64,000 bases of DNA from Pyrobaculum sp. WP30 (GTDB lineage Archaea; Thermoproteota; Thermoprotei; Thermoproteales; Thermoproteaceae). Positions 1 to 64,000 of the stretch are shown piece after piece. The stretch covers positions 310,001 to 374,000 of the forward strand of contig CP012158.1 of NCBI GenBank assembly GCA_001189275.1, written 5' to 3'. The position numbers were made by a program, and so were the translations under genes. The notes beneath the pieces were generated by a model. The model was not told where the DNA came from and ran no database searches. It saw only the letters and a list, made by a program, of their open reading frames with translations. Each line of letters starts with the position of its first letter. Positions within the stretch are counted from its first letter, which is position 1.

Positions 1-73
1 ACCGGCCTCTTAAGGCGTAGGCTTGAGATGTGCGTCTTCAACAGATATATATATGGGTCCTATCGCTCTATTT

Positions 74-1351
74 ATGTTTCGTAGCGACATGAGAATTGTG
101 GTGACCGCCTCCACGGCGGGCACGTTAATCGAGTGGTACGAGTTTTTCTCATACGCCTCTCTCTCGCCCTTCATCTCCCGCCTCTTCTTCCCCCAAGACG
201 ACCCCATAGCCGCCTCTCTCTTGACTTGGCTTATCTTCGCCACAGGCTTCGTGGTGAGGCCCGTCGGCGCCGCCCTCTTCGGCCACCTCGGCGACAAGAT
301 AGGCCGGAAGACCACCTTCATAACCACCCTCCTCCTCATGGGCGTGGCGACGTTTCTCATGGGCCTCCTCCCCACCTACGCAGAGATAGGCCTTGCGGCC
401 CCCGTCCTCTTGACTATCCTCAGAATTCTACAAGGCGTCTCGCTAGGCGGCGAATACGGCGGCGCGGTGACCTACGTGCTTGAACACGCTGCCTCCCGCG
501 CCAGGGCCTTCTACGCAGGCTTCGTCGCGGTGACTCCGCCCCTTGGCCTAGCCCTCGCCTCCCTCACTCTAGTAACGGCCTCGAAGCTCCTCTCTCCGCA
601 GGACTTCGCCGCGTACGGCTGGCGTGTGCCCTTCCTCCTCTCCATAATACTCACGGCGATAGGCCTCGTCTTCCGTATAAAACTCCTCGAGACGCCTCTC
701 TTCGAAGAGGCCAAGCGTAGAGGCGACGTCGCCAAGATACCGCTTGTGGAAGCCTTCGCCAGATACCCCCGCTACATGCTCGTCGGCATAGCCATAGCAG
801 CCGGCCACGCCGTCTTGGCCTACACCGCCACAGGCTACATATTCACCTACCTCACCAACGTCACCAAGCTAGACCCCATCACCGCCAACCTAGCCGTAGG
901 CGTCGCCGGCCTCTTCCAACTCCCCTTCTACATCTTCAACGCATGGCTCTCCGACAAAGTCGGCAGAAGACGCATATACATGACCGGCCTCCTCTTCGCC
1001 ATAGCCACCTACTACCCCGTGTATCTGTGGCTCGCCGGCGTCAAAGACGTCGCCCTAGTCTCCCTCGGCGTATTCGTCCTAATCCTCGCCACCGCCTTCA
1101 CCTTCAGCATCCTAGGCACCACGTTGGCGGAGCTCTTCCCCACCAGAGTCCGCTACACCGCCATGTCCATGGCCTTCAACCTAGGCATAGGCTTCTTCGG
1201 CGGCTTCACGCCATTCATAATACAGTCGATAGGTCTCTGGCTAAAAAACCCACTCGCCGGCGTCATCTTATACACCTACGTAGTGGCGGCAGTTGCCCTC
1301 ATCACCGCCCTCCTACTACTGCCCGAGACCAAGGACAAGGCGCTGGATTGA
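74..1351 (+). CDS. MFS transporter, metabolite:H+ symporter (MHS) type
   Basis: Polytopic inner-membrane carrier of about 425 residues, full length for the family, with roughly 12 hydrophobic segments. The N-terminus has the MHS-type EWYEFF segment in TM1. The loop between TM2 and TM3 carries the MFS signature GDKIGRKTT, repeated as SDKVGRRRIY in the second half. Family members import carboxylates, proline, betaine or aromatic acids by proton symport; the substrate cannot be read here. Several in-frame ATGs exist. The one at 74 is preferred because a TATA-like run (45-53) lies about 25 nt upstream, giving a leaderless mRNA. The following gene is a cobalamin gene with its own promoter, so a link to B12 is not implied. 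A decayed MFS fragment of the same type lies at the far end of the window. Confidence 0.85.
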   Translation: MFRSDMRIVVTASTAGTLIEWYEFFSYASLSPFISRLFFPQDDPIAASLLTWLIFATGFVVRPVGAALFGHLGDKIGRKTTFITTLLLMGVATFLMGLLPTYAEIGLAAPVLLTILRILQGVSLGGEYGGAVTYVLEHAASRARAFYAGFVAVTPPLGLALASLTLVTASKLLSPQDFAAYGWRVPFLLSIILTAIGLVFRIKLLETPLFEEAKRRGDVAKIPLVEAFARYPRYMLVGIAIAAGHAVLAYTATGYIFTYLTNVTKLDPITANLAVGVAGLFQLPFYIFNAWLSDKVGRRRIYMTGLLFAIATYYPVYLWLAGVKDVALVSLGVFVLILATAFTFSILGTTLAELFPTRVRYTAMSMAFNLGIGFFGGFTPFIIQSIGLWLKNPLAGVILYTYVVAAVALITALLLLPETKDKALD

Positions 1352-1379
1352 TTTTAAACCACGTCCAGCAGACGTAGAG

Positions 1380-2303
1380 GTGGGTTATCCACAGGTGTTT
1401 CTCCACGGCGGCTCCACCTGGGCCGAGGAGGCTTCGCTGGACTTCTCAGACAACTCAAACCCCCTCGGCCCGCCTCCCCAGGTGGAGGAGGCCCTCAGCC
1501 ACGCCGCGGAGCTGGGCGTCTATAGGCGCTTCCCGGCACACCTCGCCGAGGAGACGTTGAGGGAGTACGAAGGCGTGGAGGTGACGGTCTTCAACGGAGC
1601 CACCGAGGCCCTCCTATACGCCCTGCTAGACCTAAAGCCGAGGCGAATCGCGGTGCCGTGGCCCTCCTACGGCGACTACCTGCGTATAGCCCAGCTCCTC
1701 GGCGTAGAGACGGTGAGGTTCCCGCCTTGGCGGCTGGAGGTCCTCAAGCCCGGCGACGTGGTGGTGCTTGCCAACCCCAACAACCCCCTCGGCTACCACT
1801 GGCCGCGCGACGTCGTTCTGGACTACGCCGACCAGGTCAGGCGTAGAGGCGCCAGGTTGCTGGTGGATGAGTCTTTTCTAGACTTCGTCAGAGGCGAGAC
1901 CGCGGCGCCCGACCTGCCCGTGGTTAAGTCCTACGGCAAGTTCCTCGCCGCGCCGGGCCTCAGGCTTGGGGCACTCCTCTACCGACACAAGGCGCCGCCG
2001 CCTTGGCGGATAAACAGCTTGGCCGACTACGCCGTCTATACGGCAGGCGCCGCCGCGCTGAGGAGACACAGAGAAAAGACGCTTCAGTACCTCGACCTGG
2101 AGAAGCCCAGATTTGAGGCGGCCATCAGGAAGTGCGTGGCGTATGTCCCCAGCGCCGTCCACTTCTACACGGTGATAGGCCCCCCGCCTCCCCGCGTCAA
2201 GACCAGGCCCCTCGGCGACAAGGGGGTGCAAGGGTTCCGAGTGTCGTTGAAAAGCCCCGCGGCAAACGACGTCTTGATAAACGCCATCTGCAGAAACATT
2301 TAA
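1380..2303 (+). CDS. cobD: Threonine-phosphate decarboxylase-like PLP enzyme (cobalamin aminopropanol arm)
   Basis: Fold-type I PLP aminotransferase of about 307 residues, HisC/CobD family. The N-terminal pattern HGGS followed by DFSDNSNPLGPP is typical of CobD, which decarboxylates L-threonine phosphate to aminopropanol phosphate for the nucleotide loop. The NPNNPLG segment, DES (PLP-pyridine aspartate region) and the Lys in KSYGKFLAAPGLRLG (Schiff-base lysine and carboxylate-binding Arg) are all present. GTG at 1380 is chosen because a tttaaa box at 1353-1358 lies 25 nt upstream. HisC is the alternative, but the cobalamin genes that follow (cbtBA, cbiG, cobS) favour CobD. The product would feed CbiB, encoded at 8.2 kb. 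Confidence 0.82.
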   Translation: MGYPQVFLHGGSTWAEEASLDFSDNSNPLGPPPQVEEALSHAAELGVYRRFPAHLAEETLREYEGVEVTVFNGATEALLYALLDLKPRRIAVPWPSYGDYLRIAQLLGVETVRFPPWRLEVLKPGDVVVLANPNNPLGYHWPRDVVLDYADQVRRRGARLLVDESFLDFVRGETAAPDLPVVKSYGKFLAAPGLRLGALLYRHKAPPPWRINSLADYAVYTAGAAALRRHREKTLQYLDLEKPRFEAAIRKCVAYVPSAVHFYTVIGPPPPRVKTRPLGDKGVQGFRVSLKSPAANDVLINAICRNI

Positions 2304-2307
2304 ATAT
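2298..2307 (+). promoter_or_regulatory. TATA box of the cbtBA-cbiG-cobS run
   Basis: The run atttaaatat lies 25 nt upstream of the cbtB ATG, the spacing expected for a leaderless archaeal transcript. The four genes that follow are overlapped or nearly so and likely share this promoter. Confidence 0.6.
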
Positions 2308-2327
2308 GGGACATTCCTCCCTTATTT

Positions 2328-2555
2328 ATGCAGAGAAAGGAATTAAGACAGACGGCCCTCGTCTTAAGGGTTCAGCGTAGCTCTTCGCTCCTACGCGTTG
2401 CCGCGTTTGCGGCATCTGTGGGGGCCTTAGCGCTCTTCGCCGCGCCTGCAGTGCTAGACCACGTCTTGGGAGGGGCTCTTCAGTCGGCCTTGCCCCCAGC
2501 CGTCTACAACGCCATACATGAGCTACGCCACCTCCTCGGCATACCATGCCACTGA
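2328..2555 (+). CDS. cbtB: Cobalt transporter subunit CbtB
   Basis: Small protein of 75 residues with a single hydrophobic segment (about residues 24-46) and a C-terminal His/Cys tail, HELRHLLGIPCH, matching the conserved metal-binding tail of CbtB. CbtAB is a predicted cobalt uptake system commonly placed with B12 genes. Its stop overlaps the cbtA start by 10 nt, so translation should be coupled. A TATA box 25 nt upstream supports the ATG and a leaderless message. It is short and could be missed by automatic annotation, but the tail and the cbtA neighbour make it secure. Confidence 0.87.
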   Translation: MQRKELRQTALVLRVQRSSSLLRVAAFAASVGALALFAAPAVLDHVLGGALQSALPPAVYNAIHELRHLLGIPCH

Positions 2556-3172
2556 GAGGCCTTCCGGCGTATGTAGCGGTGGGCGTCCTGGCGGCATTGG
2601 CGCAGACTGCTTTTCTGCTATACTTCTCCGCCCCGCTGGCGGAGTCGCTTCACGACAAGCTGGCAACGGCTGAGGAAGAGGAGGAGACGGCGTACTGGGC
2701 CATGTCCCTTGCCGCGGCCCTCTACGGCGCGGCCGCGGGCGTCATCTTCGGCCTCGTCGCCGAGAGGATAGAGCCGGCGACGGCCGCCTTTCTCTTCTTC
2801 ATTGGGTACTCCGCATTGCCCACCCTCAAGTGGCTCCCCACACCCCACGGCGTAAGCTACTTAGAGCCCGTCTGGTGGAGGGAGGCCGTGTACGGCCTCT
2901 TCCTCCTCTACAACATGGCGGCGGTTTTGTCCTCCTTCATCTTAATACGCCGCGGCGTCCTCCGGGCCGCCGTTGCGGTAGTGGCTCTTGCGGCTGGCTT
3001 CTTCCTATTTCCCGGCTTCACCCTCCCGGAGAAGTACGCATCCGTGGTGCCCGAGCTGAAGGCCCTCCAGGGTCTCGCCTTGGCCTCCTGGGCGTTGTTC
3101 TGGGCCGTCATGGCGGTCGGCGGCCGCCTTGTGATGCCGATAAGAAGAGTCCAGCGGGGCGCCTCGCCCTAG
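2546..3172 (+). CDS. cbtA: Cobalt transporter subunit CbtA
   Basis: Membrane protein of about 208 residues with five to six hydrophobic helices, the usual CbtA size. Family-like features are the first helix followed by an acidic stretch (ATAEEEEETAYW), a glycine-rich helix (YGAAAGVIFGLVAE), FFIGYSALPTLKWLPTP, and a segment around EPVWWREAVYGLFLLYN. With CbtB it is predicted to import cobalt for corrin synthesis. It overlaps cbtB by 10 nt and is followed 12 nt later by cbiG. Confidence 0.87.
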   Translation: MPLRGLPAYVAVGVLAALAQTAFLLYFSAPLAESLHDKLATAEEEEETAYWAMSLAAALYGAAAGVIFGLVAERIEPATAAFLFFIGYSALPTLKWLPTPHGVSYLEPVWWREAVYGLFLLYNMAAVLSSFILIRRGVLRAAVAVVALAAGFFLFPGFTLPEKYASVVPELKALQGLALASWALFWAVMAVGGRLVMPIRRVQRGASP

Positions 3173-3184
3173 GCCCGCCGGGGG

Positions 3185-4150
3185 ATGGGCGCATATAGGT
3201 CTTTTTTGGAGAGGGCTTGGAGAGGGGTTGCGGTGATCTACACAGGGCAGACGCCGCCCGCTGCCGAGAGGATTAAGAAATACGCCGCTTCAATGGGCGT
3301 ACCAGTCCACTACCTAAGTAATAGAGACGTCGAGAGGGCTTTTAGGTGCTACGATGCCGTGATCTTCGTCGAGGCGCTGGGCGGCGTGGTTAGGCTAATA
3401 TGTCCGCTTCTAAGAGACAAGGAGGTGGACCCCCCAGTCGTCGTGGCGGACAGAGAGGGGCGGTACTTCATCCCGCTGATAGGGGCCCACAGAGGTGCTA
3501 ACGAGCTCGCCGAGGAGCTGGCCTTAGAGCTGGGGGGAGTCGCAGTCGTCACCACCGCGGTTGAGGCGGCCCGGGCGGCTCCGCCTGAGGAGCTGGAGAG
3601 GGTCCTGCTCTGCCGCATGTCCAGGGAGGACAAACTCCGCGTGGCCGCGGCGTTGCGGGACGGCAGAGAGGTCTGCGTCGCGGATGCGGCCGCCGTGCCT
3701 CCGGGCTACAAGAGGGGCGTGGGATGTCAGTTGACTATTCGGAGGGCCGACAGCTGTGGAGAGGGGGAGGTCTGTTGCCGACCGCTCCGCCTCTACGTGG
3801 GGCTCGGCCTCACCTCAGCCGCCACCCTTGAAGAGGCGGTTGAGGCCGTGAGGAGGGCATTGAGGGAGCTCGGCGCCGACGTTTCTGCGGTGGCCGCCTT
3901 GGCCTCTGTGAAGCCCGCGGCCGCTGAAGTCGCCAAGTCGCTGGGGGTGCCCGCCGTGGTGTACAAGCCGGAGGAGCTCAAGCTGGACTGGGACTGCCTC
4001 TCTCCGCCTAGCCCCAAGGCTCTGGAGACCCTCGGCGTGCCCGGCGCCGCCGAGCCCGCCGCCCTCACAGCGGCAGGACCCGGCGCCTTTCTGCTGTACC
4101 GGAAGCGGGTCCTCGGCCGCGTCACCGTGGCCGTCGCCGCGGCGCCGTGA
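3185..4150 (+). CDS. cbiG: Cobalt-precorrin-5A hydrolase CbiG
   Basis: About 321 residues with the two CbiG regions. The N-terminal part (residues about 15-115) has the CbiG pattern with LGGVVRLICPLLRDKEVDPPVVV and LIGAHRGANELAEELA. The C-terminal part (about 195-320) has YVGLGLTSAATLEEAVEAV and ALASVKPAAAEV. CbiG opens the ring lactone of cobalt-precorrin-5A and releases acetaldehyde in the anaerobic pathway. ATG 3185 follows cbtA closely; in-frame TTG 3206 or GTG 3233 are alternative starts. The end overlaps cobS in a GTGA junction, so these two are co-translated. Confidence 0.88.
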   Translation: MGAYRSFLERAWRGVAVIYTGQTPPAAERIKKYAASMGVPVHYLSNRDVERAFRCYDAVIFVEALGGVVRLICPLLRDKEVDPPVVVADREGRYFIPLIGAHRGANELAEELALELGGVAVVTTAVEAARAAPPEELERVLLCRMSREDKLRVAAALRDGREVCVADAAAVPPGYKRGVGCQLTIRRADSCGEGEVCCRPLRLYVGLGLTSAATLEEAVEAVRRALRELGADVSAVAALASVKPAAAEVAKSLGVPAVVYKPEELKLDWDCLSPPSPKALETLGVPGAAEPAALTAAGPGAFLLYRKRVLGRVTVAVAAAP

Positions 4151-4821
4151 GGTGCGTAAAAACGTTGCTGGCGTTCTTCACTGTGGTGCCCCTCAAGACG
4201 CCGGAGCTGGACTTCAGATGTGCGTGGGCTCTGCCCTACGTGGCGGCGCCGGTGGTGGGCGGCGTAGGCGCCCTTGTCTACGCGGCTATACGCGACCCGC
4301 TTCTCGCCTACCTCGCCCTCCTCCTCGCCACAGGCTTGAATCACCTAGACGGCCTCGCCGACTCTGCAGACGCCCTCATGGTCCGCGACAGGGAGAGGGC
4401 GCGGGCAGTCCTAGACGACCCGCGGAGGGGCACCGCCGGCGTGTTCGCCGTAGCGGTTGTCGTCGCCTTGGCCGCGGGCGCGAGTCCCCACAGCCCGCTG
4501 GACTACCTCGCCGCCGACTTCTACTCCAAGGCCTTGACGGTCGTAGCCGCCGGCTATTCGAGACCCTTCAAGCCGGGGCTCGGCGCCCTCTTCATAGAGG
4601 CCGCCCGAGGCAAGTGGCCGCTGGCGGCGCCAGCCCTCGCCATAGCCGTTGTCTACAGCCCAGCCGCAGCCGCCGCGGCTGCAACGGCCAGCCTATTCCT
4701 CTTCCTCGCCCTCTACAGGCATCTGGGAGGCGCCAACGGCGACGTCTTCGGCGCGTTGCTGGAGGCCTCCAGAGCCGCCTACCTCTACGCCCTGGGCCGC
4801 GTCGCCTTAACCCAAAGCTGA
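4147..4821 (+). CDS. cobS: Adenosylcobinamide-GDP ribazoletransferase (cobalamin synthase)
   Basis: Integral membrane enzyme of about 224 residues that joins adenosylcobinamide-GDP to alpha-ribazole, the last bond of the nucleotide loop. The aspartate-rich motif HLDGLADSADAL near residue 60 and the DDPRRGTAGVFAV segment are typical of CobS. Several hydrophobic helices follow. GTG at 4147 overlaps the cbiG stop (GTGA). It is the last gene of this rightward run; about 1 kb of decayed DNA follows. Confidence 0.9.
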   Translation: MRCVKTLLAFFTVVPLKTPELDFRCAWALPYVAAPVVGGVGALVYAAIRDPLLAYLALLLATGLNHLDGLADSADALMVRDRERARAVLDDPRRGTAGVFAVAVVVALAAGASPHSPLDYLAADFYSKALTVVAAGYSRPFKPGLGALFIEAARGKWPLAAPALAIAVVYSPAAAAAAATASLFLFLALYRHLGGANGDVFGALLEASRAAYLYALGRVALTQS

Positions 4822-4879
4822 ACCTGAGGGGGGTCTCGCCAACCAAAACCTGCGTAATCGCCTTCAGATTCGACGTTGC

Positions 4880-5075
4880 CGAGATGAGTCATCCCCCTCT
4901 CCGTCCTCCCGAATAAGTCCGACCGTCTCCTCCGCGTCAATTCCCCGTTGAGGCTCTTAGGACCCCTCCTAACCTCCTCCTCGAGCTTCTCCCGGAGAAA
5001 CTGAGGTTATCATCTCCCTCGCCTTCTCCGCCACCCTCCTCCTCGTCCGTGTAGACGCCGTGACGTGGCCGCCCA
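4880..5075 (-). pseudogene. Decayed ribbon-helix-helix VapB-type antitoxin
   Basis: Read on the minus strand, fragments in different frames line up as one small antitoxin: VTASTRTRRRVAEKAREM (DNA-binding strand and first helix), then FLREKLEEEVRR in another frame, then IDAEETVGLIREDGE back in the first frame. This is the usual order in crenarchaeal RHH VapB proteins. At least two frameshifts are needed, and no PIN toxin follows, so it is dead. Confidence 0.5.
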
Positions 5076-5129
5076 CGTGTCTATTGAGTATTAGCATTAT
5101 ATCATTAGGTCCGCAGTGGTATATACCGT

Positions 5130-5151
5130 GAATCACCTAACGCCGTGATTC
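5130..5151. other. Short inverted repeat (7-bp stem, 8-nt loop)
   Basis: GAATCAC and GTGATTC flank an 8-nt loop in the intergenic region between the decayed antitoxin and the next decayed stretch. No gene end is close enough to make it a clear terminator. Confidence 0.3.
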
Positions 5152-5170
5152 GGAGAGGTTGTCGAAAGTC

Positions 5171-5905
5171 TGAGGGATGTTGAACGTTGGTAAGTTTTAT
5201 GGGGCAGGTCTTGAGCCGCCTCTTGGCGGGTTTTTAAACGACGGCAAGACTGTTCACGTCTTGATAGACGCCATGGTTTTGGCCGCGGAGACCGCCGTCC
5301 CGGCCGGCTATTATCAAATAGCGAATAGTCAATTTACCGCCTAGTTCTTCTCCGGGGAGCTTGCCCGGCCAGCTTCGGCGGGGGTATTTTCAAATGCATT
5401 GCGAAGAGGAGCCGCAGGTTCTTGCCGTGGCGATGCAGAGACCCGCGGGTCTCAGCAGTCCGCCGGCGCACTGCCCCGGGAACTCAACGGCGCTGGGTTG
5501 CACTGGAAGAGGGTGACCCCAAGACGCTGAGGCGGCTCCTCCGGCATGTCCATTAAGTGGCACGTGCGAATCCTGAGAAGCTGGAGGAGACTAGCAGAGG
5601 CGCTGTGGAAGGGAGAGAGGGCGGCGCAAGCCCCCTCTTCGGCGGTTTTCTGGTCTTTGGAGTCGCGGTTTCTCCGGCGAGGTGAACCTCCTCCACGCCG
5701 TAGCATATGCCGAGGAGCTCTTCAGCCACCCCCTCGTGGGCCTGCCGGCGGATGCCGTCGCGATGAACTTCGTGCTGGCTTAGCTATTGAGGAAGGCCGT
5801 AGCTGGCAGGTTGCTGGCGGTAGACGAGGCACTCTACGCCGTGTCGTGGGCCAACACGCCGGGCGAGGACCTCGGCCTCTCTGAGCGAAATCGGGCTAAA
5901 AGCTT
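5171..5905 (+). pseudogene. Decayed coding DNA, family not recognised
   Basis: No intact gene. Short protein-like stretches appear in shifting frames on the plus strand, for example one beginning at 5178 with MLNVGKFYGAGLEPP, and later GEVNLLHAVAYAEELF, then LLRKAVAGRLLAVDEALYAV after an in-frame stop. The amino-acid composition looks coding but I cannot name the parent. I see nothing else in this stretch. Confidence 0.3.
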
Positions 5906-5911
5906 AATTTA

Positions 5912-6940
5912 ATGCAATCGTTGAAAGACGTGAAGAGGATCAAAGTTGAAATTGCTCCTGGCGTAGAGACAGAGTTTGTGGATAGAGACCGCGCCTTGGC
6001 GCAGGTGGTGGAGTGGGCGGAGAGGGGTACTAGGTTCCCCATCGTCATCTTTGGCCCGGAGGGCTGCGGCAAGACCGCCTTCCTCCGGCAGGCGGCCGCC
6101 GTGCTTAGGGAGCTTGGGTACGACGTCTTTTATCTGCATCCGCTGGATAGAGTCTTCGCGGCTGAGGTGGACGACCCAGACGTCAAGACACTCTTCCTAG
6201 ACCTTGTGCGGAAGACTCTGGAGGACGAGAGATGGGGCCGGCTGGCGCTTGCCGTGTTCGACCTTACTCGGGAGATCCTTAAGAAGCGGAGGCGGAAAAT
6301 CGCCATCATCGCCGACGACGTCTTCCAAGCCATCGGCCTAGACAAGGCCGCCGCGTACGTTAAGGGTTTGCTAAACATGATAGAACACCCCGTGTATAGC
6401 TACGAAAACATCGTCGTGCTGGTGGCAACTAGCGAAGGCGTAAGCAGACGCGAAATCGGGAGGCATTTCTGGGCTGAGCTACGGCCCATGTGGAATATGC
6501 CGAAGGAGGGTCTTCAACTGCTATACGACAAGATACCGGGATCAAAGCCTTCCTTCGAGGACGTCTGGCGGTGGACTGGCGGCAACCCGAGGGTGCTAGG
6601 CTTGCTTTATAAGAATATGTGGGATTTCGGTAAGGCAGTTAGGGAGGTTGTTGTAAAGAAGGACCTTACGGCGGATTTCATCCGGCGTTGGGGGAAGTGG
6701 CTCGTCGAGGCTGTGGAGGATCCCGACACGCTGTGGGGCCGCGGTGCGCCGGAGGAGCTCGTCAGAGAGCTTGAGGCGAAGAACCTCATCCTCTACAACA
6801 TGTATTACAGAGAGCCTCAGTTCTGGGTCGACCAGCCGCCACCGGAGAGGGATCCAGAGCTGGGCATCGGGAAAAACGTCGCCTGGCATACTCCGCTTCA
6901 CAGAGAGGCGGTGAGGAGGGCGCTTAAAGAGGGTAGTTAA
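5912..6940 (+). CDS. Archaeal AAA/STAND-type ATPase
   Basis: 342-residue cytosolic ATPase of the archaeal ATPase (COG1672-like) kind. The Walker A motif is GPEGCGKT near residue 50 and the Walker B-like strand is KIAIIADDVF near residue 130. A sensor-type segment (VVLVATSEGVSRREI) and a C-terminal winged-helix-like part with WTGGNPRVLGLLYKNMW follow; the last motif is characteristic of this family. Function in Thermoproteales is unknown; such proteins are often accessory or defence-linked. It converges on the next gene, with the two stop codons overlapping (ttaa at 6937-6940). Confidence 0.75.
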   Translation: MQSLKDVKRIKVEIAPGVETEFVDRDRALAQVVEWAERGTRFPIVIFGPEGCGKTAFLRQAAAVLRELGYDVFYLHPLDRVFAAEVDDPDVKTLFLDLVRKTLEDERWGRLALAVFDLTREILKKRRRKIAIIADDVFQAIGLDKAAAYVKGLLNMIEHPVYSYENIVVLVATSEGVSRREIGRHFWAELRPMWNMPKEGLQLLYDKIPGSKPSFEDVWRWTGGNPRVLGLLYKNMWDFGKAVREVVVKKDLTADFIRRWGKWLVEAVEDPDTLWGRGAPEELVRELEAKNLILYNMYYREPQFWVDQPPPERDPELGIGKNVAWHTPLHREAVRRALKEGS

Positions 6941-7221
6941 GTTTGGGAGGGGTGCTTGGGGTTGAGGCGTTGTTTTAGGGTTTCTGCGAATTCGGTGGTG
7001 CGTTGTGCGAGCTCTTTGATGTCTTCTTTGACTTGTTGTAGTGTGGAGTATTTGCTGAGGATGCCGCTTTCGTCTAGGCCGTTGTACTGAACCTCGTGTA
7101 GGTTGAGGGCGAGAGCTGTGAGGAGGACAACCACGTCGCCGTAGGTTTGCCGCAGGACGCGGGCCACCTCCCACATTCTGCCTGTGGGCATTAAGGCGAT
7201 CAGCCAGTCGGCCAACTCCAC
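6937..7221 (-). CDS. Small conserved-looking protein of unknown function
   Basis: About 94 residues if started at GTG 7221, which has a GGTG motif 5 nt before it and a TATA-like ttaaaaga about 40 nt upstream; TTG 7281 would give 114 residues. The protein has an N-terminal hydrophobic helix region (ADWLIALMPTGRMWEVARVL), a hydrophobic strand/helix (DVVVLLTALALNL) and a C-terminal charged amphipathic helix with heptad-like spacing that could form a coiled coil. I do not recognise the family. It ends convergently on the AAA ATPase gene. Confidence 0.5.
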   Translation of the reverse strand: MELADWLIALMPTGRMWEVARVLRQTYGDVVVLLTALALNLHEVQYNGLDESGILSKYSTLQQVKEDIKELAQRTTEFAETLKQRLNPKHPSQT

Positions 7222-7353
7222 CTCGGCACCTTCCCTAGTCGCGACCTTTCCCCTGTATCTTTTAAGGCCACCCGGCCGCAACCAGCCGACTTGGTCCGCG
7301 GCATCGAGTCTCTGTGCGGCGCCCCGTAGAGATGTTTAAGCGCCGGCGAAAGT

Positions 7354-7950
7354 TTAGTCTATGACGTTGCCGTATATGACGTCTATGCCTAATTGTCTTG
7401 CCTTTTCCAGCGCCTCTTTGTCTATGTGGACGGCGACGAGGATAAGTCTCTCCACCTTTTTGCCTTGCCTCGCCAGCTCCTCGGCCGCCAGCCTGGCCCT
7501 CCAGGCGAACCACCCCACATCGTCGCCGTAAGCCACGGCCTTGACTTCAATTAGATATCCCCTCCCGTCGTGGATGTAGACGTCTACCTCCACCACGCCG
7601 ACGTCGGTCTTGAGCACCAGCTTCTCCACCTTCTCAGCCTCGACGCCTCTGCGCTCAAGCGCCTCTTTGAACAGCTCAAGAACCACTTTTTCCAAGTCCC
7701 TACCCCACCTTCCACCCAGATAGCCCATGGTGACTTCAAGCCTTTTAAGCCGCTCGTCGTATGTCCTGCGCACTTCTTCAATAGCTTTAAACACCGCCTC
7801 GAAACCGGTCTTCATGTAGTCGGCCAGCGTCTTTATGGCTTCGGCCACCTCCTTAAACTCTTCTGTCCTCGCTTTGCGTATTGCCCTCTCGACGACTTCT
7901 TCAAGCTTGTTCCAGTCCAACTCTAACCTCACGGCCCGATCCTGCTCCAC
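7354..7950 (-). CDS. DUF3782-type protein with PD-(D/E)XK-like nuclease domain
   Basis: 199 residues from GTG 7950, chosen because ttaaatat at 7972-7979 lies about 25 nt upstream. The N-terminal half is a long charged coiled-coil (roughly residues 8-75). The C-terminal half has the GGRWGRDLEKVVLELF helix, then VVEVDVYIHDGRGYLIEVKA, in which the Asp and the E-V-K fit a PD-(D/E)XK core, and ends in a Rossmann-like LILVAVHIDKEALEKA segment. Known members of this family are common in Thermoproteales and of unproven function. A second member lies at 12.1 kb and fragments at 28.7 and 42.4 kb. Confidence 0.7.
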   Translation of the reverse strand: MEQDRAVRLELDWNKLEEVVERAIRKARTEEFKEVAEAIKTLADYMKTGFEAVFKAIEEVRRTYDERLKRLEVTMGYLGGRWGRDLEKVVLELFKEALERRGVEAEKVEKLVLKTDVGVVEVDVYIHDGRGYLIEVKAVAYGDDVGWFAWRARLAAEELARQGKKVERLILVAVHIDKEALEKARQLGIDVIYGNVID

Positions 7951-8222
7951 AATGTAGCCAAGTTGTATGTTTAAATATGCTACGCAGGCCACCGGCTGGA
8001 TGCAACCGCGTGCATGTCGCTCCACGCCGACGCCACAAGGCGCGGAAAAATCTCACTCTTCAGTGCATGCTTTGCAACGGCGCCGCCGTTGATTTGCGGC
8101 AGACTCATCAGTTTTTATTTTGGAGCTTTCTGTCGACGTGTGCGGCGGTGCGTCGTTGAGAGCTGCGCGGCTGTTCGGCGTCGGAGACGCGGTTTCGAGA
8201 GGCGAGGAGTTTCGCGGAGGAC

Positions 8223-9104
8223 GTGTTTGAGGCGCTTCTCATCGCGCTGGCGCTGGAGCTCCTGGATAAGCCCAGGTGGTGGAGGGGGTATCTAGTGAGC
8301 AGGCTGATCCCGCCTCAAATCCACCCGGTGTCGTTGTTCTACCGAGCCGTGTCCCCCCTGGCCCGCGGAGGCGGGCTGGCAAGAGGCGTGGCCGTGGCGG
8401 CGACCGCGCCTCTCGGGGCTCTGGCTGTGTGGGTCCTCGCGCAGGCAATTGCGGCGGTCCCCCCGCCTCTGTCCTACTTACTCGAGGGCTACCTCCTCAA
8501 GCTGACCTTCTCCATCACCCACATCCTCTACCCCTGCATGCGGCACGTAGGCACGCCGGCGATGCGGCACGTGGCTCAGCAGTTCGTCCGGCGGGACCTC
8601 TCCAACGCAGACCCCCGCCGCGTGAACTCCGCCTGCCTAGAGGCGGCGGCGGAGTCGCTGGTGGACTCCTTCGTCTCGCCCCTCTTCTGGTACCTCCTCC
8701 TCGGCCTCCCCGGCGCTTGGCTACAGCGCCTCGTCAACACCCTCGACGGGCTGGTGGGCTTCTGGGAAAAAGGCGCGTTGGGCGCGCCCTCCGCATACAT
8801 GGACACAATCCTCAACTACGTCCCGGCCAGGTCGGCCGCCCTTCTGATCTTGGCGGCTGGCGGCTTCAAGAGGCTGTCGATACTCCGGCACAGACGCCGG
8901 GTGCCGAGCGTAAACGCCGGCTGGCCCATCGCCGCGCTGGCGGCGGCCCTCGGCGTGAGGCTGGAGAAAGCCGGCCACTACACGGTGGGCGTAGGCGACT
9001 TGCCGGACGCAGACGCCGTCAGAAGAGGCCTAAGGATAGTGGCCGCGGCGGCCGCGGCCTGGGCGCTGGCGGCGGTCACATTGGCCGCGCTGATCCGCAC
9101 CTAG
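8223..9104 (+). CDS. cbiB: Adenosylcobinamide-phosphate synthase CbiB
   Basis: Membrane enzyme of about 293 residues that attaches aminopropanol phosphate (the CobD product) to adenosylcobyric acid. Family landmarks are VRRDLSNADPRRVNSACLE, AAESLVDSFVSPLFWYLLLGLPGAW and VNTLDGLVGF, the last close to the canonical NTLDSMVGY. Several hydrophobic helices are present. GTG 8223 follows a weak ggagg. The reading frame is open back to 8160, so a slightly longer protein cannot be excluded; a TATA-like tttttatttt lies at 8111-8120. It runs convergently into cbiE with a 29-nt overlap. Confidence 0.87.
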   Translation: MFEALLIALALELLDKPRWWRGYLVSRLIPPQIHPVSLFYRAVSPLARGGGLARGVAVAATAPLGALAVWVLAQAIAAVPPPLSYLLEGYLLKLTFSITHILYPCMRHVGTPAMRHVAQQFVRRDLSNADPRRVNSACLEAAAESLVDSFVSPLFWYLLLGLPGAWLQRLVNTLDGLVGFWEKGALGAPSAYMDTILNYVPARSAALLILAAGGFKRLSILRHRRRVPSVNAGWPIAALAAALGVRLEKAGHYTVGVGDLPDADAVRRGLRIVAAAAAAWALAAVTLAALIRT

Positions 9105-9678
9105 CCGCCACGATGACTAGATCCGCGGAGGGCTCCCCAGGTGGCGCCACGCGCTCCGTCGGCATGGTCAAGTCCTCCAGCACCACCGGCTCGCATCCAC
9201 GTGCTCTAAGCTCCTCTACGACCTTCTGGACGCCGCCGGGCGGCGGGATGACGAGGATGTGGCGGCCGCATTCAGCCGGCGGCAGGGGCTGAGGCTCCCT
9301 GGCGTGTTGAGAAACCACCACCACCTGGACGAGGTCGAGGCCGAGCCTCGCCAGGGCCACGTTGACGGAAGACACGCCGCTCACCACCTCAAAGGGCACT
9401 CCCAGCGCCCTCACCCTCTCCATGAGCTCCCAGTCAGAAACGGCGGGGTCTCCGTGCACCGCCAGGCAGACGTCGGCCTCCCGCGAAAGCGCGGCGAGCC
9501 TCTTGAGCGCCTCCTCCTGGTTTCTGTAGCTGAGCGGCACCGCCTCCTTCCCGCCGAGGGGCAACCTCTTCAACACGCTGGGCCACCCCGCCACGACGCG
9601 GCACCTCTCCAACGTCTTCAACGCCTTCACCGTGAGGTAGTCCGGGTCCCCCGGCCCGGTCCCCACCACGAAGAGCAT
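9076..9678 (-). CDS. cbiE: Cobalt-precorrin-7 C5-methyltransferase CbiE
   Basis: About 200 residues of the SAM-dependent tetrapyrrole methylase family. The N-terminal glycine loop is FVVGTGPGDPDYLTVKA, followed by AVHGDPAVSD and VVSGVSSVNVALARLGLD, as in CbiE, which methylates C5 of cobalt-precorrin-7. The start ATG 9678 overlaps the cobT stop (TGATG), so it is translated after cobT from the cobT promoter. Its partner CbiT is a separate gene at 37.6 kb. Confidence 0.85.
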   Translation of the reverse strand: MLFVVGTGPGDPDYLTVKALKTLERCRVVAGWPSVLKRLPLGGKEAVPLSYRNQEEALKRLAALSREADVCLAVHGDPAVSDWELMERVRALGVPFEVVSGVSSVNVALARLGLDLVQVVVVSQHAREPQPLPPAECGRHILVIPPPGGVQKVVEELRARGCEPVVLEDLTMPTERVAPPGEPSADLVIVAARCGSARPM

Positions 9679-10667
9679 CAGCCGCAGGAGCCGACGACGC
9701 GCACGTACTCCTCCTCCACCCTCCTCAAGACGTCTACGCCAGCCGCCTCGGCCCGCCACAGCGCATAGCCCATCGCCACCCCCTCCTTCACGTAGCCCTC
9801 CTCGTACGCCCTAAGACCCCGGCACCGCGAATTGGAGAATGAAGACTTGGAGTAGTGTACTCGGCCCACCCCCACCTCCCTCATCAAGCCCAAAAAGTCG
9901 GCGGAGCGGTCCTCCACGATCCAGCGGGTGGTGACCACGGCGAGACGCCCCGGGTCGCCGCCGAGGGCTTTAAAAAGCGCCGCTGCCGCCGCCATCTGCG
10001 TGCCACCTGCCAGCATAACCTCGCCCCCCGCCGCCACCACGCCCAACGCGATGGCCGCCAGGGCCAGATGGACCGGGTCGCCCACCTCGCTGGCGGCAGT
10101 CACGGCGTCCACCGGCGGCTTGAGCCGGGAGACCGCCTCCTTGACCACCGCCGTCTTGAGCCCCTTGGGGTTGCTGGGGGCGGCGCTGCTGGTCCTACCC
10201 CACCCGTCGTAGCCCAGCGCCACCAGCATCGCCATCGCCGTGGTGGTGCCGCCTGGGATAGACTCGCCGAGCACCACCCGCCCAAGCCCCGACAGCTGGC
10301 GGCCCAGCAATACGCCGTTTTTTACAATCCTCTCCGCCGCCTCCCGCGACAAGGCGCCCCTCCTTATGTCGCCCCCAGGCACGCCGCCCAGCACCACCCG
10401 CGGCACCTGCGGCTGGACCCGCGACCCGGCGTCCACCACCAGCTTAGGCACGTCGCTGGTCAACGCCCTAGTGACGAGAGCCGGCGTGGGGACACCCTCC
10501 GGCGTAGCCGGCACCACGTCGAGCGTAACGGGCCGCCCAGTGAGGAGGTACTCCACGTCCAGCACAGGCGTGTAGTGAGTAGCCTCAGGCGACGGGCCGG
10601 CAATGGAGATGCCAGGTATCAAAGACACATCGCTGGTACCGACAACCACAACCAACAAATCGCTCAT
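9678..10667 (-). CDS. cobT: Nicotinate-nucleotide phosphoribosyltransferase, archaeal CobT type
   Basis: 329 residues, the usual size for the archaeal branch of CobT (TIGR00303-like). Recognisable segments are the N-terminal VVVGTSDVSLIPGISIAGPSPEATHYTP, LGESIPGGTTTAMAMLVALGYD, SSAAPSNPKGLKTAVVKEA, and the glycine-rich MLAGGTQMAAAAALFKALGG. The enzyme activates the lower ligand base to its alpha-ribotide phosphate for CobS. A TATA-like ttataaat (10684-10692) lies just over 20 nt upstream of ATG 10667. cbiE follows in the same transcript. Confidence 0.87.
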   Translation of the reverse strand: MSDLLVVVVGTSDVSLIPGISIAGPSPEATHYTPVLDVEYLLTGRPVTLDVVPATPEGVPTPALVTRALTSDVPKLVVDAGSRVQPQVPRVVLGGVPGGDIRRGALSREAAERIVKNGVLLGRQLSGLGRVVLGESIPGGTTTAMAMLVALGYDGWGRTSSAAPSNPKGLKTAVVKEAVSRLKPPVDAVTAASEVGDPVHLALAAIALGVVAAGGEVMLAGGTQMAAAAALFKALGGDPGRLAVVTTRWIVEDRSADFLGLMREVGVGRVHYSKSSFSNSRCRGLRAYEEGYVKEGVAMGYALWRAEAAGVDVLRRVEEEYVRVVGSCG

Positions 10668-10828
10668 GTGCCCAGAAAAAAAGACATTTATAAAGGTTAA
10701 TTACCCAAAATATAAAGTTGAGCACCGCCGGCGGTCCCCGCCGACCTGTTTAGAGGCTTGACGACGCCCACAGGCCCTGCGCCTGGCAACGGGGTAACAG
10801 CAGGTGCGAAGATGTTGAGCTGGATAGA

Positions 10829-10938
10829 TACGTGTCTTTCTCCGAGGTCGGGGTGATAAAGGCCGCGGACCGCGACCTAGCGAGGCTGATGAAACACGTA
10901 GAAGACGGGAGGCGCCGCTACTCGTGGCGAGGAAATCG
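10829..10938 (+). pseudogene. Possible Phd-like antitoxin remnant
   Basis: A short stretch reading YVSFSEVGVIKAADRDLARL and then, after a frame change, PLLVARKSRRRP resembles the start of Phd/YefM-type antitoxins, which have a strand, two helices and a PLLV-R strand. There is no start codon in frame and no toxin. The rest of 10,668-11,120 shows nothing I can support. Confidence 0.25.
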
Positions 10939-11120
10939 CGTAGACGGCCTGCGTCAAGACACGACACAAGATCCAACCGGCGCAGAGCCCCGAGGAGCAG
11001 GTCCTTGATGGGCGGTTGGACGTGGCTGTCCACGAGACCTCCGGCTGGAGAGATGCAAGGGATGCGCGCCGTGGACGCTGTCAGCGACAAGTCGCCGCGG
11101 CGGGGATATCGCGCCGGCGG

Positions 11121-11513
11121 CTAGGGCAGAATTACGCTCTTGACCTCCGGCAACCTCTCCCAGTCTCTATCCCTGGTGATCACCACGGCGTCTAGCCTCC
11201 GGGCCACTGCCGATATGAGGGCATCGCCGGGATTCACACCTCTTTCGAGGACCCACTTGACGGCGTTACCCACGTCTTCCACCGTGACCCCATCCACAAC
11301 TCTTATGTCGAGCTGGCGGAGGAGGCTAGGCAACAGCTGTAGGAGCCTAAAGTAGCCACGCCTCCTCGGCTCCGCCGCATCCTCGGCCAACCACCTGGCC
11401 CACGTCATGTACTCCAGCAGAACTACCGATGTCACGTACCGCTTTGCGCATCGGAGCGCCGCGTCTAGCCGCCTAGAGATCAAGACCGAGGTGTCGAAGA
11501 CACATCTCTCCAC
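11121..11513 (-). CDS. PIN-domain toxin (VapC-like ribonuclease)
   Basis: 130 residues. The N-terminal VFDTSVLIS carries the first PIN aspartate; the middle has EYMTWARWLAE, giving a candidate acidic residue; and the C-terminal GDALISAVARRLDAVVITRDRDW gives the remaining PIN acidic residues. PIN toxins cleave RNA with Mg or Mn and are neutralised by a partner antitoxin. The upstream AbrB-type gene overlaps it by 34 nt, the usual antitoxin-first order. Confidence 0.8.
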   Translation of the reverse strand: MERCVFDTSVLISRRLDAALRCAKRYVTSVVLLEYMTWARWLAEDAAEPRRRGYFRLLQLLPSLLRQLDIRVVDGVTVEDVGNAVKWVLERGVNPGDALISAVARRLDAVVITRDRDWERLPEVKSVILP

Positions 11514-11743
11514 ACGGCCTCCTCCACCGCCCTCTCGATATCCTCTGCAGCAGGCTCGCCGACCAGGTCGAGCAGTCTGTAGTAGACCTCTAGAAGCGCC
11601 TTGACGCCGAGGGCCCTCGCCCTCTCGGCCAAGTCCCTATCCCGCGTCACCACCAAGCCGCCCCCAACCTCTACGACATAGACCGTCCTCCCCGCGTAGC
11701 ACCTGCCGAGGAACAGCCTGCCCTTGCTGTCTACCTTCCTCAT
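11480..11743 (-). CDS. AbrB/MazE-type antitoxin of the PIN pair
   Basis: 87 residues from ATG 11743. The N-terminal swapped-hairpin segment KVDSKGRLFLGRCYAG followed by a GGLVVTRD strand is an AbrB-type DNA-binding fold. The C-terminal helix (LLDLVGEPAAEDIERAVEEAVW) would wrap the toxin. A ttaatat box at 11768-11774 lies about 27 nt upstream, so the earlier in-frame ATG at 11755 is less likely. It overlaps the PIN gene and probably represses its own promoter, as in related systems. Confidence 0.75.
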   Translation of the reverse strand: MRKVDSKGRLFLGRCYAGRTVYVVEVGGGLVVTRDRDLAERARALGVKALLEVYYRLLDLVGEPAAEDIERAVEEAVWRDVSSTPRS

Positions 11744-12116
11744 CACGTCCCACACGGCAGTCTCACTTTAATATCTCTTCTCCCCCGTACGGAGACGGAC
11801 CCAGCCCGCCGCCTGGACCGCAGACGGCTCGATAAAGGCCGATCGCACCGCTGACCGACGGCAGACGCCGCGGCACAACGCCAAGGCGGAGATTACACGC
11901 AATGCAGAGCCCCCCGGCGCATCCCCAAGGTCGCGGGCCCTCGTTAGAATGAATTCACCAAATACCCCAACCCCTTTACCGACGCTCTCTAACCTGGAGA
12001 TTCAGAATCTGTTGATACCTTATTGCCGCCAGCTTCATAGGCGTGTTTCGCCGAGTCCGTAGGGCTACGCGCGCCGCCTAACCGGCGGGGCGCAAACTAC
12101 CTGGAGGTTGGCCGCG
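11744..12116. other. Intergenic region, no gene seen
   Basis: Apart from the promoter of the antitoxin gene, I see no open frame with coding character and no repeat in this stretch. Confidence 0.5.
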
Positions 12117-12839
12117 TCACGGCCTAGGCCACACCACGACGATGCCCATGGCGTTGGCGACGGCTATCACGGCGTCGGGGTTTCTGTCGTGGATAAACGG
12201 CGTAATTACGTAGACGGCGTCAACCCGCCTGCCAGTAACGGCGCTGAACAGCTCCACCTTCCTCTTTATCTGTTGCAAGTCGCCCCTCTTTAGGGCTGAT
12301 GTTATCTCAACGGCTAGGGTCCTCCCATCCTTAATTATTATGTCCAGCTCCACCTCGCTCGGATAGCCGTAGACATAGCCCCTATCGTCGTAATAAATCC
12401 ACCTCTCCACGGCATACCCCGCATCCCTAAGAAGCTCCCTCACGCCGCTCCTAAACGCGTCCTCGCTAAACACCCCCCACCTGGCGCCCAAGGCATTCAG
12501 CGCAAGCCAGAGCCTCCTCATATCCTCTCTAAGAGATTCCTCAACCTTACCTATTTCCTCTCTAAGAGACGTTTCGACCCTCCTTATTTCCTCCCTGAGA
12601 GACGTCTCAACCGCCCTCAACTCCTCCTTAGTCGCCATCTTCTCCTCTAACTTCTTCAAGTCTTCCTTCGTGGCCATCTTCTCCTCCAGCCTCCTCAAGT
12701 CGTCCTTGGTGGCTAGGTTTTGCCAAGGCATCAACTTAGCCAGCGCCTCGTAGACTATCTCCGGCTTAGCCGTGAGGACCTCTACCAAGATCTCCGGATG
12801 CTCCAACAAAACCCGCTTGATCTCCTCAGCCAAGCTCAC
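12117..12839 (-). CDS. DUF3782-type coiled-coil protein with nuclease-like domain
   Basis: 240 residues from GTG 12839; a ttataaat box (12859-12866) lies about 24 nt upstream. The N-terminal helix region (LAEEIKRVLLEHPEILVEVL) is followed by a long coiled coil built of near repeats (ATKDDLRRLEEKM, ATKEDLKKLEEKM, VETSLREEIRR). The C-terminal domain has SEVELDIIIKDGRTLAVEIT, which keeps the Asp of a PD-(D/E)XK core but has Thr where Lys is expected, and then VYVITPFIHDRNPDAVIAVA. Role unknown. The missing lysine may mean it binds rather than cuts nucleic acid. Confidence 0.7.
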   Translation of the reverse strand: MSLAEEIKRVLLEHPEILVEVLTAKPEIVYEALAKLMPWQNLATKDDLRRLEEKMATKEDLKKLEEKMATKEELRAVETSLREEIRRVETSLREEIGKVEESLREDMRRLWLALNALGARWGVFSEDAFRSGVRELLRDAGYAVERWIYYDDRGYVYGYPSEVELDIIIKDGRTLAVEITSALKRGDLQQIKRKVELFSAVTGRRVDAVYVITPFIHDRNPDAVIAVANAMGIVVVWPRP

Positions 12840-13317
12840 GTATAAATATGTTAGTAAACTTATAAATCTTGCCGCTACCGGCGGCACTTGGCAGAGCGAC
12901 CAATTCGGCATGGCCGCCAACGCTGATCAGCCAAGCTAGCGGAGCAACTGTTGCTGTAAACCCCGTCCTACCTCTCCACATGCTTAAGCACATATTACAA
13001 CTCGCTAAGAGGTCGTCGAAGGCACAGTTGTACAGAACTTGACTTAGGGAGTAGCGTGGCGCCCGCACCGAGGGCCAACTGGTTATCTAATCCCAGGGGG
13101 AGAAAAGGCGGAGAAGCTAAAATATTGGCCCGACCTCTTAGCGAAGCCGATCACGACCTCGTAGCTTTCAATTTCTTTCTGTTTCCACTGCCGAACCCGG
13201 AGATTTGCAGAGCTAATAAGTCGTAGCCATGGCTATTTATCGCGTCTTCAGCTGGCCGGGTTGCGCCGCCCTACAGGTCTACGCATACAGTTGCGGCAAC
13301 GATGCGTCGCGATTTGC
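12840..13317. other. Intergenic, with a small decayed coding trace
   Basis: No intact gene. On the minus strand around 13,080-13,190 a trace reads VRQWKQKEIESYEVVIGFAK and then stops; I cannot assign it. Confidence 0.3.
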
Positions 13318-14160
13318 CTAAGACCCCTGCCTTTTCCTGGCGTTGTATTTGTACTCTATGCCGCGGACCGTCTCAAGCACCCACTCCTTTTGGAACTGGG
13401 CGAAGTGCTGGCAAGTCAGCTCCACGCACCTGTCGCCATCGCTGTAGGCGATGCAGACTATGTACCGGTCTGGGAACCGGGAGGCGAAGTCTATCTCGTT
13501 GGCGGTGAAGGATATGGGGTCGTCGCGCCTCCCCACCCACTTCCCCTTTACCTCAACCACGTAGATCTGACCCCCCTTGGCCACAACCATGTCGAAGGGC
13601 CGCCCCACGCTTGCGTAGTCCTCCCTAACGGCGTAGCCGTTCTGCGCCAGCCAAGCCTTGACGCAGCTAGCCGCGGCGAGCTCGCTCCGCATGATGTTCC
13701 GGCTCCTCTTCACCTCCTGCCACACCAGCTCCTCAAAGCCCCCCGCGGCGACCTCTACACCCACCACCCTCGCCCTCACGACCCCCACCACTCTGTACCG
13801 CGGCACGCCGACGGGCAGGAGGCCCGTGCGTCACACCTTCTCCAGGTTTGGCTTTAGGCGGCTGAGCCAGACCTCCTCGTGGATCTTCCGCTCCACCTGG
13901 CTCCGCTCGTCTTCCTTCGCCTCGCCCCGCTCCTCCTCCACGGCGTCCCACGGCACCTCCGCCTCGCGGTAGAGAGCCTCCGGCACCTTCCTGCTCCGGC
14001 TTAGCGGGGAGGCGAGGCGCACCAACATGCGTTCTTTATACAGCGGCGCGCCGTCGGCTAGGTACTCCACGTAGGCCACGTAGTACCCCCCGCCGGGCTC
14101 CGCCCGTCTCTCCGGCAGAACTCTAAGCTTAGTCTTAAGTCTCTTCTCCAAGATGGCAGA
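13318..14160 (-). pseudogene. Broken C-terminal part of a DUF3883-containing protein (probably SNF2-type helicase)
   Basis: Two minus-strand open frames in the same phase are separated by one in-frame TGA at 13,831-13,833. The first half (LRVLPERRAEPGGGYYVAYV and an acidic, charged tail) resembles the region between a helicase core and its C-terminal domain. The second half has SVGRPFDMVVAKGGQIYVVE, then VKGKW, FTANEIDFASRF and YIVCIAY, which fits DUF3883 (a PD-(D/E)XK-like fold seen at the end of large helicases in defence loci). No helicase motors remain. A 162-residue protein from GTG 13,806 could still be made, so a live DUF3883-only gene is the alternative. Confidence 0.5.
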
Positions 14161-14225
14161 GTGTTGGAATCCCGCGAGAGAAGGGCATGCAAGGCCGATC
14201 CGCGGACGGCCGTGTGAATTTCTAT

Positions 14226-15110
14226 TTAGGTGAAGCATAGTCTGCACTTGTCGCAGGTTACGTTCTTGCCAGCCTCTTGTGGGCAGATGTATTTTTCGTA
14301 GGCTTTCAGCTTCTGCAGGAGTTGCTGACGTCTTGTGTGTTGGAGGAAGATTATGAGACGTTTACCGTGTTGTTGTGCCCACTGGAGGGTTTCTGCGAGC
14401 TTTGGAAGCTGGGCGTCTACGTTGGGGCCGACAACGAGGTAGGTTATGTGGTCGAAGTGCTGGCCGTAGGTGCGGAGGGCGGCGTGGTTGGTTGCGTCAA
14501 GGGACATGAGCACCTTGAGGTTTTTGGGCCGGTCGGGGGATGCGGCCACTATGGGGAAGGAACGCGTGTACAAGTAGAAGACGACTTGGGGGTGTTCGGC
14601 CGCCAGTCTCTTTATGTATTGCCAGTACCAGTCGGCGAATACGTCGCCTCCTACGTGGAAGCGCACGATCTTGGCGCCGCGGAGCTCCACGACGAACTTC
14701 GTCCAGTCTGCCAGCCACTGGTAGCCCTGCCTCACCAAATGGATGTAGTTAATGTACTCCCTCAGGAGGTGTTGCGGGCTGTAGCGGGCGGTGTTTACGT
14801 CGTAGCAGATGGGCCCCCCGCGTTGCGGCCTCCCGCAGAAGGTGGCGTACGGACAGGTGAGGATGGGCGGCAGGTCGAAGCTCCAGATGTTGCCCGTCTT
14901 CCTGTTGCCCTGCGAATACGGCATCCTGGGGACAATCCTCGAGAGACCGCGGACTACAGATTCCGCGATCCTTCTCTGGAGACCTACGAGCATCTTAAAT
15001 TGAGCCTCGCTCCTAGGCGGCGCGTAGGCGCCCTCCCAGTAGAGCCGCCAAGCCAGATCCCTCAGCGTGATGCCCGGGGCTACCTCGCGCAAGAGCAGGC
15101 GGAGAATCAT
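14226..15110 (-). CDS. GP88-like protein with Cys clusters
   Basis: About 294 residues resembling the phage/plasmid gene-product-88 family. Landmarks are SFDLPPILTCPYATFCG, GGPICYDVNTARYS, a central RFHVGGDVFADWYW, VVFYLYTRSF, and LKVLMSLDATN, ending in a Cys-rich tail (CPQEAGKNVTCDKCRLCFT). The Cys residues suggest a metal or Fe-S site; no activity is established for the family as far as I know. ATG 15110 is preferred because caataaagc lies about 21 nt upstream. It is divergent from mcrB with only 29 bp between the start codons, so the two promoters interleave and the genes may be co-regulated. Confidence 0.65.
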   Translation of the reverse strand: MILRLLLREVAPGITLRDLAWRLYWEGAYAPPRSEAQFKMLVGLQRRIAESVVRGLSRIVPRMPYSQGNRKTGNIWSFDLPPILTCPYATFCGRPQRGGPICYDVNTARYSPQHLLREYINYIHLVRQGYQWLADWTKFVVELRGAKIVRFHVGGDVFADWYWQYIKRLAAEHPQVVFYLYTRSFPIVAASPDRPKNLKVLMSLDATNHAALRTYGQHFDHITYLVVGPNVDAQLPKLAETLQWAQQHGKRLIIFLQHTRRQQLLQKLKAYEKYICPQEAGKNVTCDKCRLCFT

Positions 15111-15139
15111 GTATAATAAGGGTAGCAATAAAGCAACTT
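15111..15139. promoter_or_regulatory. Overlapping divergent promoters of the GP88-like gene and mcrB
   Basis: gtataataag (15111-15120) lies 25 nt before the mcrB ATG on the plus strand, and the complement of caataaagc (15126-15134) lies about 21 nt before the minus-strand ATG 15110. The two core promoters occupy the same 29 bp, so binding at one should exclude the other. Confidence 0.5.
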
Positions 15140-16582
15140 ATGTGTTTTGTTATCCAAGGCTCCTATGAGAACTGGTACCATTCCCTCAAAGATGTTGAGA
15201 AAGTGAGCGCCTTAAACCCAAGCCCGCCGCAGGGCGGTGCGTGTCCGCAAGAGTGTCTCGGCTCTATTTCTGCGAGAAAACGTAGGGGGGCTATTTTGTG
15301 GGCTTTCAGAAATGCCGACCTCTATCAACGTCTGGAGAGGGCTGTGAGGGATTCTGGGAGGGTATTGGTACTAGGGGTGTCTAAGAAGTTAGAGACGCAG
15401 TCGGTCTCTGGGAGGAAAATCGTGGTGATTGGCGAGATTTCCGCAGAGGACCTCATCGGCGAATGTAAATGTGACTATTGGCCGGAGGAGGTGGGGTGGG
15501 ATTTCAAGTTTTTTATCCGCGTCCTCTACTGGTTGCCGAGGGAGCAATATGGCTATGGGCTGGAGTTTCCGGTGTTTCAAGGCTCCCTCACAGAGATAGA
15601 CTGTAGATTGGTAAAGTGGACTCTTGAAAGGATAGAAGCTCCCTATCGTCTAAGCGCGGAGGTACCTGGGGTCACTGCTCCCTGCGGTTTGAGCGTAGAT
15701 GTACAGAGAGTTGTCGAGACGGTTAGGGGGAGGGGTCTCCATTTTGTCGATGATCATGCGTTGGAGCTGGCGACCTCTGCGGCGAGGCTGGGCAACATTC
15801 TTCTGGTGGGCCCGCCCGGTGTTGGGAAGACGACCTTGGCAAAGGCCCTCGCCGAGTCGCTGGGTAGCGGGTACCACCTCGCGGTAGCCCACGCGCTGTG
15901 GTTTAGGCGGGATGTGGTGGGCGGAGAGACGATGATCAACAACACGGTTTATTGGAGGTCTGGGCTTCTGATAAGGGCCTACAACAGAGCCGCGGAGAGC
16001 ATGATCGCAGAAGGTCTATCCGCCGGCGGCTACAGGCCCTACTTCCTCATTATCGACGAGATCAATAGAGCGGATGCCGACAAGGCCTTCGCCGATTTCT
16101 TCGCCACATTCATCTCGCCGTTTTGCGAGGACTGGTCAATCCCGAAGGGGCTTGTGGAGGAGATAGAGAACTATGGCGACCGCGTCGACGGAGAGGCTAG
16201 GAAGTTTCTGGAGTACTACAGAAGGCTTGGTGACGGCCCGCTGAGGCTTATACGCGTTGTAGGCACCATGAACCTAAGAGACGCCAGGAATCTGTTCATG
16301 CTCGGGGAGGCCTTGCTGAGGAGGTTCGTCATCGTCAACGTGGAGGCCGACTCCTGTAGGCGCCTGGACGCGCTGGTGAGGGACGAGAGGATGCAGTCGC
16401 TGTTCCGGGAGCTCTGTAGCAGAGAGAACAGCCCCCTCAGGTTGATGCCGCCGGCGGCTGTGGCGGGCGCCGCCAAGTTGCTGGAGGCCTTGGGCAAGAA
16501 GCAGTACACGGAGGATGACGTGAGGCGTGTTCTGGAGGCCCTGGGCGGTAAGTTGCCGGGCGGCCGTAGATCAGGGCGGTGA
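15140..16582 (+). CDS. mcrB: McrB-like AAA+ restriction NTPase with N-terminal EVE-like domain
   Basis: 480 residues. The N-terminal about 150 residues (FVIQGSYENWYHSLKD, RAILWAF-type strand, KIVVIGEISAEDL, YWPEEVGWDFKFFIRV) look like an EVE/PUA-type reader of modified bases. The C-terminal AAA+ part has Walker A GPPGVGKTT (about residue 217), Walker B PYFLIIDEINRAD typical of McrB, and the McrB-like TMNLRDARNLFMLGEALLRRF. With McrC it should form a type IV, modification-dependent restriction system. Its stop overlaps mcrC in a GTGA. A TATA box 25 nt upstream supports the ATG. A paralogue without the N-domain lies at 24.7-25.5 kb. Confidence 0.82.
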   Translation: MCFVIQGSYENWYHSLKDVEKVSALNPSPPQGGACPQECLGSISARKRRGAILWAFRNADLYQRLERAVRDSGRVLVLGVSKKLETQSVSGRKIVVIGEISAEDLIGECKCDYWPEEVGWDFKFFIRVLYWLPREQYGYGLEFPVFQGSLTEIDCRLVKWTLERIEAPYRLSAEVPGVTAPCGLSVDVQRVVETVRGRGLHFVDDHALELATSAARLGNILLVGPPGVGKTTLAKALAESLGSGYHLAVAHALWFRRDVVGGETMINNTVYWRSGLLIRAYNRAAESMIAEGLSAGGYRPYFLIIDEINRADADKAFADFFATFISPFCEDWSIPKGLVEEIENYGDRVDGEARKFLEYYRRLGDGPLRLIRVVGTMNLRDARNLFMLGEALLRRFVIVNVEADSCRRLDALVRDERMQSLFRELCSRENSPLRLMPPAAVAGAAKLLEALGKKQYTEDDVRRVLEALGGKLPGGRRSGR

Positions 16583-17862
16583 CCGTCGGCGTAAAGGAGA
16601 CGCGTCGGCGCAATCTGCTCCTGCTGGCGGGGGATAAGTACTTTAGGTACTACGCGAAGAGGGGGAGGATAGTGAAGGCGCTGGAGAAGTTGCTGAGGGA
16701 AGCACCTGAGGACCCCTACGGCGCTGAGGCGTTCGGCGCGGTGGTGGCGCAGGTTGCCCTCCACGCCCTGGAGGTCCTGCGCCGCGCAGTCATCAAGGCG
16801 AGGAGGGACAAGCTTGTCTATAGAGAGTTCGGGGTGGTGTACGACAGAGATCTCGTGGGGGCTTTAGACGTGGCTAGGTCAGTCGCGGCGAGGAGCTCCG
16901 GGCTATACGCCTCTCTGACCTACCTCCCCTCGTCTCTAAACGCGCCGGAGTATCTGCTTCTGCGGAAGCTCGTGAAGAGAAGCGTCAAGACCGCCAAGAA
17001 GCTCGCAGAGTTGCTCGAGAGCTCCGGACAGGCCACGGGCGAGATCAACAACAAGATTCGGGAGGTCAAGCGTTTGTCTGCGCCCCTCCCCCGCGGCGTC
17101 ACCTGGCTCACGTGCAGAGACGCGGGCTATGTGGATTGGCTGAGACACGCCTGCGTCTCCCATCGGGTTCTGAGGGGACTCCTTAGGGGCGTCGGCGTGG
17201 CCCGGAGGGCGAAGGAGGGGCTTGACGTGGTGTTTCTAGACTGGCGGCTCTACGAGATCTACATCTACTCCCTCCTCTACGAGACCATGAAGGAGCTGGA
17301 CTACGCCGAGTGCGACACCCGCCTCTGCCGCGGCGGAGACCTCTGCTTCGAACGTGGGACGCAACGCGTCTGCATACTCTTCAACAAGCCTCATGAGTCC
17401 TCCATCGTCACCTCCTACGACGGAGAGCCCGCGGAGAGGCTCAGAGGCAGGCCCGACGCCATGATACACGGCGGGCAGAAGATCGTGGTGGAGGCGAAGT
17501 TCTCCAGCGAGCCGCAGTACATCACGCTGGGCAGATTCAAGGCCATGGCGTATGTCTACGAATACGGCGCCGACGCCGGCCTGCTCGTGTTTCCCGACAT
17601 AGAGGACAAAAAGACAGACCTAGAAGACGAGGCCACCCTCGAGATCTATAGATACATGCAACAACACGACGGCACAGCCACGGTGAAACTCAGAGACGGC
17701 CGGAAAATCCACCTCATAAGAGTAGACCCAGCCGAGGGCTCCCCCTCAGAAGCCGACAAAAAGGCAAAGACAAGACTCACGAAAATTCTTACGAAATACG
17801 TAGCTGAGAAACAAGATGAAAAAGAGGAAAACTGCGACGTTGACAGAATTCTTACGCAGTGA
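16579..17862 (+). CDS. mcrC: McrC-like nuclease subunit
   Basis: 427 residues. The N-terminal two-thirds is helical and basic (EKLLREAPEDPYGAEA, YVDWLRHACVSHRVLRGLL), as in McrC/DUF2357 proteins. The catalytic core is RGRPDAMIHGGQKIVVEAKF, where Asp and E-A-K form a PD-(D/E)XK site. The GTG start overlaps the mcrB stop. The last about 20 residues are absent from the second copy at 23.4 kb, and much of the rest, including the nuclease core, is almost identical at DNA level to that inverted copy, pointing to recent duplication or gene conversion. Confidence 0.82.
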   Translation: MTVGVKETRRRNLLLLAGDKYFRYYAKRGRIVKALEKLLREAPEDPYGAEAFGAVVAQVALHALEVLRRAVIKARRDKLVYREFGVVYDRDLVGALDVARSVAARSSGLYASLTYLPSSLNAPEYLLLRKLVKRSVKTAKKLAELLESSGQATGEINNKIREVKRLSAPLPRGVTWLTCRDAGYVDWLRHACVSHRVLRGLLRGVGVARRAKEGLDVVFLDWRLYEIYIYSLLYETMKELDYAECDTRLCRGGDLCFERGTQRVCILFNKPHESSIVTSYDGEPAERLRGRPDAMIHGGQKIVVEAKFSSEPQYITLGRFKAMAYVYEYGADAGLLVFPDIEDKKTDLEDEATLEIYRYMQQHDGTATVKLRDGRKIHLIRVDPAEGSPSEADKKAKTRLTKILTKYVAEKQDEKEENCDVDRILTQ

Positions 17863-17879
17863 AAAAATTGGACGTAGAG

Positions 17880-18684
17880 GAGTCTCCGAAGAAGACCTCA
17901 TGACCGTCTGGGGAAGATATCGCAGAGCAGTATAGAACTCGACGAGATGACTAGGCGTATAGCTGAGATCCTCACCGCCTCTAGTCTCAACAACGCCGGG
18001 ACTCAGGAGGTGGATTTCGGAAAGGCTGCCTCCGAGGATCTCGTGTAGTTGATAAGCAAAGATCCGGAGGTCATGGTGCCATTTTTCGTCATGATCACCG
18101 GCCTTTCTCACAGGGAGCTCAAGCGACGCGGGCTGGGGAGCGTGTATTCGCTGAGAAGAGCGAGAAGCCGCGAGAAGCTTAGGCCACTTGCAGAGCTGGC
18201 GAGGAGTCTCCTGGCTCATCCGCTTAGGCTCGAAACCGTGTTGTAAGTCTATAAGAACTGGGAGGAGCGCCAGAGGCGGCATTGGCGGGGGCGTATAGCC
18301 GAAAACGAGGTATGTACGGCGGTAAAGACACGGTGCGGAAACGCGGGCAGATACGTGCTTCAGTGCGGTGGGAAGAGGCGGGAGATAGACTGCGCGGTGC
18401 CGCGGGATAAGCCAGTCGTGGCTATCAACGTCAGGATGGGTGTAGAGGAGGACCGCGCCAAGCGGATAAAGGAATTCGCCGCGGAGCTTAAGGAGGCGAA
18501 GGAATGCGGCGTTAAGTATTTCATCGTTGCTTATCTCGTGCCGGAACACGAAAAGGGCAAGCTTGAGGAGATAAGAGCCGAATTCTTGAAGGAGGCGCCT
18601 TTTGACTTGGTGGTCCTGACTAGAGAGGAGTTGGAGTTGCTAGCTGAGAGTCTTAGGGAGTGGGGCGTACTTGGTTGCGTATAG
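17880..18684 (+). pseudogene. Decayed restriction-endonuclease-like gene
   Basis: One reading frame can be followed with interruptions: RRIAEILTASSLNNAGTQEV, a TAG near 18,044, then LISKDPEVMVPFFVMITGLS, a TAA at 18,244, and VYKNWEERQRRHWRGRIAEN leading into a 110-residue open end. The last part has GGKRREIDCAVPRDKPVVAI, like the PD-(D/E)XK core of type II enzymes, but the E-x-K position reads N-V-R. Its place directly after mcrC suits a restriction locus. A C-terminal peptide from 18,355 might be translated but should be inactive. Family is inferred only from the core pattern. Confidence 0.5.
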
Positions 18685-18758
18685 CGGCGTTAGGCGAGGA
18701 ACGCGGCTTTGCTTGTCTCCATGGCGGCACCTATTTATACCGGCTGTTTTCTGTCGTT

Positions 18759-20993
18759 ATGCGGCTTTTGCTCTTGGCTGTCTTGGCGCTTGCGGCAGTT
18801 GCGCTCGGGGCCGCGCAGGAGCCGCGAGGGGGGTGCGACTACGATTTCGGCGCCGGCAACGGCACCGCGTATCTGGTCGTGAATAATCCCTACAATCTCA
18901 ATCTTTCTTTGAGCATCACCTACCAAAGTGGCGAGCTCAAATACTCGAAGGTTCGGAACTTCTCGAATACTCGAGTTATTGTGTTCTGCGGCTTGGGGAA
19001 CGGCTGGCTGTATATACGGCAAAATGCATCGCAGTTGAGGAGTCCATTGGCGTTCTATCCTCTTGCGGTACCTAGGTACGTGGTTTTGCGAGCCGGCGAG
19101 GCGGCCACTATGTCTGTGACTACTCTATTTGCGCCGGCAGTAACCATCGCCACCGCTTTTCTTCTTCTTGTAGCTTTTACGTTAAGACCTAAGTTAAAAC
19201 GATCAGCCGTCTACGCACTACCTGATGCGTTAAGAGACGAAGATATCCATATTAAATATTTCAGTTTTATCTACATGGTTTTGATGGCATTCATCCCACT
19301 CTATTTGTTATTTATTCTATTGATAGGTAATTTGCCTATCTCTAATGATGTTGGTAACGATCCATTAATGGAGGTAATTGTTCTACTGATTATGTATATT
19401 ACATCATCGTTAGGAGGTTTCTATTTATCTTTTCATAGGGGATTATTTACCTATTACTACCTAGTTATTAGTTTTTTAGTCAATCTATTTCTCAGTATTA
19501 AATACTCAGGGTCAGTTTTGTCTTTCTCATTATTTACTTTATCTATTGTCATACTGTTTATTTCTAGTATTACTCCTTCTAGTATCACTTTTTCTAGTAT
19601 CACTCTTCTTTCGTTTTACAACTTGTCTATGACCTTCTTTCTCTCTGCCTATGGAATTGCAGCACTAATCTACTATGACGCAAACTTTGGGCATCCAATA
19701 ACTTGGAACCTTCCGTTGCAAATACCTGCTGTAGCTGCTGAAATCTGGCTTGTCATTTTCCCAGTTATAGTGACCATTATGATATTTTCTTTCTTTGGCG
19801 TGATCATGCTAACCTACGGCATAGACATTTTCAGGGGCAGACGTGCGGTGGCGACACGCACGGCGTTATGGCCTCCTCTGTGGTGGTGGTTTGGGCTGGG
19901 GGTCTTTGCCTTGGATGAACTGGAGGCGCGTAGTCTTCTACATAGGCTATCTGCTAGTAGCGGCGTTGTGGTTGAGTTGGCTCGGGGCAGGAAGGCGATT
20001 GTGGTGTCGGCTGACCTCTACGGCATGTACCTCAACAGGCTTGAAGAGGAGCGCAATGTCAGTAAAGGTGTCAAGTGGGTAAGATATGGCGAAGTACAGT
20101 TCAGAGTTTTGAGGATAATTAAGATAATCAAAAGGAGCTACTGGCATGTTGCATTAAGATTTATTCGAAAGGTGGTGCTACCAATAGTTATAGGTGCCTT
20201 GGCATATTTTTTGATTAAGACAAGTTTACTTACTATATTCATCCATCTGTTGTTTCACATTATATTTCTATTCGATTATTATAAATATGTGGTTCTCTTG
20301 TCATATTTTATAAAGAAGATTAATTACGCCTTTTTGTCGTTTCTTATATTGGTTATTGTATCTCCGATTATTTATTATAAATATAATGACTTCAGAGAAT
20401 TGAAGGAGTATATAAAATCTATTAAAGAGTCTATTAAAAAGGAACCTATTAATCTAGATATAGAGGTCTTAGGACACCTAACTGTGGCGTCTATATTCTT
20501 TATCATATTCGCATTTCTTACATCAGATTTTGTTGTGCTGGGTTTTGTATTTCTTATAGCCGTAACTGTCTCGTTTTTCTCACGGGCGGACCCTGAGTTG
20601 TCGAGATACCTATTTCCGTGGTTAGAGCTTCGGCTGATGCGCGTAGACGGCTCGGTTATCGCGTTGGCTCGTGGTGGATGTTTGAAGTGGGCAAAGGTGG
20701 GGGTGGCGCCGGAGGGTCGCGATATAGTGATCCGGGATGAGGACTGTGAGGTGGTTGTGTCTCCTTACGTTGAGCAAAAGGAGAGCCGCCCCCAGTGTGA
20801 CCTCTGTGGGCCTGCTTATCCGCCAGTGAGGATTATAGGTGGAGAGAGGGTTGTGGTACGTGTCCTGGATGGGCAGAAGGGGTGTTGCTATTACGTATTG
20901 GACTCCTCCACGACGTTGCGCAAATCTGTCCGCCTTTTTAAATATTTGGCGCAGGTATGGCGTCATATGTTGGGTATGCGGCGTGGCCGGTGA
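18759..20993 (+). CDS. Large multi-pass membrane protein of unknown function
   Basis: 744 residues from ATG 18759, with atttatacc (18731-18739) 25 nt upstream; the longer open frame before it has no support. It begins with a signal peptide (MRLLLLAVLALAAVALGAAQ), then an extracytoplasmic domain of about 110 residues with several N-x-S/T sites, then about eight or more membrane helices, a soluble loop (ELARGRKAIVVSADLYGMYL), more helices, and a C-terminal soluble domain with a CDLC pair. The stretch 19,190-20,600 is very AT-rich compared with both ends and with all neighbours, although the frame stays open. It sits between restriction genes, so an accessory defence role is possible but not shown. 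Confidence 0.7.
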   Translation: MRLLLLAVLALAAVALGAAQEPRGGCDYDFGAGNGTAYLVVNNPYNLNLSLSITYQSGELKYSKVRNFSNTRVIVFCGLGNGWLYIRQNASQLRSPLAFYPLAVPRYVVLRAGEAATMSVTTLFAPAVTIATAFLLLVAFTLRPKLKRSAVYALPDALRDEDIHIKYFSFIYMVLMAFIPLYLLFILLIGNLPISNDVGNDPLMEVIVLLIMYITSSLGGFYLSFHRGLFTYYYLVISFLVNLFLSIKYSGSVLSFSLFTLSIVILFISSITPSSITFSSITLLSFYNLSMTFFLSAYGIAALIYYDANFGHPITWNLPLQIPAVAAEIWLVIFPVIVTIMIFSFFGVIMLTYGIDIFRGRRAVATRTALWPPLWWWFGLGVFALDELEARSLLHRLSASSGVVVELARGRKAIVVSADLYGMYLNRLEEERNVSKGVKWVRYGEVQFRVLRIIKIIKRSYWHVALRFIRKVVLPIVIGALAYFLIKTSLLTIFIHLLFHIIFLFDYYKYVVLLSYFIKKINYAFLSFLILVIVSPIIYYKYNDFRELKEYIKSIKESIKKEPINLDIEVLGHLTVASIFFIIFAFLTSDFVVLGFVFLIAVTVSFFSRADPELSRYLFPWLELRLMRVDGSVIALARGGCLKWAKVGVAPEGRDIVIRDEDCEVVVSPYVEQKESRPQCDLCGPAYPPVRIIGGERVVVRVLDGQKGCCYYVLDSSTTLRKSVRLFKYLAQVWRHMLGMRRGR

Positions 20994-21280
20994 TGGTGCG
21001 TCAGACGACGGCTACAACCTTATCGCTTGACCATCTTTTTTGACTCCCCACGTCTTGGGGGATGTGGCTGTGGTGGTGTGGAGTGTCCTGTGCCGTTTGG
21101 GGTTTTGGACGCGGAGCTGGCGCCAGCTGGGCAAGAGGGTAGCATGGCTTGTGCCCACGGCGTGTGTGGCTTGCGGGCGGCGAGGGGGGTTGCGTGGGGC
21201 GTAGTCCTCGGCTGTGGGTTTTGCGCCGCGGTTGAAGTGTATATGGCATAAACATATAAACTGACTAGTATAGTGTGTCT

Positions 21281-21799
21281 GTGGGTGAGTCTGTTGTGGT
21301 TGGGGGGTATGGGGTGAGGGAGGTCGTTATGTTTCTACTTAAGTCTCTGGGGGGTGGGGTGTACAGTGTGAAGAAGTTGATGAAGTTGGTCTTCTTGGCG
21401 CAGTATGACGTGGACGTAGAGGGGCGTGTCGTCTATGAGTATAGGTACGGCGGCCGCCCCTTGGCTAGGGCCGACTTCTACATATGGTCTTATGGGCCTA
21501 TGAGCAACGAGGTGTATGACGCCCTTGAGTCCGAGGATTTTGACTTGGTGCAGGGGGAGCTGGGTCTTGAGATACGCTATGTGGGCCCCTTGCCTCAGTT
21601 GCCCCGGCCGGTGGCGGCTCGGCTTTCTGACGTGGCGGCGAAGTACGGCGGCTGGAAGCCCTGGCAACTGGAGCGGCACGTGAATCAGTTGCTGGGCTTG
21701 GACATCCCCGAGAAGAAGTCGGACTATATGGGGGTGAGGCTTGTCAACTACCTTTACGTGGAGGGGTACAGCCTCGTGCCGAAGGAGTTGCATGGGTGA
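21281..21799 (+). CDS. Panacea/SocA-like (DUF4065-type) protein
   Basis: About 172 residues. The segment YSVKKLMKLVFLAQYD, a short linker, then YRYGGRPLARADFYIWSYGP and MSNEVYDALE is the hallmark of the Panacea/DUF4065 domain, found in antitoxins that neutralise diverse toxins and in phage proteins. GTG 21281 is preferred because catataaac (21252-21260) lies about 25 nt upstream; GTG 21275 is equally in frame. The next gene, 80 nt on, is nuclease-like, so the two may form a toxin-antitoxin pair. Confidence 0.7.
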   Translation: MGESVVVGGYGVREVVMFLLKSLGGGVYSVKKLMKLVFLAQYDVDVEGRVVYEYRYGGRPLARADFYIWSYGPMSNEVYDALESEDFDLVQGELGLEIRYVGPLPQLPRPVAARLSDVAAKYGGWKPWQLERHVNQLLGLDIPEKKSDYMGVRLVNYLYVEGYSLVPKELHG

Positions 21800-21879
21800 G
21801 TTGTTGGAGTCTCTGAATTTTCGGCGGTTTTGAGATAAGACGGATATTTACCGGAGTCTCGCATGAGCTGTACAGCAGG

Positions 21880-22365
21880 GTGTTGCAGGAGGCGTGCGTC
21901 GATTGGCGGAGGGCTTTGAGGATTCTGAAGCAGGCATACGGGGGGTTGGCAAATGCGCCGCTGAACCCTCTGGGAAACGCAATTGTTGCTTGCTATGCCT
22001 TGGGGAGGTGTTACGACGTCGTCCTCGAACCTACAGTTACGGTGCTTGACAGGTCTTTTAACCTCGACGTCGCCCTTAAGATGGACGACAAAACGTTGAT
22101 GTTGCTGGAAGTCAAGCTCCACAGAAAGGACGTAGGCCTTTCGGAGACGCAGGTGGACGAGATGTACGCCCTCGGCCATCACGTTGCTCTACTTAGGAGG
22201 GGGATCCGCGTGGGCGCCATCCACCTCTATACCTCGGGCAAGCCGCCTGAGCCGGCAAATAGGTGGACGGCTGTTGCCTATCTGCCGCCGCAACCGCATC
22301 AAGTATTTACGCATGTGGGGGATGCCATATATCGGCTCCTCGAAAAGCTCGAGGTGCGGCGTTGA
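21880..22365 (+). CDS. Nuclease-like PD-(D/E)XK protein beside the Panacea gene
   Basis: 161 residues from GTG 21880. The frame is open back to 21,817 without a better start codon, so the N-terminus is uncertain. The core SFNLDVALKMDDKTLMLLEV then KLH has the D...E-x-K spacing of a PD-(D/E)XK nuclease; it is followed by a helix (ETQVDEMYALGHHVALLRRG) and a strand (VGAIHLYT). I do not recognise a named family. Position after a Panacea-domain gene makes it a candidate toxin, by analogy only. Confidence 0.55.
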   Translation: MLQEACVDWRRALRILKQAYGGLANAPLNPLGNAIVACYALGRCYDVVLEPTVTVLDRSFNLDVALKMDDKTLMLLEVKLHRKDVGLSETQVDEMYALGHHVALLRRGIRVGAIHLYTSGKPPEPANRWTAVAYLPPQPHQVFTHVGDAIYRLLEKLEVRR

Positions 22366-22719
22366 TCGGCAACCTTGTAGAAGGCTGGCGAGTCTCTGTA
22401 GCATCGGCTAATGTCAGCTTTGCCGAGGGCTGTCCTCTGCGGCCACCTTAGTGCTGAGCTGTTTACACGCCCACGGTGACGGGTCTGCGTACACGGCGGG
22501 GTGCCTCCCATAATCTTCGCCGTCATAATTATACAGCCTCCTCCAGCTACCATTCGCCTAAACCACGCCGCGGAGGGCAGTGCGGGAGATAGAGACGGCC
22601 CATCGCGTTAATCTGGCCGGAGCTGGCTGACTATTGAGAAAATGCGGCAGTGGCACCATCCACGACCTCATGCACTGGATAATCATTTTAGACGTAAATT
22701 GTGGGATCTCAAATCCTCA
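22366..22719. other. Intergenic, no intact gene seen
   Basis: Nothing convincing between the nuclease-like gene and the decayed helicase; short frames only. Confidence 0.4.
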
Positions 22720-23330
22720 GAGTTCGAGGATCCTCTCTATGGCGTTATCAACGGCCACGTTTGTAAGCGACGTGACGAGCACCTGCCGCCTGCCGTGGCT
22801 AACTCGCATGCCGTTGCGGCGATTACCGACGTCTTGCCGGTGCTGGGTGGGTCCTGAACTGCAAGGAAGCCGTACGGCGGTAGGGACGGCGCCTGCTCCA
22901 ACTCCTCCATCTGCCACAGGTCCAGGACCAGCGCTTCCTCATGGAGGTCTCGGGAGCCGTGAGGGATTTGCACCTAGGCGTCTCCGCCACGACTACGTGC
23001 AACGTGCGTCCTTTTTCGTCTAGGATGCGGAGGGCCGAATCGTTACTCCTTAACCCCCCGGATCCTCGATATCTGTGGCAAATGGATAACAGTTTGTGGG
23101 TCCAGGTAGGTGGACGACTTGAGCCTCTACGCCCGTTCGGCCTGGCCGCAGGGCTTTTCCCCGGCCTCGTAATAGCTGTGAGATACACATCTCCTAACAT
23201 AATAGACGCCGCGGGATGTGAACTCCTCAGAGACTGGGGGGAGGTGCGCGCCGCGCTCCTGAGACATCACGGCGGTCGCCGTCAGCCACTACGGCGTCAT
23301 GGATGGCTTCGTAAGCCTCTGCCCGATGTT
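22720..23330 (-). pseudogene. Decayed superfamily I (UPF1/Dna2-like) helicase fragment
   Basis: On the minus strand two frames join to give GFLAVQDPPSTGKTSVIAAT and then VLVTSLTNVAVDNAIERILE. Intact relatives read GPPGTGKT and VTSHTNVAVDN, the Walker A motif and motif Ia of SF1 helicases. Here both motifs have substitutions, the frames are shifted, and upstream traces (DEKGRTLHVVVAE) are in other frames. No motor domain remains. Confidence 0.55.
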
Positions 23331-23439
23331 TGAGGGGGGCTGAATAGTTGTATCCCGAATGGCCGCCGCGGCGGCGCAGAATTTGCCGAAGATAACGAGG
23401 TTTCAACGCCGCGTGTTGCTTGTCGCCTGTACGCCCTTC

Positions 23440-24669
23440 CTAGCTCGTGTGTTCCTTGAGGATTTTTGTGAGTCTTGTCTTTGCCTTTTTGTCGGCTTCT
23501 GAGGGGGAGCCCTCGGCTGGGTCTATTCTTACGAGGTGGATTTTCCGGCCGTCTTTGAGTTTTACCGTGGCTGTGCCGTCGTGTTGTTGCATGTATCTGT
23601 AAATCTCGAGGGTGGCCTCGTCTTCTAGGTCTGTCTTTTTGTCCTCTATGTCGGGAAACACGAGCAGGCCGGCGTCGGCGCCGTATTCGTAGACATACGC
23701 CATGGCCTTGAATCTGCCCAGCGTGATGTACTGCGGCTCGCTGGAGAACTTCGCCTCCACCACGATCTTCTGCCCGCCGTGTATCATGGCGTCGGGCCTG
23801 CCTCTGAGCCTCTGCGCGGGTTCTCCGTTGTAGGAGGCGACGATGGAGGAGTCATGGGGCTTGTTGAAGAGTATGCAGATGCGTTGTGTCTCGCGTTCGA
23901 AGCAGAGGTCTCCGTTGTGGCAGTGGCGGGGGGCGCACTCGGCGTAGCCCAGCTCCTCCAGGGCGTCGTGGAGTAGGAAGTAGATGTAGATCTCGTAGAG
24001 CCGCCAGTCTAGAAACACCACGTCAAGCCCCTCCCTCGCCCTCCGGGCCACGGCGACGCCCCTTAGAAGCCCCCTCAAAACCCGGTAGGAGACGCAGGCG
24101 TGTCTCAGCCAATCCACGTAGCCCGCGTCTCTGCACGTAAGCCAGGTGACGCCGCGGGGGAGAGACGCATAGAGGCGACTGATCTCCCGAATCTTGCCGT
24201 CGATCTCGCCCCTCAGCTGTCCGGAGCTCTCGAGCAACTCTGCGAGCTTCTTGGCGGTTTTGACGCTTTTCTTCGCGAGTTGCCGCAGAAGTAGGTATTC
24301 CGGCGCGTTTTGAGACGAGGGGAGGTAGGTCAGAGAGGCGTATAGCCCGGAGGCCCCCGCCGCGACCGACCTGGCCACGTCTAAAGCCCCCACGAGATCC
24401 TTGTCGTACACCACCCCGAACTCCCTATAGATGAGTCTGTCTCTCCTTGCCTTGAGGACCGCGCGGCGTAGGACGTCCAGGGCGTGGAGGGCAGCGTGCG
24501 CCGCGGCCGCGCCTAACGCCTCGGCTCCGTAGGCATCCTCGGGTGCTTCTCTCAGCAACTTCTCCAGCGCCTCCACTATCCTCTTCCTCTTCGCGTAGTA
24601 GTTGAAGTACTTCTCTCCTGTCAGCTGGAGCAGGTTGCGGCGGCGCGTCTCCTTGACGCCGAGGGTCAC
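23440..24669 (-). CDS. mcrC: McrC-like nuclease subunit, second copy
   Basis: 409 residues, paralogue of the gene at 16.6 kb in opposite orientation. The core RGRPDAMIHGGQKIVVEAKF is identical, and long DNA stretches around it match base for base. Differences cluster in the N-terminal half and in the Cys-containing segment (CAPRHCHNGDLC against CDTRLCRGGDLC). It ends 18 residues earlier (ILKEHTS). The GTG start overlaps the mcrB-2 stop (GTGA), as in the first pair. Confidence 0.8.
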   Translation of the reverse strand: MTLGVKETRRRNLLQLTGEKYFNYYAKRKRIVEALEKLLREAPEDAYGAEALGAAAAHAALHALDVLRRAVLKARRDRLIYREFGVVYDKDLVGALDVARSVAAGASGLYASLTYLPSSQNAPEYLLLRQLAKKSVKTAKKLAELLESSGQLRGEIDGKIREISRLYASLPRGVTWLTCRDAGYVDWLRHACVSYRVLRGLLRGVAVARRAREGLDVVFLDWRLYEIYIYFLLHDALEELGYAECAPRHCHNGDLCFERETQRICILFNKPHDSSIVASYNGEPAQRLRGRPDAMIHGGQKIVVEAKFSSEPQYITLGRFKAMAYVYEYGADAGLLVFPDIEDKKTDLEDEATLEIYRYMQQHDGTATVKLKDGRKIHLVRIDPAEGSPSEADKKAKTRLTKILKEHTS

Positions 24670-25508
24670 CGCCCCGGTCTGCGGCCGCCCGGTAACTTGC
24701 CGCCTAAGGCCTCCAGAGCTCGCCTCACGTCGTCTTCAGTGTACGGCCCTCCGCCTAGGGCCTCCAGCAGCTTGGCGGCTCCTGCGACCGCCGCCGGCGT
24801 CATGTCTCTGAGTGGGCTGTTGTCTCTGTTGCAGAGCTCCTGGAACAGCGGCCGCATTTTCTCGTCTCTCACCAGCGTGTCCAAGCTCCTGCAGGCGTCG
24901 GTGTCCACCTTGACGATTATAAACCTCCGGAGCAACGCCTCTCCCAGCATGAACAAGTTTCTTGCATCTCTCAGGTTCATAGTGCCTATTATACGTATAA
25001 ACTTCAGGGGAATGTCTCTGAACAGCGAGTAGTAATTTACGAAATTTTTGGCTTCTTCGTCAATATATGTACCGTAGCCCTTTATCTCCTCTACAAGCCC
25101 CTCAGGTATCGACCAGTCTTCGCAAAACGGGGAGATGAATGCGGCGAAGAAGTCGGCGAAGGCCTTGTCGGCATCCGCCCTGTTTATTTCGTCAATTATG
25201 AGGAAATACGGCCTGTAATCGCCGTTTATAATTCTCTCGGCGGCTCTGTTGTAGGCCCTTATCAGAAGCCCAGACCTCCAATACACCGTGTTGTTAATGA
25301 TGGTCTCGCCGCCCACCACATCGCGCCTAAACCACAGCGCATGGGCCACCGCTAGGTGGTGCCCGCTGCCTAGCGCCTCGGCCAGAGCCCGCGCCAGCGT
25401 CGTCTTCCCCACCCCAGGCGGGCCCACAAGAAGAAGATTGCCAGCTTTAGCCGCCGCTAAGGCGAAGCGCAGGGTTTCGTCGTCTAGGTAGATCTTGTCT
25501 GTCTTCAC
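24666..25508 (-). CDS. mcrB: McrB-like AAA+ NTPase, second copy, lacking the N-terminal domain
   Basis: 280 residues from GTG 25508. It has the full AAA+ core (GPPGVGKTT, PYFLIIDEINRAD, TMNLRDARNLFMLGEALLRRF) but starts where the first copy has the end of its linker, so the EVE-like reader is missing. No good TATA box is seen in front of the start. The start codon lies within a few bases of the point where homology to a permease pseudogene begins on the other strand, so the gene seems to have lost its 5' end by a rearrangement. It may act with the first copy or be inactive. Confidence 0.75.
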   Translation of the reverse strand: MKTDKIYLDDETLRFALAAAKAGNLLLVGPPGVGKTTLARALAEALGSGHHLAVAHALWFRRDVVGGETIINNTVYWRSGLLIRAYNRAAERIINGDYRPYFLIIDEINRADADKAFADFFAAFISPFCEDWSIPEGLVEEIKGYGTYIDEEAKNFVNYYSLFRDIPLKFIRIIGTMNLRDARNLFMLGEALLRRFIIVKVDTDACRSLDTLVRDEKMRPLFQELCNRDNSPLRDMTPAAVAGAAKLLEALGGGPYTEDDVRRALEALGGKLPGGRRPGR

Positions 25509-25510
25509 GT

Positions 25511-26481
25511 GCTTACCCGTCTCCCTTCTATGTGGCCTACTCTGGAGCCGCGGCCGCCCTCGCCTTCCTTGCCGCCCCGCGCAATCTTCTAAAGGAACTC
25601 GCAACCAACGCCTACGGCGTCTTTGCGCCTCGCGGGCCTGCGGGGGGCGGGGACGCGGCGCGCGTCGTGGGGCCCGCCAGAATAGGGCCGACGCCGTGGC
25701 GCGCGGTCTGGACCACTTCTGTCAACGGCGTCTGGCGCATGAGATCGGGCGGCTCTGAGGGCGTCGTGGTGAGAAGAGTAAACGTGTTTAAGGTTTACCT
25801 GCCTCTATCCGCCGCAGTTGCCGCCGTCTACTACGTATTGTTGAGGCTGTTGCCGGAGGTGGGCTTCTCGAACGCGTCGGAGGCTAGCTTTGTGGTCACG
25901 CTTCTGTCCTTTTACTTACTCTGGGCGGTTTTTACGACGTCTGCGGACGTTGATCTGAGCGGGGAGAGGCTTGGCTGAGTCTGGCCGTTGAGCCGGCTAG
26001 ATACTTCAGGTTGAGGATATTTGCCAGAGCCGTGATAGCCGCGGTCTTGCTGGCGCCCTGGGCCGCCGTATATGTCCTGGCGTCTCTGTCTTATCCCCCC
26101 GCCGCGCGTCTATCCCCCGCCGTCGCCGCCCTTGCGTTGACGTTGCCGGCGGCGAGCTGGCTGTTGGCCGCCTACTCAGGTTGGCCGCAGATAAGGGATC
26201 TGGACCTCCCGCAGTCGCTGTTCAGGTTTACGCTCAGAGGAGTCTTGACGGCCTTTCTCAACTTCATGTTTATCATGTGGTTGGGCGTCCCCTACATACT
26301 GTGTGCCGTGTCTATGGACAAACAAGCCCTTGCCCCTCCGCTCCTCTTGGCCGCCGATGTGGCGTCCGCTACGTCGTTGGCGCTGTCGGCCGCCTTCTTC
26401 TACCTCATGACGTATTCGCCGTGGGCCTCCTCTATCTGGGGCTGGTTTGTCAACAAGCTGTCTGAAAACGGATACGTCTAG
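25511..26481 (+). pseudogene. 5'-truncated, frameshifted permease paralogue
   Basis: Matches the C-terminal 310 or so residues of the intact permease next door: PSPFYVAYSGA against NPSPLYAAYSGA, NAYGVF, TPWRAVWTTS, LTLPAASWLLAAYSGWPQIR, and the same ending NKLSENGYV. The frame breaks near 25,972 (GERLG stop, resuming as WLSLAVEPARYF). The N-terminal half is gone and is replaced by the McrBC region. Two pieces of 148 and 156 residues are open but unlikely to work. Confidence 0.75.
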
Positions 26482-26488
26482 ACGCCGC

Positions 26489-27982
26489 ATGGCTCCCGAG
26501 ACCCCGTGGTCGGCGGCGCAGATAGGGGGCGGCCGCGGCAGGCCTGACGTCAAGAGGCTTCTTAAGTTGCTCCGCTACGAGTTGAAGGCGCGGTACACCC
26601 TAGGCGCAGTCGTCGGGACGGCGGTGTACACAGTCTGGGCGGTCTGGACGGCGCTTTCCACGCCGCAGATGCTCACCGCGCATTTCGTAGTTCCGTTGCT
26701 GACGGCTGTCTTTATTTTCCCGGAGCTGGCCCTCGGCTTGACGAAGCCCGACGTCGATTTCGTCTACGCCACCCAGGCCGACCCCGCCGAGGTCCTCCTG
26801 CTGAGGGCCGCGGCTGCGGTTCTGCCTCAACTGCCCGTCGCGGTTGCGGTCTCTGCGCTCTTCGTCTCGACGAGCCCCGCCGGCCTTCTGTGGTGCGCCA
26901 TATCACTTGTGTTCCTTTCGATATTCTCGATACTAATGGGGGCGGCCGTAGGGCCAGCCTCTCTACGCTTCAAAGACGTCGGACTCGCGCTGGGCTTCCT
27001 GTCGTATATTGCGAGCTACCTGCGGCCGGAGCTGTTGCCGACCTACGGCCTCCTCAACCCCTCTCCCCTCTACGCGGCCTACTCTGGCGCGCTCGCCGCG
27101 TTGATGTACGCCTTCTTCCCGAGGAAGAGGGTGAGGGAGCTTGCCGTCAACGCATACGGCGTCCTGGCCGTGGCGGTGCCGCGGGTCTCGGAGCCTGAGG
27201 AGCGCGCCGCGGCCCACGCCCAGTTCGGCACTCCGTGGAGAGCCGTCTGGGTCACCTCGTCTACGTACTACAGACGCCGGGGCGAGGTGTTCATCAGAGC
27301 AAGCGCCTTGAAGACCGGGCTGGTCATCTCGCTCGTCGCGGCGGCGGCTGGCTACGCGGCGGCCCGACTATCGCCTCCAGATCTGGCGGCGGCCGTGTTG
27401 GCCCTCCAATCCTTTTTGGCCTTTACCATGTTCTTTGGCGTCGCGGCCAACACGATTATGGGGGAGCGCCTCTGGCTGAGTCTCTCCGGCGATGCTGATC
27501 TGTACTTCCGGTACAGAATGTTGGCACGCTCGGCCCTAGCCGCCGTGTTTGTCGCTCCACTAGCCGCCGAGGCCGCGGCGCTGGCCCTCCTCTTTCCGCC
27601 TGCGCTCCATCTGATACCAGGCCTCGCCTCGATCCCTCTGGTTGTCCCCGCGGCGAGCTGGCTGGCGGCCGCCTACTCAGGCCAGCCGCAGATGAGAGAG
27701 CTAGACCTTCTGCAGAGCCTCCCTAGGACGTCCCACAGGTCGTATCTAGCCATTTTGTTGGCGATGGCCTACTACTTGTTTGCCTTCGCCCCCTACTACA
27801 TGGCAGTAGCCGCGTTCTACATCGGCGACCTCTCGCACCTGCTGTACGCGGCGGCTCAGGCGTGGTCCGCCGTGTTGCTCTCGCTCTCGGCCCTCTTTTT
27901 CTACGCAACCACGCTGTCGCGCTGGAGACGGACCGTCTGGAGCTGGCTGGTCAACAAGCTGACGGAAAACGGATACGTCTAG
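26489..27982 (+). CDS. Multi-pass membrane protein, ABC-2 permease-like
   Basis: About 497 residues with some ten to twelve hydrophobic helices. After an N-terminal basic stretch (VKRLLKLLRYELKARY), which is like the cytoplasmic start of ABC-2 type permeases, helices are grouped in two halves, and the protein ends NKLTENGYV. No ATPase partner is nearby in the window. ATG 26489 directly follows the stop of the truncated paralogue, and the same short sequence (tctagacgcc then catgg) recurs after its own stop, showing tandem duplication. Substrate unknown. Confidence 0.65.
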   Translation: MAPETPWSAAQIGGGRGRPDVKRLLKLLRYELKARYTLGAVVGTAVYTVWAVWTALSTPQMLTAHFVVPLLTAVFIFPELALGLTKPDVDFVYATQADPAEVLLLRAAAAVLPQLPVAVAVSALFVSTSPAGLLWCAISLVFLSIFSILMGAAVGPASLRFKDVGLALGFLSYIASYLRPELLPTYGLLNPSPLYAAYSGALAALMYAFFPRKRVRELAVNAYGVLAVAVPRVSEPEERAAAHAQFGTPWRAVWVTSSTYYRRRGEVFIRASALKTGLVISLVAAAAGYAAARLSPPDLAAAVLALQSFLAFTMFFGVAANTIMGERLWLSLSGDADLYFRYRMLARSALAAVFVAPLAAEAAALALLFPPALHLIPGLASIPLVVPAASWLAAAYSGQPQMRELDLLQSLPRTSHRSYLAILLAMAYYLFAFAPYYMAVAAFYIGDLSHLLYAAAQAWSAVLLSLSALFFYATTLSRWRRTVWSWLVNKLTENGYV

Positions 27983-28665
27983 ACGCCCCATGGCGCCAGC
28001 CGACGGGCTGTAGATAGGGCAAGAGGGGTCGGTCAGCGGGTCCAGATAGAAGGGCCTTGTCTGTAGAGGGCTGAGGGATAGCGATTATGGCTATAAGTAT
28101 GGGCAGGGGCTGGACCGCCACGTATATCTCGAACGGCGCGGTCAGGTACCTCATGAGAGACGCCGCCCTTATCTGCCTCTGTCTCTACATCTAGTCGCGC
28201 CTCGCCATAAGCACGGCGTCGAGTCTATCTGTGATCCGCGAGGACTTGGCCAGGTGTTATGGTCTCTCTGTTGCTCTGGCTCGGCGCCCTCTTAGCGCTG
28301 TGCACCAAGGCGTCTAAGGGCTCAACCCAATAACGGCCACATCCCTTACCACTAGCGACAGCTCTCTGGCTACGTTCTATCCTCCTTGGTCTCGGCGACT
28401 TTCGCCACGGCTCTGCCGAGAGAGACGCCTTGAGAAGAGCCGTTAGGCGTGGTCATCAGCGCAAACAGTGGGCGCATTGCGGAAATGTACCTAAGGCCGG
28501 GCAGGGGCAGAACTCGACCTTTCCGCGACCTGCTTTCTCTATTGCCAAAGGATCTGCAATAGATGTATGTGTGATTCAGCGGGTATGCCGCCGGGGCGCT
28601 TGACGCGTCGTCTTCTGCCTTAACCGGGTCGGCGGGGGTGCGGTTTTAGCCGGGGGTGATTGGGC
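27983..28665 (+). pseudogene. Debris of a further permease copy and unassigned DNA
   Basis: Directly after the permease stop the tandem junction is repeated, with an ATG that stops after seven codons. Around 28,084-28,195 a frame reads MAISMGRGWTATYISNGAVR and ends in hydrophobic residues. The rest shows short disrupted frames. I see no intact gene. Confidence 0.35.
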
Positions 28666-29010
28666 GTGAGCCCCGTCTTGGCTCGCCTCGGGACGCCGCT
28701 CGCGGCAGCGGGAGTCGAGACGTCTGCCGCGATGCTTAAGCTTTTCAAAAAGGGTCCAGATTATACCGTGGATGTTGAGTTGTTGAAGAGGGCGTTGCGG
28801 GAGCTTGTGGAGAGGGAGCCCGCCTTCTTTAGAGATCTCTTTCTAGAGGCTTTGAGGTCCGACTGCCGCGTCGCCGAGGCGTTGCTGGAGTTGCTCACAA
28901 GGCACCCAGAGGCCGGTCTGAAGCTTGCGCAGGCGGTGGCCGGATCTGTCGCCGTGCCGCTTAACGTGGCAACAAAGGATGATATTAAAGCCGCCGTAGA
29001 GTACCCGTAG
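28666..29010 (+). pseudogene. N-terminal fragment of a DUF3782-type protein
   Basis: About 114 residues ending abruptly after NVATKDDIKAAVE. The intact DUF3782 protein at 12.1 kb has the same order: helical HPEILVEVL-type segment, then ATKDDLRRLEEK coiled coil. Here LLELLTRHPEAGLKLAQAVA occupies the first position and the coiled coil and nuclease-like part are missing. A tttta box lies about 22 nt before GTG 28666, so it may be expressed. The following 390 bp hold only short disrupted frames. Confidence 0.45.
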
Positions 29011-29403
29011 GAAGGGGCTTGAGGAGCTTTGCGTATTTCTTGTCTCTAGTCTTCAGATACGTCGTTGACATCGGCTACACCACTGCTCCAACGCTTACGG
29101 CATACGCCGCGAACAAGGTGTGGATGGTGGTGCTTAACGCGTCGGGGTTGAGCGGCGGCCAAGGATCGGCGAAGAACTGTGAAGTTGACGCTCGTCAGAG
29201 CGGCCGAGCCTGCGCCAGCCTTCAGAGCGAGGGCAGTCTTGCCTGAGCGTGTTGGGCTTGTCGTCTTCACGCAGGCTAGGATGTAGCTCTACAAAGCCCT
29301 TTAACGTCTCTCCACCGCTCGGCCTTTTCCAGCGTCTTCATTTAATACGTGATATAAAGAGCAAAAACTTGAAGGTTTGGGGTTGCTGGAGGGCCGGAGC
29401 TGA
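29011..29403. other. Decayed intergenic DNA
   Basis: Short out-of-frame coding traces only; one minus-strand frame contains SPTRSGKTALALKAG, reminiscent of a P-loop, but without context or start. Confidence 0.25.
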
Positions 29404-29865
29404 TTATCGTTGTGGCTGTTTGCCTAGCATTTTGAGTAGGGCAAACACCATCCCGAGCCCCCTCTGGACGTCTGGGTCGTTTAAGGCGCTGAGCAGGCCC
29501 CATATGCCCTTTACAGGCTTGGGGTTGGCTACAAGGTCGGGCGACGCGTTTTTGCCCAGCCTCACCATGAGCTCCTGCATGGTCGCCTTCATGTTGATTA
29601 TGTCGGGGGTCTCCAGCTTCGACATGGCGCCTAGAGACCCGTCCACGCCGATAGACAATAGACGGAAGAGCGCTGGGTCTTGGAACAAATAGTGTATCAA
29701 CTCCTCGAAGCGGTTGACTACTATCATCATAGCGTCTAAGACGCCGGATCTCTTGAGTTCCAGCAATTGATCTAACAAGCTCTGTAGCTCGTCTGCGTGT
29801 TCCGTCAAGGTCTTCAACAGCTCGACGAGCTTCTCCTCGGCCTGGGGAGATGCTTGGGCGCTCAT
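29404..29865 (-). CDS. DUF1641 protein, partner of sulfide:quinone oxidoreductase
   Basis: 153 residues from ATG 29865, which overlaps the stop of the upstream gene in ATGA. The segments LLDQLLELKRSGVLDAMMIV and KPVKGIWGLLSALNDPDVQR followed by GLGMVFALLKMLG are typical of DUF1641, a helical family usually encoded next to flavoprotein sulfide:quinone oxidoreductases. It may help bind the enzyme to the membrane or quinone; this is inference. The longer open frame from 29,883 is not needed. Confidence 0.82.
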   Translation of the reverse strand: MSAQASPQAEEKLVELLKTLTEHADELQSLLDQLLELKRSGVLDAMMIVVNRFEELIHYLFQDPALFRLLSIGVDGSLGAMSKLETPDIINMKATMQELMVRLGKNASPDLVANPKPVKGIWGLLSALNDPDVQRGLGMVFALLKMLGKQPQR

Positions 29866-31031
29866 ATCGTTGTCGCCAGCCATGTCTTGTAGAACAAGTC
29901 CTTTATTAACTTACCCAGCGGCGACGTGAGGATGCTGTAGCAGTTCCCCATCCAGGCTGCCTTGTTGTTGGCGAGGTCCAGCTTTATGTCGCAGTTGAAC
30001 ATCATGCCGAACTCGCCGTAGTCCATGGCGCACGTCATGGTGTTTATCTGGGCCGGATCCACTGGCTCCCCCAGGATCTCGCCGGCGACCATGTTGGCGC
30101 TGGCCATGGCCGTGAAGTGTACCGGCGCGCCCGCTGTGGGCAAGCCTATCGCCGGCATCGAGTGCTCACCAGGCAGATATACGTCGTCGTACTTGACGCT
30201 CCTGCCCGTGAGGACGTTTATGGCGGTCCAGACGCCGTTGGGGAACTGCGCTGTCAAGGGCGTGCCCTCAAAGGGCTTGGGCAATCTTGAGGGAGGCACC
30301 ACGACGAGCAGGTCGTACTTCACCTTTTCGCTACCGGCGGTCACGGTCTTGGTCTTCTCGTCCACTGGGCCGGGCTGAGTCACCCCGCCTATATATTTTA
30401 TGTTCTTTGCGGCGAAGGTCTCCTCTGTTATCTTCACGGCCTCCGGCCCCAACGACTGTATCGGGCGCTGGAAGGGGTGTATGAGGGTTATCTCCGTCTT
30501 GTCCCTAATGCCCCTCTTCCTGAATATGGCGTCCAGTTGCCCCACTATCTCAAAGGGATATACGCCACATCTGTATATAGGCTCCGGCGTGTAGACGACG
30601 ACGCTTCCCCCACGGAAGTTCGCCAAGGCTTCCTTGAACTTAAGGGCCCCGTCTAACGTGTAGTTGTGGTTCCCAACGCCCAAGTTGTAGGACTTGAAGT
30701 CGAAGTCCGTGCCGAGGCTGGCGATTAGGTAGTCGTATTGGAACTTCCCTTGCTCCGTCTCGACGGTCCTGTTGCCGGGATCCACCTTCTTGACGGAGGC
30801 CTTGACGGTCTTCACGTTCCTGTAGGCAAACCGCGAGAGGGGCAACATGGCTTGTTGGGGAGATATATCGCCTAAGGCTATATTGACGAGGAGCGGCGGG
30901 AGCAGGTAATAGTCGGTGTCGCTTATGAGAGTGATCTCCACATCGGCACGGCCGCGCGTCCTCTCAGCAATCCTCTTAGCCGCGACGACGCCGCCTACTC
31001 CGCCGCCTAGAACCAGCACTCTCTTTGGCAT
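29862..31031 (-). CDS. sqr: Sulfide:quinone oxidoreductase
   Basis: 389 residues, full length for the FAD-dependent SQR/flavocytochrome c family. The FAD-binding loop is LVLGGGVGGVVAAKRIAER; the second is the LLVVVPPSRLP strand. Redox Cys candidates are in YRCGVYPFE and TCAMDYGEFG, and AIGLPTAGAPVHFTAMASAN contacts FAD. The C-terminal segment with SPLGKLIKDLFYKTW would be amphipathic and membrane-binding. It oxidises sulfide and reduces quinone on the membrane. An acttaaatag box lies about 24 nt upstream. A diverged repeat occupies the DNA upstream of the promoter. Confidence 0.9.
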   Translation of the reverse strand: MPKRVLVLGGGVGGVVAAKRIAERTRGRADVEITLISDTDYYLLPPLLVNIALGDISPQQAMLPLSRFAYRNVKTVKASVKKVDPGNRTVETEQGKFQYDYLIASLGTDFDFKSYNLGVGNHNYTLDGALKFKEALANFRGGSVVVYTPEPIYRCGVYPFEIVGQLDAIFRKRGIRDKTEITLIHPFQRPIQSLGPEAVKITEETFAAKNIKYIGGVTQPGPVDEKTKTVTAGSEKVKYDLLVVVPPSRLPKPFEGTPLTAQFPNGVWTAINVLTGRSVKYDDVYLPGEHSMPAIGLPTAGAPVHFTAMASANMVAGEILGEPVDPAQINTMTCAMDYGEFGMMFNCDIKLDLANNKAAWMGNCYSILTSPLGKLIKDLFYKTWLATTI

Positions 31032-31159
31032 AGGGAAGACTTCGTAGTTACTATTTAAGTATTGATTGTTTAAGTATTAGGGGCGAAGTAGATCTTGTCA
31101 ACAGTCTCCGCGTGTGAAAAAAGCCACGTTATCCAATTGCCGAGTTGTGAGCTCTCAAT

Positions 31160-31825
31160 AGACACATAAAAATAAACAGTCAGCATATTATGCCACACAG
31201 TTGCACTCTGTATTTATGCCGAAGTTGTCATACAGAAGCCGACTCCACGGGAACAGGAGGAGTGACACAGCCGGACAGCAGAGAAAAGCCATGCCGCGGT
31301 CATGGTGATAACCACAACGAAAACCGATGTGTACAGCTTGTAGTACTTAGCGGCAGGCTACCCGGGTGAACCTCCTTTCTACCCACATCACACCTAACGT
31401 AACCGCGAACACCACTGAGGTCGTAAGCGACAGGCGCGATACGCACTGTACCGCATTAAGCATTTTAGCGACCAACAGCGCATATGCCAAATACCTCACC
31501 ACCGGCATCAGTTCTGCGCCTCTGTTTTGCACGTTATCCAGATTAGAGCCATTACATATAACTTAAAGCATTAACGACAAGACGCATACGACGTGTGCAG
31601 AGGACTTCTCTGCTGAGAAGACCTACAACATGTCCGCGGCACCAGCGGAGTCAGGCGCGCAGGTGCGAGAAGCGTATACCGATGTCACGGCCCTCTGCCT
31701 CCGTGTGCAACGACGCCGTAGACAGCCGTATCTCCAGAGGTCTGGCGGTCGGTGGCAGAGGAGGTCGGGAGGGCAGTTGACACATGCCTAGCTGGTTGCG
31801 ATGGTGGTAAGGCTTATACTGCTAG
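31160..31825. repeat. Diverged long repeat, copy A
   Basis: About 0.67 kb that aligns, with gaps and many substitutions, to copy B at 40.9 kb. Shared blocks include the cacactg/ctacactct block near its left end, the block encoding a minus-strand KMLNAVQCVSRLS-like peptide (NIINAVRYVLHLS in copy B), and the right end with ggcagttgac and gtaaggcttata. Both copies lie just upstream of a minus-strand operon (sqr here). In copy B the right end is a vapB promoter; in copy A the gene beyond it is lost. The small peptide frame is broken, so origin from a decayed gene cassette is likely. Confidence 0.55.
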
Positions 31826-32007
31826 TCGCCTAAGGCGTAGAGTTATAGAACTTTATCTACGGGGCCTCTGGACCCGGGACTGGGGCGGGGTCCTGGTCCA
31901 TGCGGTTGGCTGTCGCTGGGGCTGTAGCGGCGCGGCGGCCGGGCTGGTCTCGTCTACCATTGGCGCGCCGGCTGATTGTTTTTATCTGCTTTTCATGACA
32001 TTTTTCC

Positions 32008-32745
32008 ATGCGTGTTGCGGTTACGTCTCCGGGGGCCGTGGCGGTGTTTAAGGCCGTGGCTAAGGGGATGGAGGTGGTGGAGGCGCCCGTGGTCCAGCTG
32101 GTGGAGAACTTCTTGGATGTCGCCGCCGTGGCCGAGGCCTTGGAGCGTTGCGACGCGGTGGTCTTCGCCACTGGGAGAGCCGCCTATAGGCTTGCGGAGG
32201 AGGCCAAGAGGGCTGGGCTCTACGAGAAAATACGCAATCTGGTGGCCCGAACGAAGGTGGCCACGGTGGAGGGGGAGAAGGGGGCCGTGATGGTGCAGAA
32301 CGCCTTCGGCGTGAGGCCGGCCGTGATGGCGGCCGCCGTGGAGGAGCTGTGCCTTGAGGGTTGCCGTTGCGCGGTCGTCTTCCACTACGGGGTAAGAGAC
32401 GAGGAGTTGCTGGCGCGCGTCGGCTGTAGCTACGTCGAGTTCTTCCCCTACCGGGCTCTGCCGGGCGGCCGCGACTCCGTGGCCAAGATACTGTCGTCGG
32501 ACGCGGCGGTCTTCACCAGCGCCTTGGCGGTGCGGTACTTCGCGGAGGTGGGCGGTCCCCAAGCCGTCGAAGAGCTGGCTAAGAAGTTGGTGGTGGCGGG
32601 CGGCCCCGGCGTCTCCAGAGCCCTCGCGCAACTCGGCGTGCCCCACATGATGGCGCCCAGCGGCAGGCTGGGCCCTCTGGCCCAGTACGTGGCCAAGGCT
32701 AAAGAAAAGGCCAAGGATTCCTCCGATCAGAGGCCCGGGGCTTGA
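32008..32745 (+). CDS. hemD: Uroporphyrinogen-III synthase
   Basis: 245 residues, the normal size of HemD, with its weak but recognisable pattern: MRVAVTSPGA at the start, CDAVVFATGRAAYRLAEEAK, VATVEGEKGA, and in the second half DAAVFTSALAVRYFAEVGG and VAGGPGVSRALAQLGV. HemD closes and inverts ring D of hydroxymethylbilane to give uroporphyrinogen III, the precursor of corrins and haems. A gtttttatc box about 27 nt upstream supports ATG 32008. It stands alone between decayed DNA but serves the cobalamin genes on both sides. Confidence 0.75.
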   Translation: MRVAVTSPGAVAVFKAVAKGMEVVEAPVVQLVENFLDVAAVAEALERCDAVVFATGRAAYRLAEEAKRAGLYEKIRNLVARTKVATVEGEKGAVMVQNAFGVRPAVMAAAVEELCLEGCRCAVVFHYGVRDEELLARVGCSYVEFFPYRALPGGRDSVAKILSSDAAVFTSALAVRYFAEVGGPQAVEELAKKLVVAGGPGVSRALAQLGVPHMMAPSGRLGPLAQYVAKAKEKAKDSSDQRPGA

Positions 32746-33266
32746 CCAACGGCGTGCCGGAGACCGGCAGAGGCCGAAAAGCGGGATCAGAGATACATAC
32801 GCCCCCGTAGACCTCTTCCAAGAAGTACTCGGTTCCTCTGGCGGCGTTCCGAGCTGTACCAACCTCCTCTTGTAACTGTGCGGCGAGCAGACAAGCAGAT
32901 AAACCTGCTGCCGTGGGCTGATTTCAGCTCCTCAAAAGTCGTGCCAAACCCTGAAGGCCCCTCCGTGCCTCACGGAGATTTTTCAGACGTCCGGCAGATA
33001 CACGGGCGGCGAATAAGCGGCCTTGAACCTGCATTGTCGTGTCTCGGTAGAACATCTTACAAATGCCGCAAGGCCTTCGTCGACAAGATGCGTAGACCTT
33101 GTAGCCAACGCCGCGGCGCCGGACACGGTGAGGTAACAAACCTGTCCGTAGCCCCAGACGCGGATGCAATCCCCAACTTCCGCTCCGTGAAGATGTCCTC
33201 GAAGCATTTAGAGATTGGGCAATCCTTGCAGGTCTAAACTATTTTTATATGAGGCTGATGCGTTTC
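32746..33266. other. Intergenic with a weak coding trace
   Basis: A minus-strand trace at about 33,000-33,170 reads EVGDCIRVWGYGQVCYLTVS and on, without start, promoter or clear relative. Otherwise I see only the promoter of the next gene. Confidence 0.3.
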
Positions 33267-33779
33267 ATGAAGCCCGAGGAGGTTAGGTACAGGTCCCTCC
33301 TTGCGGTGGTGTACTGGGAACTCACCAGGGACCTCAACCCCCTCCACGTCTTCTACGAGCGGACTGAGGGTTGCGTGTTGATCGCGTCGGCGGTGGCCGC
33401 TCTCCGCCTGGCCGCGGGGCTTGAGACCGAGGTCGAGCCCATAGAGGAGGCGGGGGAGGCGGACTACGGCCTTGCGTTGGCGGGGCCGTATAGAGATGAC
33501 CTGGGCAGTTTCGTCTTGAAGATACTGCGGCTGATTCGGAAAACCGCCGTGCTTCATACACCCGCCTACTTCGCCGCGTCTGAGCTAGAGGGCTTCAAAG
33601 AGACAGCGCGCGGCAGAGTAATCAGATACGCCGTTAGGGAGGCCCCCGGAGAAATCACCTACTACAGGTTGGCCAACGGCGAGGTGGAGGTGATGGGGAC
33701 AAAGAGGCTCAGCCCATATGAACAACTGATAATAAGGATGTACGAGGCTGAGCACGCGCAGACCAGCGCCTCGGCGTGA
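33267..33779 (+). CDS. Hypothetical protein
   Basis: 170 residues from ATG 33267; a tttttata run (33241-33248) lies about 23 nt upstream and makes the earlier ATG at 33249 less likely. The protein is soluble, acidic, and mixed alpha/beta (RYRSLLAVVYWELTRDL, VLIASAVAALRLAAGLETEV, LRLIRKTAVLHTPAYFAASE, YYRLANGEVEVMGTKRLSP). The even charge distribution and good codon use suggest a live gene. I do not recognise a family. Confidence 0.6.
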   Translation: MKPEEVRYRSLLAVVYWELTRDLNPLHVFYERTEGCVLIASAVAALRLAAGLETEVEPIEEAGEADYGLALAGPYRDDLGSFVLKILRLIRKTAVLHTPAYFAASELEGFKETARGRVIRYAVREAPGEITYYRLANGEVEVMGTKRLSPYEQLIIRMYEAEHAQTSASA

Positions 33780-33853
33780 GCTACTTGAACAACGACGTAG
33801 ATATGTCCCAGCGCGGTTGGAAAAGTTTATAAAGTACGTACACCCGTATATAC

Positions 33854-34562
<709 letters not shown>

Positions 34563-34704
34563 CAACGCAAAGAGCTCGACACCCCTTGTTGCCCCCCGTT
34601 GCGGCTCACCGTCGCCTACCTGAAGGGACTCAGCGGGGGAAACTTAGAGTTGCAGACAGTAAATTTTGCCGCAGAGCCGCCGTGGCCGCAGGGGGATCTG
34701 GCAA

Positions 34705-35577
34705 CTACCGCCTGTACCACCCGCACATGGGGCAGTAGCCGCCGCGGAGCTCGGAGCCGCAGACGGGGCACGGGTTCTCGGCGGCCCGCCGGTAGGTGTA
34801 GCCCAGTTGTTTGAAAATGTGGTATAGGTACCGCGCCGCGCCTTCGGCCGGTATGTCGACCTTGACCGACTTGCCCATCTCGGCCAGGACGTCGTATAGG
34901 GCGTCGAAGCCGCTACCCCGCTCCACTGGGCTTTTCTTCCTCCAAGCCACCTCCGGCCCCAGCGTCTCGGCCAGCTCAGCCCTCAGTAGGCACTTCCCCA
35001 TTCCACACTTCACCTTTTCCTCCGCCGGTATGGAGAGGAGGAGTTCCACGTTTTGCAGAAAGGGCGCGACGACGTCGAGCCCCAGCGCCTCCCCTATCTT
35101 GAAGGCGCAGAAGCTCCACATCTGCGGGAGGCGCCTCATGTAGTCCTTGAGCTCTTCCAGCGGCATCTTAAGCATGTAGCCGTAGCCTACGCAGAGCTCG
35201 TCGCCGCCGTCGCCCGTGCACGCCCTCTTGGCCCCCCTCAGCTTCGCCTCCCTAAGCGCAACATACACCGCGGCGCAGTTCACCACCTCCATGGGGTTGA
35301 AGACGCGGAGGAGGCGCACCGCCTCCCGAACCGCTTTGAGGGCCTCCTCCTTAGGCACAAACCGCACGAGGAGCGGGAGGCCCAACCTCTTCGCGACAGG
35401 CACCACGTAGTGCAAGTCGTCGCCGGGGTTCTCCAGATACTGGACGTTTATCAAAAGGGGCTTGAGTCCGAGCATGCGGTGCGCCAAGGCGACCGCCGTA
35501 GAGTCGGCGCCTCCAGACGCCAAAACTACGTCGCACGGCGCCTCCTCCACCCGCCTCCTCAAGGCCTCTAGGATCAC
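34705..35577 (-). CDS. Asparagine-synthetase-like PP-loop protein with C-terminal zinc ribbon, in the cbi operon
   Basis: 290 residues. The ATP-pyrophosphatase P-loop is LASGGADSTAVALAHRMLG; the middle has CTGDGGDELCVGYGYMLKM, the signature of the synthetase domain of asparagine synthetase; the end has CPVCGSELRGGYCPMCGW, a zinc ribbon. No glutaminase domain is present. It is the last gene of the minus-strand cbi operon and overlaps the DUF71 gene in a GTGA. Corrin synthesis needs several ATP-dependent amidations, and cobalamin salvage may need similar chemistry; a B12 role is suggested by context only. A tRNA-thiolation-like enzyme is an alternative. Confidence 0.7.
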   Translation of the reverse strand: MILEALRRRVEEAPCDVVLASGGADSTAVALAHRMLGLKPLLINVQYLENPGDDLHYVVPVAKRLGLPLLVRFVPKEEALKAVREAVRLLRVFNPMEVVNCAAVYVALREAKLRGAKRACTGDGGDELCVGYGYMLKMPLEELKDYMRRLPQMWSFCAFKIGEALGLDVVAPFLQNVELLLSIPAEEKVKCGMGKCLLRAELAETLGPEVAWRKKSPVERGSGFDALYDVLAEMGKSVKVDIPAEGAARYLYHIFKQLGYTYRRAAENPCPVCGSELRGGYCPMCGWYRR

Positions 35578-36176
35578 AGCCGCGCGATGTGGTAGTCGCC
35601 GTACTGCTCCACAGAGCCGCAGCGGTAGGGGATCTTCACGTCTAGGTACCTCACCACAAGCGTGTGGTACTCCCCCAGCTCCCCCAGGGGATCCACCCCC
35701 AGCCGCCTCGCCAGCGCTATGAACTCCTCCACGTTTTCTCTAGTCACCAGGCGGCACACCAGCTCTCTATGCCTAGCCCCGATTATTAAGACGTCCATGT
35801 GTTGCACCTCCTCCCTCAGCACCTGGGCCGGGTCTCTGCCCCACAGCGGCTCCCTGAACTCGGCACCCGCCTTGGCCGCAAGCCGCTTCATGTATCTAAG
35901 GTGGTCCTCCACGGCCTGGTCCCCAGCTACCAGTACCTTGGCCCCGAGCCGCCTCAGCAGAGAGACCTTGGTCTCGAACTCGCCGCCTTTTGGTAGATTC
36001 ACGGTCAACGTCGGCACGCCCAGCGCCAGGGCCAGCTCCACCGTCTTGTGTAGGTTGAGGAGGTGCGGCGAGGGCCGGGGGAATTGGTAGACCGAGACGA
36101 AGAAGAGGTCCACAGGCCGCTCCAGGTGGTAGGCGTAGACCGAGTCCTTACCCCCCGAGAAGAAAAGCACCTTCAT
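35574..36176 (-). CDS. DUF71/COG2102 PP-loop ATPase, cobalamin-linked type
   Basis: 200 residues. The PP-loop is LFFSGGKDSVYAYHLERP. The segment VAGDQAVEDHLRYMKRLAAK and the end GELGEYHTLVV match the DUF71 family, whose main branch makes diphthamide (Dph6) and whose other archaeal branch is found next to B12 genes and has been predicted to act in B12 salvage. Sitting inside the cbi operon, it belongs with the second group. It overlaps cbiF by 4 nt upstream and the asparagine-synthetase-like gene downstream. Confidence 0.78.
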   Translation of the reverse strand: MKVLFFSGGKDSVYAYHLERPVDLFFVSVYQFPRPSPHLLNLHKTVELALALGVPTLTVNLPKGGEFETKVSLLRRLGAKVLVAGDQAVEDHLRYMKRLAAKAGAEFREPLWGRDPAQVLREEVQHMDVLIIGARHRELVCRLVTRENVEEFIALARRLGVDPLGELGEYHTLVVRYLDVKIPYRCGSVEQYGDYHIARL

Positions 36177-36946
36177 GACTTAGACCTGCGGTGGCTGTGG
36201 CTGAATGTGGGATTGTAGACAGAGCTCCGCGGGACCTCCCTCGGCTTTACGGAGTTGCCCACGATTATTACGGCATCTCTCACGATCCTCTCCGCCTTGA
36301 CCTTCTCGGCTATGTCCGCGAGGGTTCCCACTACAATTTTTTCGTCGGGCCAAGAGGCCTTGTAGACAACTCCCACGGGCGTCTCGGGGGGCAGGCCGCC
36401 CTCTGTAAGCTCCTTGACCACCTTGTCTATGACGTGGACGCCTGTGTATATGGCCAGGGCCGCCCCCATCTCTTTGGCGAATCTAGCCGCGGTCTTCAAG
36501 TCGCCGCGCATCTCCACCCTGGCGGAGGCCCGCGTAATGACCACAGTCTGCACCTCCTTGGGCACAGTCAGCTCGATCTCCATGGCCGCCGCGGCGGCCA
36601 GCGCCGCGGTGACGCCCGGCACCACCTCGTATGGTATCCCGAGCTGTTGTAGCGGCAGTAGCTCCTCCCACAACGCGCCGTATATGGCTGGGTCGCCGGA
36701 CTTCAGCCTCACCACCAGCTTCCCCTCCGAAGCCTTCTTCACAATGATGTCCACGATCTCCTCGGTGGTCATCGTGGCGCTGTTGTATATCTCCGCCCCC
36801 TCCTTTACGTACTTCAAAAGCTCGGGGTTCACCAGCGAGCCGGCGTATATCACCACGTCTGCTTGTTGCAGATACTTCATGCCTTTGACCGTGATGAGCT
36901 CGGGGTCGCCGGGGCCGGCCCCCACGAAGACTACCTTCCCCGCCAT
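36173..36946 (-). CDS. cbiF: Cobalt-precorrin-4 C11-methyltransferase
   Basis: 257 residues of the tetrapyrrole methylase family. VVFVGAGPGDPELITVKGMK, YAGSLVNPELLKYV, VVRLKSGDPAIYGALWEEL and VVPGVTAALAAAAAMEIELT are all typical of CbiF/CobM. It adds the methyl group at C11. ATG 36946 is chosen because the methylase domain begins right there and it overlaps the cbiL end by 16 nt; the longer frame to 37,015 would run further into cbiL. Confidence 0.9.
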   Translation of the reverse strand: MAGKVVFVGAGPGDPELITVKGMKYLQQADVVIYAGSLVNPELLKYVKEGAEIYNSATMTTEEIVDIIVKKASEGKLVVRLKSGDPAIYGALWEELLPLQQLGIPYEVVPGVTAALAAAAAMEIELTVPKEVQTVVITRASARVEMRGDLKTAARFAKEMGAALAIYTGVHVIDKVVKELTEGGLPPETPVGVVYKASWPDEKIVVGTLADIAEKVKAERIVRDAVIIVGNSVKPREVPRSSVYNPTFSHSHRRSKS

Positions 36947-37554
36947 ATGTACGCCACGGTGAAGTAGTCGTCCCAAGTCACCTCCCCCGACACCTCCCCA
37001 TCCTTCATGTAGCACCTCCTCACTGCGACGCCGCCGAACCGCCGCAACAAGCTGTTTACCACGTCCACGTTCCTATTGGCCTTGACCACAACCACTATGT
37101 CGAAGAGCTCCGCCGCGGCCTCCAGCAGGTCGCGTCTGGAGGCGGGCACCACGGCCAAGGCCTGGTCCCCCACGGCTAGGACTCGGCCTGCGTACTGCGC
37201 ACACGCCGTGATGGACGTGACCCCCGGCACAAACTCCGCCGGTGTCTTCACAAAGGGCATGAGCTTGGCGAAGGTGCTGTAGAGCGCCGGGTCCCCCAGC
37301 TGCGCATATACCGCGTTGCCCCCCGCTTCGATCCCCTGGGCGATCCTCCTCAACTCCTCCTCAGTGGTGCGGCCCATGGGGAACTCCACCACGACCACCT
37401 CGGCATCTGTATACCTCCGGACTATCCGCTCCGCGAGGCTCCTCTCGGAGCGGGAGGAGGCTGGGACGTACACCACGTCTGCCCTCCGCAGGGCCTCAAC
37501 CGCCTTTACAGTCACTAGGGAGGGGTCGCCGGGGCCTAGGCCCACGACTATCAT
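36931..37554 (-). CDS. cbiL: Cobalt-factor-II/precorrin-2 C20-methyltransferase
   Basis: 207 residues. IVVGLGPGDPSLVTVKAVEA gives the SAM loop, then AQLGDPALYSTF and FVPGVTSITACAQYAGRVLA, as in CbiL, the first methylase after cobalt insertion. It overlaps cbiT by 4 nt. It is shorter than most bacterial CbiL (about 230), which is common in archaea. Confidence 0.87.
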   Translation of the reverse strand: MIVVGLGPGDPSLVTVKAVEALRRADVVYVPASSRSERSLAERIVRRYTDAEVVVVEFPMGRTTEEELRRIAQGIEAGGNAVYAQLGDPALYSTFAKLMPFVKTPAEFVPGVTSITACAQYAGRVLAVGDQALAVVPASRRDLLEAAAELFDIVVVVKANRNVDVVNSLLRRFGGVAVRRCYMKDGEVSGEVTWDDYFTVAYIWRGR

Positions 37555-38114
37555 AGCCTCACCGTCACGACGAATACGGGATTAAGCGGAGACAAGATTG
37601 TGTATCCGCCGACCTTCCTGCCCCTGGCCACATGCAACAACACCACCTCGTGGTTAAGCCCCTCGAGGAGGGGGGTCAGCGCCGATAGGGTTTCAAGCGT
37701 AACTACGTCTATCACCACTCTGCCTCCCGGCTTCACTAATTTAACGACTTCGGGCACTATCTTCGGCAGGTCCCTACCCCCTCCCCCCACGAAGGCCGAC
37801 GTAAACATAATGTCTCTCGGCAAGTCGCGGGGGGCCTCCCCGAGCGCCACGTGAATCCTATCTGCGACGCCGAACTTCTCCGCATTTCTCCTCGTGAGCT
37901 CCACAGCCCTCGGGCTTTTATCTATGGCGTAGACCTCGGCGCCTAGCAACGCCGCCTCCACCGACACGCTGCCCGTGCCGCACCCAACGTCGAGCAAGAC
38001 GTCGCCAGGCCCCACCTTGAGCTTAGAAATGACCACCGCCCTCACCTCCTCCTTCGTCATCGGCACCTCGGAGTCTCTTATGAACTCCTCGTCAGGTATG
38101 CCGGGGGCTCTCAT
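37551..38114 (-). CDS. cbiT: Cobalt-precorrin-6B C15-methyltransferase (decarboxylating)
   Basis: 187 residues with a Rossmann-type SAM fold. MTKEEVRAVVISKLKVGPGD, VLLDVGCGTGSVSVEAALLG and VYAIDKSPRAVELTRRNAEK are characteristic CbiT sequences. It methylates C15 and removes the acetate carboxyl on ring C. In many bacteria it is fused to CbiE; here CbiE is a separate gene 28 kb away. It overlaps cbiD upstream and cbiL downstream by 4 nt each. Confidence 0.9.
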   Translation of the reverse strand: MRAPGIPDEEFIRDSEVPMTKEEVRAVVISKLKVGPGDVLLDVGCGTGSVSVEAALLGAEVYAIDKSPRAVELTRRNAEKFGVADRIHVALGEAPRDLPRDIMFTSAFVGGGGRDLPKIVPEVVKLVKPGGRVVIDVVTLETLSALTPLLEGLNHEVVLLHVARGRKVGGYTILSPLNPVFVVTVRL

Positions 38115-39130
38115 GCCTGCGCCTCAACTCTCCCGTCTTCGCCGTATATCACCACCTTCACCTCCCTCCCCGCATGCCGGCTGAGCCTCTCCTTGACGCG
38201 GCCCGCCACCACAGACAGAACAGCCTCTCTGTGTTGCCCCAGGTAGGTAAGCGCCTCCGCCACGCTCTGCGCCCCCGCCACCTTCCTCAACACCTCATAC
38301 GGAACGTCTGCGGCCACCGCCGCGTAGATCAGAGATTCCATCCGGGCGTCGCAGTACCGGTGGTGCGTATTCAGAGCGCCAGCCGCCACCTTGACAAGCT
38401 TGGCAGGCAGACCGGAAACCACCACCTCGTCGAAGCCCATCTCAACCGCCAGCTTCACCGACACGCCGACCCAATCTCCAACCTTCACCACAACGTCGCC
38501 GAAGTCCCTCTTGGCGTACTCCACAGCCCTGTTTCCCGTGGCCAGCACCGCCAGCTTCGAGACGGCGCGGACCGCCCTCAGCTCGGCCTCGATGTGGCCC
38601 AGGTACTCCTCGTCGCTGACGGGGAACTCTATGCCGGTTGTGCCCAGTATCGAGATGCCGCCGAGAACGCCCACGTCTCTGTTCATCGTAAGCTCCGCCA
38701 GCCTCTCCCCCTCCGGCACCTCCACCAAGATCTCCACCTCCCCAACCCCGGCCTCCCCAACCGCGTCGAGAATCATCTGGCGAGGCACCGGGTTTATGGC
38801 GCACTCGCCCGGCGGCACCGGGAGGCCCGGCCTGGACACGACGCCCACGCCCCTGCCGCAAGTTATCTTAAGCGGACCCGGCCTTACACACGCCCTTATC
38901 ACGGCGCCGTCTAACACATCTGGGTTGTCGCCGGAGAATTTCCTGACCTCTGCGCAGTGCCACCCGCCGTCTATGTAAATCCGCTCCACCGGTATCTCAA
39001 GCCTGAGACCTATCGGCGTGGGGATGGTCACAGCCCTCGGGGACTCCTCCCTGAGGGAAAGCGCGGCGGCCTTGGCCGCCGCAGCGGCGGCGGCGCCTGT
39101 GGTGATGCCGAACCGTTTAAGGGTAAGCAT
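38111..39130 (-). CDS. cbiD: Cobalt-precorrin-5B C1-methyltransferase
   Basis: 339 residues. The N-terminal RFGITTGAAAAAAAKAAALS corresponds to the GYTTGTCAAAAAKAA motif of CbiD. KITCGRGVGVVSRPGLPVPP, GECAINPVPRQMI, ISILGTTGIEFPVSDEEYL and a segment around GALNTHHRYCDARMESLIYA are also diagnostic. It overlaps cbiH by 14 nt. CbiD methylates C1 after ring contraction. Confidence 0.92.
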   Translation of the reverse strand: MLTLKRFGITTGAAAAAAAKAAALSLREESPRAVTIPTPIGLRLEIPVERIYIDGGWHCAEVRKFSGDNPDVLDGAVIRACVRPGPLKITCGRGVGVVSRPGLPVPPGECAINPVPRQMILDAVGEAGVGEVEILVEVPEGERLAELTMNRDVGVLGGISILGTTGIEFPVSDEEYLGHIEAELRAVRAVSKLAVLATGNRAVEYAKRDFGDVVVKVGDWVGVSVKLAVEMGFDEVVVSGLPAKLVKVAAGALNTHHRYCDARMESLIYAAVAADVPYEVLRKVAGAQSVAEALTYLGQHREAVLSVVAGRVKERLSRHAGREVKVVIYGEDGRVEAQA

Positions 39131-39857
39131 ACTTGCGGTGGTAGCCCCTAGGCGTTATGAGGAAGCGGCGCCAGACGTACGTTTCGTCGTTGCCCACAAT
39201 CAGCATGGTGCGCATGTCCACCGACTCGACGTCGACGCCGTCTAGGGTGGTGACCACAACTCGCTGGCCCTGCCTATAGGCGTCCTTAACTACGCCGACC
39301 GGCGTGCCGCCTCCGCGCATCTGCCGCAGAACCGCCAGTACCTCCCTCAACAGTTGCTTATCTATCGGGTTGTAAAGGGCCAAGACGAAGCCCGCCGCGG
39401 CGGCTTGCCTAACCCTCTCCAATATGACCTCGCGGGGGGTCAGGAGCGGGCTTAGGTTAATCACGGCGAAGTCTGAGCCGAGCGGCGCGCCGAGCAACGC
39501 GCCGGCGGCCAAGGCGGCAGTGACGCCGGGGATCACCTTGATGGAGACGGGTGCGTCGAGCCTGCTGGCCATCTCCAGCACAAGCGGCGCCATGCCGAAG
39601 ACCTGCGGATCTCCGTCGCTCACCACAGCCACGCGCCTCCCCTCCCCAGCCAGCTCTAGGGCCTTCCTCGCCCTGTAGATCTCCTCGCGCATGCCGGCGG
39701 ACACCACCTCCTTCCCCTCTAAGAGGTCCAAGATCAGCTCTATGTAAGTCTTGTAGCCGATTACTACATCCGCCGCCTTAATCGCCTCCACGGCCTCGGG
39801 CGTCCGGGCGTTTGGAGGGCCGGGGCCGAACCCCACCACGTACAGCTCACCTGCCAT
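39117..39857 (-). CDS. cbiH: Cobalt-factor-III/precorrin-3B C17-methyltransferase
   Basis: 246 residues. ELYVVGFGPGPPNARTPEAV, YKTYIELILDLL, VVSDGDPQVFGMAPLVLE and VIPGVTAALAAGALLGAPLG are diagnostic for CbiH, the ring-contracting methylase. The glycine loop reads GPGPP rather than GPGD. ATG 39857 overlaps the end of the cbiX-cbiC gene by 11 nt; an in-frame TTG two codons before is less likely. Confidence 0.9.
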   Translation of the reverse strand: MAGELYVVGFGPGPPNARTPEAVEAIKAADVVIGYKTYIELILDLLEGKEVVSAGMREEIYRARKALELAGEGRRVAVVSDGDPQVFGMAPLVLEMASRLDAPVSIKVIPGVTAALAAGALLGAPLGSDFAVINLSPLLTPREVILERVRQAAAAGFVLALYNPIDKQLLREVLAVLRQMRGGGTPVGVVKDAYRQGQRVVVTTLDGVDVESVDMRTMLIVGNDETYVWRRFLITPRGYHRKYAYP

Positions 39858-40797
39858 ATGCAATCTTGACGAGCTCGTTGAAAAGCGCCGCCGCTACCCC
39901 CGACCCGCCGTATGTGCCGCGCACTACCACGGAGGGCACTCCACACTTTAAAAACTCCTCTTTTATCTGAGCGGCGTTTGTAAAGCCGACGGGCGCCGCC
40001 ACTGCAAAGGGCAGCTCGCCGCCGTCTCTGCAGTGCTCCACCACGGCGAGTAGGGCGGTGGGGGCGTTGCCGACCACCACGCCGGCAACGCCAACCCTCC
40101 TAAAGACGCACAACATGCCCGCGTACGACTTGGTGACGCCGGGAGAGCCGTCGGTGCAGTCCAGCGCCACATGTACGAGGCTTCGGTCGTACCGAAGGCC
40201 CGCCGCAACCATGTGGACGTCTGCGGCGATGGGGCCGCCCAGCCACTCCCTAAACGCGTCGGCCAAGTCGTCGAAGATGTGAAGAGCCTTGGCCACGTCG
40301 AGGTTGCCTGCGGCGTATGCGGCCCGCGCCCTCAACCTGTCCCTCCAGTCGGAAAGGTCCAGGCCCAGAGCCGACGCCACCGCGTTGAGAGACTCAGCCT
40401 CTATCTCCTCTGGGTCCAACACGTAGGAGGGGGTCTCGGCCCTCAACGCCGCCTTTATCCGGGCCTTGAGGGCTTGGTAGACAAGAGGCGAATCCCCCAG
40501 GGGCGGCGTCGCGTAGACAAGCCTGCCGAACGAGCTCCTCTGCCATCTGCCGACCTCTACGCCCAACTCGCCGAGGATGTCGCGGTATACGTGGTTCCCG
40601 CTTCCCAGAAACGCCAATGCGACGACCACAGGTCCTTCGCCGTTGCGCATGAGGTCGCGCCAGTTGGGCTCCGCATACTCGTTGTACCCAACCCGCACAG
40701 GCACGCCCAAGTCCTTTTCGAGACGGGAAGCCAACCTCTCCATCAACGAGTTGAAGTCGCGCCTCCGCGAGCCATGGTTAACGACAACTACCTCCAT
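39847..40797 (-). CDS. cbiX-cbiC: CbiX-CbiC fusion: sirohydrochlorin cobaltochelatase and precorrin-8 methylmutase
   Basis: 316 residues. Residues 1 to about 115 are a short-form CbiX with the chelatase His in VVVNHGSRRRDFNSLM and ALAFLGSGNHVYRDI, inserting cobalt into sirohydrochlorin. Residues about 120-316 are CbiC, with DPEEIEAESLNAV, a TKSYAGMLCVFRRVGVAGVV stretch, VVGNAPTALLAVVE and VAAPVGFTNAAQIKEEFL. CbiC moves the C11 methyl to C12 with a catalytic His in an R-x-I-H-x-x-G motif; here the aligned stretch reads RARAAYAAGNLD, with Tyr in place of His. ATG 40797 follows a tttttaaatat box by about 24 nt; it heads the cbi operon, joining the first and a late step. Confidence 0.87.
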   Translation of the reverse strand: MEVVVVNHGSRRRDFNSLMERLASRLEKDLGVPVRVGYNEYAEPNWRDLMRNGEGPVVVALAFLGSGNHVYRDILGELGVEVGRWQRSSFGRLVYATPPLGDSPLVYQALKARIKAALRAETPSYVLDPEEIEAESLNAVASALGLDLSDWRDRLRARAAYAAGNLDVAKALHIFDDLADAFREWLGGPIAADVHMVAAGLRYDRSLVHVALDCTDGSPGVTKSYAGMLCVFRRVGVAGVVVGNAPTALLAVVEHCRDGGELPFAVAAPVGFTNAAQIKEEFLKCGVPSVVVRGTYGGSGVAAALFNELVKIAYGR

Positions 40798-40814
40798 GGA
40801 GCCACAACATTTTC

Positions 40815-40828
40815 TATTTTTAAATATT
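40815..40828 (-). promoter_or_regulatory. TATA box of the cbi operon
   Basis: tatttttaaatatt, read on the minus strand, is centred about 24 nt upstream of the cbiX-cbiC ATG. It is the only strong box in front of the eight overlapping genes down to 34.7 kb. Confidence 0.6.
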
Positions 40829-40929
40829 GGCCTAGAATCCATTTAATAAATTTATCTGCGCCACCACGAGTAGATGCGCAGAGCGCCGACAACGCTTAGC
40901 CGCAAGCTTTCAGCAGAACATGAATATCA

Positions 40930-41610
40930 TGACCATGAAATTTAACACACTATGTTGCCACAGCTACACTCTAAATATACGCCATAGTATCTTGCAGTAC
41001 AGATGACAACTCCTCAGGAACAAGCAGAGAAACAGATCATCCGCCAACGGAGAAGAGCTAAAGCTCCTGCGGCGATGGTAGCCACGACGACAACTCACGA
41101 GTATAGCTTACTGTAGCAACGAGCTATCCACTGATGAGTCTCTTTTCCAACAGCAATACACCTGTCGCAACTGCGAAGCCGTCGCTAGCACTGTTGTGTT
41201 TGTAGGCGACAGATGTAACACATAGCGCACTGCATTAATTATGTTGGCAACCAACGGCGCAGATGCCGCATATCCTTCTACGGCCAGTATCATGCTTGCG
41301 GCCTTATTTTCTGGGTTTAAACCCAGATTCACGGACGCTACATAAACAGCTTAAATATGGGGAGACAGTCCCCGCATCGGGGCTGAAAGGTCAGCAACGG
41401 GACAGCAGCACGTCTCGCACCCGTGGCGTCGGGCGCGCAGTGCCAAGGAGCGCTGGCCGGAGTCCCGGGCCTCTGTCTATGCGTGTAACGACGCCATAAA
41501 CTGTTGCTTTGCGGCAGAGGAGGGCGGAAGGGCAGTAGTGTCCACCGCGTACCGGGGGCAGTTGACGCGCGCTTGGCCAGTTGCATTGGTAGTAAGGCTT
41601 ATATACAGCT
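40930..41610. repeat. Diverged long repeat, copy B
   Basis: Partner of copy A at 31.2 kb, in the same orientation. A minus-strand frame through it (41,108-41,332, LVANIINAVRYVLHLSPTNT) pairs with a frame in copy A but has no support as a gene. The right end (gtaaggcttatata then ctag) is the vapB promoter. It lies between the cbi operon promoter and vapB. Confidence 0.55.
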
Positions 41611-41624
41611 AGCGGTGTGTAGTT

Positions 41625-41852
41625 GTGGCTGTGGTTAGGGTTACGCGGAATTACCAGATAACGATTCCGGCCGAGGTGAGGAGGAGGCTTGGGATCAAGG
41701 CAGGAGATCGGGTGGTAGTGGAGGTGGAGGGCGACAAGATCGTCATAAGGAAGGCGGCTGGGGGTTTGCCGAGGATTCGGCTGGGGCGGAGGCTGACCCC
41801 CGAGGAGATAGATAGACTTGTGGAGGAAGGTGCGGCGAGAGGCGGTAGTTGA
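41625..41852 (+). CDS. vapB: AbrB-type VapB antitoxin
   Basis: 75 residues. VRVTRNYQITIPAEVRRRLG and IKAGDRVVVEVEGDKIVIRK form a classic SpoVT-AbrB swapped hairpin; the tail LTPEEIDRLVEEGA would bind the toxin. cttatatac (41597-41605) lies about 25 nt before GTG 41625. It overlaps the frameshifted PIN gene by about 23 nt. Confidence 0.82.
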   Translation: MAVVRVTRNYQITIPAEVRRRLGIKAGDRVVVEVEGDKIVIRKAAGGLPRIRLGRRLTPEEIDRLVEEGAARGGS

Positions 41853-42227
41853 CACCAACGCCATAATTTACTACGTGGTGGAGGACTCACCCATGCATGT
41901 AGAAGCTGAGGCTTACTTGACGGCTTAGACGTCTGGCACATGCCCACCGTGGTTATCCACGAGCTCGTCTGGTTCTTCAAAAAGGCGGCGCCGGAGGAGG
42001 GCGTCGGCGTGTTGAAGGCTCTTCTTGAGTACGAGAAGGCGGTGATCCACTGCGAATACGCCACAACATTGAGAGGGGCCGTAGGCGCCGGGTTAACCCA
42101 CTACAACGACGCCGTAGTGATCCTCACGGCAAAGAAGCTCGGGATACCCCTCGTCACCTTCGACACGCGTATGGCAAAGAGGGCAAAGGCACACGGCGTC
42201 TCCGTCTTGAGACGCCTAGACGATTGA
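41830..42227 (+). pseudogene. vapC: VapC-type PIN toxin with a single frameshift
   Basis: From GTG 41830 the frame reads VVDTNAIIYYVVEDSPMHVE and AEAYL, then stops at TAG 41,926. Shifting frame at the preceding cttactt run restores DGLDVWHMPTVVIHELVWFF and continues to the end with YNDAVVILTAKKLGIPLVTF and DTRM. All PIN acidic residues are present, so one base change (or sequencing error) separates this from an intact toxin. The antitoxin is intact, as expected if toxin loss is tolerated. Confidence 0.75.
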
Positions 42228-42339
42228 CGGCCGCCACACACCTCTGTCAGTCTGCCTAGTGCAATCCACCACTTCCTCAACCCTTCGAAGAACACGCCTG
42301 TCCCGGCGCGTCAAGTCCCAACTCCTATCGCCCTCGGCC

Positions 42340-42520
42340 ACGCTCTTTCACTTAGTCTCTTCATGTCCTCCTCCTTCGCCAGCTGTTCTTTGAGTGCGAG
42401 GTTCTGGCATCGTCAGCTTGGCCAGCGCCTCGTAGACGGTCCCTTCAAAGCCTCCAGAGTCTCTGGGTGCTTCTTCGACACCTGCTTCACCTCCCCGACA
42501 CGACTCGCAATTACAAACAG
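42340..42520 (-). pseudogene. Remnant of a DUF3782-type N-terminus
   Basis: Minus-strand pieces read VGEVKQVSKKHPETLEALKG, YEALAKLTM-like residues in a shifted frame, and LALKEQLAKEEDMKRL, matching the order in the intact protein at 12.1 kb (helix with HPE, YEALAKLMPWQNLA, coiled coil). Frames are broken. Nothing else is seen between 42,228 and 42,600. Confidence 0.4.
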
Positions 42521-42600
42521 TTTAAGAACTTGCGTTTGAGGATGTTGGCAAAAGATATAGGGTCAAAAAGAGAAGGAAAAAAGGGTGTTTTGTTAGGGGT

Positions 42601-44652
42601 TTATTTCAGGACCCAGATGGGGGTGAAGGTGGCGTTTCTGAGCTCCAGCCCGAGTAGGGCGGCGACGGTGGAGCCCACATTCGCCGCATATGCCTCAAAG
42701 CCCTTTATCTGTCTCACCTCAACGCCCTTGCCCCATATGCCGATGATGGAGCGTAGCTCCTTCCAGCTCCCCAGGCCGTCGTGGCAACCAGTCACGGAGT
42801 AGACGAAAGGTATGGGTCTGTTTACCACGTTGTCTCTAGTGGCGCTTTTGTCGTAGGCGCAGTACCCAGGCTTCACGGCTATGGCTATGTCGCCTATGCG
42901 CGACTGGAGCCTCGCAGGTCCGTCGAGGAAGAGCACCGATGTGTCGTGGCCGTAGATAGGCGCCAAAGGCCCGGCGGCCTGGCCGGTTCTGGCGACGACG
43001 AGCGCGAAGGGCCACTCGCCGGTGGCTGGGTCGCGGATGGAGAGAAGCACCTCCATCACCTTCTCCACCACTCTGCTGTAGGTGGCGGGGTCAGCCTTGT
43101 ACTTGGGGTTGATGAAGATGTAGGCGCCGTCGTAGTAGGCCACAGAGCGGGAGAGGTCGGGGTTGCCCTTTGCGTCTGTGACCAGGAGGCCGGCGCGCCT
43201 AAGGGCGGTGTTTACGGCGACGCAACCCCTCACGCCCCACTGGCCGTGGTCGCCCACTACGATCAACACGTCACCGTTTTTCATCTCTTTCATAAACTCG
43301 CCGAGCCACTGGTCTATCCTAGCCCACATGCCGAGGTAGGTCCTCCTGGCCCACTCGGCGATGGTGTTGTTGCTGTACGGCATGGACGGGTCCATGAGGC
43401 CGAGGATGGCGTGCTCCACCGGGTCGGGCGTCACGTCGTAGCCCGTCATCAGCTGGAACTCCACGTTCTTAAGCACGAAGAGGTTGGTGCGCCAGTAGTA
43501 GTCCACGGTGTAGTTCACAATCTCGGCGTATGTCTTGAGGTCGATCCAGCCTCTGCCCACATCGCCAGCGAGGCCGTGGTAGACGTCGATATAGCCCCTC
43601 TCAACCACCTCCTTCCAGTACTTCCTCTTGAGGTCCTCAGGCCCCATGAACCAGGCTATGGGGGCGTTGTAGATGAGGGCGTTGCCGCGGTATATCCTCA
43701 CGTCGTTGGGGGCTAGGGAGAGGGCCTTGACCATGAAGGCTGTCAGGTACGTGGTGCCCTTCTCCGTCACGTTCACCACCACGGAGGCCCAGCCGCCCTC
43801 AGGCACCTCGGCGATCTTCTTGTTGCCTTGATACAAGACGAGCACCTTGGCGCCGGGGTTCACTTCGCCCACCAGCACTGTGTCTGCGATGCGTATTTCG
43901 AGCTTGCCGCCAGAGTTGTTGAATTTGTAGAGCTGAGAGCTTGCGAAGCCTACGCCGGGCTTGTAGGCCTTCGTCGCGTATATGATCACGATCTTGTTCT
44001 TGTCGGCGTCGCTGAGCCTCGCCTGCCAGGTGGGCACATAGCCGTGGATGAAGTTAGAGACGGCCACTCTGTAGCCTTTGCGCAGAGCCGCCTCCCAGAT
44101 GGTGTCCGCCGCAATCAGCCGGCCCCAGTAGCCAGGCTCAGACCTGCCGCCCTCGAAGGGGGACTTGGGGTAGGCAGTGTTGGAGAAGACGCCGTGGATG
44201 CCAGACGGCGCCCCGGTCAGAAGGGCGGCGTGAGAGGGGGAGGTCTCGGCCGGGTACATGGGGGACAGCTCGCCGTACGCGCCTTCAGCCGCGATCTTGC
44301 CCATGTTCTTGAGGAACCCGTCTCTGGCAAGCGGCCACACGTCCATGCCCCTAGCGGCGTCTATACTGATCAAAATGACACGTTTAACCTCAGACTTCTG
44401 GTGCTGAGCCTGTGTCTGAGCCTGGAACTGCAACCTCGGCGCCTCAGGCGTCGTGGTGGCGGTTGTCGACGTCTCCGTGGCGGGCGAGGCGCCGGGCGCG
44501 GCGGGAGTCTGCTCTGCTAGGGAGGGTGTTGAGGTGGGGACCGTCTGTTGTGGACCTGTGGCGAGGAATATTGCCGCTAATGCTACCGCTACTATAGCTA
44601 CCGCCAGTGCCAGTATCGCGGTTTTGTTTTTTTGGATTTTACCCGGATTCAT
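42601..44652 (-). CDS. Type I phosphodiesterase/nucleotide pyrophosphatase, membrane-anchored
   Basis: 683 residues, alkaline-phosphatase superfamily. After an N-terminal membrane anchor (ILALAVAIVAVALAAIFLAT) and a Thr/Pro/Ala-rich stalk comes ILISIDAARGMDVWPLARDG; the segment MYPAETSPSHAALLTGAPSG holds the nucleophile region, and later VVGDHGQWGVRG and GHDTSV hold metal ligands. It should hydrolyse phosphate diesters or monoesters outside the cell. ATG 44652 has a CATATG element centred 37.5 nt upstream and no good TATA box, as for five other genes of this locus. Confidence 0.85.
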   Translation of the reverse strand: MNPGKIQKNKTAILALAVAIVAVALAAIFLATGPQQTVPTSTPSLAEQTPAAPGASPATETSTTATTTPEAPRLQFQAQTQAQHQKSEVKRVILISIDAARGMDVWPLARDGFLKNMGKIAAEGAYGELSPMYPAETSPSHAALLTGAPSGIHGVFSNTAYPKSPFEGGRSEPGYWGRLIAADTIWEAALRKGYRVAVSNFIHGYVPTWQARLSDADKNKIVIIYATKAYKPGVGFASSQLYKFNNSGGKLEIRIADTVLVGEVNPGAKVLVLYQGNKKIAEVPEGGWASVVVNVTEKGTTYLTAFMVKALSLAPNDVRIYRGNALIYNAPIAWFMGPEDLKRKYWKEVVERGYIDVYHGLAGDVGRGWIDLKTYAEIVNYTVDYYWRTNLFVLKNVEFQLMTGYDVTPDPVEHAILGLMDPSMPYSNNTIAEWARRTYLGMWARIDQWLGEFMKEMKNGDVLIVVGDHGQWGVRGCVAVNTALRRAGLLVTDAKGNPDLSRSVAYYDGAYIFINPKYKADPATYSRVVEKVMEVLLSIRDPATGEWPFALVVARTGQAAGPLAPIYGHDTSVLFLDGPARLQSRIGDIAIAVKPGYCAYDKSATRDNVVNRPIPFVYSVTGCHDGLGSWKELRSIIGIWGKGVEVRQIKGFEAYAANVGSTVAALLGLELRNATFTPIWVLK

Positions 44653-44680
44653 GAAGGGCTTTGTGTAAACATCTTGAAGT

Positions 44681-44696
44681 TTTATCCATATGAAAA
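44681..44696 (-). promoter_or_regulatory. Pho-box-like element of the phosphodiesterase gene
   Basis: Read in gene direction: TTCATATGGATAAAAC. The CATATG (44,687-44,692) is centred 37.5 nt before the start codon. Confidence 0.6.
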
Positions 44697-45057
44697 ACTA
44701 ATTTTGAAGACGCCTAGGCAGGTCGTTGCAGAAGCGGAAAAAATATGAACAATGCGCAACAGCTCATGTAGACACACATATGTAGTCTCTCCACGCATGT
44801 GGTCGCCCACCTGCGGCCGGCTTATGCACCAAATGCCGGCCCGTGCGTCGACCCACTGCGAGACGTCTCTGAAGAGGTCGGCGCAGGTGCCCGGTTCACG
44901 TCTCAGCGTTCGAGGACGACGCAGGTGGGCTTAGAGGGGGGCGAGGCGCCTACTGCGGTGGGCTAGAGAGGTTGGGCGCCCCCGCCGCCGGGGCCTCCCA
45001 AGCGCCTCACGTAGAACCGGTCAGCCACAGAAACCCCGGCCGCCCGCCGAGGACTCA
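44697..45057. other. Intergenic, no gene seen
   Basis: Contains one further CATATG (44,777-44,782, inside acacacatatgtagtc) without a start codon at the regular distance. No coding signal found. Confidence 0.4.
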
Positions 45058-45816
45058 CTACAGCCTAATCATCATGTTGTCCTCTGCTACTAGAACAGGT
45101 CTATTTGCCTTCTTTACGTCTTGGTATATGGTTGGGTTGAGGCGGTCGTCTATGTGGGTAAGCACCAGCTCCCCCGCCTTCATGGCCTCCCCCTCCGCCA
45201 AAGCCTCGAGGGTGGTGGAGTGGGCATACCTCCTGCAGAGCTCCTTGTTTTCTTCGTTGCAGGTGGCCTCCAGCACGGCCACGTCCACGCCGGCGCCCAG
45301 CCGCCGCAGAGATTCGCACTGCGGAGCCGTGTCGCCGGAGAACAACACGTCGACTCCAGCCCTCAGTCGGAAGCCGTACGCCTCCTTGGCCGTGTGGTGG
45401 CAAGCCTCGGCGGCCTCCACCCTAAGCCCCGGCAGATCCAGGAGGACGCCGGGGGAGACTCTGTGGAGTGAGATCTTGTAGGGCGCCGGGGCGACCTCGG
45501 CCACGAAGTGAGACGCCACGATCTTAGCCACCTCCTCCACAGGCGGCGGGGCGAATATGCGCAACGGCTTCTTACGGCCCTCCACATACGCCTGGAATAG
45601 GGCCTCCGGCAGCCCCAGGAAGTGGTCCATGTGGCCGTGCGTAATAAAGACGTAGTCTACCTCCGTCAAGAGGCCGCGGTCCGAAAGCCGGTAGTGGCAA
45701 CCCACTCCACAGTCAACAACCACCAGATGCTCGCCGGTGTCCACCAGATTAGCCGCCCGCCACCTCCGCGACCCGGTGCTCCCCCCGGTTCCCGTTCCCA
45801 AAAAATGGATGTACAT
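45058..45816 (-). CDS. Metallo-beta-lactamase-fold hydrolase
   Basis: 252 residues. FLGTGTGGSTGSRRWRAANL begins the fold; the metal motif is FITHGHMDHFLGLPEAL; later AEACHHTAKEAYGFRL, VDVLFSGDTAPQC and ELVLTHIDDR supply the remaining ligands, as in the RNase Z/cyclic phosphodiesterase group. In this locus a phosphodiesterase role is likely; tRNA 3' processing is less likely, given the setting. Its ATG follows the TAA of a short frame (TAATATG), and the only promoter in front of it is the one of that short frame. Confidence 0.8.
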   Translation of the reverse strand: MYIHFLGTGTGGSTGSRRWRAANLVDTGEHLVVVDCGVGCHYRLSDRGLLTEVDYVFITHGHMDHFLGLPEALFQAYVEGRKKPLRIFAPPPVEEVAKIVASHFVAEVAPAPYKISLHRVSPGVLLDLPGLRVEAAEACHHTAKEAYGFRLRAGVDVLFSGDTAPQCESLRRLGAGVDVAVLEATCNEENKELCRRYAHSTTLEALAEGEAMKAGELVLTHIDDRLNPTIYQDVKKANRPVLVAEDNMMIRL

Positions 45817-45817
45817 A

Positions 45818-45943
45818 TTAGCCCACGCACAACGGCGTCTCGGGGGCGGACACCACCAGCTGCAGGGCTGTCGACATCGCCGCTAGCACTGCCGCCGACA
45901 CAGACACCGTAGACTTACTTCTCCGGATCCTCTCCAGGTTCAT
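45818..45943 (-). pseudogene. Truncated duplicate of the phosphodiesterase 5' end, now leader of the MBL gene
   Basis: 41 codons from ATG 45943: MNLERIRRSKSTVSVSAAVL and a hydrophobic run, then stop. Both the promoter (CATATG, then cttcaag, ttac, caa, cctt, atgaa in the same order and spacing) and the first codons match those of the phosphodiesterase gene at 44,652 (MNPGKIQKNKTAILALAVAI). So the promoter and signal anchor were duplicated and the rest lost. The frame ends exactly at the MBL start and may be translated as a coupled leader. Confidence 0.6.
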
Positions 45944-45972
45944 AAAGGACGTTGGGTAAATAGCTTGAAGCA

Positions 45973-45988
45973 TTGTGCATATGGATAG
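45973..45988 (-). promoter_or_regulatory. Pho-box-like element of the leader-MBL unit
   Basis: Gene direction: TCCATATGCACAATGC. CATATG at 45,978-45,983 is centred 37.5 nt before ATG 45943. Confidence 0.6.
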
Positions 45989-46181
45989 GCCTAGACGAAG
46001 ACACATAACCTCGGCGTCGTGGAGACGAATACATATGAAGCTTACGAGGCAAGCCGCCTGAACCTGCCGTTACACGCACAGGGTTAGTCTTTCCGCGGCA
46101 ACAGATGAGCCTACTGTAGCGCGTAGTTAGGTGTAGGAATTATGAAAACTTAGAAACATGAAAAAACACGGTGTAGAGGCG

Positions 46182-47537
46182 CTATATGAGTCCCTCCTTC
46201 TTGCTCACCTCCACGAGTATTGAATGCATCTGCTTCACGGCCTCCTCAGCGGTGACGGCGTCTTGGAAGTACCGCGCAATGACTTCGTTCAGCCGCGGCT
46301 GGGCGGCTGTCCAGATCGGCGACGTGCGGGCCGGCGTTCCCGCCTCGATTATTTTGGCGTAGCTATCTGCCAGCCTGTTCCGCCTCCGCACCTCCGCGTC
46401 TGCAAACACGGTGGCCCGGGTGGGGGGCATGTTCACCACAAGCTGGGCCTTCAGCTGGGCCTCGTGGGACGTGACCGCCTTCACAAAGGCCTTGGCGGTC
46501 TCTTGGTTTTTGCTGAACTTAGGCACTACGTAGTACCACACGCCGGTGTGCGCCACAGGCCCTTTCCTGCCGGGGAGAGGCATAACCTCCACCTTCCCCA
46601 CCACTTTGCTGCGCTGGGGGTCGTCTACGTACTGTACCCACCCGTTCCACACCAAGCCTGAGGCGGCTTCGCCTTGGTATACGGACTCGTGTATTGAGCG
46701 GAGGTCTGGCCAGCTGGTGATCTGCGGGTGGCCGTTTTTGACGAAAAACTTCGTTGTCTTCAATGCCTCAACCGCCTCCTGCGAGTCCAGCACCGGCGTT
46801 ACGCCGTCTTTGGGGTCGAAGAAGGCGCCGCCGTAGGTCAGGAGAAGCAAGGCATACGCGTCTCCCGCCGCCCCGCTACCCTGGCCCACTGTGAAGTTGC
46901 CGGTGAAGCCGTATATCTTCGGCGCAAGTCTCTTCTGCACGGTCTCGGCTATTCGCATGATGTCATCCATAGACTTGGGTTTGTTCTCTCCTATCTGATC
47001 TAGCACGTCCGTCCTGTAGAAGTAGAAGTTGAAGTTGCCCAGGATCGGCACCGCGTAGAGGCCGTTGCCCGCCTTGACCGGCTCTAGAAGCTTTGGCGGG
47101 TAGCCCGTGGTGTCTACGTCAACGGGCACAGCCCACTGGGTGAACTCCCTTACCCAGGGCTCGTCGAGGTACAAGACGTCGTAGTCGGCGGCGCCCCTCT
47201 GCATGGCCAGCTTAGCCACTTGGTAGAGGTCGTTGTAGCCCTTTGGTATGTACTCCACAGCCACGGAGGGGTTTCGCTCTTTGAAATAAGGAATGAGGGC
47301 CTTATCGTGGGCGTCTTGGTGGTAGTCGGACCGGGCCAGGATTACCAACTTGCCTTGGGCGGCGCCGCCGGTGGTAGGCGTGGCCGTTGTCTGCGGAGTT
47401 GCGGAGGCTTGGGTTGTTGTGGTGGGGGGTTTAGGCTGGCTTAGTTGCCAGAGCACTCCGCCGGCGACTGCGGCGACGGCGGCCCCGCCTACGGCCATAA
47501 ACAGTTGCCTTCTTGAGATCTTTCCTTCTTGAGACAT
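46182..47537 (-). CDS. Extracellular solute-binding protein, family 1, Tat-type signal
   Basis: 451 residues. The twin-arginine signal is ISRRQLFMAVGGAAVAAVAG, followed by a Thr-rich linker (PTTTTQASATPQTTATPTT) that would tether the protein to the cell surface. The binding fold has LVILARSDYHQDAHDKALI, YDVLYLDEPWVREFTQW, ILGNFNFYFYRTDVL and VAHTGVWYYVVPKFSKNQE. It is UgpB/MalE-like; given GDPD, phosphodiesterase and PhoU neighbours, a glycerophosphodiester or another phosphate ester is the likeliest ligand. A paralogue is encoded at 51.5 kb; both may serve the same permease. Confidence 0.85.
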   Translation of the reverse strand: MSQEGKISRRQLFMAVGGAAVAAVAGGVLWQLSQPKPPTTTTQASATPQTTATPTTGGAAQGKLVILARSDYHQDAHDKALIPYFKERNPSVAVEYIPKGYNDLYQVAKLAMQRGAADYDVLYLDEPWVREFTQWAVPVDVDTTGYPPKLLEPVKAGNGLYAVPILGNFNFYFYRTDVLDQIGENKPKSMDDIMRIAETVQKRLAPKIYGFTGNFTVGQGSGAAGDAYALLLLTYGGAFFDPKDGVTPVLDSQEAVEALKTTKFFVKNGHPQITSWPDLRSIHESVYQGEAASGLVWNGWVQYVDDPQRSKVVGKVEVMPLPGRKGPVAHTGVWYYVVPKFSKNQETAKAFVKAVTSHEAQLKAQLVVNMPPTRATVFADAEVRRRNRLADSYAKIIEAGTPARTSPIWTAAQPRLNEVIARYFQDAVTAEEAVKQMHSILVEVSKKEGLI

Positions 47538-47566
47538 GGGCGGTCCTGTGATGGGATTTACATGTG

Positions 47567-47582
47567 TTGTTCATATGGTGGG
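47567..47582 (-). promoter_or_regulatory. Pho-box-like element of the first binding-protein gene
   Basis: Gene direction: ACCATATGAACAACAC. CATATG 47,572-47,577 is centred 37.5 nt before ATG 47537. A second CATATG lies 66 bp further upstream (47,638-47,643). Confidence 0.6.
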
Positions 47583-47655
47583 GGAGGTGGAGACGGCGGC
47601 TGGGTGGGGTGGGAGACGGGGTCTAAAAAGGCTGGGTCATATGAAGAGGAAAAAG

Positions 47656-48285
47656 TTAGTGTTTCAGCCGCGCCTCCGTCCTTTTAATTATCAGCTCTCT
47701 GCTTAGAGTCACCACCCGGGTTATACCCAGTGACAGCGCCTGATTCACCTCCAGGTGGCTGGTGACGGGCCCTATCATGGTTTTCATTTCTCTGGAGAGG
47801 GCGTATTTGACGTAGCGGGCGGTGGGGAAGCCGTTGCTTATGTCGAAGTAGACCGCCCTCGCGTGCGGTGCCTTGACCACGTCTGTGGGCCTCGTGACGC
47901 GGTACACCCACCGCGGGCCGTCCTCCGGCGGCGGCGTGTCTGTTAACACGTAGACGTCCCAGCTGGGCTTGACGTGGGCCACGAGGCGCTCAGGGTCGGC
48001 AGTTTCGAGATAGATCTCCCCCAAGCCGGACAAGAAACTAACCATCTTCTCCAGGGGGTAAACGCCGTCGGCCTCAGAGGCTGAGAGCGAACGCACCGAC
48101 CTAAGACCCCTGCCGAGCCGCAGAAGCGGACGGCCGGTCACCACAGGCCGGTCGTCCTCTGTGAAGACCACGTGTAGGACCACCCCGGCGGCCCCCCTCT
48201 CCAGCACCGCAACGACCTCGTCCAGCACGTCAAAGGTGGTGTTCTTGGCGTCGTAGATCAAGTCGGGGGTCGGATACCTCGGCAT
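47656..48285 (-). CDS. Degenerate glycerophosphodiester phosphodiesterase-like protein
   Basis: 209 residues from ATG 48285. NTTFDVLDEVVAVLERGAAG and VVLHVVFTEDDRPVVTGRPL follow the GDPD pattern (ENTLxAFxxAxxxGADxIELDVxxTxDxxxVVxHD), but the His-Arg at the start, the E-L-D acidic pair (here V-L-H-V) and the second His (here T-G) are replaced. The barrel continues (YLETADPERLVAHV, VYVLTDTP, ALSLGITRVVT). It is probably not a normal hydrolase and may bind substrate or regulate. The longer frame to 48,390 is rejected because the conserved promoter element lies inside it. Confidence 0.6.
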   Translation of the reverse strand: MPRYPTPDLIYDAKNTTFDVLDEVVAVLERGAAGVVLHVVFTEDDRPVVTGRPLLRLGRGLRSVRSLSASEADGVYPLEKMVSFLSGLGEIYLETADPERLVAHVKPSWDVYVLTDTPPPEDGPRWVYRVTRPTDVVKAPHARAVYFDISNGFPTARYVKYALSREMKTMIGPVTSHLEVNQALSLGITRVVTLSRELIIKRTEARLKH

Positions 48286-48314
48286 GTTGAAGAGAATGAG
48301 GACAACTTTGAGAA

Positions 48315-48330
48315 TTATCCATATCAAACC
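48315..48330 (-). promoter_or_regulatory. Pho-box-like element of the GDPD-like gene
   Basis: Gene direction: TTGATATGGATAATTC. The GATATG variant (48,320-48,325) is centred 37.5 nt before ATG 48285. Confidence 0.6.
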
Positions 48331-48390
48331 GCCGGCCCCAGCCGCGGGAGACGCCGCAGCGTCCACAAAACCTGCATATGAATAGCACAT

Positions 48391-48775
48391 GTCAAAACCT
48401 CCAGAGACGTCCCTCGAAATCCCTCTGGGAGACGAGATGCGCCGCGAGGTCTCTTGAAACCCCTCGGCAACGCCTCCACAGGAGGTCTTACTCCTCTTGA
48501 CGCATTCCCATCTGCTGGCTAGACCTCGCCCACGACGTCAAGACCGCAGTAGGCGCACCACATTGTTCCAGAGGGGCCTAGTCCACGGCTAAGACCACCT
48601 GCCGAACCAGGCCGACACACAAGGGCTCATAAACGGCGTCTTAAAACGTGGGGATGCGTCACGAGAGGAGGTCAGCCTCGCCGACGTAGCGTGGCTTGGG
48701 CGTCTTGAGGCTGTGGTCAGGTCCGACGGGGTGCTTCGTTTTCTGAATGGTCGTTGTGTCTCTCTGGCTGATGCG
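48391..48775 (+). other. Intergenic, with a plus-strand coding trace
   Basis: A trace ending near 48,780 reads TREEVSLADVAWLGRLEAVV and SDGVLRFLNGRC but has no start and several upstream stops. I cannot assign it; probably decayed. Confidence 0.25.
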
Positions 48776-49570
48776 TCACCACTTGGCGACGGCTAGCCGC
48801 GTCATTGTGCGGGCCGCCATTGTTACGAAGGCGACCGGAGGCAGGGTGCTGAGGAAGGAGGCGGCGGCCAAGACGCCCCACTCGTAGCGGAACTCTGAGG
48901 TGGCTAGGTGGCCCAGCTTTACCGAGGCTGTGAGGAGGTCTTGTGAGTTGAGCAACACCGCTGCGTAGAGGTACTCGCCCCACACCTCTATCCCGGCGAG
49001 TACGGCGGTGGCGGCTATGCCCGGCGCCATCATGGGCAAAGCCACGTGGAGGAACCGCCTCACGGGCCCAGCCCCGTCGAGTTGCGCGGCGTGCTCCACC
49101 TCATGGCTGTAGTCGAAGGCGAAGGCTGTGACCAGCCAGAGGCCGAGGGGCAGGGTGTAGACTTGGTAGGCAATCGCAAGGCCCAGCAGGTTGTTGAGGA
49201 GGTTTAGGCGCCAGAAGGCGTCGTATATGGCGACTAGTAGGGAGCTGGGCGGGAGGGCCCTTGTCAGCGCCACCAACGCCACCGAGACGAGGAGCGTCTG
49301 CCTCGAAAAGCCCAGCCTGGCCAAGGCGTAGCCCGTCGGCGCGGACAGCGCCACCGTTACGGCCACGGTGAGCAGGGCCACCACTGCGCTGTTGAGCAGG
49401 CTTTGGCCGAAGCCGAGCTTCAAAGCCTCTTGGTAGCCCTCAGTGGAGGGGCTGGCCGGCGGGAACTGGGGGACGCCCGGCGGCATCAGCGAGGCGAGGA
49501 AGATGACCGCCAGCGGGAACAGTGCCGTGGCCGCCGCGAGGGCCACCGCGAGGTCCGCTAGGCGCGCCAT
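48776..49570 (-). CDS. ABC sugar/glycerophosphate-type permease, MalG/UgpE-like
   Basis: 264 residues with six membrane helices (first: LAVALAAATALFPLAVIFLA). The cytoplasmic EAA loop is HAAQLDGAGPVRRFLHVALP, which docks on the ATPase. ATG 49570 overlaps the preceding permease by 13 nt; the longer open frame is a shadow. It is the last gene of the ATPase-permease-permease operon. Confidence 0.85.
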   Translation of the reverse strand: MARLADLAVALAAATALFPLAVIFLASLMPPGVPQFPPASPSTEGYQEALKLGFGQSLLNSAVVALLTVAVTVALSAPTGYALARLGFSRQTLLVSVALVALTRALPPSSLLVAIYDAFWRLNLLNNLLGLAIAYQVYTLPLGLWLVTAFAFDYSHEVEHAAQLDGAGPVRRFLHVALPMMAPGIAATAVLAGIEVWGEYLYAAVLLNSQDLLTASVKLGHLATSEFRYEWGVLAAASFLSTLPPVAFVTMAARTMTRLAVAKW

Positions 49571-50409
49571 GTCCTCAGCACTAGGTAGACGTAGGGGATG
49601 GCCACCACCGACACCAAGGCCGCGATCAAGATGGAAACCGCCGCGCCCGTGCCTATGTCCAGCGGGTAGATGCCCCTCGTGTAGAGGAACACCTCCAGCG
49701 TGGCGGTGGAGTCGCCGGGGCCGCCCTTGGTGAGGAGCCACACCTTGGCGAATATCCTAAAGGCGTCTATCAGCCTGAGCATCAAGGCCGCCAGAATGGC
49801 CGTCATGGACATGGGCAACACCACCTTGAAGGCCATGGGCAGGCGCCTGGCGCCGTCTATCCTCGCCGCCCACAGAACCTCCCCCGGGATCCCCAGCATC
49901 CCCGCCAAGACGATCAACACCACAAACGGGGTCAGCTGGAGGACGTCTAACGCGACTATGGCCCACAGGGCGGTCCCGGGATCGCCCAGTAGGTTAGGCA
50001 TGGAGAGCCCAAGCGAGGCGGCGGCGTTGGCAAACACGCCTCTTCTGAAATCCACCGCGAAGTACCAAAAGACGACGTAAGACACCACAGGTATGAGAAG
50101 AGGCACGGTAAGCAGAGGGACGGCCCACCGCCGGCCGGATATGTATATCCAGTACGCAAACAACACACCCAAAGCCACCTCGAGAACAGTTGCCGACGCC
50201 ACGAAGGCCGCGGTGACTAAGACCGACTTTTGGAAGGTGGGGTCCCCCAAGACGGCTAGGTAGTTGCCGAGACCTACGAACCTAGGCGCCTCGGCCCTAA
50301 ACAAGCTGTAGTAATACATGGAGAGGTAGAGGGTGTAGAGAAGCCCGGCCACGTAGGCGGCGAGGCCGAGGAGGCCGGGGGCAACCAGGAGATATCTACT
50401 CAGCCGCAT
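49558..50409 (-). CDS. ABC sugar/glycerophosphate-type permease, MalF/UgpA-like
   Basis: 283 residues, six helices, with the EAA-type loop EVLWAARIDGARRLPMAFKV followed by VLPM. ATG 50409 (MRLSRYLLVAPGLLGLAAYV) overlaps the ATPase gene by 14 nt. Together with the next gene it forms the membrane channel. Confidence 0.87.
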   Translation of the reverse strand: MRLSRYLLVAPGLLGLAAYVAGLLYTLYLSMYYYSLFRAEAPRFVGLGNYLAVLGDPTFQKSVLVTAAFVASATVLEVALGVLFAYWIYISGRRWAVPLLTVPLLIPVVSYVVFWYFAVDFRRGVFANAAASLGLSMPNLLGDPGTALWAIVALDVLQLTPFVVLIVLAGMLGIPGEVLWAARIDGARRLPMAFKVVLPMSMTAILAALMLRLIDAFRIFAKVWLLTKGGPGDSTATLEVFLYTRGIYPLDIGTGAAVSILIAALVSVVAIPYVYLVLRTWRA

Positions 50410-51346
50410 ACTCCAGAAGGCGTCTGACGCCGAAGCGGATTTTTCCATCTATGCTCGGCTTCTCTGCGGTGTACAGCTTCACCAGGGACCCGCCTACCCT
50501 CGCCACCACGGCCCACCACCGGCCTCTGAACTCCACGTCTATCAGCTCGCCCACGAAGTCGCCGGCGCCCAGCTCCGCATCCTCCGGCCTAAAGGCCAGA
50601 AGCCGGCCGTCTATCGGCACCAAGTTGTAGCCCATAAACACGGCGACGTCTGGACAACATGGCTTTTGCAGAACCTCCTGCGGCGTTCCCACCTGCAGTA
50701 GCCTCCCCCGCCGCAAGACGCCGAGGCGGTCGGCAAGCGCCATGGCCTCCTCCCGGTCGTGGGTAACCATCACCGTGGCTATCCCCAGGTCTTTTATTAT
50801 GCGCCGAATCTCAGCCCTCACAGACTCCCGCAAAAGGGGGTCGATGTTGCTGTAGGGCTCGTCCATCAACAACACCCGGGGCCTCTTCACCAGTGCCCGC
50901 GCCACCGCCACCCTCTGCCTCTGGCCGCCGGAGAGCTGGGCGGGCTTTTTATTCAGCACCTCCCTTATCCCCAGTAGCTGGGCTACCTCCAGCACCGCCC
51001 GGTTTATCTCCTCCCTCGGCCGCTTCGCCATCTTAAGGGGGAAGGCGATGTTGTCAAAGGCGGTCATGTGCGGGTAGAGGGCGTAGCTCTGAAACACATA
51101 CCCCACGTTGCGCCTCTCAGGCGGGACGTACACGCCCCCCGAGTCGTCCACAAGCGCCCCGCCTAGATACACCTCGCCTCTGTCCGGCCTCAAAATGCCG
51201 GCAATTATGTTAAGCGACGTGCTTTTCCCCTCCCCGCTGGGGCCCAACACCACGAAATACTCTCCCTTACCCACCTCCAGCTCAAGCCCGTTCAGAACCC
51301 TCAGCCTTCCAAAAGACTTCTCCACGTTCCTCAAGACCACCGCCAC
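50396..51346 (-). CDS. ABC transporter ATPase, MalK/UgpC-like
   Basis: 316 residues. Walker A GPSGEGKST, signature LSGGQRQRVAVARAL, Walker B VLLMDEP, H-loop VMVTHD, and a C-terminal TOBE part with LAFRPEDAELG. GTG 51346 (VAVVLRNVEKSFG) is chosen because it begins the domain and because the shared promoter element lies exactly 37.5 nt upstream; the frame to 51,397 would cover that element. It is the first gene of the transporter operon and is divergent from the second binding-protein gene. Confidence 0.9.
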   Translation of the reverse strand: MAVVLRNVEKSFGRLRVLNGLELEVGKGEYFVVLGPSGEGKSTSLNIIAGILRPDRGEVYLGGALVDDSGGVYVPPERRNVGYVFQSYALYPHMTAFDNIAFPLKMAKRPREEINRAVLEVAQLLGIREVLNKKPAQLSGGQRQRVAVARALVKRPRVLLMDEPYSNIDPLLRESVRAEIRRIIKDLGIATVMVTHDREEAMALADRLGVLRRGRLLQVGTPQEVLQKPCCPDVAVFMGYNLVPIDGRLLAFRPEDAELGAGDFVGELIDVEFRGRWWAVVARVGGSLVKLYTAEKPSIDGKIRFGVRRLLEYAAE

Positions 51347-51375
51347 GCCCCGCGGCGCACGTGGCCATATAACCA

Positions 51376-51391
51376 TTATCCATATGAAAGG
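51376..51391 (-). promoter_or_regulatory. Pho-box-like element of the transporter operon
   Basis: Gene direction: TTCATATGGATAATGG. CATATG 51,381-51,386 is centred 37.5 nt before GTG 51346. Confidence 0.6.
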
Positions 51392-51484
51392 CTCCAAACG
51401 CCGCCTACATCCTCACTGGACGCGTAGAGATGAGGCTATGAAAACGTGACAGACCCCAGCGGGCGGGTTCGTCAGATGCCCACT

Positions 51485-51500
51485 GTCTTCGTATGGGCAA
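51485..51500 (+). promoter_or_regulatory. Pho-box-like element of the second binding-protein gene
   Basis: Gene direction: TCTTCGTATGGGCAAT. The CGTATG variant (51,490-51,495) is centred 37.5 nt before ATG 51530; this is the only plus-strand member. Confidence 0.55.
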
Positions 51501-51529
51501 TGTTTTACTCTTCGCCGTCTCCGCGCGCT

Positions 51530-52843
51530 ATGGTTCAGAAAATAACTAGAAGACAAATGTTGTATCTGGCGGTAGGCGGCGTGGCGGTGCTCGCCGCCGG
51601 CGGAATCATATACGCGTGGCAACAGTCGTCCTCCACGGCCACGCAGACCGCCGCCCCGTCGGCGAATCAGCCCCGGAGGCTCAGCATCTTGGCGCGGTCT
51701 GCCTACCACCAGGAGATAAACCAGGCCTTGATGGAGTACTACAACAGCAAGAGGCCGCCGGTGGAGTTCAACTACATACCCAAGGGCTATTCCGACACCT
51801 ACCAGGTGGCGGTGCTGGCCATGAGGAATAAATCCACCGACTACGACGTCATGTACCTCGACGAGCCTTGGCTCTACGAGTTCTACGTAAACGGCTGGCT
51901 GGAGCCCCTAGGCGACATGGACATGTCCGGCGTCCTCCAAAGCACTGCGGATCTAGGCAGATACAAGGGGGCAACCTATGCGATGCCCATCACCGGCAAC
52001 TTCAACTTCATGTTTTACAATAAGGAGCTTCTGGATAAAGTTGGCGAGTCGCCTCCCAAGAGCTGGGACGACGTCCTCAGAATAGCGGAGGAGGTGAACC
52101 AGAAGCTGGCGCCGAAGAGCTACGGCTGGTCCGGCAACTACCCAGATGGAGTCCTGTCGGACGTATACGCCACGGTTCTCCTGTCGCTGGGCGGCTACTT
52201 GTTCGACCCCAAGGATAGGGTGACGCCGATGTTAGACACGCCTGAGGCGGTGGAGGCGCTTAAGATCGTGCGGGACCTAGCCTCGCCCAAACGCGCCCAC
52301 CCCAAAACCACCAGCTGGTCGTCCCTTACAGAGTACAGCGACGCCATCCTCAACGGCGAGGTGGCCATGGGCGCCGTCTGGAACGGCTGGGTCAAAGACG
52401 TGGATAACCCCAGCCGCAGCAAGGTGGTGGGGCAGATATACCTAGTCCCCATGCCCGGCAAGAGGCCGGTGAGCCAAACCGGCGTGTGGTACTACACGGT
52501 GCCGGTTTACAGCAAGAACAAGGAGCTGGCGAAGGACTACATAAAGGTGGCCACCTCCTACGAGGCGCAGAAGTACGCCTACCTCAAGGCCGGCCTCCCG
52601 CCGACGCGGATAAACGTGTATGAAGACCCGGAGGTGCAGCAGAGGAGCAGGCTCGCCAAGATGTTTGCAGAACTCGCCAAGGTGGGCATGCCCGCGAGGA
52701 CAAGCCCCATATACATGAAGCTTGAGTCAGACCTCACCTCCACAGTCAACAAGGTCGTGCTGGGCCAGCTGACGCCGGAGGCCGCCGCGGCCCAGATGCA
52801 GAGGATGCTGATGGAGGAGAGCAAAAAGGCCGGGTTGCTGTAG
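51530..52843 (+). CDS. Extracellular solute-binding protein, family 1, Tat-type signal, second copy
   Basis: 437 residues, close paralogue of the protein at 46.2 kb: LSILARSAYHQEINQALMEY, YDVMYLDEPWLYEF, PITGNFNFMFYNKELLDKVG and QTGVWYYTVPVYSKNKE align throughout. The signal is ITRRQMLYLAVGGVAVLAAG, again twin-Arg, with a shorter Ser/Thr/Gln linker. ATG 51530 is chosen for the signal peptide and for the promoter spacing. It is divergent from the ATPase gene, the usual arrangement for a binding protein and its permease. Confidence 0.87.
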   Translation: MVQKITRRQMLYLAVGGVAVLAAGGIIYAWQQSSSTATQTAAPSANQPRRLSILARSAYHQEINQALMEYYNSKRPPVEFNYIPKGYSDTYQVAVLAMRNKSTDYDVMYLDEPWLYEFYVNGWLEPLGDMDMSGVLQSTADLGRYKGATYAMPITGNFNFMFYNKELLDKVGESPPKSWDDVLRIAEEVNQKLAPKSYGWSGNYPDGVLSDVYATVLLSLGGYLFDPKDRVTPMLDTPEAVEALKIVRDLASPKRAHPKTTSWSSLTEYSDAILNGEVAMGAVWNGWVKDVDNPSRSKVVGQIYLVPMPGKRPVSQTGVWYYTVPVYSKNKELAKDYIKVATSYEAQKYAYLKAGLPPTRINVYEDPEVQQRSRLAKMFAELAKVGMPARTSPIYMKLESDLTSTVNKVVLGQLTPEAAAAQMQRMLMEESKKAGLL

Positions 52844-53013
52844 CCGCCTCCACCAAACCGGTTTTTCTGTCTTTTGTCTAACGGCGGCTCTTAGTCCCAC
52901 GGTGGACTACACCTATACGTAGGTCCCGCGTGAGGCGGCGTATAGGTGGTGTAGAGGTGTCCGCGTCTTTCTTCAGACGTGGCCGTGTCGGCGGCGCGTC
53001 TGCCAGCCGGGCT

Positions 53014-53874
53014 TTACGTCTTTCTACGGCTACGCCTCGGCGTAGAGGTGGTGTGGATAGAGTCTTGTAGGGGGGATTTGTTTTGAGTTGCGTATATCGC
53101 CATGTCTAGGTAGACTTCGGCGGCGTTTTCTAAATAGTCCAGTGTCCTTACGGCGTGTATGGACTGGTGTTCTTGGCTTGTCTGTTGCATGGCGGCGAAC
53201 CGCCTGGAGGCCATGGTGGAGAGGTACTGGGCAATGGCGGCTGTCTGCCTGTTTTGATGTATCGTGTGTAGCTCCTTGGCGGCTTCCCACAGAAGGGCCC
53301 AGAGGCCCTGCGGCGGCCTCTCGGCGTAGAGCTCCCTCACGTGGTCCACGGCCCTTTCGTAGAAGCGGGCCAGCTGTATGTAGAAGGTGCATTTGGGAGT
53401 GGGGGTCTTGGTGCAGAGGCGGTTTACGGTGAGCCTGAGGACGTCTGACTCGTCGTCTGCGGCTTGGACGGTGGCTCGGGTGGCGGTGCCCTTGGCGAGG
53501 CCCTCCAGCAGGTATGTAAGCGCCGACAGCATCCGCCCCACCACCTCCTCCTTGTCCATAAACCTGTCCACATAACGAATTCTGTAGACGTCGCCCACCT
53601 TCTCCACCACGGCGCCCACCTTCCCAGCCGCCTCAACCACTGCCTCCCCGGCCGCCGCCAGCTCCAGCTCGTCCAGCCCAACAGCGTACCCAGCCACGAC
53701 GACCTGCGGAAGCCCCACGTCTGCCGTAGACCCGCGGAGAGCTGCAGGAGACACGCCCACGAAGTCGCCCTCCCAAAAGACCACAACCTCCTCAGAGACA
53801 AAGGAAGAGGCGACGCGCTTCGGCAAATAGACGAGGTAAGACCCCCTAAGCCTCACGAGCTTCCTGACCTCCAT
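53014..53874 (-). CDS. phoU: PhoU-type phosphate regulator with N-terminal AbrB domain
   Basis: 286 residues. The N-terminal about 45 residues (MEVRKLVRLRGSYLVYLPKR, VASSFVSEEVVVF) form an AbrB/MazE-like domain, as in archaeal PhoU regulators. The rest is helical with the repeated PhoU pattern (LLEGLAKGTATRATVQAADD, ADDESDVLRLTVNRL, LARFYERAVDHVRELY). It ends in a basic tail (TPRRSRRKT). A tttatag box lies about 24 nt upstream and no CATATG element is seen, so it is probably expressed constitutively. It is the best candidate regulator for the six CATATG promoters next to it, by position. Confidence 0.82.
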   Translation of the reverse strand: MEVRKLVRLRGSYLVYLPKRVASSFVSEEVVVFWEGDFVGVSPAALRGSTADVGLPQVVVAGYAVGLDELELAAAGEAVVEAAGKVGAVVEKVGDVYRIRYVDRFMDKEEVVGRMLSALTYLLEGLAKGTATRATVQAADDESDVLRLTVNRLCTKTPTPKCTFYIQLARFYERAVDHVRELYAERPPQGLWALLWEAAKELHTIHQNRQTAAIAQYLSTMASRRFAAMQQTSQEHQSIHAVRTLDYLENAAEVYLDMAIYATQNKSPLQDSIHTTSTPRRSRRKT

Positions 53875-54268
53875 GAGAAATACGGCATCTATAAATTAGT
53901 TGGTGCCAAATCACACACATGCAGACCTATACGCAAGTAATTGATATGGGATTGTCGCTTGGCGTTAAGCAGACTTGGTCAAACAGACTAAGCCGCAGAG
54001 GCTCTCGAAAATAAGCTTAATGTAACGCTTTGTTATTGGCATTCCATATATGTTTAAATCCAAGTGATGTAATGGACGACTTGGAGACGTGGAGTACTTC
54101 TCCCTTTGGGGTCTTCACGGCGAGGGCATCTTGGCTTCCGGCGCTCCGCGTCTTGCACCCCAGGTGTGGTTGTATGGCAGCGCTGTCTGCGTCTATCTCC
54201 AGGTTGGTTGGAGCCTCCTCTCTTCTTCCGCTGGTTAAAGAGTTTTATATCCGCGTGTAGGTGTTTTT
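53875..54268. other. Intergenic, no supported gene
   Basis: A tttaaatc box at 54,052-54,059 precedes ATG 54072 of a 62-codon frame, but the spacing is short and the peptide looks non-coding. The tttatat at 54,244-54,250 belongs to the next gene. Confidence 0.35.
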
Positions 54269-54640
54269 GTGAGCGTCCAACGTGGGGGGAGCATGGCTGT
54301 TGCCGTGTTTCTGGGTTTTGTCATAAACGTGATTTTGGGCTTCTTCATACCGTTTAACGAGCTGATCGGCGGCGCCGCGGCTGGCTATATAGCCGGCGGC
54401 TCGCTGGGTAGGGCGGTGCTTGCCGGGTTCCTCGCAGGAATAATCGGCGGGCTTATGCTATCAATCTTGATACTGGCTCTCCTCCCCTTCTTGATGCCGT
54501 ACTTGGCGCCTCTGCTGGGCCCATTAACCGGCCTTCTGCCCCTAGTTGCCTTGATTCCCATAGCTCTTTCTCTCAAAGGCGCCCTGCTGTCGGCAATAGG
54601 CGGAGCCATTGGAGGCGCGGTGGCGCTGTACAGGAGATGA
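54269..54640 (+). CDS. Small glycine-rich membrane protein (DUF5518-like)
   Basis: 123 residues, about four helices: VAVFLGFVINVILGFFIPF, NELIGGAAAGYIAGGSLGRA, GFLAGIIGGLMLSILILALL, and a last AIGGAIGGAVALYRR. The pattern of G-x3-G-rich helices and the NELIGG...AGYIAGG motif resembles DUF5518 archaeal membrane proteins. GTG 54269 follows gttttatat by about 23 nt. It overlaps the next gene in ATGA. Confidence 0.65.
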   Translation: MSVQRGGSMAVAVFLGFVINVILGFFIPFNELIGGAAAGYIAGGSLGRAVLAGFLAGIIGGLMLSILILALLPFLMPYLAPLLGPLTGLLPLVALIPIALSLKGALLSAIGGAIGGAVALYRR

Positions 54641-55227
54641 TTGTTGAGCTCGGGGGTTGCGTATCCTCTTTTTTGTCGGCGGCCCGGCCGCCGCTGGTCT
54701 TCTACGGGCCACCTAATCTGCTGGCTGGGCGCTTCCTCCACCTCCACGCAGGCGAGGGCTTGTCGGAATTCGGCGCCCCCACGCCGGAGGCTGTGGAGTA
54801 CTGCATAGGCGCGGGGCGGTACGCAGAGAAGCTGGATCCGCCGTATTCGCTGAAGGAGCTCCTCGCTGTACTCCCCGAGGGGCTTAGGGAAAAGGCGGAA
54901 AACAGCGTCTGTCTCCGCAGGGCCTTCTACCTCAGCCGCGTGGATCCACGCCCACTGAGGAGGGCTAAGATCTACGTGGACGACCCCTTCCTCCTCTTTG
55001 CCTTGGAGCCCTACATGCCGGCGTATGCAGTAGGCATCTCCGGCAAAAGGAGAAACGTGAAATGTGGAGCTGACCCGCCTCCCCCTCCTCAGCTGGCTGA
55101 GGCAGAGGCAAGGGTCATGACACCTGAGGAGTTTGTGGACTTCCTCTACACCAAAGACATATTCAAGCCGCTTCTCAACCCCCGGCTGCTACTTAAGTTG
55201 CTATGGCGGTTAAGAAGAGTGTTGTAG
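54637..55227 (+). CDS. Hypothetical protein
   Basis: 196 residues, soluble, starting in an ATGA overlap with the preceding membrane protein. Segments include PLVFYGPPNLLAGRFLHLHA, EAVEYCIGAGRYAEKLDPPY and a C-terminal proline run (PPPPPQLAEAEARVMTPEEF). No known motif; the beginning with FYGPP is not a Walker motif. Strong coding character and coupled position make it a real gene. Confidence 0.65.
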   Translation: MIVELGGCVSSFLSAARPPLVFYGPPNLLAGRFLHLHAGEGLSEFGAPTPEAVEYCIGAGRYAEKLDPPYSLKELLAVLPEGLREKAENSVCLRRAFYLSRVDPRPLRRAKIYVDDPFLLFALEPYMPAYAVGISGKRRNVKCGADPPPPPQLAEAEARVMTPEEFVDFLYTKDIFKPLLNPRLLLKLLWRLRRVL

Positions 55228-55595
55228 AGCTTCTGAAGTTCGCCATGGCGCTGGAGGTCGCCTTCGGCGTTGTAAGCCTCTACTGGGACCTGGCGGTCTC
55301 AGCCGCGGCGGTGTATCTCCTCACCTACCTGTTCGGGCCTATCGGAGGCGCCGTCTTCGCCGCCCTCTCAGCCGCCTACATAGCCATCGGGTACTCCACG
55401 GTCTTCTTCGCATATAGGGCAATAAAGAGGCCGGAGCTGGTGAAGCCCTCCACGGCCATACTCTGGTCAAAGGCGGCGCTTATAGCCGCCGCGGTGTCCG
55501 CCCTCTCGGCAAATCTGCCATACGCCGCCTCCAGCGCCCTCCTCGCCCTAGCCCTGTACCTATACGCAAAAGAGCTGGCAAAATCCTCCGCCTAG
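55203..55595 (+). CDS. Small membrane protein
   Basis: 130 residues with four predicted helices (LLKFAMALEVAFGVVSLYWD, AVSAAAVYLLTYLFGPIGGA, ALSAAYIAIGYSTVFFAYRA and AALIAAAVSALSANLPYAAS). It overlaps the previous gene by 25 nt, so the three genes from 54.3 kb are one unit. Family not recognised. Confidence 0.65.
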   Translation: MAVKKSVVELLKFAMALEVAFGVVSLYWDLAVSAAAVYLLTYLFGPIGGAVFAALSAAYIAIGYSTVFFAYRAIKRPELVKPSTAILWSKAALIAAAVSALSANLPYAASSALLALALYLYAKELAKSSA

Positions 55596-56690
55596 CCCCA
55601 CCGGACCCGCATCAGCCCCAAACACCACCTCGAGGCCCACGTAGCGGGAAGTGTCTAGAATCGCCTCTTGCCCGCGACGTTGCTATCGCGAACTCCTCGG
55701 ACGTCCCTCCGTCTTGATTAGGGTCAAACCGGCAAGTAACTCCATGCCAAGTTTGCGATGTGGAGACGGTTGTGTCTCTCACACTTAGGAGAGCATGACA
55801 AGACATAAAATATGTAGCCGTTGAAGCGTAAACTCAAACGATGCCGTCTGAGCGGCTCATCAGTTTCCCAGCCCTAAGGGCCCTCAGAGCGACTAACCCC
55901 CGGGCCTAGGTGATGCTGGAGGCGGCGATGCTTGTCGTGATGAAGTGCGGGACGGCCTTAACCGCGGCGCGGCAGGCCGCTTAACTTTATCATCAGTCTC
56001 CACCAACCCCGTGGATCTTCTGGCGGCTAGGTTCCTGCGGTGGAAAGCGCCGTTGCCCCGTCGGCTGGGCCCGACGGATCAATCATTTCTCAGATTCGTC
56101 GGGGCAGTACCAGATGTGGCGTTTCGACGGGGGTCGGCGTGACGTCAACCTCATCTGGGACGGGGTGTGGAGGAGTTGCGTGGCTGAGGGCGACGAGGGG
56201 AGGGAGGTGGCGGTCGTGGGTTTTAACATCGGGAGCCGCGACGGCGCGAGATCGGCCTGCACGTTTACGGCGAGGTGTTCATGAGGAGGATGTTCATAGG
56301 CGCCTTTGTGAGGCTTCCTCCTCTGGGGAGGCGGCTGAGTAAGCGCGACGGACCTGCCGACAGGGCTTGACTCGACCAAGGCACTCTCTGTCTCTAGGTA
56401 CTCCTCCTCGTCTGGCAGGTCTCCGTACCGTAGGCAACAGAGCCCAGCGGCGCCGCCGTATATGTCGCAGGTCTCTGGCTCGGGCCTAGGCCCCAGCGGC
56501 GGCGCTAGACAGCACTCCGCGCCGTCTAACCTGCGCCTCTGGGCCGATGTAGCCGACGCCGTCCTGCGGGTCTCTAGGAGGAGGGCCACGGCGGCATCGC
56601 CGCCTGGCCCGAGGAGAATCTGTCAAGAATTGGCGCAGTATCTGCAGTTCTCCAGGTGGTGGGCCTAACCAGCAACGTCTATACGGCGGC
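55596..56690. other. Decayed DNA, several broken frames
   Basis: No intact gene. Plus-strand traces include MLEAAMLVVMKCGTALTAAR (stop after 23 codons), NPVDLLAARFLRWKAP and IGLHVYGEVFMRRMFIGAFV in different frames. They look like remnants of one gene or more, which I cannot name. Confidence 0.35.
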
Positions 56691-56691
56691 T

Positions 56692-57183
56692 CTATCCATG
56701 GGCTACCCTCAGCAGAGACGCCACGAGCATGTTGACCGCGGGGCGTGGGGGGGCTCGACCGGTCTGCCGGCAAGTCTTCTGGACGGCGCCGACGTCGGCC
56801 CTGAGGCCTAGATCTGCTAGCGTCATGCCCCGCGTCGAGAGGGCCGGCTCGAGATGGGCGTAGGACGCCTGGACGACCATAAGGCCTAGTCTGAGCACCG
56901 AGTCCTCCAGTCTGCCCCAACATGACGCTGTATTTCTCCCAAGCGGTCTACATGGCGTCGGAGGGCTTGAGGCCTGCCGGGGCCGTGAAGGCAGTTGCGG
57001 TGGGGAAGGCGCATGAGGGGTCTGCGGTAAGGGCTGGAGCCCCATGGCCTTCGGCCCTTTGCGGCGTCGTGCCGACTCAAGACCTTCCTCGAATATCATG
57101 TTGAGGCCTTCGTCCAAGGCGTAGTGGAGCACGTCGGAGGAGGTGAGGGGAGGATCCCCGTTCAGCATTTCTCTCCTTAACAT
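56692..57183 (-). pseudogene. Possible decayed gene on the minus strand
   Basis: A frame starting at ATG 57183 just after a ctttattaaattt run reads MLRREMLNGDPPLTSSDVLH and YALDEGLNMIFEEG, then becomes Pro/Arg-rich as if out of frame, and later reads LEDSVLRLGLMVVQASYAHL and GMTLADLGLRADVGAVQK, which again looks coding. A frame-shifted middle with restored ends is the best explanation. Parent family unknown. Confidence 0.35.
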
Positions 57184-57611
57184 GTTAGTAAAATTTAATA
57201 AAGGAAGAAATACGGCAGTGGCGGCGTTGTGGACGTTGGGCACGTTAACTGTGTTGGCAGGTGGTTTGAGTGCTAAAGTTACTACTGTGGCACAGCCAAA
57301 GCGTTATTCTGTGCATGTTTAGCTTCCGCATATGTTGCGGCGCAATCAATAAGCGGATCCGCTGTATCTACTTGTGGCGTGTCGAGTGCCGACCTAGGAT
57401 CTGATGTCGCCTCGAAGGTTGTGTGGCAAAGGCAACTTGGAGGACGGCGGTTGAGCATGTGGCTGGGAAGGCGGGGGCTTAATGCGTTGAGGCTTGCCAG
57501 ATATGTCGGTTTCTGGGCTGAGCCGGTTGGATTTGCTATAGAACAATTTCAATCAACCAGCTCAAGCGACTATTACGCGCAACGTTTTTATAGTTGACTG
57601 GAGGTGGTCTC
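57184..57611. other. Intergenic, promoter of the coiled-coil gene
   Basis: gtttttatag (57,582-57,591) is the likely TATA box of the next gene. The last 60 bp match, with changes, the DNA upstream of the inverted copy near 63.5 kb. No gene supported. Confidence 0.4.
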
Positions 57612-58136
57612 GTGGCTGATGCCTCCAGCATTGCTTACGACGCGGTTAAGATGGCGGTTGAACACGTCTTGAGCAAAATCCGGGAGGGTAAGAAGCTATC
57701 CACCGAAGACATCCTCATCCTCTACCTCGGCACTATCGTAAGCGACTTGAAAGAAATAAGAACCGACATAGCAAGACTAGACCACAGAATCGACGAAACA
57801 AACAAGAGGATAGACCAGACAAACCAACGCATAGACGAAATCGTCAAAACACTCTCGGCAAGGATAGACCAGACAAACCAACGTATAGACGACGTGGTGA
57901 AGATCCTATCTACGCGTATAGACGAGGTTGCGAAGTCGCTTTCGGCGCGGATAGACGAGACAAACAAGCGAATAGATGAAGTTAACAAGAGGATTGACGA
58001 GACGAATAAGAGGATTGATGATTTGGCTAGGAGGGTAGATGAGTTGGCTAAGAGGATTGACGCCGTCCAGACCACCCTCCTAGAGATCCAAAAGCTACTG
58101 CTGGAACTCGTCAAAACGCGGCTATCGACTCCTTGA
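57612..58136 (+). CDS. Coiled-coil repeat protein, copy 1
   Basis: 174 residues from GTG 57612, 25 nt after gtttttatag. A helical head (ADASSIAYDAVKMAVEHVLS, KIREGKKLSTEDILILYLGT) is followed by about 110 residues of heptad-like repeats (RIDETNKRID, RIDQTNQRIDE, LSARIDE), forming one long coiled coil, and a short tail TLLEIQKLLLELVKTR. Likely a scaffold or oligomerisation protein. The inverted copy at 62.9 kb has the same head and tail but a different number and order of repeats. Confidence 0.75.
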   Translation: MADASSIAYDAVKMAVEHVLSKIREGKKLSTEDILILYLGTIVSDLKEIRTDIARLDHRIDETNKRIDQTNQRIDEIVKTLSARIDQTNQRIDDVVKILSTRIDEVAKSLSARIDETNKRIDEVNKRIDETNKRIDDLARRVDELAKRIDAVQTTLLEIQKLLLELVKTRLSTP

Positions 58137-58690
58137 GGGAATACGCGGAGTAGCTTGCCTCTCTGACCGTCTATCTCCTATATTTTGGCAACTGCGCCCC
58201 TATCTAGCCCTCATGTGGGCCACTTCCTTGTTGCATATGTATCTGTCTAGGAGGACATATTCCGGCTTGCAGGGTAGGTTTAGCTCCGCGTCGCCTACCA
58301 TCCGCCGGCTGGCGACTACGCCGTAGGTCGATAGGAAGAAGTCCGAGACGGCGATTCTCCGGCTTTCCTACACAACTGCGCAGGTAGTAGACGAGGCCCT
58401 TGGCCGCGGAGGAGCTCGGAGCCTTTCCGCCGCGTAGGTGGCGAGGTATTTCCCGTCTAATGTAAAAACCAATATCGTGTCGACTCCTCGCTCATCTTGA
58501 CATCTCTCAGATGGTTCAGCATGTGCACGTGGAAGCTTACGCCCTGGCAACAGGAAGGAGTAGACGTATAGGGCGAGTATAGAGATAAACCCAACCTACT
58601 GGATCCCCACGAAGAGGGCGTGTGTGGCGGGCGTCGCCGGGACGAAGATCCAGAACCTGTTGAGTATTCTGTTTAGAAAAAACTCAAGAA
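58137..58690 (-). pseudogene. Decayed membrane-protein gene convergent to the coiled-coil gene
   Basis: Minus-strand frames read FFLVLEFFLNRILNRFWIFV, LALYVYSFLLPGRK, VDTILVFTLDGKYLATYAAE and then, after stops, STYGVVASRRMVGDAELNLP and CNKEVAHMRAR. The last part is also present, further decayed, next to the inverted coiled-coil copy (62.66-62.86 kb), so this gene belongs to the repeated unit. Confidence 0.4.
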
Positions 58691-58855
58691 CTAGAAAAAA
58701 GAGGTACACCTTCTGCGGAGCGCGAGACCAGCCACCACAGCCAGCAACGCCACCAACACACCTATGACCGCCCAGGCAGTCGTCGTCTTCACGACATACG
58801 TCTGTGTAACCGTCGTAGCGGAGGTCTGCGTAACAGTCGCGGTGACTGGCGTCAT
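58691..58855 (-). pseudogene. C-terminal remnant of a surface protein (Thr-rich stalk and membrane anchor)
   Basis: 54 codons: MTPVTATVTQTSATTVTQTY, then AWAVIGVLVALLAVVAGLAL and RRR. This is the usual tail of archaeal surface-bound proteins. The frame is closed by TAG immediately upstream, and only traces in other frames precede it, so the body is lost. Confidence 0.45.
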
Positions 58856-59179
58856 TACCTAGGGGAAGGCTGACGCTGTCTTGGCGGGGCTTTCCTTATC
58901 GGCGTCGAATCTTCAGCATGTTGAGATACATGTCCCTTATTGCCATGCACACGGCGCTTTATGTGTCGATTTCCTTGAGGACGACGAGCGAAATCACAAC
59001 GGCTGTTCTCCGCCAGCTTTACTCTGACCTTAAATACGTAGCCGAGTTTAGAGCTTGCCGGAGGGGGGGGTTCACTGCCAGAGGCGCTTGAGCATATAGA
59101 AAACGGCGCAAAAGCCGCCGGAGGCCTCACACGTAGCTTCGTCTTCACTACCATCGTGTTTACGTTCATTCTCTACACT

Positions 59180-59501
59180 TTACATAGCTGATACATTTAA
59201 CCTCTCCGACTTCGCCACGGCTGTGGCTGGCGGCTCTGCCTTGGTGTTTGCTTTGGTGCTTCGGTGAGCTCTTGGCGTATTTACGCGCCGGCTTTTTGGC
59301 GTAGATGTCGGCGACTTCCTCTTCTCCTCCTTCATCGCCGGCGCCGTCCTCCACCTGTTGCTGGGCGTATTCACGTCATTTCTCTTCTCCTGGGCTATGT
59401 TCAGCAAGGCAAGAGACGCCGCGGCGGCGGCCGTAGCCGCACCTTCTTTGCTCGCCGTGTTGCTCCCGGGACTGATATGGACTTCGGTGTCGTCGCTTTG
59501 A
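59180..59501 (+). pseudogene. Membrane protein interrupted by an in-frame TGA
   Basis: One frame reads DTFNLSDFATAVAGGSALVF, stops at TGA 59,265, and continues in the same frame ALGVFTRRLFGVDVGDFLFS, FIAGAVLHLLLGVFTSFLFS to TGA 59,499. The hydrophobic pattern is continuous across the stop. The start is unclear. 58,856-59,179 and 59,502-59,643 show no gene. Confidence 0.4.
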
Positions 59502-59643
59502 TCACCTTGAACGACTTTTGACGTTCTTCCGCGTGGATATTCCGCCGCAGTGTTGGTTGCCGTCTGCACGCGTTGTATGGGCGCGGCGGGGGTCTAAGGC
59601 GTTGAACATCGGTAAGCCGCCTGCGTCTGGGCGCTCCGCCGGC

Positions 59644-60093
59644 TTATCCCGGCGCTGGGGCTGGCGGTCGGGCGCATTCGGAGTACTTGATGAAGGCTAG
59701 TCCGGCGTTTACCGTGAGGTACGTCAAGGGCTGTTCGATGGGGATGTAGCCCATGAAGAATACTACATGCAGGCCGTAGAGCCATAGAACCGCGGTCACC
59801 GCAACGACGACTGCTAAAGCCGCGGCGAAGCCTCTGCGGCAGCCGCCGAGCCTATACGCCGAGATCCAAGCCCCGTAGACCGCCAGCTGGATGAAAAACG
59901 CCGCGAAAGGCGCCGACAATAAGAAGAACCGCCAAGACCCGTCGACGGATTGATCCAAGCGGACCGGCGCCCCGATTGACTGCGCCTCCCTCAATATCAG
60001 TTCGGCGAGGGCCTGCCGCAACGCGGCTTCGTTCAGCAGAACATCAGCGAAGGTCCAAAGCGCCATAAACAAAGCGCTGAGAAGCCACCTCAC
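59644..60093 (-). CDS. Membrane protein of the ABC module
   Basis: 149 residues, about four helices (LLSALFMALWTFADVLL, FFLLSAPFAAFFIQLAVYGA, FAAALAVVVAVTAVLWLYGL and a last region around PLTYLTVNAGLAF). GTG 60093 overlaps the ATPase stop in GTGA, so it should be a partner of that ATPase. Family not recognised. Confidence 0.6.
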   Translation of the reverse strand: MRWLLSALFMALWTFADVLLNEAALRQALAELILREAQSIGAPVRLDQSVDGSWRFFLLSAPFAAFFIQLAVYGAWISAYRLGGCRRGFAAALAVVVAVTAVLWLYGLHVVFFMGYIPIEQPLTYLTVNAGLAFIKYSECARPPAPAPG

Positions 60094-60677
60094 GGCTTAA
60101 GCTTAAGGAAGTCTATCTGCATCGAGGTCTCCAGCGGGATCCGCGCCGTAAGGATCAAGACGGCGTTCTTCGCCCTCAGCAACAGCTCCCGGTGGACCTC
60201 AGCCGCCTTGTCGGGGGCGATGCTGACGTACGGGTCGTCCAAGACGGCGAGACCCACCTTGGGCAGGACGGCCATCGCCGCGGCTAGCTGGGCGAGGCGC
60301 CTCATGCCTTGGGACATCTTGCCCAGCGGAAGCCGGCCGGGCACCCCCACCACGTCTAGAAGATCCCGGGCCGAATCGGCGGCGCCGTAGAACGACGCCA
60401 GCGCCTCCACGTAGTCGACGGCCTTAACCCTCTCTGGCACCTCGATAGTCTCGGAGAGGTAGAATATGCGGCCCCTGGCCTTGTGAGTAGGCACTCCGTC
60501 CAACAGCACAGACCCGCCAAGGGGCCTAAGCAGAGAGGCCACGGTCTTGGCCAACGTGGTCTTGCCCACCCCGTTTGGTCCGAAAAACACAGCCGACTCC
60601 CCACCGCCCAGCCTCAAATCCAGCGGCCTAATCAACGGCTTGTCGTACCCCACCACCAGACCCCTAATCTCCAACAT
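60090..60677 (-). CDS. ABC transporter ATPase, short form
   Basis: 195 residues, a compact ABC domain. Walker A FFGPNGVGKTTLAKTVASLL, signature-like KMSQGMRRLAQLAAAMAVLP (MSQGM in place of LSGGQ), Walker B VGLAVLDDPYVSI (Asp where catalytic Glu is usual). ATG 60677 has a ctatttttatt run about 26 nt upstream, although the small gene before it overlaps. The Walker B change could slow ATP hydrolysis. Neighbouring membrane proteins suggest an exporter of the ABC-2 kind. Confidence 0.82.
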   Translation of the reverse strand: MLEIRGLVVGYDKPLIRPLDLRLGGGESAVFFGPNGVGKTTLAKTVASLLRPLGGSVLLDGVPTHKARGRIFYLSETIEVPERVKAVDYVEALASFYGAADSARDLLDVVGVPGRLPLGKMSQGMRRLAQLAAAMAVLPKVGLAVLDDPYVSIAPDKAAEVHRELLLRAKNAVLILTARIPLETSMQIDFLKLKP

Positions 60678-60918
60678 ATCTAAACATAGTAGGAATGGTG
60701 GCAATAAAAATAGTTGTGGAAAACATCGGAGCGAGAAACCACGTAGCGACGCCTACAGGTGCGGCGATGCCCACAATGAGCGCCAGGCGCGGCCTCCTGG
60801 GCCTTCCCCGCGGCTCTAAAACCACGTAGCTGCCTTCAAGCTTCAACTCGACTTCGGACCCCAGCAGAACGTACTGCGTCGCCTCCTGTAGGTATATGAA
60901 TGCAACAGGGCCAGCCAC
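60664..60918 (-). CDS. Small membrane protein of the ABC module
   Basis: 84 residues from GTG 60918. A soluble head (FIYLQEATQYVLLGSEVELK then LEGSYVVLEPRGRPRR) precedes one or two helices (LALIVGIAAPVGVATWFLAP, TTIFIATIPTMF). It overlaps the ATPase start by 14 nt. Unknown family; the tight packing suggests a functional unit. Confidence 0.5.
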   Translation of the reverse strand: MAGPVAFIYLQEATQYVLLGSEVELKLEGSYVVLEPRGRPRRPRLALIVGIAAPVGVATWFLAPMFSTTIFIATIPTMFRYVGD

Positions 60919-61050
60919 GTTTCAACAGCCAACTTGCAGTAGAATGGACATTTCGTCACGCCGCACGTAAACAACACGACGGGCCCCAACGCCATTATAT
61001 CTTAGATAAGGCGCTTCTCAGCAACAGCCGAGTGAGAGTGGATTGATGTT

Positions 61051-62061
61051 CTACTGGGAGGTACTGAGTAGATGGCGGATTCTCTCTGCGAGCCAGGGGA
61101 GCGCCGGGAGTAGGGCCGCCGCGGCGAGCGCCCAAGGCAATCTGTAGAGGTAGCCTATCACAAATAGGCCGACCAACAGGAGGACCGCGTCTTCGTTTTT
61201 GAAGAGGTTGAACTTGAAGGACCACAACAGGTCGGTTAGAAGGACGAGTAACGTCACGTGGCTCAAGCCGTCGCACGTGGCGAAGAGACAGACCGGCGAG
61301 GTGACCGCCAGGAGCCAGGCAAGCGTGAGCAGAGGCTTGGCGGAGAGGCGCCGGCGGAGAAAGTGGTAAACGCGGAGGTAGCTGTCCAGATATGTGTCCA
61401 GAGCCGCGCCCAGCGCAACGCCGTAAGACGCCGCAAGAAACACCGACACCGCCAGAAGATGTGTTGCCGCTAGAAGCCCCGTGTTGTGTAGGGCCATGGT
61501 GGCCAGGCCCCGTATCTCCACGTTGGGCACCCCACTGAGCGCGAGATACGCGAATAGGAAAGAGGCGGCCAGGAGGGCCTTGAGGGCTGGGTGCAAGGTG
61601 GAAATCTTTAGGTCTCCCCTCCCCATAGTTGCGACGGGCCTGGACCGGGCAAGCACCTCAAACACCGCCACGGCCGTGGCAGACCCAGGCGAGAGGACGG
61701 CCAGGGCCGCTACTCCGGGCAGAAACAAGTCGAGTCTCCTGCGCAAAGCCGCCAGCAACGGCGCGAGCAGAACCAGCGGCGTATACCACGCCGCGGCGGC
61801 CAGCGCCAGCGACGTAGAGACGTACACCGACATAGCCACGGCCAGACGGCCTCTCACCGCCAGCAACGACGGCATGGGCTGGCCTATGTCCCTCTCCACG
61901 TACACAGACAGCAGATAAACCATAAAAAACACGGCGAAATCTGGAGGCTGAATCTGCCACGCCGCCATGGCAAAGAGATTAAATAGGACGAGACCCAGTA
62001 AAATAATGAAATATGCGTCTGTCAAAAAATATTTTACATTGTATATGATGAAAGAATGCAT
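61051..62061 (-). CDS. Polytopic membrane protein, putative permease of the ABC module
   Basis: 336 residues and about ten helices, for example AYFIILLGLVLFNLFAMAAW, LALAAAAWYTPLVLLAPLLA, HNTGLLAATHLLAVSVFLAA, plus a short C-terminal soluble end. It starts 10 nt after the Cys-tailed gene. The architecture fits an ABC-2-like permease, but no specific signature is seen. The beginning is AT-rich, unlike the rest. Confidence 0.65.
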   Translation of the reverse strand: MHSFIIYNVKYFLTDAYFIILLGLVLFNLFAMAAWQIQPPDFAVFFMVYLLSVYVERDIGQPMPSLLAVRGRLAVAMSVYVSTSLALAAAAWYTPLVLLAPLLAALRRRLDLFLPGVAALAVLSPGSATAVAVFEVLARSRPVATMGRGDLKISTLHPALKALLAASFLFAYLALSGVPNVEIRGLATMALHNTGLLAATHLLAVSVFLAASYGVALGAALDTYLDSYLRVYHFLRRRLSAKPLLTLAWLLAVTSPVCLFATCDGLSHVTLLVLLTDLLWSFKFNLFKNEDAVLLLVGLFVIGYLYRLPWALAAAALLPALPWLAERIRHLLSTSQ

Positions 62062-62071
62062 AAAATTTATA

Positions 62072-62476
62072 TTAGGGCTGGCATGTACACATTACCGTAG
62101 CGTATAACAAGCCAACACTAGCACCACAAGATGCTACAGGGTAAGTACTACATAGCGTCGTCTTACTGTAGTAACAGGTGTTAATGTGTGTAAGAAACGT
62201 AGCCAGCACGACTACGGCTATAGCCATAACCACCAATGTACCGTAGTGTTTTCTCGGCGTCGCTAGGGCTGTGGCAAATCCGGCCGCCATGGCTGCTACA
62301 ATTAGCAGAGGCCCGGGATATACGGTGGAAGCGACGCCGGAAGGCACAACCGTAACCAGTGGGTAACCTACACGCGCGGCAAATGGAGCGGCAACGACTA
62401 CAAACAGCTGAAGGAACAACACGCTAAATAGCGCGCCATACATCAACCGATTAATATTTCGAATCTTAGAAGTCAC
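62072..62476 (-). CDS. Small membrane protein with Cys-rich C-terminus
   Basis: 134 residues from GTG 62476, with tacttaag about 26 nt upstream. Three to four helices (GALFSVLFLQLFVVVAAPFA, LLIVAAMAAGFATALA, TLVVMAIAVVVLATFL) are followed by a tail with six Cys (NTCYYSKTTLCSTYPVASCG, MCTCQP). The Cys spacing suggests disulfides or a metal site outside the cell. It is the first gene of the leftward ABC module. Confidence 0.6.
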   Translation of the reverse strand: MTSKIRNINRLMYGALFSVLFLQLFVVVAAPFAARVGYPLVTVVPSGVASTVYPGPLLIVAAMAAGFATALATPRKHYGTLVVMAIAVVVLATFLTHINTCYYSKTTLCSTYPVASCGASVGLLYATVMCTCQP

Positions 62477-62864
62477 GGCCCGTTTTTTCCAGCCTCTTAA
62501 GTATTTTCTTCGTTGTGCTTCTGCGCTTTCTTGATGCAGAGTTTTGCCTTTTTGTCGTAATTACTGGCGTTAAGCACCTCCGGGGACGCCGCGCGGAGCC
62601 CGCCGGCGGCCGCGGCTAGCAAGCCGTCCTCTGGGGGGATTGCGAAACCGCTGAAGCACATATAGAATCTCCAGGCGGCGGCGTGGCGAAGAACCTGTCT
62701 CTACAGCGTAGTTGCCAGCCGGCGGGTAGTAGGCGACGCGGAGCTAAACGCACCGAGCGAGCTGGAGTACGTCCTCTAGACGAGTATGCAACCAGGAGGG
62801 ACCCGCATAGAGACTAGATGCAGGCGCCAAAATATAGGCGGTCAGAGATTCGCGTATTCCCCCT
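62477..62864. repeat. Right inverted-repeat arm outside the coiled-coil gene, decayed
   Basis: From about 62,660 the plus strand matches the complement of 58,140-58,330: gtagttgccagccggcggg, aggcgacgcggagctaaac, and the end near tcaaggagtcgat. It holds a decayed copy of the convergent gene there. 62,477-62,660 shows nothing. Confidence 0.5.
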
Positions 62865-63422
62865 TCAAGGAGTCGATTGCCGCGTTTTGACGAGCTCTAG
62901 CAGTAGCTTCTGGATCTCCAGGAGAGTAGTCTGGAGAGCGTCAATCCTCTTGGCCAAATCATCCATCCTCTTAGCCAAGTCGTCAATCCGTTTATTCGTT
63001 TCGTCTATTCTTTTGTTTGTCTCGTCGATTCTGGCGGAGAGGCTCCTCGCCAAGTCGTCAATCCTTTTGTTGGTCTCGTCTATCCGCGCAGATAGGCTTC
63101 TATTTATCTCGTCTAATCGCCTGTTTGTCTCGTCTATCCGCGCCGAGAGTGTGTTGGCGATGTCGTCTATGCGTTGGTTTGTCTGGTCTATCCTTGCCGA
63201 GAGTGTTTTGACGATTTCGTCTATCCTCTTGTTTGTTTCGTCGATTCTGTGGTCTAGTCTTGCTATGTCGGTTCTTATTTCTTTCAAGTCGCTTACGATA
63301 GTGCCGAGGTAGAGGATGAGGATGTCTTCGGTGGATAGCTTCTTACCCTCCCGGATTTTGCTCAAGACGTGTTCAACCGCCATCTTAACCGCGTCGTAAG
63401 CAATGCTGGAGGCATCAGCCAC
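62865..63422 (-). CDS. Coiled-coil repeat protein, copy 2 (inverted)
   Basis: 185 residues from GTG 63422, 25 nt after the same gtttttatag box. Head (first about 60 residues) and tail match copy 1 nearly base for base, while the repeat region differs in number and order of units (RIDEIVKTLSA, RLDEINRSLSA, RIDDLARSLSA). This is what unequal recombination or slippage within heptad repeats would give. Confidence 0.75.
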   Translation of the reverse strand: MADASSIAYDAVKMAVEHVLSKIREGKKLSTEDILILYLGTIVSDLKEIRTDIARLDHRIDETNKRIDEIVKTLSARIDQTNQRIDDIANTLSARIDETNRRLDEINRSLSARIDETNKRIDDLARSLSARIDETNKRIDETNKRIDDLAKRMDDLAKRIDALQTTLLEIQKLLLELVKTRQSTP

Positions 63423-63639
63423 GAGACCACCTCCAGTCAACTATAAAAACGTTGTGCATAACAGCCGCTCGGACCGGGGGGATTGAAATTTTTTAGTAGC
63501 TGTAAAGTAAGCAAAACGTTTCGTGTATATTGCCAAGACCGCTACGTGTTAACTGTTGTGACTGTTCATACCTGACCTGATAGACCGTGGATTACGATCA
63601 GCGAACTCGGCAGTCGTCATCTTCTGCCTAGAACCGACT

Positions 63640-63860
63640 CAGCACTGCCGAGGGTGCCTGCCAACATCAGCGGCAACGAAGGCCGTCTTACGCCCAAACT
63701 GGTCGCCGATTTTTCCAAAGACTATGGCGCCCAGAGGTCTGAGCAAGAAATCTACAGCCAAGGCGGCAAAAGAGGTCGGCAACGACGCGATAGGTTCTGC
63801 GGAGGAGAAGAGGACTGGCAACCGCGCCCGCCAAGCGCATACGTATAGAAATCAAGCCGC
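63640..63860 (-). pseudogene. MFS transporter fragment
   Basis: Minus-strand pieces LDFYTYAL and VLFSSAEPIASLPTSFAALA, then FLLRPLGAIVFGKIGDQFGR and KTAFVAADVG, in two frames, match the TM1-TM3 region of MHS-type transporters, including the GDxxGRK loop. The sequence then breaks off. It resembles the first gene of the window but is not the same. 63,423-63,639 and 63,861-64,000 hold nothing I can support. Confidence 0.6.
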
Positions 63861-64000
63861 TCGAGGAAGGCGCCGCTTCATGCGACTGTTGCATGTCTGA
63901 CATGGTCTTAGCCACGGTCTCTACAGCCGCCTAGGTCTGTGCGCAGTACACATCCCCACTAAGCCGTGGATGTGGCTATGGAGAGATCGATTACATGCGG

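Follow-up and report, generated by a model that had tools for sequence, protein, structure and literature searches.

In bacteria, one Pho box is common to pst, phoU and organophosphate genes; these PhoB operators are direct repeats, and their binder is a two-component response regulator acting beside a sigma factor. The element described here, from a 64,000-nt Pyrobaculum window (the whole stretch of DNA that was analysed), resembles the Pho box as one putative operator common to such genes, but it is a palindrome beside an archaeal TFB/TBP promoter. Archaeal activators bind just upstream of the BRE, as at the ara box of Sulfolobus and with M. jannaschii Ptr2; our element, also a putative operator that abuts the BRE of a weak promoter or lies upstream of it, differs from these in sequence and regulon and is without a known regulator family. 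For archaeal phosphate uptake, a Pho box or P box has been reported in the pst operons of Halobacterium salinarum (Furtwangler et al. 2010, via PMC6560208), and according to the passages of PMC6560208 that deal with it, PhoU regulators bind this motif and upregulation requires it. Going by description, both are cis elements in archaeal phosphate ABC transporter promoters; the haloarchaeal lineage is distant, however, and those same passages make no mention of twin phased palindromes. TK2245 of Thermococcus kodakarensis, a chromosome-associated protein, is a SpoVT/AbrB-family regulator with a PhoU domain (PMC7325993), by description the same domain pairing as in our candidate regulator, and PMC7325993 gives no operator or function for it. 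The open literature searched yielded no definition of a Pho box or phosphate regulator for Thermoproteales, whose sensing of and response to phosphate limitation appear to be undescribed so far.

The initial annotation of the window had placed a candidate Pho box at one fixed distance ahead of six starts (44652, 45943, 47537, 48285 and 51346 on the minus strand, 51530 on the plus strand). The window holds 13 matches to TATGNRYAA where 2.8 would be expected (0 of 100 shuffles reached 13), and six of these matches lie at the places the initial annotation had named. The fixed distance was borne out, the T of TATG lying exactly at -38 from the start codon (ATG, n = 5; GTG, n = 1) in 6/6 promoters, as were the 6-mers: CATATG is exact in four of the six, with GATATG at 48285 and CGTATG at 51530. 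Six columns (-38 to -35, -31 and -30) are invariant across the promoters (n = 6), whereas no more than three were found in any of 20,000 sets of six starts drawn at random from the window. Genome-wide tests were pattern searches of this genome and those of relatives. Across the 1.99 Mb of the own genome, the exact-distance pattern followed by ATG has 8 matches, five of them within the cluster (the sixth cluster site precedes GTG); the reversed control gave 0 over the whole genome, and TATGNRYAA at other gaps (20-40) before a start showed a background of ~2 per gap. Outside the box, the 44652 and 45943 promoters share 21 of 29 spacer positions, compared to 6-14 of 29 for the remaining 14 pairs; this sole pair looks like a promoter duplication, and the six promoters thus amount to five independent cases.

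The gene starting at 44652 (42601..44652, minus strand) is assigned to the type I phosphodiesterase/nucleotide pyrophosphatase family (PF01663, E 1.5e-31) and has an N-terminal hydrophobic segment; its proximal box TTCATATGGATAA (44682..44694, minus) is accompanied by a distal half-site TTCATATTTT (44740..44749, minus) 55 bp upstream of the proximal centre, and the box is conserved at its orthologue in G018. The start at 45943, previously read as that of the metallo-beta-lactamase gene, instead belongs to a 41-codon ORF (45818..45943, minus) that resembles the phosphodiesterase N-terminus and ends one base ahead of the true ATG, at 45816, of a metallo-beta-lactamase-fold hydrolase (45058..45816, minus; PF12706, E 1.7e-22). 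This ORF is apparently a duplicate of promoter and leader sited ahead of the hydrolase gene; the unit carries a proximal box TCCATATGCACAA (45973..45985, minus) and a distal box TTCATATGTA (46030..46039, minus; spacing 54). CUT1-type solute-binding protein 2 (46182..47537, minus; PF01547, E 7.4e-38), which has an orthologue in P. oguniense, lies behind a proximal box ACCATATGAACAA (47567..47579, minus) and a distal box TTCATATGAC (47636..47645, minus; spacing 66). The start at 48285 opens the gene for a 209-aa orphan protein (47656..48285, minus) with a proximal box TTGATATGGATAA (48315..48327, minus) and a distal box TTCATATGCA (48373..48382, minus; spacing 55). Its earlier description as GDPD-like was dropped: there was no Pfam match, GDPD included, even at E 5, no PDB match and no homologue in 30 relatives, and its structure model is poor.

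The divergent pair 51346/51530 has one distal half-site common to both promoters, TTCATAGCCT / AGGCTATGAA (51433..51442, unstranded; centre 51437.5), midway between them, at 54 bp from one proximal box and 55 bp from the other. Leftward, the box TTCATATGGATAA (51376..51388, minus) precedes an operon of a CUT1-type ATPase with a GTG start (50396..51346, minus; PF00005; best NCBIfam model GlcV, then UgpC) and two CUT1-type permeases (49558..50448 and 48776..49741, minus; both PF00528), the latter ORF as listed being probably too long at its 5′ end; rightward, the box TTCGTATGGGCAA (51488..51500, plus) precedes CUT1-type solute-binding protein 1 (51530..52843, plus; PF01547, E 8.1e-39), a paralogue of the 47537 product. 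The UgpABC label was not established: the UgpC model scored 267 bits (cut-off 432) and UgpA 66 bits (cut-off 335), both outscored by GlcT/U/V models that also fall below cut-off, so that by sequence the transporter would be assignable to the CUT1 family only. The nearest solved structure to binding protein 1 is a trehalose/maltose-binding protein; any phosphorus-containing substrate of the transporter is putative, and we count its sugar-binding solved relatives against the phosphate reading.

Two features are absent from the initial annotation. The proximal box is a 10-bp palindrome, TTC(A/G)TATGAA, whose centre falls 37-38 bp ahead of the start codon, and there is usually a second copy or half-site upstream of it, at a spacing of 53-57 or 64-66 bp. 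Distal boxes are in register in 17 of 29 promoters, whereas 1000 shuffled sets averaged 0.08 and never exceeded 2; the spacing classes in this comparison were set after looking at the data, and promoters of orthologues do not count as independent. In the window, a TTCATA half-site is present at each of the six promoters, at a spacing of 54, 55 or 66. Such spacings correspond to about five or six helical turns, which would place both sites on the same face of the DNA. In whole-genome searches, the two-box pattern matched only within the cluster in the own genome (3/3), and at abrB-phoU and a binding-protein gene in P. oguniense.

The enrichment of the element at pst and pho genes that the initial annotation had proposed to look for was found in this genome and its relatives, and these boxes in other species support the reading as a candidate Pho box. 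The element stands ahead of pstS, pstB, phoU, abrB-phoU and the cluster genes. Boxed pstS genes occur in the own genome and in G001, G002, G004 (pstS2), G005, G007, G009 (pstS2), G010, G011, G012, G013 and G014 (12 genomes, counting proximal and/or distal boxes), boxed pstB in G001, G007 and G010, and boxed phoU in the own genome, G002, G005 and G007. The whole P. oguniense genome holds six matches to the box pattern: five at gene starts, each of them that of a phosphate or cluster gene (pstS, phoU, abrB-phoU and two binding-protein genes), and a sixth inside a coding frame. A matrix trained on promoters of other genomes only, mainly of pst/pho genes and with the window sites left out, placed the five window starts that could be tested ahead of every other candidate, and recovered pstB (G001, G007, G010) and phoU (G005, G007) from outside its training set. 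Since pstS1 of G004, pstS1 of G009 and pstS of G006 are unboxed, the box is not at every pstS. The own pstS has a perfect box at the distal position only, -93 from its likely ATG; at -38 it shows CATAGCAAA, a degenerate version. We count this against the favoured explanation. A Pho4-type permease, sought as an additional target, is absent from the own genome and was discarded.

A candidate regulator is encoded beside the cluster by an AbrB-PhoU gene (53014..53874, minus), whose orthologues adjoin pstS in most relatives. The gene is divergently adjacent to a boxed pstS in G001, G003, G004, G005, G007, G009, G010 and G014; in G012 the two are neighbours with one orientation, and in G002 they lie no more than 1 kb apart. 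In G004 and G009, which have two pstS each, the boxed copy is the one adjoining abrB-phoU and the other is unboxed. The P. oguniense abrB-phoU is itself boxed. Against the favoured explanation, the own AbrB-PhoU gene lies away from pst, and no good box was found at its promoter. Weak matches to PF01895 in seven of nine members (best E 1.2e-4), falling inside the AbrB-PhoU genes of G001, G002, G004 and G007, point to a PhoU domain, and in a low-confidence single-sequence model, poor at the N-terminus, the helical part matches the PhoU-like fold of 2iiu. The N-terminus (pLDDT mostly <50) has a conserved RGSYxxYLPK and a predicted strand-strand-helix-strand-strand order, with no Pfam AbrB match; the putative AbrB domain thus depends on a sequence signature, a further point against the favoured explanation.

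The element is rare ahead of unrelated genes. Those of the own genome with the exact element, 189513 (ATPase), 242387 (DUF996) and 156672 and 373420 (coiled-coil paralogues), all have strong TATA boxes (4/4). The initial annotation had found no good TATA box in the six promoters; indeed none has a perfect TTTATA-like 6-mer, a feature of only 10 among 28 further upstream regions when the start is freely chosen, but 51346 has TTATAT, and this trend, not significant given uncertain starts, was set aside as evidence. Elsewhere in the own genome, a pilin gene pair carries perfect boxes and a 128-aa ORF is also boxed; the pilin pair, the DUF996 gene and others have no obvious phosphate link, which we count against the favoured explanation.

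We consider it likely that the box is a Pho operator bound near the TFB site by a dimeric AbrB-PhoU regulator, in a Pho-type regulon of Pyrobaculum and Thermoproteus. The six window sites would be the proximal operators of this phosphate-acquisition regulon, each at a leaderless promoter and with the palindrome touching the TFB recognition element. A dimeric regulator, for which the 53014-53874 protein with its AbrB-like DNA-binding N-terminus and PhoU-like sensing C-terminus is the likeliest candidate, would occupy proximal and distal sites co-operatively and, upon phosphate scarcity, alter TBP/TFB access to the promoter; we infer that a protein binds, which protein it is, that phosphate is the signal and which sign the regulation has, with activation as a first guess. 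More tentatively, and with somewhat less than even confidence, the fusion may be a one-component switch that senses phosphate through PhoU and bridges two phased TTCATATGAA palindromes ~5-6 helical turns from each other, so as to gate TFB/TBP at leaderless promoters in a Pho regulon without PhoB/PhoR that possibly includes surface pili. A precise operator consensus, its geometry, a list of targets from a dozen genomes and a single named candidate for the regulator together make the question directly testable in vitro. We regard this as a good candidate for the phosphate switch of Pyrobaculum and its relatives, and it hints that orphan genes for transporters and hydrolases have roles related to phosphorus.

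An unlikely but serious alternative is a Pho operator read by another dimeric binder (e.g. Lrp/AsnC or other winged-helix), with AbrB-PhoU as a linked phosphate-signalling partner, as could be suggested by the own gene's lack of linkage to pst and by the failure to find AbrB-PhoU in G008 (74% complete) despite its boxed pstS. In favour of AbrB-PhoU itself are its position next to a boxed pstS in nine or more genomes, the box at the adjoining copy only where a species has two pstS, and the boxed abrB-phoU of P. oguniense. That the regulon responds to another nutrient or general starvation (e.g. sugar, carbon), with the pst genes merely a part, seems improbable: the CUT1-type transporter with its trehalose- or maltose-binding relatives and the perfect boxes at pilin genes would fit, but the targets common across species are pstS, pstB, phoU and abrB-phoU.

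We give little credence to a core-promoter reading, in which a TFB paralogue would recognise the proximal box as a variant element made up of the BRE and bases upstream of it; the box does sit at the BRE position, and the sites at 156672, 189513, 242387 and 373420 are directly ahead of TATA boxes, yet the box is palindromic and has a phased second copy, which a BRE would not require, ~55 or 65 bp upstream. Chance, or one promoter copied by gene duplication within the cluster, is the least credible account. Duplication fits the 44652/45943 pair only, even with 47537 and 51530 encoding paralogues, and was rejected as the whole explanation, the other promoters being unrelated outside the box; chance was rejected by the shuffles, random six-sets and cross-genome tests, and the same element at pst/pho genes of other species contradicts both.

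The element put forward in the initial annotation as a candidate archaeal Pho box, [CG][AG]TATGNRYAA with its 6-mer centred 37.5 nt before the start codon, was confirmed in place and distance at all six units of the window cluster, whose starts lie at 44652, 45943, 47537, 48285 and 51346 (minus strand) and 51530 (plus strand). A whole-genome search of Pyrobaculum sp. WP30 for the exact pattern combined with ATG returned eight matches, five of them in the cluster (the sixth member starts with GTG), and a reversed-pattern control gave none across the same genome. Six columns are invariant across the six promoters; none of 20,000 random sets of six had more than three. The promoters of 44652 and 45943 are akin along their entire length; the remaining 14 pairs exhibit no relatedness beyond the box. 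A 41-codon ORF (window 45818–45943, minus strand) resembles the phosphodiesterase N-terminus and ends just ahead of the metallo-beta-lactamase start. Together with its promoter it is apparently a copy of the phosphodiesterase gene start, abutting the metallo-beta-lactamase gene either through promoter capture or as a coupled leader ORF.

Enrichment at phosphate genes had been set beforehand as a test of this element, and the box was found at pst and pho genes of the WP30 genome and of related genomes. The WP30 pstS (TIGR00975) carries the perfect palindrome ATTCATATGAAT, phoU carries CATATGAAAAC at exactly -38, and in aligned pstS genes of relatives the box stands at -38/-39, roughly 55 or 65 bp further upstream, or at both. 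At the WP30 pstB (L120:13845–14594, minus strand), whose ATG lies 40 nt downstream of ATCATATTAACAAT, the box is weak, compared to good boxes at pstB of other species; it would act as an internal promoter within the pst operon. In the same-genus relative P. oguniense TE7, a whole-genome search for CRTATGNANA 38–39 nt before ATG gave six matches; one falls inside a long reading frame, and the others precede phoU, pstS, abrB-phoU and two binding-protein genes. A matrix trained on sites from other genomes only (pst/pho genes, binding-protein genes and the phosphodiesterase gene of relative G018) was run over about 128,000 positions and ranked the window sites in the top ten, with scores of 13.7–19.4 for the five window starts having ORFs of at least 80 aa and 6.2 for the next candidate. 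From another set of about 6,600 candidate starts it recovered pstB of three genomes (G001, G007, G010) and phoU of two (G005, G007), all absent from training; these loci were chosen for holding phosphate genes, so the whole-genome searches are the cleaner test.

The box consensus is the palindrome TTC(A/G)TATGAA, and a second, distal box lies 53–57 or 64–66 bp upstream of the proximal one in 17/29 promoters, against a mean of 0.08 and a maximum of 2 in 1000 sets of shuffled upstream regions. Approximately one helical turn separates the two spacing classes. All six window promoters contain a distal TTCATA half-site or full box (spacings 54, 54, 55, 55, 55 and 66 bp). The ATPase and binding-protein promoters, which are divergent, have one distal site, at 51437.5, in common. 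Whole-genome searches for both boxes at the set distances from ATG, considered for WP30 and the named relatives, returned three matches in WP30, every one in the cluster, and two in P. oguniense (abrB-phoU and binding protein 2). Elsewhere they returned pstS (G007), abrB-phoU (G005), the phosphodiesterase (G018) and a binding protein (G001), plus one match without an ORF in G005 and one ahead of a 258-aa ORF in G004; matches also occurred in outgroups. All these numbers on paired boxes are guides, because the ranges were chosen after inspection and orthologous promoters are not independent of one another. Both boxes precede a G001 solute-binding-protein gene (SBP_bac_8/1/6; L189:16451–17941) that adjoins a probable ABC permease gene.

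Based on the fixed distance between box and start codon, we infer leaderless starts. The proximal box adjoins the expected TFB element, and a regulator dimer bound there could therefore either recruit or block TFB. Activation is preferred, with low weight, because none of the window promoters has a perfect TATA box, a trend that is not significant.

In haloarchaea, Pho boxes linked with PhoU regulators are already known (PMC6560208); for Thermoproteales, a search of the open literature, with most subscription papers outside it, found neither a Pho box nor a phosphate regulator. The candidate regulator here is the AbrB-PhoU protein encoded at 53014–53874 (minus strand), from a family whose RGSYxxYLPK N-terminus is conserved and whose match to PhoU is weak; the single-sequence fold of the protein is poor apart from PhoU-like helices. 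In eight genomes a homologue is the divergent neighbour of the boxed pstS; one further genome has the two genes in tandem, and in P. oguniense they lie no more than 1 kb apart. The two genomes with two pstS genes (G004, G009) have a box only at the pstS adjoining AbrB-PhoU, and none at pstS1 (L132, L134), which AbrB-PhoU does not adjoin. Neither AbrB-PhoU nor the box was detected in G006. The same domain pairing, by description, occurs in Thermococcus TK2245, a SpoVT/AbrB protein with a PhoU domain among chromosome-associated proteins (PMC7325993).

Box membership is a better ground than annotation for linking the cluster genes to phosphorus. The transporter, initially labelled UgpABC-type, is CUT1-type, scoring under every Ugp cut-off, and its nearest solved relatives bind trehalose or maltose; no GDPD match is detectable in the 209-aa "GDPD-like" product of start 48285.

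Boxes were also observed at other genes. Two near-identical, inverted archaeal type IV pilin genes (L185:5131–5583, plus strand, and L185 start 12552, minus strand; near 1767131 and 1774551 of the WP30 genome) each have, at the Pho-box distance, two perfect TTTCATATGAAA boxes that lie in tandem repeats of 66 bp, and surface pili may be part of the regulon. The DUF996 membrane-protein gene at 242387 of the WP30 genome (L188:1845–2390), with CATATGGATAA at -38 plus a TATA box, is a possible additional member. Paralogous GTG-start coiled-coil genes (window 63460, minus strand, and WP30 genome 156672) have TATGCRCAA at exactly -38, followed directly by a strong TATA box.
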